A DNA stretch of 41,028 nt. Origin: Acidiferrobacteraceae bacterium. Lineage in GTDB: Bacteria; Pseudomonadota; Gammaproteobacteria; HyVt-429. The DNA lies in the NCBI GenBank assembly GCA_011052015.1, contig DRJZ01000011.1, positions 1 to 41,028 on the forward strand, written 5' to 3'. Positions 1 through 41,028 of this stretch are shown piece after piece (the stretch's first letter is position 1; the number at the start of each line of letters is the position of its first letter). Both the position numbers and the translations under genes were made by a program. Under the pieces are notes generated by a model, which worked only from the letters and a program-made list of their open reading frames with translations, searched no databases and had not been told where the DNA came from.

Positions 1-329
1 CGCCGGGTCTGAACGCCCACCGATTTGTCCAGTTGCCGCACCAGCATATCGGCAATGCCGATACCCTTGCCCTTGTTCGACATGGAGGTACTCACCTGTT
101 GATCGAACATATCCCGATACAACCGGGACTGATCAGAGTCGAACGCGCCTTCACCCAAACTGGCGTTACGCATGCTCTTCAAGACCCTTTGCAGAAACAG
201 CGCCTCAAACTGTCTGGCCACTTCCCGTAGCTTCTCTGAGTCACCCTTGGCCGCGCCCGCCGAGGCCTTCAGTTCTGTAAGGCCATTAAAATCGATATAG
301 CTATTCGCAGCAGCCAATGCAGGCATCAT
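1..329 (-). CDS. flgJ: Flagellar rod assembly protein FlgJ, N-terminal part (truncated by window edge)
   Basis: Minus-strand reading frame from ATG at 329 (or 326): MMPALAAANSYIDFNGLTELKASA..EKLREVARQFEALFLQRVLKSMR..; follows flgI in the flg order. Confidence 0.85.
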   Translation of the reverse strand, partial: MMPALAAANSYIDFNGLTELKASAGAAKGDSEKLREVARQFEALFLQRVLKSMRNASLGEGAFDSDQSRLYRDMFDQQVSTSMSNKGKGIGIADMLVRQLDKSVGVQTR

Positions 330-449
330 GACAACGGGCACTCTTGTCTGTACGCAATCCATTGCGTTTGTACACACTTAAACAACATCAGAGGGAAACT
401 CCTAATAGGAAATGGCTCTTCCCCATATTGAGCGGGTAGCCCCTCAAAT

Positions 450-517
450 TTGCCACAGAGGCACGGAGGACACAGAGCATGCTTTTCTCTGAGAACTCCT
501 CTGTGCCTCTGTGGCAA
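450..517. repeat. Dispersed inverted repeat (family A): TTGCCACAGAGGCACgGAGGA / TCCTCTGTGCCTCTGTGGCAA
   Basis: 20/21 matching inverted arms at 450-470 and 497-517, in the flgI-flgJ gap. Confidence 0.85.
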
Positions 518-543
518 GAATGTCATTACCATTAACCTGCTGC

Positions 544-1692
544 CTAAATAATAATAAGATCGGCGCGCAATGCACCGGCCTGTTTCAGAGCTTCCAAAAT
601 CGCCACCAGATCCCCCGGCGCGGCGCCCACTTGATTGACTGCACGCACGATGGTATCCAGGGTGACCCCCGGTTCGAATAAAAACATCCGCGTGCCTTCC
701 TCACTAATTTCAATATCGGTCTTCTCGGCCACCACGGTCTGGCCTCCCGATAGCGGTCCCGGCTGACTGATGATCGGTTCCTTGGTAATAGTAACGGTCA
801 GACTGCCGTGGGCGACTGCCGCTGGCATGACCCGCACATGATCACCAATCACGATGGTGCCGGTGCGGGAATTGATCACGACCCTGGCGGCCACTTCACC
901 GGGTTCCAGGGTGAGATTCTCAAGTGCCGACACAAAGGCGATGCGCTGTGCCGGATTGGCCGGGGCCTCCACCCGAACGGTGGAGCCATCTATGGGCTGG
1001 GCAACGACCTTGGAAAAGGCGGCGTTGATAGTGTCCACCATACGCTTCGTAGTCGTGAAATCCACAACCTTGAGGTTGAGTTCTACACTGCCGCTAGCCA
1101 TAAAAGCTGTGGGTACGGTGCGTTCCACGGTGGCGCCGCTGGGTACCCGGCCCGCGCTGGGAACATTCACCGTCACCCTGGACCCATCTTTGGTCTTGGC
1201 GCCAAAGCCCCCCACCACCAGGTTGCCCTGGGCGATGGCATAGACGTTACCGTCCGCACCCCTTAACGGGGCCATCAATAAACTTCCACCACGCAGGCTT
1301 TTTGCGTTACCAATAGAGGCCACGGTAATATCGATGCGCTGACCAATCTTGGCGAACGGGGGCAGCTCGGCCTGCACCGTCACCGCAGCAACATTCTTGA
1401 GTTGTGGATCGACACTACCGGAAGGTACGTTGACCCCAAACTGGACCAACATGTTCCTGATACTTTGAATGGTAAACGGTGTCTGGGTGGTTTGATCGCC
1501 GGTGCTATTGAGCCCTACGACCAGGCTATAGCCTACCAACTGATTGGCGCGTAAACCGGCGATGGTCACCAGATCTTTGATTCGATCAGCGCGTGTTGTG
1601 GTGGTAACGGACAGCGCCATTAACACACACATTACCACCAGCCATGGCTGGTGTATTTTCATCGTCTTGGATGTAAAATTTTTATTTTTCAT
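544..1692 (-). CDS. flgI: Flagellar P-ring protein FlgI (start at 1692 or 1662)
   Basis: [34 protein letters not shown]..., signal peptide; ORF track 544..1719 starts upstream of likely ATG. Confidence 0.97.
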
Positions 1693-1703
1693 AAAAAATA
1701 CTG

Positions 1704-2411
1704 TTAAAAAGGCCACCACTTACTCTGGAAAAAACGTCCCATCCAACCATTGGCGTTGGCATCCGCCAAGGCACCGGTGCCACCATAGACAAGGCGCACA
1801 TTGGCCAATTGCGTCGATTGCACCGTATTGTCCGGAGTGATGTCCCGCTGGCGCACCACACCGGAGATGCGAATAAACTCATCGCCCTGGTTCAGGGTAA
1901 GCAGCTTCTCGCCACGAACAAACAGGTTGCCGTTGGCCAGAACCTCGGCCACGGTGACGGTGACGGTGCCGGTCAGGGTGTTGGTTTGGGTGCTACTACC
2001 CTCGCCAGTAAATTCCTGGGTCGAACTCAGGTCCTGTTGCAGCGTCAAATCATAGGGGGATTTAAACTGCGGTAATTGCTTGCCAAACACTGTGGGATTG
2101 GGGATGGTGATTCCATTTTCCTTTTTGGTGCTGGTATTGGAAGACTTGTTGGAACTGGTGTTCTCCGTCAGTATTACAGTCAGCACGTCACCCACCCGGT
2201 GAGCGCGCTCATCGGCGAACAAAGAATGGGCAAACCTTGATACCTGGTATATAGAACCATTGCTGATCGGCGGACTGATTGCCGGTTGGGGTTTGGTTAT
2301 CGCAAACGCCGGGTCCGGTTTGATTGGCTTCGAGACGCAGGCCTGCAGGGCCACGCAGATCATGGCCGTGGTGGATAGCTTCATGGCAACCTGCCAAATT
2401 GTCTGGATCAT
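1704..2411 (-). CDS. flgH: Flagellar L-ring lipoprotein FlgH
   Basis: Lipobox-like [27 protein letters not shown]; position between flgG and flgI. Confidence 0.96.
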
Positions 2412-2437
2412 TGTCGTTACCCTCTCAATCGTCAGGT

Positions 2438-3223
2438 CTATAAATTGTTGCTCACATAGGCGAGCATCTGGTCGACGGTGGAGATCACCTTGGAATTCAT
2501 TTCGTAGGCCCGTTGAGTCTCAATCATGTTTACCAATTCCTCAACCACATTGACGTTCGAACTTTCTACGGAACCTTGTATCAAGGTAGCTAGGCCCGTC
2601 AGTCCCGGGGTGCCGGTCTGGGGGGTACCGCTGGCTGCAGATTCAAGAAACAGGTTCTCACCCATGGCCTGGAGGCCTGCCGGGTTGATGAAATCAGCCA
2701 ATTGAATATTGCCCAAGGTAGTGGGCGCCGTGGCGCCGGGGGTTAGGGCCGACACCACGCCGTCCGACCCTATGGTGATGCTAAGCACGTTCTGTGGAAT
2801 GGTGATGGACGGTTGTATGGTGTAACCGGCGGCATTCACCATCTGCCCCTGGGCATCCACTTGAAAAGAACCATCACGGGTATAGGCTACCGTACCGTCG
2901 GGCAACAGGACCTGTAAAAGACCGCGGCCATTCAATGCCATATCAAGCGGATTACCGGTCTGAATAATATTTCCCTGGGTATGGAGTTTTTCCGTTGCCA
3001 CAGTACGCACCCCGGTCCCCAGGGACAGGCCTGAGGGCAATTGAGTATTCTGGGAAGACTGGGCGCCCACTTGGCGCACGTTCTGGTACAACAAGTCTTC
3101 AAACACCGCACGACTGCGTTTAAAGCCAGTGGTATTCACATTGGCCAGGTTATTGGAAATCACCGCCATACGCGTCTGTTGCGCGTCTAATCCGGTCTTA
3201 CCTATCCATAATGCTGGGTTCAT
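2438..3223 (-). CDS. flgG: Flagellar distal rod protein FlgG
   Basis: [48 protein letters not shown]-term [19 protein letters not shown]. Confidence 0.98.
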
Positions 3224-3240
3224 TTCACTGCTCCTAGTTC

Positions 3241-3984
3241 TTAAGTAATTCGCATAATGCTTGCTGCGGCGCGGTCATTGCGCTCGGCGGTGGTCATCAA
3301 TTTAACTTGCATCTCAAACTGGCGCGCCAGGGAAATCATGGTAATCATGGAATCGACCGCGTTCACATTACTGGTCTCCAGTGCGCTGGAGACCAACTGC
3401 ACGGCTGCATCCGGCAGCACCACCTGATTGGGGTCGCGGCTATACATCAAGCCATCGTTACCCTTCACCAGGTCGGCGTTATAAGGCTTAACCAGACGAA
3501 TGCGGTCCACTACCGCCGGGGCAGTGGCATCCTGGCCACGGATCCGCAAAGAGATGGTGCCGTCGGGCGCGATTTCAATTTTGTCTGCGGGCGGTAGCGC
3601 GATAGGCCCCAAATTACCCATTACCGCATGACCGTCACTGGTTAGCAGCCGACCACCACTTACAATCTGCAGGCTGCCATTGCGGGTGTAGGCCTCACGC
3701 GCACCCTCACCCAAAACAGAAATCCAGCCATCGGTTTTGATCGCCACATCCAAATCACGGCCGGTGCCAATAATGCTGCCGGTGGCGAAATCGGTACCGG
3801 GCCGTTCGGCCATGGCATAGACCCGGCTGGGGTGCCCTTCACCAAATACCGGCATGCTACGGAATGACGACAGATCGGCTCGGAATCCGAAGGTGCTTAC
3901 ATTGGCCAGGTTATGGGCATTCGCCGCCTGGGCTATCATCATCTGCTTGGCCCCACTCATAGCAACATAAAGCATACGATCCAT
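3241..3984 (-). CDS. flgF: Flagellar proximal rod protein FlgF
   Basis: [38 protein letters not shown]; gene order. Confidence 0.96.
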
Positions 3985-4021
3985 TGATCAGTCTCCTGTC
4001 TACTGTGACCTAGTGGGTACG

Positions 4022-5311
4022 TTAACGAAGGTTAATAATAGTTTGGGTGATCTGGTCGGCGGTATTGATCACCTGGGCGTTGGCCTGGAAATTTCTTTGG
4101 GCGGTAATCAATTGCACCAACTGTTGGGTCAGATCCACGTTGGAATCTTCCAGGGCCCCCGATTGGATCACGCCGAGACTGGACGAACCCGGTGTCCCCA
4201 CCAGGGCCGAGCCGGATGCGGCGGTTTCGGTCCAGGTGGTATCACCCAACTGACGCAGACCTTCCGGGTTATTAAAGTTGGCCAACAGGGCCTGGCCCAG
4301 GGCCTGAGACTGGCCATTGGTATAGCGGCCAAAAATGACCCCTGAGGCGTCCACGTCCACACTGGCCAAACGCCCGGTGGTGTACCCATCCTGGGTTAGG
4401 GAGTTGACGCCGAATGCCGCGCCAAACTGACTGGTATCTTCCAAGGCAATGGTATAGGCCATGTCAGCAGCGCCGGAACCTACCGGTATGGCGGCATAGG
4501 TCAGGGTGCCGATGGGGGGTCCAGCGGGGGTGATCAGGCTGCCGGTATTGTCGAAGGTAATGGCGGTCCCTTCCGCCGGGGCCACGAAGGCCTGGTTGTC
4601 CAGAGACATCTCGACGGTCCAGGCGTTATCGGCAGTCTTGCGAAAATACGTGGTGATGGTATGCGCCACCCCGAGGCTGTCAAAGCCGGTAAACGAAGTG
4701 GCGTGGTTGTAACTGCCTGCGGGGGGTGGCTCAAATCGCGGCGGAACATACGCGGTACCGTCATCCTGTAATGCAGCAACGGTCAGGGCCAACGCGGGAT
4801 CGCCTACACCCTTGGCTACCTCGGTGGCATCCAGATTCAGATTGGCAGTGATTGCAGTGGTGGTATTCGGGTTATTGTCTGACAGAGAAAGCTGTAATTC
4901 GCCCTGGGTGCCGGTTACGGTGCCGTTGGTGGCCTGAAACCCGGTCAAGCGCAGCCCGGAACTGTTGACCACATAGCCTTCGTCATCCAGACCAAAGGCG
5001 CCGTTACGTGAGTAAGAGATGGCGCCGTTTTCACTCATGCGGAAAAACCCCTGGCCGTTGATGGCAAGATCAAAATTATTATTGGTAAAATTAATATTGC
5101 CCTGGCCGAATTGCTGCCTCACGCCAGACAATTGCACGCCACTGCCCACCGACAGGGTGCCAGTCCCCAGCTTGGACACCGGCAGAACGTCGGCGAACTC
5201 CGCGCGGGAACCTTTAAACCCCACAGTGCCGGCATTGGCAATGTTGTTTCCGATAACCCGCAGTTCTGCGGATGACGCGTTGAGACCACTTATCGCTGTA
5301 CGGAATGGCAT
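4022..5311 (-). CDS. flgE: Flagellar hook protein FlgE
   Basis: MPFRTAISGLNASSAELRVIGNNIANAGTVGFKGSRAEFADV; C-term NVDLTQQLVQLITAQRNFQANAQVI. Confidence 0.97.
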   Translation of the reverse strand: MPFRTAISGLNASSAELRVIGNNIANAGTVGFKGSRAEFADVLPVSKLGTGTLSVGSGVQLSGVRQQFGQGNINFTNNNFDLAINGQGFFRMSENGAISYSRNGAFGLDDEGYVVNSSGLRLTGFQATNGTVTGTQGELQLSLSDNNPNTTTAITANLNLDATEVAKGVGDPALALTVAALQDDGTAYVPPRFEPPPAGSYNHATSFTGFDSLGVAHTITTYFRKTADNAWTVEMSLDNQAFVAPAEGTAITFDNTGSLITPAGPPIGTLTYAAIPVGSGAADMAYTIALEDTSQFGAAFGVNSLTQDGYTTGRLASVDVDASGVIFGRYTNGQSQALGQALLANFNNPEGLRQLGDTTWTETAASGSALVGTPGSSSLGVIQSGALEDSNVDLTQQLVQLITAQRNFQANAQVINTADQITQTIINLR

Positions 5312-5353
5312 GATTTAACTCCTCTCACTTAGTGTTTCGACACGACTGGTCAT

Positions 5354-6034
5354 TTAAAGGATCGCTGAAATCGCTGACAGAGGCACCGATTTCGATCCAG
5401 ACAGATTCAAGATGATTTCACCCTGACTTCGATCCATGCTGACGCTCTCAACCAACACCGCCAACTGGGCATCCACGCCAACCACATCACCTCCGATAAT
5501 GGCCTCGGCGGCGACCCGATAAATCCCCGCTGGCGCCGGCTTACCATCATTCGTGAGGCCATCCCATTTAAAATTCGCGGGTCCGGCGCCCTGGGGACCC
5601 ATCTCTAATTGACGCACCAGTTGGCCACTTTGATCGGTAATCTTGAGGGTGAGTGAAGTGCTTGCATCCGGCATGTTCACGACACCACTGAGGTTGCCAC
5701 CCACTTGCAATTGACCGTCAACTCCCGGAGCCAACACCAACCGGCCCACCAATGCAGATGCCTGCAATGCCTGATTGGATTGCAACGCCTCGGCAAGGCC
5801 GTTGATCGAATTCTGCAATTCCTGGATACCGCTTACGGTGCCGAACTGGGCCATCTGCCCCAGAAACTCACCGTTTTCCATGGGCTTGAGGGGGTCCTGA
5901 TTCTTGAGCTGAGTAATCATAAGCTCAAGAAAGGCCTCTTGGCCGAGCTTGTCAGATTTTTGCCGGGTCTGATCCTTAGGGATGGACAGCCCCAGTCTGT
6001 CGATATTGGAAATGATGTCGCTATTTGAAGTCAC
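5354..6034 (-). CDS. flgD: Flagellar hook capping/assembly protein FlgD
   Basis: LGQEAFLELMITQLKNQDPLKPMENGEFLGQMAQFGTVSGIQEL. Confidence 0.97.
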   Translation of the reverse strand: MTSNSDIISNIDRLGLSIPKDQTRQKSDKLGQEAFLELMITQLKNQDPLKPMENGEFLGQMAQFGTVSGIQELQNSINGLAEALQSNQALQASALVGRLVLAPGVDGQLQVGGNLSGVVNMPDASTSLTLKITDQSGQLVRQLEMGPQGAGPANFKWDGLTNDGKPAPAGIYRVAAEAIIGGDVVGVDAQLAVLVESVSMDRSQGEIILNLSGSKSVPLSAISAIL

Positions 6035-6059
6035 TGTCCTAACCTCGATTATCCAGCTA

Positions 6060-6476
6060 TCAGCCCTGCCCTAAAGAAAGGGTGCGGATGAGCAGCTGCT
6101 TGGATGTATTGAGCACCTCAACGTTGTTCTCATAGGCCCGCGATGCGGCAAGCATATTGGCCATCTCCTCAATGCTGTTAACATTGGACATGTAGATATA
6201 GCCCTTGGCGTCGGCCATGGGGTGATCCGGTTGATGCTGTTTCTGAAGGGGCGCGGCACTTTCCACTACGCCCAGCGTGGCCACGCCCGTACTGACCCCA
6301 TCCATTCGATCAGGATTAAACACTGCGGAAAATACAGGGTGACGGGCGCGATATGTCGTATTGATACTGCTGCTGACGCTCTCGGCATTCGCCAAATTGC
6401 TGGCCGTGACATTGAGACGCAGGGAATTTGCACTCATGGCCGAACCCGCAATAGAAAAAACATTAAACAAAGACAT
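6060..6476 (-). CDS. flgC: Flagellar proximal rod protein FlgC
   Basis: MSLFNVFSIAGSAMSANSLRLNVTASNLANAESV; MADAKGYIYMSNVNSIEEMANMLAASRAYENNVEV. Confidence 0.97.
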   Translation of the reverse strand: MSLFNVFSIAGSAMSANSLRLNVTASNLANAESVSSSINTTYRARHPVFSAVFNPDRMDGVSTGVATLGVVESAAPLQKQHQPDHPMADAKGYIYMSNVNSIEEMANMLAASRAYENNVEVLNTSKQLLIRTLSLGQG

Positions 6477-6477
6477 C

Positions 6478-6885
6478 TTATTCTCCTCTCAAGGCGCGCA
6501 TGACACCGCTGATCCTGCCATTCAGGAAGGTTAGACTGGCCATGTAGTGCAGGGAATTGCGTGCGAACTCGGCCTTCTCAACCTGCCCGTCCACGGTATT
6601 GCCATCTATTGAGGGTTGGGTGGGGACGCGGTACAACAAGTCACCAAAGCCACCATCACCTAACATGCCAGCGACATGTCCAGGCTGGGACACTTGCAGA
6701 CGCAACATCCCGGGATCGCTATCACCCCCAGCCGAACGCAAGGCGGACTGAAAATTAAAGTCCCGGGCCAAATAACCCGGGGTCTCGGCGTTGGCCATGT
6801 TTGCCGCCAACAATTCGGTACGTTTGGCCCGTAACTGCAGGGCTTCAGGGTGGACACCCAGGGCGGCATCTAGATTCAGTGGCAT
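6478..6885 (-). CDS. flgB: Flagellar proximal rod protein FlgB
   Basis: MPLNLDAALGVHPEALQLRAKRTELLAANMANAETPGYLARDFNF; start set at 6885 because AAAGGAGT lies just upstream of that ATG; the 6942 start in the track overlaps the promoter. Confidence 0.95.
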   Translation of the reverse strand: MPLNLDAALGVHPEALQLRAKRTELLAANMANAETPGYLARDFNFQSALRSAGGDSDPGMLRLQVSQPGHVAGMLGDGGFGDLLYRVPTQPSIDGNTVDGQVEKAEFARNSLHYMASLTFLNGRISGVMRALRGE

Positions 6886-6925
6886 TCCCGACTCCTTTGT
6901 CATCGTTGCGTTCTTCAATAACAAG

Positions 6926-6941
6926 AGCAATAGCCGTGCCA
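6926..6941 (-). promoter_or_regulatory. Sigma-54-type promoter for flgB operon: TGGCAC-GGCTA-TTGCT
   Basis: Minus strand reads TGGCACGGCTATTGCT; GG-N10-GC spacing exact; about 40 nt upstream of the flgB ATG. Confidence 0.85.
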
Positions 6942-7063
6942 AACGATAAAACTATTTATAAACAGTGGGTTAGAAATATTCCTGGGCATCCAGGCGGCAA
7001 GGCATCACCCTTGACGGCAACCGGGCGCCGCCATGGGAAAATAGAGAAGGAGAAAAGGATGCA

Positions 7064-7173
7064 GGGAACCTCTGAATGACACTTAACCGCCAAGGCGCCA
7101 AACTGAGATTGTTGTTTTCCAAAAGAAAACTCTTGGCGCCTTGGCGGTTCGAACCCAATTGTTCAGAATTTCC
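7064..7173 (-). repeat. MITE-like palindromic element, copy 1 (family B)
   Basis: Perfect 17-bp inverted arms AACCGCCAAGGCGCCAA (7085-7101) / TTGGCGCCTTGGCGGTT (7133-7149), plus imperfect outer ends GGGAACCTCTGAAT / GTTCAGAATTTCC. Confidence 0.85.
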
Positions 7174-7238
7174 TTAAGGTTACTGTATGGGGGAAACTCC
7201 ATTACAACACATACTATGGACGGGAGGCACAAGAGTAA

Positions 7239-8075
7239 TCAAGGCTTCTTTAACTGGTAGGCCACGCCAGGCTTACCCCGCAACATGGTAAAGTCATCGC
7301 AGTAACTCGTGGGCGCCTCGGCGGCCCCCATCAGCAGATAGGCGCCTGGATTCAGGCTATCCACCATACGCGTAACGATATCCTTTTTTAGTTCCGAGGA
7401 AAAATAGATCAACACATTGCGGCAAAATATCACTTCAAATTTGCCTAACGCGCTGTAGCTCTCTTTAAGATTTAAGGGTTGGAAGTTTACCAACTGGCTC
7501 ACCTCCGATTTAAGCGTCCATCGGTCTTCGGTCTTTTCGAAGAACCGTTGCCGGCGCCCATCGGATATACCGCGCGCCAGACTCTTGCCGTCATAGCTGG
7601 CCGACCTGGCTTGATTGAGTACCGTTGAATCGATATCGGTGGCGGTAATCTGAACATTGCCGGGGAGGGCCCCGGCGTTGGCTTGCTGGAATTCGCGGAT
7701 CACCATGGAGATGGAGTAGGCCTCTTCGCCGGTGGAACAGGCCGCCGACCAAACACGCAATTGCGACAACCGGCGCTTCGCCAATTCCGGCAAGATGACC
7801 TGGGCAAACATATCAAAGGGATAGGCGTCACGAAACCACATGGTCTCGTTGGTGGTCATGGCATCAATGATGCGCTCTCGCAACGGGCTGCCAGAGTAGC
7901 CGTGGGCACGAGATATCAGATCCTTGAGCGTGGCAACAGACAGCTCGGCCATCAGTCCATTGAGACGGTTCGCGACCAGATAGTCCTTATTATCCCCCAA
8001 CACCAAACCACAACTGTCTTCCAGGTATCGACCAAAGGCCCGGTAATCTTCCGGCTGAAAACTGAGTTCGGACAC
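7239..8075 (-). CDS. cheR: Chemotaxis protein methyltransferase CheR
   Basis: TTNETMWFRDAYPFDMF, RVWSAACSTGEEAYSISMV, FEVIFCRNVLIYFS. Confidence 0.97.
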   Translation of the reverse strand: MSELSFQPEDYRAFGRYLEDSCGLVLGDNKDYLVANRLNGLMAELSVATLKDLISRAHGYSGSPLRERIIDAMTTNETMWFRDAYPFDMFAQVILPELAKRRLSQLRVWSAACSTGEEAYSISMVIREFQQANAGALPGNVQITATDIDSTVLNQARSASYDGKSLARGISDGRRQRFFEKTEDRWTLKSEVSQLVNFQPLNLKESYSALGKFEVIFCRNVLIYFSSELKKDIVTRMVDSLNPGAYLLMGAAEAPTSYCDDFTMLRGKPGVAYQLKKP

Positions 8076-8076
8076 C

Positions 8077-10149
8077 TTACAGCTTAAACCCTCCCACCAA
8101 AGCCGTCAGTTGCGTTGCCAGTCGCGCCAATTCCTCACTCGCCTTAGCAATATGCTGGGTACCGTCGCCGGTCTGGTGAGCAACTCTGTTGATATCCACC
8201 ACATTCTTATTAATCTCTTCGACCACGTGCTTTTGTTCATCTGCCGAGCTGGCAATCTGGGTATTCATTTCGTTGATAGTGCGCGCTGAACGGGTAATGG
8301 CCCCAAGAGATGTACCCGCCTTGCTCGCCTGCTGGACGGCCACAGCGGTTTTTTCCTGTCCCAATTTCATCACCTCCACCGCTTGGCCGGCCCGGCCTTG
8401 CAGGCGTTCCACCATCTGTTGGATTTCTTCGGTGGACTTTTGGGTATTCCCCGCCAAGGTGCGAACTTCATCGGCTACCACCGCAAAACCCCGCCCCTGT
8501 TCGCCGGCACGGGCCGCTTCAATGGCTGCGTTTAAGGCTAATAAGTTGGTCTGCTCGGCGATACCCCGAATCACATCGAGTACCTTTCCAATTTCCAAAG
8601 AGTCCTCGGCCAACTGCTTGATGACCTCCTCTGCTTTGTTAACCTCTACGGACAGGGCCTCTATACTCTCAATAACCTGGGTCACCACCTCGTAGCCTTC
8701 ATGGGCTTCGTTGTCAGAAGCCTCGGCTGAAGACGCTGCTTTCGCCGCATTTTGGGCCACCTCAGTCACTGCCGCCGCGAGCTGGGTGACTGCGGTAGCC
8801 ACCCGATCGGTATTTCCTTCCTGACGGTGCATCCCCTCTCGAGTCTGTTCGGTTACCGCCGACATCTCTTCGGCGGCTGCGGCAAGCTGAGTGGCAGACC
8901 CCGCCACTTGGCTCACGGTATGATGGATCTTACCTACGAACTGATTGAAACTGCCTCCCAGGCGGGCAATCTCGTCCTTGCCACTGTCCTCCAGGCGCCG
9001 GGTAAGATCCCCCTCACCCGTGGCGATATCGTCCATAGTCGCAACCGCCAGATCCAAAGGCTGGGTAATAAGTTTGCTGCTGACCCAGGCCAACAACAGG
9101 CCCAAGCCCAACCCGGCAATGAGCAAACCGGTCAACCATTTCATGGAGGCACGGACCTGGGCAATGAGCAAGCCACTCGATGTCTCGATATCCTTGCGCT
9201 TGGCCCCCACCAATCTATCCAACATACCATCGATATCGCCCACCAACTGGCCTACTTCGTTCTTGATCAAGTAGGCGTCCATGCGCCAGCGCTCACCGCC
9301 ATGCAATTCTTTGAGCTTGAGCAAATCGGCAAAATAGGCCTTTTGCAGCGCTGCGGCGTCACTCAAAGAGACTTCTTCTTCCAAGGTAAGCCGGTCACCA
9401 TAGGCGCCAATCTTTTTTATCAGGCGCTCGATTTCTTCTTTGTAGTCTTTTAGCACTTCATCCAGGACTTCCGGGGCGCGAAACCCCAGGTAACCACGCA
9501 CACCGAATAACACCTGGGCCCACTGGTAGCGTAACTCGGCCATATCCAACAACATTTTTTTGCGCCTCGGGCTGGCCTCCTCATCGGCCTCAGATAGCAT
9601 CATGGTACTCAACAAACCTCTGATCTCAGCAGCCCTGGGGGCCAGGGTCTGACGCGCAAAGGCCATCCCCGGCATATTGAGATTGATATCTTGCGCCAGC
9701 CCGATCATATGTGATTTATGGGTGGTGAAGGCCCGTACCTTTGCCTCTATTTGGCTGATCAGCTTACTGGTCTCCGAATCGTCCTGTAACTTGGCGCTTT
9801 TCTTTAGTGCGCTCACGCTCTGCTCTACACCGACCAAGCTATCTTCGTATTTTTTCTTATAACTGGGGTCCTTACTCAATAAATAAAATCCCATCGCCCC
9901 GGTGGCATCCCGCAACTGGCTACTCAGGATCATGGAATCGATTACAATCGGCTGGTTCTGCTGCACCACTACAGACACCGTAGACTGCAACTTATCGAGG
10001 TTGCTCAGCGCAATCAACGACACCAGCAACAAAAATACCAGCAGTATACCCATGCTCCCCCATACCCGATGTTTGACAGAATACCTCGACAAAAACCGGG
10101 ATATTAGGCGGCTGCCCTGAAATGAACGGTAAGTGTTTTGCTGTGACAT
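8077..10149 (-). CDS. Methyl-accepting chemotaxis protein with large all-helical periplasmic domain, HAMP and MCP signalling domain
   Basis: Two TM segments; HAMP-like [27 protein letters not shown]; hallmark [40 protein letters not shown]. Confidence 0.96.
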
Positions 10150-10456
10150 TGTTGCGCTATCTCTCTTATCAGTCAGTTACGACAACTTAAAAATAATTGC
10201 TCCGCCACCTTACCTGGCTCACTGGCGCAGGCCCACTGCGGGCTACAGCACCACCTGCCTTTTCACACAGCAATAACCAGGCCAAGTAGCTTTTAAGGAG
10301 TTTCCTGTAAAACGCTGGATGTCCATATTTTATAGGCACAAAATGCGTCGGCGCCTTGGCAGTTCAATATTAATCACAGCAAGCTGCAGGGGTACAACCC
10401 TCAAAGATCAAATCAGCATGAATTGATTCAAGAATGTTTTCAGACCTCTACTTTTG

Positions 10457-11398
10457 TTACGCGGCGTCCGCAGTATGTTGATCCCTGGCAACGTGGCCAA
10501 AGACAAACTCGATAAGGCCATCGGCATTAAACTTGGCCAAGAAGTGGTCCGCGCCCACCTGTTTCACCATGCCTTCATTAAATACACCACTCAAAGAACT
10601 ATGCAGTAAGACGTAGAGTCCCTTGAGCCGGGGATCATCCTTGACTTCCTTGGTAAGGGTATAGCCGTCCATTTCAGGCATCTCGATATCCGATATCATC
10701 ATGCTAATCTTATTGCTGATGGGTTCACCCCCTTCACACCAACCCTGCAGCATCTCCAGGGCTTCACGGCCATTAATGGCCGTTATGTAGTGCAGGCCCG
10801 CCTGATCCAGTGCACGGGTAATCTGTTTGCGCGCCACATTCGAGTCGTCCACCACAAATATGGGCTTTATATCGTCGTTTTTCTCAACTTTGTGCGTCAA
10901 CTCTTCGGAGACCTCTACCACCAATCCAGTGACCTCGGCATGGACCTTCTCCACGTCGATAACCTCCACCAACTCGCCATCCACTTCTGTCACTGCGGTA
11001 AGATAATTTTCATCTCCCAACCCCGGCGGGGGTTGCCGGATATCCTTCCATTCGTGATTAACAATACGATCCACACCACCTACCAAGAAACCCTGCACCG
11101 AGCGGTTGTACTCAGTGACGATAACAAAGCTGTCCTCAACATTTTCCGTGGGCTTACCCCCCAGGGCCATATTCAAATCAATGATACTGATGGTGTTACC
11201 CCGCAAATGGGCCACCCCCCGAACCACCGGCATGGAGTCTGGAAGCTTGGTCAACGGTGGGCAATGGATCACCTCTCGCACCTTAAAGACATTAATGCCA
11301 TAACGTTGCCGGCCGACAAGTTTGAACATCAGAAGCTCAAGGCGGTTACGCCCTGCAAGTCGCGTACGCAGATCGACCCTATCCAAGACTCCGGCCAT
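10457..11398 (-). CDS. cheV: Chemotaxis protein CheV (CheW domain + receiver)
   Basis: LLMFKLVGRQRYGINVFKVREVIHCPPLTKLPDSMPVVRGVAHLRG (CheW-like); FVVDDSN..MISDIEMPEMDGYTLTKEV (receiver). Confidence 0.95.
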   Translation of the reverse strand: MAGVLDRVDLRTRLAGRNRLELLMFKLVGRQRYGINVFKVREVIHCPPLTKLPDSMPVVRGVAHLRGNTISIIDLNMALGGKPTENVEDSFVIVTEYNRSVQGFLVGGVDRIVNHEWKDIRQPPPGLGDENYLTAVTEVDGELVEVIDVEKVHAEVTGLVVEVSEELTHKVEKNDDIKPIFVVDDSNVARKQITRALDQAGLHYITAINGREALEMLQGWCEGGEPISNKISMMISDIEMPEMDGYTLTKEVKDDPRLKGLYVLLHSSLSGVFNEGMVKQVGADHFLAKFNADGLIEFVFGHVARDQHTADAA

Positions 11399-11598
11399 AT
11401 CACAGCCCCCGTATGTCAGTCAGTGATTAAAACGGGGCCAGCGGGTAGTTACCCGGACCAATCCCCATTGCCTGAATATCGGCCTCCGAGCCCAGGACTT
11501 GAGTCTCGGCCGCATCGTAAAAATCCGCACCCGTGGCCGCTGCGTTGAAACCCTTTGCAATCCACTGATTTTCTTCACAAGAACCAAACTCCTGACCA

Positions 11599-11615
11599 CA
11601 GGCATGTGTCTTGCA
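11599..11615 (+). promoter_or_regulatory. Possible sigma-54-type element CAGGCATGTGTCTTGCA upstream of flgA
   Basis: GG-N10-GC spacing; -24 box is GGCAT rather than GGCAC; about 110 nt upstream of flgA ATG. Confidence 0.4.
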
Positions 11616-11726
11616 TGCTACAAAACAGACAAAGGCCCCGGATACACCTCACCACCAGAAGTACCCTCCGGGTTTTTACAGTAAACAACGGTTTTTTGAC
11701 GCAAAATCGACCCATTGAGACAGAAA

Positions 11727-12470
11727 ATGGTCAAATTATTGTCAGACGTTCCCCAGCTGGATCGAATCTGGATTGTCCTACTTGGGCTTGTGGTGTTGCC
11801 GGGCGCTTTGTTTAGCGCAACCAGCGCGGCCACCCCTGCCTTTGAAGATCACCGGCAAATTCGCGCCGTGGCCGAAGACCTGGCCCGCCAACACAGCCAG
11901 TACCCCGCCTCCAAAGTGCAAGTCAAGGCTGCAAACCTGGATCCGCGTCTGCGCATGGCCCGTTGCGACACAGCCTTAGAGGCCTTTTTGCCTCACCGCT
12001 GGCAAGTACACGGAAGAGGCACGGTGGGTGTACGCTGCACCGGCCAGCGTCCTTGGACGCTCTATGTGTCCGTAAATGTGAGTATTTATGACCAGGTGGT
12101 GGTCAGCGCTCATCCTCTGCCTCGCGGAGCTCGACTGAGTCAGGCCGACTTAAAACTGGAAAAACACGATCTGGCAAGGTTAGTCGGCGGCTATTTGCAG
12201 GATCCACAACAGGTCATTGGCAAGGTGCTACGTCGACCTATTGGTCTGGGTTCGGTATTCACACCCGCCATCATTGAGTCTGAACGCCTTATTCACCGGG
12301 GTGATAGAGTTCAAATTGTGGCCTCACTACGGGGGATGGAGGTACGCATGATCGGTAAGGCCCTGAACGATGGCGCCGCTGGCGACCGGGTACAGGTTCG
12401 CAACCTTTCTACGAAACGTATCATTGAGGGCACGGTGACCCACCAGGGGTTCGTGCGAGTGCAACTATAA
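11727..12470 (+). CDS. flgA: Flagellar basal body P-ring formation chaperone FlgA
   Basis: Export signal-like N-terminus; VVVSAHPLPRGARLSQADLKLEKHDL; RPIGLGSVFTPAIIESERLIHRGDRVQIVA; ATG at 11727, track start 11715 is TTG. Confidence 0.93.
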   Translation: MVKLLSDVPQLDRIWIVLLGLVVLPGALFSATSAATPAFEDHRQIRAVAEDLARQHSQYPASKVQVKAANLDPRLRMARCDTALEAFLPHRWQVHGRGTVGVRCTGQRPWTLYVSVNVSIYDQVVVSAHPLPRGARLSQADLKLEKHDLARLVGGYLQDPQQVIGKVLRRPIGLGSVFTPAIIESERLIHRGDRVQIVASLRGMEVRMIGKALNDGAAGDRVQVRNLSTKRIIEGTVTHQGFVRVQL

Positions 12471-12495
12471 GTATAGGGCAACGATATGCCGATCA
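12468..12495 (+). promoter_or_regulatory. Possible sigma-28 (FliA) promoter for flgM: TAAG-N16-GCCGATCA
   Basis: Resembles TAAA-N15-GCCGATAA; upstream of flgM, a common class III position. Confidence 0.45.
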
Positions 12496-12584
12496 TCGGT
12501 TGGTTTGTCCCGGCCGCAGGATAGGATTAAAGTAATCACCTCGGGTGGTCGTTAACCACCACGTAGAGAAATAGGAGCAACACA

Positions 12585-12923
12585 ATGGCTATTGAAATTA
12601 CCGGTTCCACAGTGAACCCAAATCCCGCTAATGGCGGCGAAACGAGTGATGTCAGGCGTGAGCAGGGCGGCCCAGCCACACCTACGCGTCCACCTGAGAC
12701 CGGGCAATCATCTGCAGCCGACACCGTTAGTCTGACGGAAACGGCATCCCAGTTACAGCAGCTTGAATCTGAACTCGCCAGCCTGCCAGTGGTGGATACC
12801 AATCGGGTTGAGGCCATTAGACAATCTATTCAATCGGGCAGCTTTGAAGTGGATGCCAACCGAGTAGCAGATAGGTTGACCAGCCTGGAATCGGATCTCT
12901 TCTCCAACGCGTCGGGCCAATAA
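12585..12923 (+). CDS. flgM: Anti-sigma-28 factor FlgM
   Basis: Small protein with ADTVSLTETASQLQQLE...VVDTNRVEAIRQSIQSGSFEVDANRVADRL. Confidence 0.93.
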   Translation: MAIEITGSTVNPNPANGGETSDVRREQGGPATPTRPPETGQSSAADTVSLTETASQLQQLESELASLPVVDTNRVEAIRQSIQSGSFEVDANRVADRLTSLESDLFSNASGQ

Positions 12924-12938
12924 TCGCACCATTTCATC

Positions 12939-13421
12939 ATGGCCGATGAGAATCAGCAGGCGCGGCTAGTATCGCTACTCACCCAGGAAGAAGAGGCAGC
13001 GGGACTTCTGCTGCAAAGCCTCGAAGAAGAGTTTACCGCCCTCAAAGCCCACAATGCACCGGCCCTGGAGCAGGCCGTTAGCCAAAAACAAAATTGCGTG
13101 GAACGGCTGGAAGCGACCGGCCGCCAACGCATGGGGCTACTCAATCAACCCGCAGGGCCCGCAGATGCCAAGGCCATAGAACAACGCCTTCAAGATCAAG
13201 ACAAGACCGGCAATTTAGTTCAACTGTGGCGTCAACTACAAGACACGGCAACCCGTTGCCAGGAACACAACCGGCGCAATGGCAGGCTCGTCAGCGCGCA
13301 CCAAGATCGTGTTACGCAGATACTCGGTATTCTGCGCGGACAACCCATAAAGTCGGGCTTATATGGGCCTGATGGGTCAACGGTTTCAGGCTCAGACCCG
13401 CACACGATGGTGAAGGCCTAG
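12939..13421 (+). CDS. flgN: Flagellar export chaperone FlgN
   Basis: Glu/Gln-rich helical protein immediately after flgM; C-term NRRNGRLVSAHQDRVTQILGILRGQ. Confidence 0.85.
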   Translation: MADENQQARLVSLLTQEEEAAGLLLQSLEEEFTALKAHNAPALEQAVSQKQNCVERLEATGRQRMGLLNQPAGPADAKAIEQRLQDQDKTGNLVQLWRQLQDTATRCQEHNRRNGRLVSAHQDRVTQILGILRGQPIKSGLYGPDGSTVSGSDPHTMVKA

Positions 13422-13546
13422 GGAAATTCTGATCAATTGAACTTGAACCGCCAAGACGCCAAGAATTTTCTTTATAAAAATCAACAATCTATTAGCTTGG
13501 CGACCTTGGCGTCTTGGCGGTTGAGCGTATTAATAAAAGGCTCCCT
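13421..13546 (+). repeat. MITE-like palindromic element, copy 2 (family B)
   Basis: Perfect 18-bp arms AACCGCCAAGACGCCAAG (13446-13463) / CTTGGCGTCTTGGCGGTT (13505-13522); outer sequence GGGAAATTCTGATCAATTG matches copy 1. Confidence 0.85.
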
Positions 13547-13626
13547 AAACCTAATCGCCCGCCGACAATCCAAACCCCACGGCGCCGAACCATCAAAAAA
13601 TCTCCTCCTTTGGAAATCTATAAACA

Positions 13627-14352
13627 ATGCCCACGCCTTCCCCCGCCGAATTGCTCAAGGATCCAGCCAGTATCGCTCAAATCCTGACCCGCTTGCAGAT
13701 CAACCGAAACCTGGTCGCCCTATCACTGCCCAAGGGCAATGGGCGTTACTTAAGCACAGTCATTGAGGTCAATCTGGAACAAAGATTCTTGCTGCTTGAT
13801 GAGCTCAGTTCTGCGGCGGCACACCGACGGATGTTGTCCGAGAAACGATTTCACTTCCAAGCCACAGTAGACGGGATAAAAATCGATTTCAACGGCGCCA
13901 TCGATTACTTTAGCAAGGATAACGTGGGGGCTTTCTACAGGGTCCCCTTCCCCACTAAAATGCAATATATGCAACAAAGGGCTCATTACCGTGCACGCAT
14001 AACCATAGCCGATCCCATCTCTGTGGCCTTATCTCGTAGTGAGCTGGCAAGCTCAAAAATAGAGGGTGGCCTGCATGACATCTCGGTGGGAGGCTTGGGC
14101 GTTCACTTCAAAAAACAGCTCGAAAAACCAATTAAATCGGGGGATTTCTTTCCCGGCTGCATGATTACATTGCTCAATGCCACCACAATCGCTTGTAGCT
14201 TTGAGGCCCGATTCGTCAAACCCGAAAAAGACAAAAGCCTGCGTGTGGGTGGCCGCTTTGTGGATATCGATACGATACAGCAACGCCACATCGAACGTTT
14301 CGTGGCCGAAATGGATCGGGAGTTTTTAAGAAGGCTGGCGAGAAACCGTTAG
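13627..14352 (+). CDS. YcgR/FlgZ-type flagellar brake protein (PilZ domain)
   Basis: N-terminal YcgR-like segment, then QQRAHYRARITIADPISVAL...GGLHDISVGGLGVHF, PilZ-like; located after flgMN. Confidence 0.88.
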   Translation: MPTPSPAELLKDPASIAQILTRLQINRNLVALSLPKGNGRYLSTVIEVNLEQRFLLLDELSSAAAHRRMLSEKRFHFQATVDGIKIDFNGAIDYFSKDNVGAFYRVPFPTKMQYMQQRAHYRARITIADPISVALSRSELASSKIEGGLHDISVGGLGVHFKKQLEKPIKSGDFFPGCMITLLNATTIACSFEARFVKPEKDKSLRVGGRFVDIDTIQQRHIERFVAEMDREFLRRLARNR

Positions 14353-15461
14353 AACGTTACGTTGCGCATGGACTCGCCCAACTCACCATGTTTTGAGCGT
14401 TTGCTCTCCAGTTTGATCCGGAGCCTCAGGTCATTGACGGAATCGGCGTTACGCAAGGCATCTTCATAACTGATCAGATCATCCTCATACAGGGCAAACA
14501 TCGACTGATCAAAGGTCTGCATCCCCGCCTCGGTAGATTTGGCGATCACTGCCCGCATCTCGTTTACCTTACCCTTGAGCACCAAGTCGGCTATGAGCGG
14601 GGTATTGATCAGGACCTCCACTCCCGGTACCCGGCCCTTGCCACCCTGTTTCTTGATCAGCCTCTGAGATACGATGGCCTTGAGGTTTAAAGACAGGTCC
14701 ATCAACAATTGGTCACGGCGCTCCTCCGGGAAGAAATTGATGATTCGATCCAGAGCCTGATAGCTATTGTTGGCGTGGAGAGTCGCAAGACACAAGTGCC
14801 CGGTCTCGGCAAACACCACCGCCTTATCCATGGTCTCACGGGTGCGAATCTCGCCGATAAGAATAACATCCGGGGCCTGACGCATGGCGTTTACCAGGGC
14901 CACCTCAAAGCTATCGGTGTCTACCCCGACCTCTCGTTGGGTCACAATACAGTTATTGTGTTCATGCACAAATTCGATGGGGTCCTCAATGGTAATAATA
15001 TGGCCATAGCTGTGTTCGTTACGATAACCGATCATGGCCGCCAAGGATGTTGATTTGCCGGAACCGGTACCACCCACAAAGATCACCAGGCCACGGCGGG
15101 TCATGGCCACCTCAGAAATCACTTTGGGCAATTGAAGTTCTTCGATCTTGGGTATCATGGTCTCAATAGTGCGCAGGACCATACCGGTGAAGGTTTGTTG
15201 TACAAACACGTTGACACGAAAGCGTCCAATCTCCTGAGGGTGGATCGCAAAATTGCATTCGTTGGATTCATCAAAGATTTTGCGCTGATCTTCGGTCATG
15301 ATGCTATAGGCAAAATCACGCGACTGTTCCGGAGTCAGGGCCTGTTTAGTGAGGGCCTGGATACGGCCATCCACCTTAATGCTGGGGGGCACACCGGCGG
15401 TTATAAAAAGGTCCGATGCCTTTTTGTGTTTCATCAATTTGAGCAGATCAGTAAAGACCAT
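14349..15461 (-). CDS. pilU: Type IV pilus twitching ATPase PilU
   Basis: KKASDLFITAGVPPSIKVDGR; Walker A FVGGTGSGKSTSLAAMIGYRN; DVILIGEIRTRETM; downstream of pilT. Confidence 0.94.
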   Translation of the reverse strand: MVFTDLLKLMKHKKASDLFITAGVPPSIKVDGRIQALTKQALTPEQSRDFAYSIMTEDQRKIFDESNECNFAIHPQEIGRFRVNVFVQQTFTGMVLRTIETMIPKIEELQLPKVISEVAMTRRGLVIFVGGTGSGKSTSLAAMIGYRNEHSYGHIITIEDPIEFVHEHNNCIVTQREVGVDTDSFEVALVNAMRQAPDVILIGEIRTRETMDKAVVFAETGHLCLATLHANNSYQALDRIINFFPEERRDQLLMDLSLNLKAIVSQRLIKKQGGKGRVPGVEVLINTPLIADLVLKGKVNEMRAVIAKSTEAGMQTFDQSMFALYEDDLISYEDALRNADSVNDLRLRIKLESKRSKHGELGESMRNVTF

Positions 15462-15469
15462 AGTAAACC

Positions 15470-16531
15470 CTACCTGGCGCTAGCCACAGAGGCGACGGTA
15501 AATTTTTCTTTATCTGCAGCCCGAGTACGGGCCTCATCAATATTCACCATCTTGTTTCTGACCAATTCCACCAGACACTGATCCAGGGTTTGCATACCCA
15601 CATTCTGTCCGGTCTGGATGGACGAATACATCTGTGGAATCTTGTTTTCTCGAATAAGATTGCGTATCGCCGGAGTGCCGATCATGATCTCGTGGGCGGC
15701 GACCCGGCCCCCGGAAATCTTCTTGAGCAGGGTCTGGGAGATCACCGCACGCAGAGACTCCGACAGCATGGACCGCACCATGTCTTTTTCGGCGGCCGGA
15801 AACACGTCAACGATACGGTCTATGGTCTTGGCTGCAGAACTGGTATGCAAGGTTGCAAACACCAAGTGGCCGGTCTCGGCCCCGGTCAAGGCAAGCCGGA
15901 TCGTCTCCAGATCGCGCATTTCTCCCACCAGTATCACGTCTGGATCTTCGCGGAGCGCGGAGCGCAAGGCCTCGGTAAACCCATGGGTATGGATGCCGAC
16001 TTCGCGTTGGTTTATGAGACAGTTCTTGCTCTGGTGAACGAATTCTATGGGGTCTTCAATGGTCAGGATGTGCCCAAATTCATTGTCGTTGACATGGTCA
16101 ACCATCGCCGCCAGGGTGGTGGACTTACCCGACCCGGTAGGTCCGGTCACCAGCACCAAGCCCCGGGGCTGATTGGATATATCCTTAAATATCTGCGGCG
16201 CATTCAGTTGATCCAGACTTAACACCTTGGTGGGAATGGTCCTGAATACCGCTGACGGGCCCCGGTTCTGGTTAAAGGCATTGACGCGAAAACGGGCGAT
16301 ATTGGGCAACTCAAAGGAAAAGTCAGTCTCAAGGAATTCCTCAAAATCCTTTTGCTGCTTATCGTTCATGATGTCGTAAATCATATTGTGAACGGTACGC
16401 TCATCCAGGGCGTCCACATTGATCCGCTTGACGTCACCGTCCACCCGAATGAGTGGCGGCAGACCGGAAGACAGGTGCAAGTCAGAAGCGTTTTTCTTTG
16501 TAGTAAAGGCCAGTAATTCAGCGATATCCAT
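15470..16531 (-). CDS. pilT: Type IV pilus retraction ATPase PilT
   Basis: MDIAELLAFTTKKNASDLHLSSGLPPLIRVDGDVKRI; Walker A VTGPTGSGKSTTLAAMVDH; DVILVGEMRDLETIRLALTGAETGHLVFATLHT. Confidence 0.96.
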   Translation of the reverse strand: MDIAELLAFTTKKNASDLHLSSGLPPLIRVDGDVKRINVDALDERTVHNMIYDIMNDKQQKDFEEFLETDFSFELPNIARFRVNAFNQNRGPSAVFRTIPTKVLSLDQLNAPQIFKDISNQPRGLVLVTGPTGSGKSTTLAAMVDHVNDNEFGHILTIEDPIEFVHQSKNCLINQREVGIHTHGFTEALRSALREDPDVILVGEMRDLETIRLALTGAETGHLVFATLHTSSAAKTIDRIVDVFPAAEKDMVRSMLSESLRAVISQTLLKKISGGRVAAHEIMIGTPAIRNLIRENKIPQMYSSIQTGQNVGMQTLDQCLVELVRNKMVNIDEARTRAADKEKFTVASVASAR

Positions 16532-16729
16532 CGCAGGCTCCAGGTTTTGTCAATTGTAGGTTAACATCGGTCTGATCAAACTCATTGCTTAGATCACACC
16601 CTTGATGATAGATGATTATAGGCCCGGCGCTACATCGTGTGAAACAATGCTGGCCTAATCTCCGAGTCTAACGTCAACCCGGTAACATTTCATCGATCAG
16701 TAACTCCGCCAACATACACCCAAGCCACC

Positions 16730-17428
16730 TTGAGCTACAAGCCAACATCTCTGGCAGACCGACTGTCAATTTTGAACCAACGGATTCATGATGCCGAGCA
16801 ACGCTTTGGTCGTGTCACCGGTAGCGTTCGTCTACTCGCGGTAGGCAAAACCCGTGAGGCAGCCGACTTGCGTGTACTGGCCTCGCTGGGGCAAAAGGCA
16901 TTCGGTGAAAACTACTTGCAAGAGGCCAGGTTCAAAATGGCCGCCCTCGAAGATCTGTCCCTCTGCTGGCACTACATCGGCCGCATCCAAAGCAACAAGA
17001 CTGCTCAGTTGGCCGCCCAATTTGACTGGATACACAGCATCGATCGGTTGGAAATCGCCCAGCGCCTCAGTGAGCAACGGCCTCATGACGTTGAACCACT
17101 GAACCTCTGCCTGCAAGTCAACCTGGATAACGAAACCAGCAAGGGCGGTATACCCCTACCCCAAGTGCCGCAGCTAGCGATGGAAATCGCTGAGCTGCCA
17201 CGGCTAAGGCTACGGGGCCTCATGTCAGTTCCCAGGCCTGAAACGGAGTTTGACGCCCAACGCCAGCAATTTACCCGGTTGCGGCACAGCCTGGAAGACT
17301 TAAACCCTCTGGGCCTGCATCTGGATACTCTCTCCATGGGGATGAGCCACGACATGGAGGCGGCCATTGCCGAAGGGGCAACTATCATTCGTATCGGTAC
17401 CGCTCTGTTCGGCCCGCGCCAACGATAG
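16730..17428 (+). CDS. YggS/PROSC-family pyridoxal-phosphate homeostasis protein (TTG start)
   Basis: VRLLAVGKTREAADLR, FGENYLQEARFK, WHYIGRIQSNKT, LSMGMSHDMEAAIAEGATIIRIGTALFGPR. Confidence 0.94.
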   Translation: MSYKPTSLADRLSILNQRIHDAEQRFGRVTGSVRLLAVGKTREAADLRVLASLGQKAFGENYLQEARFKMAALEDLSLCWHYIGRIQSNKTAQLAAQFDWIHSIDRLEIAQRLSEQRPHDVEPLNLCLQVNLDNETSKGGIPLPQVPQLAMEIAELPRLRLRGLMSVPRPETEFDAQRQQFTRLRHSLEDLNPLGLHLDTLSMGMSHDMEAAIAEGATIIRIGTALFGPRQR

Positions 17429-17493
17429 GGCCCGATGGCACAAATTCCCTGATTCCCTGATAATAGGCTTATCTACAAACGAAGGCTCACTAA

Positions 17494-18327
17494 ATGGCTA
17501 CGAAAGAACTCAATATAGGATTCGTTGGCGGCGGCAACATGGGACGTAGCCTCGCCGGTGGTTTACTGGAAAATGGCTGGGCGCCTGAGCAAATCTTGAT
17601 CGCCGAACACAATCCGGACCAGCGGGAGGCCGTGTTGCGCCTGCTGGGACTGGCTTGTGAACAATCCAGCGCCACAATGGCCGCCAAGGTCGATGTATTG
17701 GTCCTGGCGATCAAACCACAAGATCTCAAGTCCGCCATTGAGGAGATCGCCGCCTCGGCACAACAAAGAAAATTACTGGTGCTGTCTATCGTCGCCGGGG
17801 TTCGCGAACAAGACATTCAGCGTTGGCTGGGTGGGGGGCTGGCCATCGTCCGCGCCATGCCCAACACCCCGGCCCTGGTAGGCTCTGGGGCCACCGGTCT
17901 TTATGCCAATGCCCTGGTTAGCGAACCGCAACGAGATTTGGCTGAGTCCATACTGCGTGCGGTGGGCATCACCGTATGGCTAGATGAGGAGTCTTTGCTT
18001 GACGTGGTCACGGCCTTGTCCGGTAGCGGTCCGGCCTACTATCTCATGGTGATGGAAGCCCTGGAAAAGGCCGCAGTGGCACAGGGCCTGACACCCGCCA
18101 CGGCACGCTTGCTCACCCTGGAGACCGCCTACGGTACCGCGAAGATGGCCCTGGAGAGTCGTGAAGAGCCTGCCCAACTACGCCGCCGAGTCACCTCCCC
18201 AGGTGGCACCACCGAGCGCGCCATCGACGTATTGAACCAGGGCGATATGCCGGGACTCCTGGCCAAGGCCCTGACTGCCGCCACCACGCGCTCGCGGGAA
18301 CTTGCCGAACTGTTGGGGCAAGACTGA
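17494..18327 (+). CDS. proC: Pyrroline-5-carboxylate reductase ProC
   Basis: IGFVGGGNMGRSLAGGLL; VRAMPNTPALVGSGATGLYAN; SGSGPAYYLMVMEAL; RRRVTSPGGTTERAI. Confidence 0.97.
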   Translation: MATKELNIGFVGGGNMGRSLAGGLLENGWAPEQILIAEHNPDQREAVLRLLGLACEQSSATMAAKVDVLVLAIKPQDLKSAIEEIAASAQQRKLLVLSIVAGVREQDIQRWLGGGLAIVRAMPNTPALVGSGATGLYANALVSEPQRDLAESILRAVGITVWLDEESLLDVVTALSGSGPAYYLMVMEALEKAAVAQGLTPATARLLTLETAYGTAKMALESREEPAQLRRRVTSPGGTTERAIDVLNQGDMPGLLAKALTAATTRSRELAELLGQD

Positions 18328-18905
18328 TGGGGGGCTCCTATTTCGGCCAGGCCGGTCAATTTTTGGTTCAGTTTGTCTTCGACCTGTACATCCTTGCGGT
18401 ACTGCTGCGGTTTTTGTTGCAGTTGGTACGGGCAGATTTTTATAACCCCATCTCCCAACTACTGGTCAAGGTTACCAATCCACCGCTTCGGCCATTGCGG
18501 CGCATGATCCCTGGCCTGTGGGGTATTGACCTCGCTTCGGTGGTGTTGTTAATCGTCCTCGCTGCCATAGAACTTTCGCTGGTCTATCTGCTCCAGGGCA
18601 TTATTTTAAAACCTGTGGGGCTCATTGTGCTATCCATTACCGAGCTGTTGTATAAGACTTGGTGGATCTACATTATTGCCCTGTTTATCCGGGTCATTCT
18701 CAGCTGGTTTGGTCAGGCCAGCTACAATCCAGCCTTTCATCTGTTGGTGCGCCTTACCGAGCCCCTTATGGCGCCGGCACGGCGTATCTTGCCCCCTATG
18801 TCGGGACTAGACCTGTCTGTCATGCTGGTCTTTTTGGTCATGGGACTGTTAAACCCTCTGGTCCTACGCCCACTGACGGATCTGGGTTTGGCATTGGCCC
18901 AGTGA
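18327..18905 (+). CDS. yggT: YggT family membrane protein
   Basis: Two repeats of YNPISQLLVKVTNPPLRPLRRMIPGLWGIDLAS / YNPAFHLLVRLTEPLMAPARRILPPMSGLDLS; start codon overlaps proC stop. Confidence 0.93.
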   Translation: MGGSYFGQAGQFLVQFVFDLYILAVLLRFLLQLVRADFYNPISQLLVKVTNPPLRPLRRMIPGLWGIDLASVVLLIVLAAIELSLVYLLQGIILKPVGLIVLSITELLYKTWWIYIIALFIRVILSWFGQASYNPAFHLLVRLTEPLMAPARRILPPMSGLDLSVMLVFLVMGLLNPLVLRPLTDLGLALAQ

Positions 18906-19067
18906 GCGAAACCGGGTCCCTGTTCAACCGGTCAAACTCGAAAACCCAGGTAAACCTGGAAAAATACCGACGAAGCTGGACATTTTGCCGCTAAAGTGGC
19001 ATTTGACGATTCGCGTACCCCCCCAAAATGATGTATTTTTATAGAAACAGCGCATTTCCCCGCTGTC

Positions 19068-21062
19068 ATGACTTCGAAACCCGCCATGTTTGATATCGAA
19101 TCCTCAAGCAGTCTACAAGCTACCGCTACCCCCGGCGCCCTGGACGGTCGTCTCAACGAGTACGCTAATTGGCGCACCGGCTTGGCGACAGACATCCAGA
19201 ACTATCGAGACTGGCTGGAAAAGGAGGGTATGCTCCAGCCCGAGGATGAATTGCGCCTGTTTGAGCTCATTGAAAGCCTCAATAGCGACAAACTATCTAT
19301 CGCCTTAGTGGCCGAATTCTCCCGGGGCAAGACCGAGTTGATTAATGCCATCTTCTTCGCGGACCAAAAACAGCGCTTGCTGCCCTCCACTGCGGGCCGC
19401 ACCACCATGTGCCCCACCGAGATCCAGTATGACTCGGATATCGAACCGTGCATCATGCTGCTGCCAATAGAAACCCGCAAGACCTCGTTGACCATAAACG
19501 AATACAAACGCGCACCCATCAACTGGAGCACCTTGCCGCTGGATATCACCTCCCCCGCCGAGATGGCCAAAGTGATGCGCGAGCTTGTCAAAACCCAGAC
19601 CGTCAGCGTCAAGGAGGCCCAGGTCCTGGGATTATATTTCCCTGCTCCCACCCATGACGGCGGCATGGACAAGATGGATGGCAAAATAGAAATCCCGATC
19701 TGGCGCCACGCCATCATCAATTACCCCCACCCACTCCTGGAAAAGGGCATGGTGATCCTCGACACCCCGGGACTCAACGCCTTGGGCACCGAACCGGAAC
19801 TTACCCTCAATATGTTGCCCAACGCCCACGTGGTGTTGTTCTTATTGGCAGCGGATACCGGAGTCACCAAAACCGATCTTGATGTATGGAAAAACCATGT
19901 CTGCATCGCCACCCGTAGTCGTGCCGATGGACGTATAGCCATATTGAATAAAATCGACACCTTATGGGATGAACTGCTCACTGAGGATGAGATCCTGAAG
20001 AGCATCAGCCGTCAAACCGAAGAGTCAGCCCGGCAACTGAATATCAAGGTTGAAAATGTATTTCCGGTGTCGGCACAAAAGGGCCTGCTCAGCAAGATAA
20101 AAGGTGACCCCGAGTTACTCAAACGTAGCGGCCTGCGCCTGCTTGAGGAAAAGATTTCCAGAGATCTTGTTGCCGCCAAACAAGGCATGATACGCGAAAA
20201 AGTGACCACCGAGATCGGCGATATGATTCAAGCCACCGCCGCAATCATTCAATCCCGCCTGGCCACCACAACCAAAGAGCTTCAAGAGATTCAAGGTCTC
20301 TGCGGCAAGAGCAGCGTGGTATTGGACGATATGGCCAATCGCCTGCGGGAACAAAAACATATTTACGATGAAGAGGTCGAGAGCTTCGAGATCACCCGGC
20401 GCATGCTATCCACTCAAATACGTACCCTGCTCAGCCATATGAGCATGACCAGTTTCGACAAATTGATAGCAGAATCCCGCAAAGAGATGAAAAACAGCTG
20501 GACCACCGCGGGCCTGCGCGTCGGCATGATTATATTCTTCAAAGGCGCCGGCAAGCGTATGGAAAAAGTAAACAACGAGACCCGGCAAATCAAGGAACTG
20601 GTTGAGTCGATTTACGCAAAGTTTCACGCTGACCACGGCTTGGCCAAGATCAAACCTGCAAGCTTCTCGGTGCTGTCGTTTCGTAGCGACATGCAACGGC
20701 TTCAGGCCGAGGCCGACAACTTCCGCAACAGCACCAGCATGATGATGACCGAGCAACACTTTGTGATCAAAAAATTCTTCATCACCCTGGTCAGTCGCGC
20801 CCGCGAGCTATTCTACGACTGCAACCGTTCCACTAAATCCTGGGCCAAGTTTATCCTGACTCCAATCTATACCCAAATCCAGGAACACAAGATTATGATT
20901 GATCGGCGTCTGGAAAATCTTGAAAAAATCCAGAACAACCACACCAGCCTGGCCACGCGGATCCAGGAACTGGAGGCCCAAACCTCAGAACTCAAGGCCC
21001 AGGAAGCCACCATCCACAAGATGATCTCTCATTTGCGGCCGCCTGCCTCGGGCCAGCATTAA
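19068..21062 (+). CDS. Bacterial dynamin-like GTPase
   Basis: G1-like LVAEFSRGKTELINAIFF, G3 VILDTPGLNALG, G4 AILNKIDTL; long helical C-terminal half with short hydrophobic patch AGLRVGMIIFFKGAG. Confidence 0.85.
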   Translation: MTSKPAMFDIESSSSLQATATPGALDGRLNEYANWRTGLATDIQNYRDWLEKEGMLQPEDELRLFELIESLNSDKLSIALVAEFSRGKTELINAIFFADQKQRLLPSTAGRTTMCPTEIQYDSDIEPCIMLLPIETRKTSLTINEYKRAPINWSTLPLDITSPAEMAKVMRELVKTQTVSVKEAQVLGLYFPAPTHDGGMDKMDGKIEIPIWRHAIINYPHPLLEKGMVILDTPGLNALGTEPELTLNMLPNAHVVLFLLAADTGVTKTDLDVWKNHVCIATRSRADGRIAILNKIDTLWDELLTEDEILKSISRQTEESARQLNIKVENVFPVSAQKGLLSKIKGDPELLKRSGLRLLEEKISRDLVAAKQGMIREKVTTEIGDMIQATAAIIQSRLATTTKELQEIQGLCGKSSVVLDDMANRLREQKHIYDEEVESFEITRRMLSTQIRTLLSHMSMTSFDKLIAESRKEMKNSWTTAGLRVGMIIFFKGAGKRMEKVNNETRQIKELVESIYAKFHADHGLAKIKPASFSVLSFRSDMQRLQAEADNFRNSTSMMMTEQHFVIKKFFITLVSRARELFYDCNRSTKSWAKFILTPIYTQIQEHKIMIDRRLENLEKIQNNHTSLATRIQELEAQTSELKAQEATIHKMISHLRPPASGQH

Positions 21063-21220
21063 CTCGAGATTGGTCATCAGCCCTACTCAGGGCAATGTTC
21101 GGTTCGAAAAAATAGCCTTGCTTATCAGGCAGACTGTATAGGCTCTCGCAAAAACTGTTAGACTCAACCCTGACATGCCGAACTCTTAACTAACTGGATC
21201 GCACGCGCACCCTTCCTATC

Positions 21221-22366
21221 ATGCCTGACTTTATTCCGCCGGACTCGGTCGGCTTGGTGACGCCCACAACCCATCACTTTCAGAAACCACTCCAATTGAG
21301 TGGTGGCGAGACCTTATCCGACTACGCGCTCGTCTACGAAACCTACGGCGAACTCAATACCTCCGGCAGCAATGCCCTGCTGATCTGTCACGCCCTGTCC
21401 AGCAATCACCATGCCGCCGGTTACCATGGCTTGGCAGATAAAAAACCGGGGTGGTGGGAGAATATTGTGGGCCCGGGCAAGACCATCGATACCAACCACT
21501 TCTTCGTGGTCTGTTGCAACAACCTGGGCGGTTGTTTTGGCTCCACCGGGCCTTCAACAGCCCATCCATCCACCGGTAAGCCCTACGGCCCGGACTTTCC
21601 CATCGTTACGGTTCACGACTGGGTAACCAGCCAGGCACAACTTGCGAATGTGTTAGGCGTCGACACCTGGGCCGCCGTCATCGGCGGCAGTCTGGGTGGC
21701 ATGCAGGTGCTACAGTGGTCAATGGATTATCCAGATCGCCTGCGCCACGCCATCGTCATCGCGGCCTCATCCAAACTCACCGCCCAGAACATCGCCTTCA
21801 ACGAGGTGGCGCGCCAAGCCATTCGCAGCGACCCCGATTTTCACGATGGCCGCTATTATGAACACGATACCGAGCCTCAACGGGGTTTACGCATTGCACG
21901 CATGTTGGGTCACATCACATACTTGTCCGACGACATTATGGGGGAAAAGTTTGGCCGCGACCTGCGTGATGGCAAGATCGGTTTTGATTACAACGCGGAC
22001 TTTCAGGTAGAGAGCTATCTACGTTACCAAGCCGACAGTTTTGTCGGCAACTTTGACGCCAACACCTATTTGCTTATGACCAAAGCCCTGGACTACTTTG
22101 ACCCCGCCGGGCCTACCCATGGCGATCTCGCCAAGGCCTTCGCGCCGATAAAGAGTCGGTTTCTGGTCATGTCATTCACCAGTGACTGGCGGTTTTCGCC
22201 GGAACGTTCCCGCGAAATCGTCAAGGCCCTGCACGACAATGATCTCAACGTGAGCTATGCCGAAATCAAGGCCAGCCATGGACACGACGCCTTCCTAATG
22301 AAAATCCCCCAATACCTGGATGTCTTCGGTGCCTACATGCACCGTATTGAACAGGAAATTAACTGA
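21221..22366 (+). CDS. metX: Homoserine O-acyltransferase MetX
   Basis: [43 protein letters not shown], alpha/beta hydrolase with nucleophile GGSLGG; ends GHDAFLM. Confidence 0.95.
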
Positions 22367-22974
22367 TGCTGGATCTCACCAACCGTCCCGACCTGGTCAT
22401 CATTGCCGATTGGATCAAACCTGACAGCCGGGCGCTGGACCTGGGCTGCGGTGACGGTGCCCTACTTGGTCACCTTGCTTACCACAAACAGGTCAGCGGC
22501 TATGGTCTTGAACGTGAAGACGAGTACATCGCCCAGTGCATCGCCGCCGGGATCAATATCATCCAGATGGATCTGGACCAGGGCTTGGCAGAATTTGACG
22601 ACAACTCCTTTGATTACGTGGTGTTATCTCTGACCCTGCAGGCCATGCGTCATCCGGAAAAGCTACTGGAAGATATGTTGCGAGTGGGTCGCGAAGGCAT
22701 CGTCACCTTCCCCAACTTTGGGCACTGGCGGGCACGGGTTCAGTTGGGCATTTTTGGCAGCATGCCCTTCACCAAGACCCTGCCCAACACCTGGTACGAC
22801 ACACCCAATATCCATCTATGTACCCTCAAGGATTTCGAGGCCCTATGCAAAACACTGAATATTCGTATCCTCGAACATCAGGCCGTGGACAGTGAACACC
22901 GCTCGAACCCTGGTCTTAAACTTTTTCCCAACTTGTTAGGTGAGATCGCCCTGTATCGTTTTGAGTGGGGTTAG
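22366..22974 (+). CDS. metW: Methionine biosynthesis protein MetW
   Basis: ADWIKPDSRALDLGCGDGALLGHL; VVLSLTLQAMRHPEKLLEDMLRVGREGIVTFPNFGHW; one-base stop/start overlap with metX. Confidence 0.95.
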   Translation: MLDLTNRPDLVIIADWIKPDSRALDLGCGDGALLGHLAYHKQVSGYGLEREDEYIAQCIAAGINIIQMDLDQGLAEFDDNSFDYVVLSLTLQAMRHPEKLLEDMLRVGREGIVTFPNFGHWRARVQLGIFGSMPFTKTLPNTWYDTPNIHLCTLKDFEALCKTLNIRILEHQAVDSEHRSNPGLKLFPNLLGEIALYRFEWG

Positions 22975-23100
22975 GTATTACTAATTGATGGAGAGTGTCA
23001 GCTAACTTTCGTTTCCCTTAGTAAGGGAAAACGCGGTGGTCGCAGAGAAAAGTAAAGGTGAAATCAGCATCCGGTAGGTCATAATTCCACAAACTGATAG

Positions 23101-24456
23101 CTAAAGATTATTATAATTTTTTTGTTGTCTGTTTTCCCGCCCCATCAGATAAACGATTATCAATATCGCCGGTATACCCAGGGCGGCAGCATAAGTGAAG
23201 AAAGCGACATAACCAAACCCATCCACCACATCACCGGAGAACCCGCCAATAAACTTGGGAAACAGCAGCATCAGAGAACTGAATAAGGCGTATTGGGTAG
23301 CGGTGTAGGCACGGTTAGTAAGGCTCGACAGGTAGGCAATAAAGGCCGAACCCGCCATACCACCACTGAGGTTGTCACCGCTGATCACCAACATCAATAA
23401 ACGGATGTCCGCCCCCTGGGTTGCAAACCAAGCAAAAGCCAAATTGGTCAAGGCGACTAATATGGCGCTCGCAAAAAGCATGCGCATGATACCAAAGCGC
23501 ACTACCAACACACCCCCCACCAAGGCGCCCAGTATGGTCATGCCCAGACCAAATATCTTGGTCACACTGGCGATCTGGGCCTCATTGAATCCATGCTCCA
23601 GATAAAATGGGTTGGCCATGATACCCATAGTGATGTCACTGATACGGAACAAACTGATGAAGGCCAGAATAACGAATGCAAATTTTCCGTTACGGGCGAA
23701 AAAATCCACAAACGGACAGACCACGGCACCGATAAACCAAGCCACCATGTGCCGCAGTCGTGACGGCCAATGATGCGTTCGCTCCAAAAACCCCATGACG
23801 CGCTCTTCCTGCAACCAAGTAGTTTCGCTGACTTTACGCTCGGGTTCCGAAATAATTAACGTGGTGACCACGCCGATACCCATGGCACAGGCCATAGTAA
23901 AATAGGCCGCAGGCCAAGACTGAAAATAAGCAACATAAAATGCACCGGCACTGGCCACCATCATGCCGAGCCGGTAACCCAGTTGGTAGGTCGCCGCCAT
24001 GGCCCCCTGCCATTCCACTACCGCTGCCTCAATACGCCAGGCATCAATGCTGATATCCTGGGTAGCAGAGGAAAACGCCACCAACAAAGCGGCCCAAACC
24101 AGTGCCGTCAATTGAGTCTGTGGATCACTAGCGGACATGGCCATCAATCCGAAGATAACACCGGCCTGAGCCAACAACATCCAACTACGGCGCTGACCCA
24201 ATATTCGGGTAAATACGGGCAATGACACCCGATCCACCAAGGGCGCCCAAACAAATTTGAATGCGTAGAGTAAGGCCACCCAGGAAATGTGACCGATGGT
24301 GCTTTTATCAACCCCAGCCCGATATAACCAGGCAGACAGGGTACCGAACACCAGCAAAATGGGCAGTCCAGCGGAAAAGCCGAGAAACGCCATAGCGATC
24401 ACCCGTGGGCGGGTATAAATGGCGAAGGCCTCACCCCAAGTCAGGGTCTGGTTCAC
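23101..24456 (-). CDS. AmpG-like MFS permease (muropeptide transporter family)
   Basis: Multi-TM; AMAFLGFSAGLPILLVFGTLSAWLYRAGVDKSTIGHISWVALLYAFKFVWAPLVDR; RSWMLLAQ. Confidence 0.85.
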   Translation of the reverse strand: MNQTLTWGEAFAIYTRPRVIAMAFLGFSAGLPILLVFGTLSAWLYRAGVDKSTIGHISWVALLYAFKFVWAPLVDRVSLPVFTRILGQRRSWMLLAQAGVIFGLMAMSASDPQTQLTALVWAALLVAFSSATQDISIDAWRIEAAVVEWQGAMAATYQLGYRLGMMVASAGAFYVAYFQSWPAAYFTMACAMGIGVVTTLIISEPERKVSETTWLQEERVMGFLERTHHWPSRLRHMVAWFIGAVVCPFVDFFARNGKFAFVILAFISLFRISDITMGIMANPFYLEHGFNEAQIASVTKIFGLGMTILGALVGGVLVVRFGIMRMLFASAILVALTNLAFAWFATQGADIRLLMLVISGDNLSGGMAGSAFIAYLSSLTNRAYTATQYALFSSLMLLFPKFIGGFSGDVVDGFGYVAFFTYAAALGIPAILIIVYLMGRENRQQKNYNNL

Positions 24457-24577
24457 TTATTATCCCTTAATTGATTTTGCCATAGGTTTTCTGCCCCACA
24501 AGGAGGTACCGAGGTCTGCGGTCTTTGCGTCTTTGCAGCCACCGCGTTTAATTTGCTAATGAGCTCATTAGTTACCC

Positions 24578-24665
24578 GACACCGCTATCAGCGGGACGCC
24601 GTGAATACGTCCCTGTAAGCTTGATGTCAGCGTCCATGCTGCCGACACCCGCTGATAGCGATGTC
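24578..24665. repeat. Dispersed palindromic element (family C): GACAcCGCTATCAGCGGG / CCCGCTGATAGCGATGTC
   Basis: 17/18 matching inverted arms at 24578-24595 and 24648-24665, with non-coding core CGCCGTGAATACGTCCCTGTAAGC... Confidence 0.85.
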
Positions 24666-24682
24666 AGACAACTTTCATTGAA

Positions 24683-25456
24683 TTACAGGTCATAGTCATA
24701 ATCAATAATCAACGGCGCATGATCCGAGAACCATTTATCTTTATAGATACGATCTTTGGTGGCGGTTTTGGCTATCTCCGGGGTGGCAATGTGATAGTCA
24801 ATGCGCCAACCTACATTTTTCTCCCGGGCCTGACCCCGGTTTGACCACCAGGTGTATTGGTCTTCTTTGTCGTTCACCTCACGAAAAACATCCACCCAGC
24901 CCTCTTTGTCGAACAATTTAGTCAACCAGGCCCGTTCCTTGGGTAGGAATCCAGAGTTTTTCTGATTGGAACGCCAGTTTTTAATGTCGATATTTTTGTG
25001 GGCGATATTCCAATCACCACAAAAAATGACGTGGCGACGCTCTTTACGCAAATCTCCCATGAACCGTTCAAATTCACGCATAAAGCGATACTTGGCGGCC
25101 TGGCGATGATCACCGCTGGAACCTGACGGCACATAGAGAGAAAGGACGCTAAGGTCGCCGAAATCGGCACGCATACATCGTCCCTCTCGATCTGCCTCTG
25201 GCCAACCCATTCCTCGCATTACCCGATCGGGTTGTTTTTTGCAGTACATGGCCACACCGCTATAACCCTTTTTCTGCGCATCATAGAAGTAACTGTTATA
25301 GGCCTTGGGCCAATAGGTCTTGTCCTCGAGTTGATGGACCTGGGCCCGGGTCTCTTGTACGCAGACAATATCGGCACGCTGGCGACTCAGCCAGGCATAG
25401 AACCCCTTGCGTGCTGCGGCGCGTATACCATTGACGTTGACGGTAATGACTCTCAT
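24683..25456 (-). CDS. Exodeoxyribonuclease III (Xth family)
   Basis: MRVITVNVNGIRAAARKGFYAWLSRQRADIVCVQETRAQ; CGDWNIAHKNIDIKNWRSN; GWRIDYHIATPEI; SDHAPLIIDYD. Confidence 0.95.
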   Translation of the reverse strand: MRVITVNVNGIRAAARKGFYAWLSRQRADIVCVQETRAQVHQLEDKTYWPKAYNSYFYDAQKKGYSGVAMYCKKQPDRVMRGMGWPEADREGRCMRADFGDLSVLSLYVPSGSSGDHRQAAKYRFMREFERFMGDLRKERRHVIFCGDWNIAHKNIDIKNWRSNQKNSGFLPKERAWLTKLFDKEGWVDVFREVNDKEDQYTWWSNRGQAREKNVGWRIDYHIATPEIAKTATKDRIYKDKWFSDHAPLIIDYDYDL

Positions 25457-25587
25457 ATCGGGTTCGCAATCGCCCTGTGGGCCTATCTTATAGGGAAGCC
25501 TTAGATAATCGGGCTGGGAATAGTATCACGCGGGCAATACCACCCTCTTATTTTTTATCAGCTCTATACATCCTTTATATCTCGCCC

Positions 25588-25615
25588 CTCGTCCCTTGTA
25601 TCTCGTCCCTTGTAT
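25588..25615. repeat. Perfect tandem duplication of CTCGTCCCTTGTAT in pyrE leader
   Basis: 14-mer at 25588-25601 repeated at 25602-25615, followed by partial copy CTTGTAT. Confidence 0.9.
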
Positions 25616-25631
25616 CTTGTATCTTAAGCAG

Positions 25632-26273
25632 ATGAAAGACTACCAATATGAATTCCTCGAATTTGCCCTTGAAACGGGTGTGCTCCGGTTCGGCGAATTT
25701 ACCCTCAAATCGGGCCGCAACAGCCCCTACTTCTTTAACACCGGTCTATTCAATACTGGACAGTCCCTGGCCAGCTTAGGCCGCTACTATGCCCGGGCCA
25801 TAGTCGACTCCGGTTGTGCGTTCGACATGTTGTATGGTCCGGCCTATAAGGGTATCCCCCTGGTGACCACCACCGCCATCGCCCTAGCTGAACACCATGA
25901 CCGCGATATCCCCTATTGTTTTAACCGCAAGGAAGCCAAAGATCACGCCGAAGGAGGCGTCATGGTAGGCGCCGAATTGTCGGGCAGCGTGTTGATTGTA
26001 GACGACGTAATTTCTGCCGGGCTATCAATAGATGAGTCCATAATCAACATCAATGGCGGCGGTGCCAAGGCGGCAGGGGTCTTTGTCGCCCTAAATCGCC
26101 AGGAAAAGGGGCAAAACGGTACTCAGTCTGCCGCACGTGATATTGTACAGCGGCACAACCTGCCGCTGTACAATATCGTCAATCTGGAACTGTTAATGGA
26201 ATTCTTAAAACAGCGTCACGAATCCAAACACCTTGAGGCCATCATGGGCTACTATAAGCAGCATGGGGCATAG
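25632..26273 (+). CDS. pyrE: Orotate phosphoribosyltransferase PyrE
   Basis: [47 protein letters not shown] loop [20 protein letters not shown] at 25632 preferred over upstream start at 25596. Confidence 0.96.
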
Positions 26274-26292
26274 GAACAGGGGCGAGGTATTG

Positions 26293-26383
26293 AGATACGA
26301 GGCGCGATAATTTTATAGATTTTGCACGAATGAATTCGCGCCTACAGTGAGCCCATATTTATATATTCTCGTACCTCGTATCT
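26293..26383. repeat. Inverted repeat downstream of pyrE: AGATACGAGG / CCTCGTATCT
   Basis: Perfect 10-bp arms 26293-26302 and 26374-26383 in a non-coding gap. Confidence 0.7.
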
Positions 26384-26387
26384 GTCC

Positions 26388-27752
26388 TTATCCAATCCAA
26401 ATCGTCTTGGCGTTGACAAATTCCTTGATCCCCAACAAAGACAGTTCGCGGCCATAGCCGGAGGCCTTGATGCCGCCAAAAGGCAGGCGTGGGTCGCTCT
26501 TGACCATCCCGTTTACAAAACTGGCGCCGGCCTGCAGACGCCGGGCCAGGGCCTCACCCCGTTGCCGATCTTTCGTCCAGATGCTACCACCCAGACCAAA
26601 ACGAGATGAATTTGCAATACTCAGAGCATCCTCTTCATCTTTGGCTCGAATCACGATAGCCACTGGACCAAACAGCTCTTCATCATAGGCGCGCATGCCC
26701 GGTGCAACTTGATCAATGATAGAGGGCTGATAGAAACTTCCCGGGGCCGCCACCGGCTCGCATCCGCTAACGACAACCGCACCGGCGGCAATGGAGTCAA
26801 CCACCTGATGGTGTAACTCATCGCGCAGGTCATCTCGCGCCATCGGGGCCAAACTTGTGGCTTCATCATTGGGATCACCGGGAACCAGGGCCTCGATTCT
26901 TTCCTTAAACAAGGCCAGAAAATCTTCGGCGACAGCGTCTACAATAATAAAGCGCTTGGCGGCGATACAGCTTTGGCCAGCATTTAGAAATCGAGATACC
27001 ACCCCCTGGGTAGCGGCCAACTCCAAGTCCGCATCGTGCAAGACAATAAACGCGTCGGAACCACCCAGTTCTAACAAAGATTTCTTTAAATTAGCGCCGG
27101 CGATCGCCGCGACCTTGCGTCCCGCCGGTTCGCTGCCGGTCAGGGTGACTGCATGGATACGGGAATCTTCGATGACACCCTGCACCTGTGGCGCACCAAT
27201 CATCAGGCTCCTGAATACACCCGCCGGGAAACCCGCCTTGTGGAACACCTCTTCAATGGCCAGGGCACACTGGGGGACATTTGAGGCGTGCTTGAGCACG
27301 CCGGTGTTCCCCGCCATAAGTCCCGGCGCGGCAAACCGAAACACCTGCCAAAATGGGAAATTCCATGGCATCACCGCCAGTACCGTACCCATGGGCTGAT
27401 AAACCACCAAACTACGTTGCGCGTCCGATTCAATAACCTCATCGGTGAGAAATTGTTCGGCGTTGTCAGCATAGTAGTCACACACCGAGGCACACTTCTC
27501 AACTTCCCCCAAGGCCTCTTTCTTTAATTTGCCCATTTCCAGAGTAATGATTGAGGCATAACGGTCGGCCTCGGCACGAAGTTGGGCCGCAGCCTTTCTC
27601 ATTAGGGCCGATCGATCAACGTAGCACGTGGCCTGCCAATCCGGCGTTGCCGCAGCAACCTGGGACAGGGCCGCCTCTAACTCTGCTTGGCCCCAGGTGG
27701 GAAATATTTTAACCGATTCCCCGGTAGCCGGGTTGAACGTCTCTAATGTCAT
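26388..27752 (-). CDS. NAD(P)-dependent aldehyde dehydrogenase, succinate-semialdehyde dehydrogenase-like
   Basis: VMPWNFPFWQVFRFAAPGLMAGNTGVLKHASNVPQCA; LLELGGSDAFIVLHDAD; NAGQSCIAAKRFI; LPFGGIKASGYGRELS. Confidence 0.92.
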   Translation of the reverse strand: MTLETFNPATGESVKIFPTWGQAELEAALSQVAAATPDWQATCYVDRSALMRKAAAQLRAEADRYASIITLEMGKLKKEALGEVEKCASVCDYYADNAEQFLTDEVIESDAQRSLVVYQPMGTVLAVMPWNFPFWQVFRFAAPGLMAGNTGVLKHASNVPQCALAIEEVFHKAGFPAGVFRSLMIGAPQVQGVIEDSRIHAVTLTGSEPAGRKVAAIAGANLKKSLLELGGSDAFIVLHDADLELAATQGVVSRFLNAGQSCIAAKRFIIVDAVAEDFLALFKERIEALVPGDPNDEATSLAPMARDDLRDELHHQVVDSIAAGAVVVSGCEPVAAPGSFYQPSIIDQVAPGMRAYDEELFGPVAIVIRAKDEEDALSIANSSRFGLGGSIWTKDRQRGEALARRLQAGASFVNGMVKSDPRLPFGGIKASGYGRELSLLGIKEFVNAKTIWIG

Positions 27753-27870
27753 CGTGCCAGTCCTTTATTGTGGTTTAAATTATGTTTTCTTGAAAAACAG
27801 ACTAGAATTAAAGGGTATTTCATCAATATCCTCTCCCGGAGGGACCCCGGTATCCCCTTGTGGGGGACAA

Positions 27871-27950
27871 AACGCCAAGTATTTTCTTTTGAAAATCAAC
27901 AACCTATTAGCTTGGCGACCTTGACGGTTGAGCGTCATTCAGAGGTTCCC
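27871..27950 (+). repeat. MITE-like element, copy 3, apparently 5'-truncated (family B)
   Basis: ATTTTCTTTTGAAAATCAACAACCTATTAGCTTGGCGACCTTGACGGTTGAGCGT matches copy 2; GTCATTCAGAGGTTCCC matches outer end of copy 1. Confidence 0.8.
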
Positions 27951-28053
27951 CAAAGAAAAATCCTTAGGCTAATGGTCCACCGCATTGAGCTAGTGGTCAA
28001 CAATATTACCGGGAATTTCTGAATCCGTGTAGTTCAATGCTAGAGTACAGACA

Positions 28054-30030
28054 ATGTCCCCAACGGCCAAGACAGTAATAAGCGTGGGTAATACATGGCA
28101 GAGCGGGTTGCTTGCGGTGTTGAGTCTTATCGTGATTACCCCTGCGGTACAGGCAAGCATTGACCTCAAAACCCAACGCCAGCAATATCGCCAAGCCCAT
28201 GATGCCCTCAAAAAGGGTCAGATCAGCCGTTATAAACGTCTACGAAAAAATCTGGAGGGCTATGTCCTCAACGGTTATCTAGACTATGCCTATCTCAAAA
28301 AACGTATCGCGGTCACACCGAACCGACTGATCCGCCAGACCATCGAAGAGAACCAGGACGCCCCCATCAGCCAGTGGCTTCGACGTAAGTGGTTAAATGA
28401 GTTAGTGCGCCGCCAGGATTGGGATGGATTTATGGAGGCCTACGAAGATATCCCAAGACAGGCTGGCCTGAAATGCCACTATCTACGCCAACAACAAAAA
28501 CGTGGTCAATCCTGGGAGCAGTTGGATGCTCCGTTACGAGAACTTTGGCTCATCGGGCGTAGTCAACCCACCCCCTGTAATACCCTGTTTAAGGTCTGGC
28601 ATAAGGCCGGCCTCCTCAAGCGGGACTTGGTATGGGCACGGGTCCGCATCGCCATGGGGCGGGGTCAACTGGGTCTGGCACAACGGATATCCAAATCGTT
28701 TCTGGAAAAACAAGATCGCGCCTGGGTGATGCGTTGGGTGACCATGCACCGCAGTCCACAAACCCAGCTTGGACACATCAAATTTGAGATGAAGCGACCG
28801 GTGGCGCGGATGGTGGTCAAGCACGGAATCAAGCGTTTGGGCAGACGTGATCCGGAATTGGCCATGCAGGTATGGGATCGGCTGACAAAAAAATACGATT
28901 TTGATCAAACCGATCATAATGAAATTTACCGCAAACTGGGCTTACTGGCCGCACGGCGCCATATGCCCATCGCCGTGGCATGGTTGGCACAGGTCCCTGC
29001 CGCTCCTGACGACCAAGAACTACGTCATTGGCGTATGCGGGCAGCCCTAAGAGAGGGTCATTGGTCGGTTGCGAACCGCTTCCTGGTTGCCGCGACTGCT
29101 GAAGAAAAAAAGGAAAATGACTGGCGTTATTTTCGTGCCCGGGTGTTGGAAAAATCGGGGCACCAGGATCAGGCCAACTTCATTTACAAGCGCCTAGCTC
29201 GCGAACGGGGCTACTACGGCTTTCTGGCCGCAGATCATATCGGCGGCGACTATCAGATGCGCCATCGCAGCATCCAGGCAAGCAAACTGGAAATTGAGCG
29301 GCTCAGCACCCGCTCCGGGATACGCATGGCTAAAGAGTTGTTTTCTCTAGGTCAATTGGCCCAGGCACGCCGCCAATGGGCCTGGGTGATTAAAGATCTG
29401 AATAAAAGAGAGTTACAAATCGCCGCCTTACTGGCCCACCAGTGGGGCTGGTATGACCGAGCCATTTTTGCCGCCAACAAGTCGGGGCACCGGGATGACC
29501 TCAACCTACGGTTTCCAATACTTTATCAAAACCTAGTGGAACAAAACGCCAGGATTTCCCACATCGATCCGGGCTGGGTGTTTGGCGTGGTGCGTCAAGA
29601 AAGCGCCTTCATCACCGATGCCCGCTCTCACGCTGGCGCCCTAGGGCTCATGCAACTCATGCCCCGGACCGGTCGCCTAGTCGGTCGGCGCATTAAACTC
29701 AAGATTCGTAATCGCTACTCCATCCTCAAGGTCGAGAATAATATACGCTTGGGAACCAGTTACTTGCGTACGGTGCTGGACACCCACAAGGGCAACCAGG
29801 TACTCGCAACGGCCGCCTACAATGCTGGACCCCATCGGGTGCGGCGTTGGCTACCCAAGCAAACCCTGGACGCTGACCTGTGGGTGGAAAGCATTCCGTT
29901 TGACGAGACCCGGCGCTATGTCAAAAACGTGCTGGGGTTCGCCACCATTTACAGCCAACGTCTGGACTACCCCCGGCTCCGCCTCGGCGACCGCATGTTA
30001 CCCGTCGATCCTCTGATCCGCACCAACTGA
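28054..30030 (+). CDS. slt: Soluble lytic murein transglycosylase Slt
   Basis: Signal peptide, helical superhelix region, C-term VVRQESAFITDARSHAGALGLMQLMPRTGR...NIRLGTSYLRTVL..ATAAYNAGPHRVRRWL. Confidence 0.94.
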   Translation: MSPTAKTVISVGNTWQSGLLAVLSLIVITPAVQASIDLKTQRQQYRQAHDALKKGQISRYKRLRKNLEGYVLNGYLDYAYLKKRIAVTPNRLIRQTIEENQDAPISQWLRRKWLNELVRRQDWDGFMEAYEDIPRQAGLKCHYLRQQQKRGQSWEQLDAPLRELWLIGRSQPTPCNTLFKVWHKAGLLKRDLVWARVRIAMGRGQLGLAQRISKSFLEKQDRAWVMRWVTMHRSPQTQLGHIKFEMKRPVARMVVKHGIKRLGRRDPELAMQVWDRLTKKYDFDQTDHNEIYRKLGLLAARRHMPIAVAWLAQVPAAPDDQELRHWRMRAALREGHWSVANRFLVAATAEEKKENDWRYFRARVLEKSGHQDQANFIYKRLARERGYYGFLAADHIGGDYQMRHRSIQASKLEIERLSTRSGIRMAKELFSLGQLAQARRQWAWVIKDLNKRELQIAALLAHQWGWYDRAIFAANKSGHRDDLNLRFPILYQNLVEQNARISHIDPGWVFGVVRQESAFITDARSHAGALGLMQLMPRTGRLVGRRIKLKIRNRYSILKVENNIRLGTSYLRTVLDTHKGNQVLATAAYNAGPHRVRRWLPKQTLDADLWVESIPFDETRRYVKNVLGFATIYSQRLDYPRLRLGDRMLPVDPLIRTN

Positions 30031-30057
30031 GGTTGTGCGCCCACTATCTGAAACACT

Positions 30058-30066
30058 TGCTATAAT
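30058..30066 (+). promoter_or_regulatory. Extended -10 promoter element TGCTATAAT upstream of the epimerase gene
   Basis: TG-N-TATAAT, about 50 nt upstream of the start; no good -35 seen. Confidence 0.45.
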
Positions 30067-30113
30067 GTCGGCCCCAGAGCAGAGGTGGATGTAGCAAAGG
30101 ACAAAAGCAGCAC

Positions 30114-31088
30114 ATGACAGCGATGAAAATATGTGTTTTGGGTGGCACCGGGTTTGTGGGCCAATCCATAGCCGCACGCCTGTCGCGGATGGGGCACGAG
30201 GTCCACATCATCTCCCGCCGCCGTGAGCGGCACCGGCGACTGCTAGTCATTCCGACAGTTAAGCTCATTGAGGGCGACCCCCATGATATGGGCCTGTTGC
30301 GCACCTTGTTTCAAGATGTCGATGCAGTCATCAATCTGGTGGGCATCCTCAACGAGAAGGGACGGGACGGCAAAGGATTTGAACATGCCCACTACGAATT
30401 GGCCAATAAGGTCATGCAGGCCTGTACCCAAACCAAGGTCAAGCGTCTATTGCACATGAGTGCCCTGCACGCCAGTGAGGCGGCACCTAGTCACTATCTA
30501 CGCAGCAAGGGCCGCGCCGAAAAACGGGTCCACCAAGTCTCCGGGCATGATATTAACGTCACCAGCTTCCGGCCTTCGGTCATATTTGGTCCCGGCGATA
30601 GTTTTCTAAATCGATTCGCAGGCTTGTTAAGACAACTGCCCTTCATATTTCCCCTGGCTTGCCCGGAATCTCGTTTCCAACCCATCCATGTCGAGAATGT
30701 TGCCCAGGTCTTCTGCGACGCCTTGGGCAATCATGAAACCTACGGCCAAGCCTACAACTTGTGTGGCCCTCGAACCTACACCCTTCAGGAGTTGGTGGAG
30801 TATGTGGTGAAATTGACCGGCGCCAGATGTTATATCTATGGGCTCAACGACTGGCAGTCCTGGATGCAGGCGGCAATCATGGAATGGTCAACATTGCTGC
30901 CCTGGGTCAAGGAAAAACTATTCTCCCTGGACAATTACCGCTCCCTGAGCGTGGACAGTATTTGCCCCACCGATCGTGGATTGCCCCTGGGCATCACCGC
31001 CGATGCACTCGAAGACATCGCACCCGGCTACCTGCTCCCCAAGCCAGATCCACTCATGGCACTGCGTCGTCACACTGGGCGCGGCTAA
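30114..31088 (+). CDS. NAD(P)-binding complex I NDUFA9-like epimerase/reductase
   Basis: MKICVLGGTGFVGQSIAARLSRMGHEVHIISRR; VINLVGILNEKG; RPSVIFGPGDSFLNRFAGLLR. Confidence 0.88.
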   Translation: MTAMKICVLGGTGFVGQSIAARLSRMGHEVHIISRRRERHRRLLVIPTVKLIEGDPHDMGLLRTLFQDVDAVINLVGILNEKGRDGKGFEHAHYELANKVMQACTQTKVKRLLHMSALHASEAAPSHYLRSKGRAEKRVHQVSGHDINVTSFRPSVIFGPGDSFLNRFAGLLRQLPFIFPLACPESRFQPIHVENVAQVFCDALGNHETYGQAYNLCGPRTYTLQELVEYVVKLTGARCYIYGLNDWQSWMQAAIMEWSTLLPWVKEKLFSLDNYRSLSVDSICPTDRGLPLGITADALEDIAPGYLLPKPDPLMALRRHTGRG

Positions 31089-31101
31089 TAGTTAGACTGC
31101 T

Positions 31102-31172
31102 TTGCCGCAAAGACGCGGGGAATAAAAGGATAACAAAAGCAAGAGTTAGTCTTCTTCGTGCCTCTGCGGCAA
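31102..31172. repeat. Degenerate family-A inverted repeat TTGCCGCAAAGACGCG / CGTGCCTCTGCGGCAA
   Basis: Arms at 31102-31117 and 31157-31172, resembling 450-517; between convergent genes. Confidence 0.6.
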
Positions 31173-31184
31173 GTCCTGTCTAAG

Positions 31185-32315
31185 TCAATCTACAGTTAAA
31201 GCCGCGTGCCGTTCGGCTGCCGGTTTCTTACTCAACTTACGCACTGCCGCATAAAATGCCGGTAACTCCCCCCCGTTGTCTGCCAACAAACGCTCAAAAC
31301 CCTTTACGAATTGATGATAGGTGCCAATAGACGCGATGTGTGCATTATTTAAATCCTGAGCAAACCAACCGTCGTAGGCTGACTGTGTCTTTTTGTATTT
31401 GCGCATTTTTTTATAATCAGTTTTTAATTCCGCAATGAGTTTCTTCTTTTCAATCAGCTTCTCTTTATCGGTTGCCTCGCCCCTATAGGCCACCTCAAGG
31501 CGACCACGATAATCCATGATAAGGTCAATAAGTTCTTGCTCTATGGCCTTCTTGTAACGATAGTCCCGAGACTGCTGAGGCAGCCCCAAGCGCTCGAACC
31601 AACGCCGCGCCCCCTCAAGTTCAACACTGGTGGCAAAGGACTCATTAAAGGCGCTGTCTCCGGATACATAGACCACCTGATGGGCCAACTCATGAAATAT
31701 TAACCCTGCCAGTTCCGCCTCGGGACGATTGATAATGGTATTTAGCATCGGGTCATCAAACCAACCCAAAGTGGAATAAGCGGTCACCCCACCCACGAAC
31801 ACGTCCAGACCCTGACCGGCAAGGCTCGCAGCGAAGGTGCGGGCATCTGCCTCGGCGAAGTAGCCCCGATAGGCCACACAACCCACCACCGGAAAACACC
31901 ATTCCCTGGGGACGACCGACAAGGCCGGTGCTGCAAACACATTCCACACCACATAGGACCGATGCAGATCCACATAACGGGTATAACTCTCGTTATCCGG
32001 AAGCGCCAACACCTCGCTGGCAAACCGGCGGAGTTTCAACACTCGGTGTAGTTTTGCCTTGATTTGCCTATCAATAGCAGGATCGGCAAGTAACTCATTA
32101 ATGGGTTGAGCCTTCAATAATAGGCTGGCCTGTCCGCGTATAGACTGGCCATAATAGTCCAGACTCGCACAACCACTTAGAAGCGCCACACATAATATGA
32201 CAAGGATGAGGGTTTGTAGGAAAGTTGGGAAGCGTGCTGACGGCACCAAGGCCGAAGGCCACTCTCTGCATACTTGGCGCCTTGGTGAGAATCCATTATT
32301 CCCTTTAATGGCCAT
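31185..32315 (-). CDS. Putative lipoprotein aminopeptidase (HExxH metallopeptidase)
   Basis: Lipobox-like LLSGCASLDYYGQSIRGQ; zinc motif LIFHELAHQVVYVSGDSAFNESFATSVE. Confidence 0.8.
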   Translation of the reverse strand: MAIKGNNGFSPRRQVCREWPSALVPSARFPTFLQTLILVILCVALLSGCASLDYYGQSIRGQASLLLKAQPINELLADPAIDRQIKAKLHRVLKLRRFASEVLALPDNESYTRYVDLHRSYVVWNVFAAPALSVVPREWCFPVVGCVAYRGYFAEADARTFAASLAGQGLDVFVGGVTAYSTLGWFDDPMLNTIINRPEAELAGLIFHELAHQVVYVSGDSAFNESFATSVELEGARRWFERLGLPQQSRDYRYKKAIEQELIDLIMDYRGRLEVAYRGEATDKEKLIEKKKLIAELKTDYKKMRKYKKTQSAYDGWFAQDLNNAHIASIGTYHQFVKGFERLLADNGGELPAFYAAVRKLSKKPAAERHAALTVD

Positions 32316-32334
32316 TAGTTTCTTACAAGAACCA

Positions 32335-33798
32335 TTATTTCTTTTTGCTTCCTATCATTTCAACGCCAAGGTCTTTGGCCGTTTTCATCATCCACAAGTT
32401 CATAAATCCAGCTGCTGCGTTACCATTTGCTGGCCCTCCCTTGCCATTACCGTTCATGGTGATGTCAGGCACCCACTTCTGCTTGCCCAGTTCCTTGGAT
32501 AATACCGTCATGACCTTAACATAAGCATCCAATTTCTGTTTCAAGGCGCCATCGGCCTTGTAGATGAGACGCCTCTGTTCACCCAATCCTTGCCCTTCAA
32601 GGATATACGCGGCTTTATTATGTTTGGCTACCTGGGCATTTAGTATGGCAACTTTTACATTTTTTTCAGCAGCGATAATTGCCTTAGTCTTTGCAAGTTT
32701 TGCGAGTTCAATCTTTTTGTTAGCTGCACCAAGATCCTGTTGTTTCTTGACTTTCGCTACCGCAAGTTTCCGCTCGGCATTAATGATGGCGACAGTCTTA
32801 TCTTCTTCAGCCGCGACTTCCGCTCTTTTCATTTTCACCATAGCTTCGTATTCAGCAATTTTAACTTTCTTTTTGCCAACTTCTTCTGCGGCCAGCCTTT
32901 CCTGTTTTGCTCTTTCTGCAGCTATCTTTGCAACGATAGTCTGCTGTAGCGCCTCTCTCTTGGTTTTAATGAGGTCCTCAGTCTCTGATTCATAGCGTAT
33001 ATTGGTAATCTGAAATTGCTTAAATTTGATGCCATAGCGTTCAAGGGGATTCTCGTTCCTGAGCTTGATGCCATCTTCCGTTTTCACCCTAACGACATTA
33101 TTTTCGAAAGTAACCTCCGCTGCCCCCATCCCATGCTCTGCCCTGTCAATCTCCTCGGTAACATAGGTACCCTTAGTCAGTTGACTTCTTGCCCATTCTG
33201 AAAAAATAGCCCGTTTAGTGGTATACGACTCACCTGAGTTCATCAACGCGGCCGTAAGTACCACTGACTCTTCAATGGTGGGTTTAATACCTATCTCGAT
33301 GAGATTCGTATAATTCCTGAACTTTTGATGAACAAAGCCCAACTTATCTTTATCTGTTGGCAGATCAAACAGCGTCATAACCGATATCCAACCCATTGCA
33401 CCATCGTTGAATCGTACTTCGATTTCGCCGGAAACTTCCGGGTTTTTATTTTTGTCTTTTCTCGGCCTGACAATAGGCTTTCCATTGGGACCTTTATTTT
33501 TGGCCTTTTGTGAAAACTTGACCGTTCCCGCATTTTGGTATTTTGTGATCGTGCCAAAACACTGGCAGAACAAACCCGGTTCGGAAATGATGGAAACTTC
33601 CCCGGTTAAAAGCGATTGCTTGACCGTAATGGTGCCGGCCTCATTTGTTTCCAGGAGGCCGGTCGCAGCACCCGCAACAAGAAGGGCTACGAGCAAACTG
33701 GCCAATATCGTCTTCCCCGGAAGACCTGCCTGCTTCAAAGTCTCCCCAAACTTGTTCATCTTGCTCTGTATTTCATCAGTTTCCATGGTTGTCTCCAC
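32335..33798 (-). CDS. SPFH/band-7-like membrane protein with long Ala/Lys/Glu-rich coiled coil
   Basis: N-terminal TM ILASLLVALLVAGAATGLL; coiled coil AKQERLAAEEVGKKKVKIAEYEAMVKMKRAEVAAEEDKTVAIINAERK typical of stomatin/flotillin-like proteins. Confidence 0.75.
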   Translation of the reverse strand: METTMETDEIQSKMNKFGETLKQAGLPGKTILASLLVALLVAGAATGLLETNEAGTITVKQSLLTGEVSIISEPGLFCQCFGTITKYQNAGTVKFSQKAKNKGPNGKPIVRPRKDKNKNPEVSGEIEVRFNDGAMGWISVMTLFDLPTDKDKLGFVHQKFRNYTNLIEIGIKPTIEESVVLTAALMNSGESYTTKRAIFSEWARSQLTKGTYVTEEIDRAEHGMGAAEVTFENNVVRVKTEDGIKLRNENPLERYGIKFKQFQITNIRYESETEDLIKTKREALQQTIVAKIAAERAKQERLAAEEVGKKKVKIAEYEAMVKMKRAEVAAEEDKTVAIINAERKLAVAKVKKQQDLGAANKKIELAKLAKTKAIIAAEKNVKVAILNAQVAKHNKAAYILEGQGLGEQRRLIYKADGALKQKLDAYVKVMTVLSKELGKQKWVPDITMNGNGKGGPANGNAAAGFMNLWMMKTAKDLGVEMIGSKKK

Positions 33799-33825
33799 TA
33801 TTCACTAATATTGTGTTTAGTTCAG

Positions 33826-34488
33826 TCAGTTATAAAGTTCCTGTAGCTTATTCTCGATTTCATTAACCAGGGCATCCTGCTTTTTGCTACCCATATGAGT
33901 CATTTTCAAGAAATACAGTGCCACCTGATACTGGTCGATCGCACCTTTCATATTTCCCTTCTCTTCTTCCTTGCTGGCCTTGGCGAGATATTCGTCATAT
34001 TGAAGCTGATTGATAAAATCATTGGCTTCCTCGATCTCATCCGTGAGTGACTTTTCATCAAGACCGAGCTTCAAACCTTCACTGAGGATGGCCTGCGCAG
34101 ACGTCGCATAGTTCACTTTGGCCATCGTGCTTGTAGTCTCACGGGCCTTGCGCATTGATTCCTGAAATCGTCCCTTGATACCAGAATGGGTCAGCGCTTG
34201 TTTTAACGACAACAATTGCGGGAGTTTTTCCGCAGAGTGTTTTCCCGGCAGTATCTCTTCCATTTGCTCAAGGTAGCCGATGGCACAATCGATATGTGCC
34301 AATCGTGATTTAAAATCCTCGACGCTATTGAATGATTTCATGCTTTCGTCAAAATCCCGCTTTATCGAGCTATAATCTGAGTGTTTGTCTTTCTTTATTG
34401 ACTGCGCCCGGAGTTGTTTATTCCGCTCACTGTGGCGATAAAGCCAAAGAAACAAGATCCAGGAAAAAAAGAATATTAACCAGCCCAC
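33826..34488 (-). CDS. Hypothetical N-terminally membrane-anchored helical protein
   Basis: MGWLIFFFSWILFLWLYRH TM anchor followed by charged helical region; clean ORF in cluster. Confidence 0.75.
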   Translation of the reverse strand: MGWLIFFFSWILFLWLYRHSERNKQLRAQSIKKDKHSDYSSIKRDFDESMKSFNSVEDFKSRLAHIDCAIGYLEQMEEILPGKHSAEKLPQLLSLKQALTHSGIKGRFQESMRKARETTSTMAKVNYATSAQAILSEGLKLGLDEKSLTDEIEEANDFINQLQYDEYLAKASKEEEKGNMKGAIDQYQVALYFLKMTHMGSKKQDALVNEIENKLQELYN

Positions 34489-34522
34489 TTTAATTCTCCT
34501 TCAAATTTATCCAGATCAAAAC

Positions 34523-35821
34523 TTAATAAAGGCTCTTTGGTCCGGAGCTACTGGGATACGCCTCCATACCATGCTCGCTGATATCGAGACCAATGTGCTC
34601 TTCCTCTTGGCTGACGCGCAGCCCACCCAAAAGCAGGCTGACAATATGCCAAACAAAATAACTGCCGATGCCCGCAAAAGCGCCAATCGCTGCGACCCCC
34701 ACGGCTTGAACAACAAGCAAAGAAAGTTCACCTGTATAAAAGAAGCCGTTCTCCAAACTAAACAACCCGACGGCCAATGTTCCCCAGATGCCGTTGACGA
34801 GATGTACCGGAACAGCACCAACTGGATCATCTATACAGCGCTTGTCGAGCAACATAATGGAGTAGACAACCAGTACCCCGGCGACAAGTCCAATGATCAC
34901 TGCTCCACTTGTGCTTACGACCGCACACCCGGCGGTAATAGCAACCAGACCGGCCAATGAACCATTGACGATCATGCTCAAATCAGGCTTGCCAACAAGC
35001 ACCTCAGCAGCGATCAGGGCACTGAGCACACCGGCGGCGGCGGCAAGCGTCGTATTTAGAGCAACCGTTGCGATAATGTCGTTGCCCGCTGTCATGGCAC
35101 TGCCGGCATTAAACCCGAACCATCCAAACCACAAGAGAAACATTCCCAGTGCCGCCATGGCCTGATTGTGGCCCGGTATAGGAGCCACCCTGCCATCTCG
35201 GGTGAACTTTTTTGCCCGTGCGCCCAGAATGATGGTGCCCGTCAGCGCGGCCCAACCACCGACGGAATGCACCACCGAGGAACCCGCAAAATCAGTAAAC
35301 CCCATTTCGCCTAGCCAACCGCCACCCCATACCCAGTGACCAACGATGGGGTAAATAATGGCGACAAGCACAATAGAAAAGGCAATAAATGAGAAAAACT
35401 TTATTCTTTCCGAAACCGCCCCCGATACAATATGAGCCGAGGCAGCCACAAACATGAGTTGAAATAAAACCTTTGCATAAAGGGGTAAGGCCGCCCAACC
35501 AAGAGCACTGTAATCACCGTAATAATATTCACCAATAGCCGGACTGTTATCTTCTCCCGAAAGCATCCAACCCGTTGTCCCCATCAGGGAGTTTCCATCG
35601 CCAAACATCAAGCCAAAACCGACTAGCCAGAAACTCAAGCTTGCAATAGAAAATATGACGATATTCTTTGCAAAGATATTGACGGTATTCTTCGCCCGGC
35701 AAAGTCCCGCCTCAAGCATCCCGAATCCTGCATTCATCATAAAAACCAGGACTGCTGCAAAAATGACCCATACGGTATCCAGCGATATTGCAAGAACCGC
35801 TATATTCTCAGTGGAACTCAT
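34523..35821 (-). CDS. amt: Ammonium transporter (Amt/MEP/Rh family)
   Basis: VFMMNAGFGMLEAGLCRAKNTVNIFAKN; DFAGSSVVHSVGGWAALTGTIILGAR; DPVGAVPVHLVNGIWGTLAVGLF (both pore-His regions present). Confidence 0.95.
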   Translation of the reverse strand: MSSTENIAVLAISLDTVWVIFAAVLVFMMNAGFGMLEAGLCRAKNTVNIFAKNIVIFSIASLSFWLVGFGLMFGDGNSLMGTTGWMLSGEDNSPAIGEYYYGDYSALGWAALPLYAKVLFQLMFVAASAHIVSGAVSERIKFFSFIAFSIVLVAIIYPIVGHWVWGGGWLGEMGFTDFAGSSVVHSVGGWAALTGTIILGARAKKFTRDGRVAPIPGHNQAMAALGMFLLWFGWFGFNAGSAMTAGNDIIATVALNTTLAAAAGVLSALIAAEVLVGKPDLSMIVNGSLAGLVAITAGCAVVSTSGAVIIGLVAGVLVVYSIMLLDKRCIDDPVGAVPVHLVNGIWGTLAVGLFSLENGFFYTGELSLLVVQAVGVAAIGAFAGIGSYFVWHIVSLLLGGLRVSQEEEHIGLDISEHGMEAYPSSSGPKSLY

Positions 35822-36399
35822 TGTCGATAGCCTCTTGTCTGATTTTGTCCATAACGATGGTTAGATTTTTTTGTCGGCATCTCTGCATCGGTCTTTACCG
35901 AGGTGTCAATTGTCGAAAAACTTTTCTTGTGACATTGCTGGCAAGTACTGATGGCGTCTGTGGTGAGGAACTTGATTATCCGGTTTCCCGGTGCATGAGC
36001 TTTGTGACATGCAATGCATGAGACCTTATCCATCGGCCAGTGCTTTTCTTCTGCGTGAAATACCGCATCCGGATTACCCTGTGCTGTCTTGCCTCGAGTG
36101 TGACAGCCAAGGCAGACCTTCCCGGATGGGAGCTTTCCTATCGTTTGACGTGACTCATGACAACCCTGACAGCCAGAATCGGGCGCTCTTCTTTTAAACA
36201 CTTGACCATGGAATCCGGCAAGCGTTTTTACTTCATTTAAAGTTGCAGAAAAGTCCTCTGTAAATGCACTATGTAAATGACATTTAATGCAGGTTTCATC
36301 GCTGGCCGGAGCCGGTGAGAGCACCAGCGAATTGATTAACACAGCCATCAAAACTGGCATTAAAGCCATTGCCAAAGAAGGCAAGCGATTAGTCCTCAT
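35818..36399 (-). CDS. Periplasmic pentaheme c-type cytochrome
   Basis: Five CxxCH: CIKCH, CQGCH, CLGCH, CIACH, CQQCH; export signal from MRTNRLPSLAMALMPVLM. Confidence 0.9.
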   Translation of the reverse strand: MRTNRLPSLAMALMPVLMAVLINSLVLSPAPASDETCIKCHLHSAFTEDFSATLNEVKTLAGFHGQVFKRRAPDSGCQGCHESRQTIGKLPSGKVCLGCHTRGKTAQGNPDAVFHAEEKHWPMDKVSCIACHKAHAPGNRIIKFLTTDAISTCQQCHKKSFSTIDTSVKTDAEMPTKKSNHRYGQNQTRGYRQ

Positions 36400-38041
36400 C
36401 GGCTTTGTCCTCTCTCGACTCAATCTCGACCAGTTCAAGCGGATGATCATGTTCCATGACCTTGTAACTCGTTTTTCCGGTCAACCATGAAGAGTCCATC
36501 GGAGAAACATCGGGATTCAGGAACACGTGGTAGAAATGCTGCACAAAGACAACCAACACTGCCAGTATCGCTTCCCAGCCGTGAATCAGCTGTGAATAAA
36601 AAACAACTTCAACCGGAATTTGGATTGCAATCGGTGAAAAATTCCACATCACAAGCCCCGTTATTATGACGATAAAACCACCGACCACTGTGGCCCAGTA
36701 TTCCACTTTCTGATACCAGGTATAGCGGTACATCAACGGCATGTGATCTGCCCTGCCAAACAAATAGCTGGTGTGTAAAAAGGCATCAATCAAATCCTTC
36801 TTGTTCAGGAAAATCTTGCCAGGCGGCTTTAGTTTAAGCAGGTAAGGCAGCAAATGAATCACTGCCATCGACATAAATACAATAGCCGCAATACGGTGCA
36901 TGACAGAGCGCTGCCCTTCACCACCCAACATCCACACCACAGCCTGCGAAAGCACTGATTCCGGGAATTTAAGCGAGAGCCCTGTCGCTGCCAGGACAAT
37001 AAAGGAAAGGGCCCAGAAAAAATGCTGCAAGCGCCAGGAAACAGAAAATCGTTTAACACTCTTCTTGGTGTCGTTATCTGTTTTGCAAACCCCATCTTTG
37101 GTCTTTGTGATGTAATCCCGAGTCGAAAGCAGCGTGAAAAACCCAACAATGCCAATAACCATTGCCAGATAGGTCGAGTTAATCATAAAGGCAATTGATA
37201 AAGGCCCAGCAGTGACTGGGTCCCGAAAATGGGTGACCTTTCGCGTTGAATCCTGGCTGAGATTTTGTATCAACATAACATCAGCACCCGTGCCTGCATG
37301 AATGGCCTTGCCATGGCAACCGGCACACATACCGCCGATATTACCCGTATGAATAAACGAGGCGGGATCATCCGTGGGTAATTCATGACCTCGATGACAG
37401 TAGATGCATGTCGGCGCCAAGGTGTTTCCCAAATGAAATTGCTTACCATGAAACGTCTGCATATAGGAACTACGTGCATCCTTATGACATCTTCCACACG
37501 TTTTTACATCATTACCACGGTAGAGCCTCGCCGTTTTACTGGCAACTAATGGCGCTAAATGGGAATCGTGACAATCGATACAACTCACGCCTGGAGTCTT
37601 GCCATTGCTGTCCGCCAGCCCATGAACACTGGCCTTAAACTCTGCCAACCTTTCCTGGTGGCAACCCCCACAAACATCAATAAAATAGGCTTTGTTCTCT
37701 TTACTACCGGGTTTTCCCACCATGGCAGCGTGGGCATCTTCCTGATTTTGCGCAGTGACTGCTGCGTAAAAGGCCTGACCTTTCATGTCTTTCTTCAAAT
37801 GACAGTCAATACAAGTCACGCCCTCTGCTGCATGGCGGCTCTTTAACCAGGACTTAATGGACTCATATCTTTTGGGTCGCCTGGCCTCTTCATGGCACTG
37901 TTTACACTCTTCAGCATTCTCTTTGATACGATGTGCAGTATTTTTTTTGATGCTTACACCAGCGCCGTAATCTGATTCCTGCGCTACGGCAACCGATAGC
38001 CATAGAAGACTGGCAAGTATTATGAATACGCCCCTGAGCAT
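36389..38041 (-). CDS. Heptaheme cytochrome c fused to a C-terminal cytochrome-b-like membrane domain
   Basis: Seven CxxCH (CKQCH, CIDCH, CGGCH, CIDCH, CGRCH, CIYCH, CAGCH) then several TM segments with His, e.g. VSWRLQHFFWALSFIVLAATGLSLKFP, RSVMHRIAAIVFMSMAVIHLLPYLL. Confidence 0.9.
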   Translation of the reverse strand: MLRGVFIILASLLWLSVAVAQESDYGAGVSIKKNTAHRIKENAEECKQCHEEARRPKRYESIKSWLKSRHAAEGVTCIDCHLKKDMKGQAFYAAVTAQNQEDAHAAMVGKPGSKENKAYFIDVCGGCHQERLAEFKASVHGLADSNGKTPGVSCIDCHDSHLAPLVASKTARLYRGNDVKTCGRCHKDARSSYMQTFHGKQFHLGNTLAPTCIYCHRGHELPTDDPASFIHTGNIGGMCAGCHGKAIHAGTGADVMLIQNLSQDSTRKVTHFRDPVTAGPLSIAFMINSTYLAMVIGIVGFFTLLSTRDYITKTKDGVCKTDNDTKKSVKRFSVSWRLQHFFWALSFIVLAATGLSLKFPESVLSQAVVWMLGGEGQRSVMHRIAAIVFMSMAVIHLLPYLLKLKPPGKIFLNKKDLIDAFLHTSYLFGRADHMPLMYRYTWYQKVEYWATVVGGFIVIITGLVMWNFSPIAIQIPVEVVFYSQLIHGWEAILAVLVVFVQHFYHVFLNPDVSPMDSSWLTGKTSYKVMEHDHPLELVEIESREDKADED

Positions 38042-38697
38042 TATCGACGTTGTCCTTCTGCCGGGGGTATTTTGCTAAACGATGTGTCAGGACATGCCCA
38101 GTGCCCCTCATTTGCCACAACGGATTCAGCAAAACGATGATCGGTTTGAGCTTTATTCTTCGTGCCAACCAAACCACCTAAACTCGCGAAAAGGCCTTGA
38201 AAAAATCCAGGCTTAGCCCTTTCTTTCACTGAGCGTATGGTTTTATAGATGCTATGACAGGTCGAGCATAATGCCTCTCTGTTGACAAGCCTCAGATCCT
38301 TGACGCTGTGATAACCGTGGATGTCACCGGGATCGTAAACTGCCTTACCATTTTCAACAGACTCCACACTGTGACAAACCACACACGTGACGCCATCACG
38401 ATACGTTTTTCCTTTCACCACGTCACTTGTTGCGGCGAAAACATCACCGCTGATCACCTCCCCAGGCGCATGGCATTTGAAGCAATAGGCACCACTATTG
38501 GTATTTTCTTTTTCCAGATAGCCTTCAAGGCAACCACGGAAGTCATTACTGTTAATCGAATTGGCATGAGCAGAATACTGCCATGCATCGAAACTTGACA
38601 CATGACAACTCCCGCAACTTTCAGCACGGGGCAACCCCTTTGCCTGTACCGCCTGACTTGGGGCAAGTAGGAATAGACAAATCACTAACGGCCTCAT
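38041..38697 (-). CDS. Tetraheme c-type cytochrome (cytochrome c554-like)
   Basis: Four CxxCH: CGSCH, CFKCH, CVVCH, CSTCH; signal peptide MRPLVICLFLLAPSQAVQA; start chosen at 38697. Confidence 0.88.
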   Translation of the reverse strand: MRPLVICLFLLAPSQAVQAKGLPRAESCGSCHVSSFDAWQYSAHANSINSNDFRGCLEGYLEKENTNSGAYCFKCHAPGEVISGDVFAATSDVVKGKTYRDGVTCVVCHSVESVENGKAVYDPGDIHGYHSVKDLRLVNREALCSTCHSIYKTIRSVKERAKPGFFQGLFASLGGLVGTKNKAQTDHRFAESVVANEGHWACPDTSFSKIPPAEGQRR

Positions 38698-38704
38698 TCC
38701 TAAC

Positions 38705-40045
38705 TTACTCGTCGAAATCGACCTTCTCTGCCTCAATATCAAGCGCTTTTTCCAGCTTATCCAAACGCCGCAACTGGTTTGCCTCGTTCTTTATTCTGGA
38801 CAGCTTCATTTTCATCGGTGCATTACCGTACCAGTGCGTCCAGTCGGGACTGAAATGGTAGGCGCCTTTCCAGGCATGCACGAGATCGAATTTATACATC
38901 TCGAAAAACAAGGCCTCAACGCCCGATGTTTGCTCATAGAGCTGGTGTCCCGTAAGCATCAGTTTCTTCCCCACGAAAGGATTCTCTGGCCTGTCTTCCG
39001 GCATGGGGTTCAACAAACCATCATTGTAAAGCCCCTTGATTTCCTTGATGGCCTCGCCCGCTACCGCATCACTGGCGACTTTAATTCCATCGGCAACAGA
39101 CAACTTATGTTCGGCAAAACGTTTGGAATGGCAGTCCATACAAATGGTCACCATCTTGGCCCGTTCCCGTTTGTAAGTTCCTTCGGTAATCTCGTTCATC
39201 AAGATACCGTTAGGGCTTTTGCTGTATCCCGCACCCGTATCCTTATTACCGACAAACTTGCCCTGTGAGGCACCACCCAAGGTCAGGCCTTGGCTCACAT
39301 CATGGTTACCCGCCTTCATGTGGCAGGTGACACAGGTCGGCGCCCTGCCGCCCTCTTCAACACCCTTGCCCTCAATGCCGTATATGACACCGTGCTTCGA
39401 TGATTCGAAATAATCCAGTTGCGCGTGGTCCGGTCCCATATGGCAGGTACCACAGGCGCTGGGTTCAAGCGCTTCCTTGGCATTAAATTTGTGCCGGGAA
39501 TGACAAGAATCGCATTTGTCTTCCACGCTGTGACAACCACCACAACTGCCTTCCTTCATTTCTTCGTATTGGGCAAGGAAACGGCCGGCGCCACCTCCCT
39601 TACCACCGGATGCCACCTTGACGCTCCAGGCAATGGAATGTTTGCCTGCCCGGTGTTGCATGGTTTCCGAAGCATGACAGGTGCCGCAGGTATCGGGCGT
39701 GGGCATAATGAGGTTGCTGTGGTCGTTGTGACAGCTTTCACAGCCGACACCCTTCTCATAATGCTTGCTGTCCTCCCAATCCTTGACTGCGACAGGCGTC
39801 AATACCTTATGGCATTTCACACAATCTTTGCCGGCCTCCTTGACGACGGGTGGCGTATATTTTTTAGGGTTGCTGTAACCATCTTTTACCTCTTTCCATT
39901 TTTCCGTAATAGCCACATTTCTCTCGGGATAGTGACCGATGGGTTTAGGCACATCGTCCCCTGCAACTACCGCCTGTAGAAAAATGCCGCCAAAAACGGC
40001 AAACAAACCTATGGAGACAAAGACCCGTACCGCGATATTACTCAT
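38705..40045 (-). CDS. Octaheme c-type cytochrome, hydroxylamine oxidoreductase (HAO)-family
   Basis: Eight CxxCH (CVKCH, CESCH, CGTCH, CGGCH, CDSCH, CGTCH, CVTCH, CMDCH); HAO-family-like CDSCHSRHKFNAKEALEPSACGTCHMGPDHAQLDYFESSKHG. Confidence 0.9.
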   Translation of the reverse strand: MSNIAVRVFVSIGLFAVFGGIFLQAVVAGDDVPKPIGHYPERNVAITEKWKEVKDGYSNPKKYTPPVVKEAGKDCVKCHKVLTPVAVKDWEDSKHYEKGVGCESCHNDHSNLIMPTPDTCGTCHASETMQHRAGKHSIAWSVKVASGGKGGGAGRFLAQYEEMKEGSCGGCHSVEDKCDSCHSRHKFNAKEALEPSACGTCHMGPDHAQLDYFESSKHGVIYGIEGKGVEEGGRAPTCVTCHMKAGNHDVSQGLTLGGASQGKFVGNKDTGAGYSKSPNGILMNEITEGTYKRERAKMVTICMDCHSKRFAEHKLSVADGIKVASDAVAGEAIKEIKGLYNDGLLNPMPEDRPENPFVGKKLMLTGHQLYEQTSGVEALFFEMYKFDLVHAWKGAYHFSPDWTHWYGNAPMKMKLSRIKNEANQLRRLDKLEKALDIEAEKVDFDE

Positions 40046-40161
40046 GATGCTCCCTTTAACTTACAGAAAACCTAACAAAGACAAAATTCTGCACAAATGC
40101 CAGGTAATGCGGCCCCTGGAGAGGTGTTGCACGCTAAATTATTGTTATGCTTTATTTTTCA

Positions 40162-40181
40162 CTTACTAATGCTTACTAATG
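40162..40181. repeat. Tandem 10-mer CTTACTAATG x2 upstream of the multiheme operon
   Basis: CTTACTAATG at 40162-40171 and 40172-40181. Confidence 0.85.
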
Positions 40182-40375
40182 CAAGTGCATGGTTTATGCC
40201 AAAAATAAAAAACCATACAAATCAATGATGTACATAATCTACCTTTACTTGATATGCACCATAAAGATGCAATGGCACAGAACTGTGCGGAAAATTGAGC
40301 CAGCCTGGTGCACAACAAACCTGCCCCTGGCGAATTGCTAATCCATGCCGCGACGGGGTTTTGACCCCCCAGGCA

Positions 40376-40407
40376 GCAAGAAACGGGGCGGGTTGTTTCT
40401 TGCCTTT
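40376..40407 (+). terminator. Hairpin GCAAGAAAC-N10-GTTTCTTGC followed by CTTTT, terminator-like
   Basis: Perfect 9-bp arms 40376-40384 / 40395-40403; weak T tract; no plus-strand gene directly upstream. Confidence 0.3.
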
Positions 40408-40590
40408 TCTGGTCTCCGTCTCAAAAACGGTAGTGTTTTATCGTATAGTCTATCGCTGGGAACTTGGCCGCGCTAAATGAGACGCGTCACGTATTCCCCG
40501 CCCATACTGCCTGTTTCTACGTCAAAGAATAAGACACCGTTGCCAGAGCACATATTTGTATTATGGTTGGACAATTAAGAAGGTTATAAA

Positions 40591-41028
40591 ATGGAAACCT
40601 ACCTGGTTGGTGGCGCCGTACGCGATAAATTACTCAATCTCAAGGTCAAGGACCGGGACTGGGTGGTGGTGGGTGGGTCACCACAGGAAATGGAGAAGCT
40701 GGGTTACCGTGCGGTAGGCAAAGATTTTCCCGTATTCCTCCACCCCGAGACCCACGAGGAATATGCCCTGGCCCGTACTGAACGTAAGACCGCGCCGGGC
40801 TATAGCGGTTTTGCCTTTAATGCCGCCCCCAATGTCACCTTAGAAGAAGACCTCAGACGCCGCGACCTGACCATCAACGCTATGGCCGAAACTGCGGAGG
40901 GTAAACTCATCGACCCTTATAACGGCGCTGAAGACCTGCGTAATGGCACACTGCGCCACGTCTCATCGGCCTTCGCCGAAGACCCGGTGCGGATTCTACG
41001 GGTCGCCCGCTTTGCCGCCCGCTTTGCC
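40591..41028 (+). CDS. cca: CCA-adding tRNA nucleotidyltransferase, N-terminal part (truncated by window edge)
   Basis: [34 protein letters not shown]...[17 protein letters not shown]...[17 protein letters not shown]. Confidence 0.95.

Follow-up and report, generated by a model that had tools for sequence, protein, structure and literature searches.

Introduction

Absence of the tyrosine that cross-links the catalytic heme in octaheme cytochromes of the HAO family has been described as favouring reduction (PMC8940962). The tyrosine-less octaheme HAOr of anammox bacteria is reported as a nitrite reductase whose product is NO (PMC12485887). In Nautilia, a tyrosine-less HaoA and a quinol-linked cytochrome are proposed to reduce nitrite (i.e. 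reverse-HURM ammonification) and AmtB-type channels are proposed to carry hydroxylamine; amtB transcripts were higher on nitrate, not significantly at the 0.05 level (PMC3701875). Hao-based ammonification without NrfA has also been proposed for other thermophiles (PMC5276818, PMC6896113). CbcL, another cytochrome bc-type quinol module, supplies periplasmic cytochromes (PMC12307469). The Beggiatoaceae orange protein, a gammaproteobacterial octaheme, has been shown to reduce nitrite and to oxidize hydroxylamine and hydrazine (PMC6449678); sequence alone cannot give the direction of such an enzyme.

Here we analyse a contig stretch of 41,028 nucleotides (hereafter the window) from an Acidiferrobacteraceae bacterium. 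It carries a seven-gene operon that we read, with a probability of roughly 0.58, as encoding a putative quinol-fed, ammonium-forming nitrite (or hydroxylamine) reductase, which would be induced by nitrogen starvation and whose ammonium would be taken up by an Amt channel.

Identity and active site of the octaheme

The octaheme cytochrome c gene (38705–40045, reverse strand) is an intact reading frame of 446 aa with a predicted signal peptide; its N-terminus resembles a Sec signal (..FLQAVVA/GDD). Eight CxxCH motifs lie at residues 75, 102, 120, 168, 178, 198, 238 and 302, and shuffled versions of the protein contain 0.02 on average and 2 at most. The Pfam profile PF13447 matches at 113 bits (cut-off 21.9), the PDB matches are HAO/HDH octahemes (6t5e, 4e-47; 4n4j, 8e-47; 6h5l, 1e-39; 4fas, 6e-34; further 6m0p, 1fgj and 6hif), and all eight hemes align with those of Nitrosomonas HAO (NeHAO) in the same order. 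These results bear out the original prediction, which had claimed eight CxxCH motifs, a soluble export signal and membership of the HAO family. It had also named another octaheme family (e.g. OTR or ONR) as the competing identity. The motif scan of the 446 aa found no CxxCK, and no ONR, OTR or NrfA chain is among the PDB matches at E ≤ 0.01, so that an ONR, OTR or NrfA identity is ruled out. An AlphaFold2 monomer model built from a five-sequence input has a pLDDT of 40.

The C-terminal block AYHFSPDWTHWYGNAPMKMKL had been predicted to lie near the cross-link site, and alignment with Nitrosomonas HAO and anammox octahemes places the equivalent of the cross-linking tyrosine within it. In a phmmer alignment with 4fas that is gap-free at this site (..NPGGWTYTEGWGPM.. 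in NeHAO versus ..SP-DWTHWYGNAPM.. in the octaheme), the tyrosine of the NeHAO WTY motif, which is residue 467 when counted along the 4fas chain numbering and is the known cross-link residue, faces His404 (codon 38834–38836, reverse strand). The same column was recovered in a MAFFT alignment with relatives: it holds tyrosine in four clustered Tyr-bearing HAO sequences (FTYTEGW, WTYTTGW, WSYSDGW and WTYTEGW), tryptophan in HAOr (6h5l) and histidine in the octaheme's own subfamily, where His404 is invariant in all five aligned members. Relatives that keep the tyrosine and cluster with NeHAO are L024, L025 and L027. The active-site pair Asp267–His268 of NeHAO is retained as Asp206–His207 (codons 39425–39430, reverse strand). 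Tyr406, two residues beyond His404, was considered as a stand-in for the cross-link and rejected; it is Phe in L043 and therefore not a conserved substitute. The remaining counter-case named by the original prediction, a Tyr-bearing HAO with an amo operon, fails on both parts: the residue is His404, and AMO was not found in the genome's own assembly.

In the family tree, the query subfamily (the window, L002/G086, L041, L042, L043, L089 and L044) is a single clade with support of 99/97, and Tyr-bearing HAO form a separate clade (100/100) in which the octaheme is not grouped. KuHAO and HAOr sit on long branches of uncertain placement, and HAOr is not grouped with the query. Compact octahemes from the phylum of G750 and from some gammaproteobacteria adjoin the query subfamily. 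One compact relative, L092 (G1097), has a tyrosine at the cross-link column (DYAYWYGWA), yet falls outside the oxidative HAO clade.

Octahemes of other gammaproteobacteria that are linked to NosR-like genes form another separate clade, with GPPH instead of the catalytic Asp–His motif. This clade is common (L036, i.e. G086:C15, L007, L011, L012, L020 and others); its members have an N-terminal anchor and adjoin a pentaheme gene and a NosR-like membrane protein of ∼780 aa. Genome G086 holds both this type and the window type. In L116 (G1022), the N-terminus of an octaheme ORF (9358–10656), VELYKRGYTKAYTIEGGWNGWVKANFP, looks like the last part of a rhodanese domain, so that the ORF may be a rhodanese–octaheme fusion.

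Gene organization and conservation

The octaheme is the first of seven genes that lie almost gapless on the reverse strand. It is followed by a tetraheme cytochrome c with a Cytochrome_C554 Pfam match (38041–38697, 218 aa from the likely ATG), a fusion of a heptaheme cytochrome c with a cytochrome b561 (36389–38041, 550 aa), a pentaheme cytochrome c (35818–36399, 193 aa from the likely ATG), an Amt-type ammonium channel (34523–35821, 432 aa) that has both pore-His motifs and matches solved Amt proteins, a 220-aa protein with an N-terminal membrane anchor and a sub-cut-off MIT match (33826–34488), and finally an SPFH/Band_7 membrane protein (32335–33798, 487 aa). The fusion is CbcL-like in architecture. 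Its C-terminal b domain resembles the FdnI subunit of formate dehydrogenase N (1kqf_C, E = 2e-7), and four of its histidines, conserved in all copies, are in register with the heme-ligating histidines of FdnI. A quinol cytochrome of the NapC/cM552 type was not found in the operon, the NapC-family match of the fusion being a short CxxCH stretch only. Scans of the operon for sigma-70 promoters and terminators gave results at or near chance level.

The full set of seven genes, in unchanged order, is found in L031 (G086), which belongs to another gammaproteobacterial family and whose octaheme is 89% identical, and in L043, from a MAG named Deltaproteobacteria, whose octaheme is 69% identical. The order is kept up to the contig end in L041 (five genes) and L114 (two genes). 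The L044 octaheme (58%) is present without the module. An Amt gene belongs to the operon in the window, L031, L041 and L043. The 220-aa anchored protein and the SPFH/Band_7 protein accompany the multiheme genes in all complete copies. In L031, a divergent COX1-family protein (312–1670; 41 bits) lies upstream of the octaheme operon with a sigma-32-like factor between them, and a similar gene lies near the nir cluster of G002.

The cytochrome neighbours bear on the possibility that the octaheme is an oxidative enzyme, i.e. a hydroxylamine (or hydrazine/NO) dehydrogenase whose electrons would flow inward to quinone by way of the cytochrome b module and serve detoxification or energy supply. FdnI takes electrons from the periplasm and delivers them to quinone; because it reduces quinone, the FdnI-like b domain counts against a reductive reading. 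The c554-like tetraheme beside the octaheme recalls the hao-cycA-cycB arrangement of ammonia oxidisers, membership of the HAO family and the Asp–His pair also fit oxidation, and another gammaproteobacterial octaheme is known to be capable of oxidation in vitro (PMC6449678). We nevertheless regard oxidation as quite unlikely: the cross-link tyrosine is absent, no AMO was found in any carrier genome searched, and an Amt gene and predicted NtrC-type control are hard to reconcile with energy-yielding oxidation.

A respiratory role outside nitrogen metabolism (e.g. with sulfite, tetrathionate or metals) would be in keeping with the resemblance of the heptaheme/b fusion to CbcL of metal reducers, and octahemes can be promiscuous, as in the OTR-type enzyme of Beggiatoaceae that reduces both nitrite and tetrathionate (PMC6449678). 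The recurrent Amt gene and the NtrC box, however, point to nitrogen, and the octaheme is without the CxxCK heme of the ONR/NrfA kind. We consider this role highly improbable.

Nitrogen genes in the genome and its relatives

The window belongs to a MAG that is 94% complete, and gene absences in it are soft for this reason. The octaheme is single-copy in this MAG and absent from the three other genomes of its order. AMO (PF02461) has no match in the MAG or in any of the carrier genomes searched, against three in the control genome G324, and the octaheme is therefore not an ordinary nitrifier HAO. The same 94%-complete MAG yields no match for NrfA, no D1-profile match of NirS strength and nothing over the cut-off for NirK; NorB was not found, the sole COX1-family gene being oxidase-sized. 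Weak NirK- and D1-profile matches on contig C121 (51.7 and 42.3 bits) were rejected as far below true NirK and NirS scores. By contrast, two NarG proteins are present (1956 and 1458 bits against TIGR01580), each in a narGHJI set. The second set lies at 5831–16001 of L111 (G000:C23), preceded by a gene for a cytochrome with two CxxCH motifs; two multi-spanning membrane/transporter ORFs follow it in the usual place of NarK.

Among related genomes, G002, of the same genus, carries NirS together with its neighbours and no octaheme, while the carriers G748, G749 and G750 have both. Replacement of NirS by the octaheme is therefore not the rule, and the octaheme is not always the sole nitrite reductase. 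G086 additionally has an assimilatory nitrate/nitrite cluster.

In one alternative, the octaheme would replace NirS as an NO-forming enzyme, reducing nitrite to NO by one electron like HAOr (kustc0458). In its favour, NirS and the octaheme are found in separate species within the genus. HAOr (6h5l) is likewise tyrosine-less, it matches the octaheme at 1e-39, the two have a common C-terminal block (..WGQAPMMMEMTRI versus ..YGNAPMKMKLSRI), and the product of HAOr is NO (PMC12485887). We judge this unlikely, as no NorB that would remove NO was found in the MAG (its single COX1-family gene is oxidase-sized), the Amt linkage and the NtrC-type promoter suit ammonium better than NO as a product, HAOr is a long branch apart from the query, and its reported rate is low.

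Tyrosine-less octahemes such as epsilon-Hao are also known to reduce hydroxylamine. This supports a further alternative, in which the substrate would be hydroxylamine or NO instead of nitrite and ammonium would be formed for detoxification or scavenging; the proposal that Amt conducts hydroxylamine in Nautilia (PMC3701875) is in line with it. Set against this, the two Nar systems of the genome make nitrite, a larger local substrate source, which leaves this alternative very unlikely in our view.

Upstream region

The operon is preceded by a predicted nitrogen-starvation (NtrC/sigma-54) promoter. It consists of a predicted sigma-54 −24/−12 element, TGGCATAAACCATGCA (GG-N10-GC; 40186–40201, reverse strand), and a predicted NtrC box, TGCATCTTTATGGTGCA (40255–40271, reverse strand), 70 bp (start to start) upstream of it; the published NtrC consensus is TGCACCAnnnTGGTGCA (PMC8743547; PMC4987338). 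The box is the only match in the window with at most one mismatch (0.12 expected; at least one match in 11 of 100 shuffles), and none of 300 shuffles of the octaheme upstream region scores as well. Taken by itself, the sigma-54 element does not reach significance, 105 of 300 such shuffles being as good.

The pair recurs at a spacing of 70–71 bp in four of the five gammaproteobacterial copies (the window, L041, L042 and L045), with a perfect NtrC box in L045 (TGCACCCTCATGGTGCA), and is absent from 670,967 bases of other loci. As L042 and L045 are closely related, the four copies do not amount to four independent observations. In L031, the sigma-54 element lies at the same offset and the NtrC box is degenerate; the pair is missing in both deltaproteobacterial copies (L043 and L114). 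No match to the FNR-type patterns tried was found upstream of the octaheme. The only other exact sigma-54 element in the window, TGGCACGGCTATTGCT (6926–6941), lies directly upstream of a flgB-like gene; sigma-54 promoters are usual ahead of flagellar genes.

Proposed function

The direction of the octaheme, which the original prediction had left undecided, leans reductive because the tyrosine is missing, the operon includes Amt, the genomic context is one of nitrate reduction and an NtrC/sigma-54 promoter is predicted. Much of this functional evidence comes from the operon and its promoter, which the original prediction had not described. Ammonium is the best-fitting product, given the Amt gene in the operon, the nitrite made by Nar, the absence of a detected NorB and the NtrC-type promoter. 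Direction, substrate, product, electron path and regulation are all what we infer from these comparisons.

Under the preferred reading of a quinol-fed, ammonium-forming reductase, the octaheme would be a periplasmic, tyrosine-less HAO-family member working as a reductase. We suggest that (i) the heptaheme–cytochrome b fusion may draw electrons from the quinol pool; (ii) the tetraheme and pentaheme cytochromes may relay them to the octaheme; (iii) heme 4 of the octaheme, without a tyrosine cross-link and with Asp206–His207 kept, would reduce nitrite mainly to ammonium and possibly in part to hydroxylamine; and (iv) the Amt channel would import the product. In gammaproteobacteria that carry the operon, sigma-54 and NtrC would switch it on when ammonium is scarce, so that it would serve nitrogen supply at least in part, and not respiration alone.

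More tentatively, and with greater doubt than confidence, the seven-gene block of these distantly related proteobacterial lineages could represent a self-contained, nitrogen-starvation-controlled, quinol-driven periplasmic system that makes ammonium from nitrite with a His-for-Tyr octaheme and a dedicated Amt. Such a system would be assimilatory and distinct from both the cytoplasmic NirB/NirA-type and the respiratory NrfA systems.

Comparison with known systems

Judged by its description, the reverse-HURM system of Nautilia profundicola (epsilon-Hao) resembles the window operon in having a tyrosine-less periplasmic octaheme of the HAO family, a quinol-linked donor and a nitrate-reducing host, and there, too, the reduced product is proposed to enter through Amt (PMC3701875). 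In Nautilia, a NapC/cM552-type tetraheme serves as the donor and the amtB genes have unlinked locus tags; in the window, the heptaheme/cytochrome b fusion takes the place of that donor, and a single operon with an NtrC/sigma-54-type promoter also holds two extra cytochromes, Amt and SPFH. Reverse-HURM work has raised the questions of whether tyrosine-less HAO proteins act as reductases, whether the product is hydroxylamine or ammonium, and whether Amt carries it. Since a single transcription unit behind a predicted NtrC promoter combines the enzyme, the quinone module and Amt, all three questions become testable together.

The anammox HAOr (kustc0458/kustc0457, 6h5l) is also tyrosine-less, keeps the Asp–His pair, has a similar C-terminal block and is reported to reduce nitrite. 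Unlike the octaheme, it forms NO, has kustc0457 as a partner, carries Trp instead of His at the tyrosine position and falls outside the query's clade. The forward HURM of Nitrosomonas (HAO, c554 and cM552) has in common with the window the eight aligned hemes, the Asp267–His268 pair and a C554-type tetraheme neighbour; it differs in that Tyr467 is replaced by His in the octaheme, the window's genome has no AMO match and the quinone module is another one.

CbcL is an inner-membrane protein in which a multiheme cytochrome c is joined to a cytochrome b of the FdnI/HydC kind, and the likeness of the window fusion, with several c hemes fused to such a cytochrome b, to the CbcL-type modules of Geobacter is one of architecture only. 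The Geobacter module serves Fe(III) or electrode respiration (PMC12307469), while the window fusion is tied to an HAO-family octaheme.

No account of this seven-gene block, and none of an HAO-family gene under NtrC-type control, was found in the open-licence PMC papers searched. For metagenomes, tyrosine-less octaheme genes should not be annotated as hao of nitrification. In brief, tyrosine-less HAO relatives are already known, and the seven-gene operon is a variant of the tyrosine-less HAO/reverse-HURM kind.
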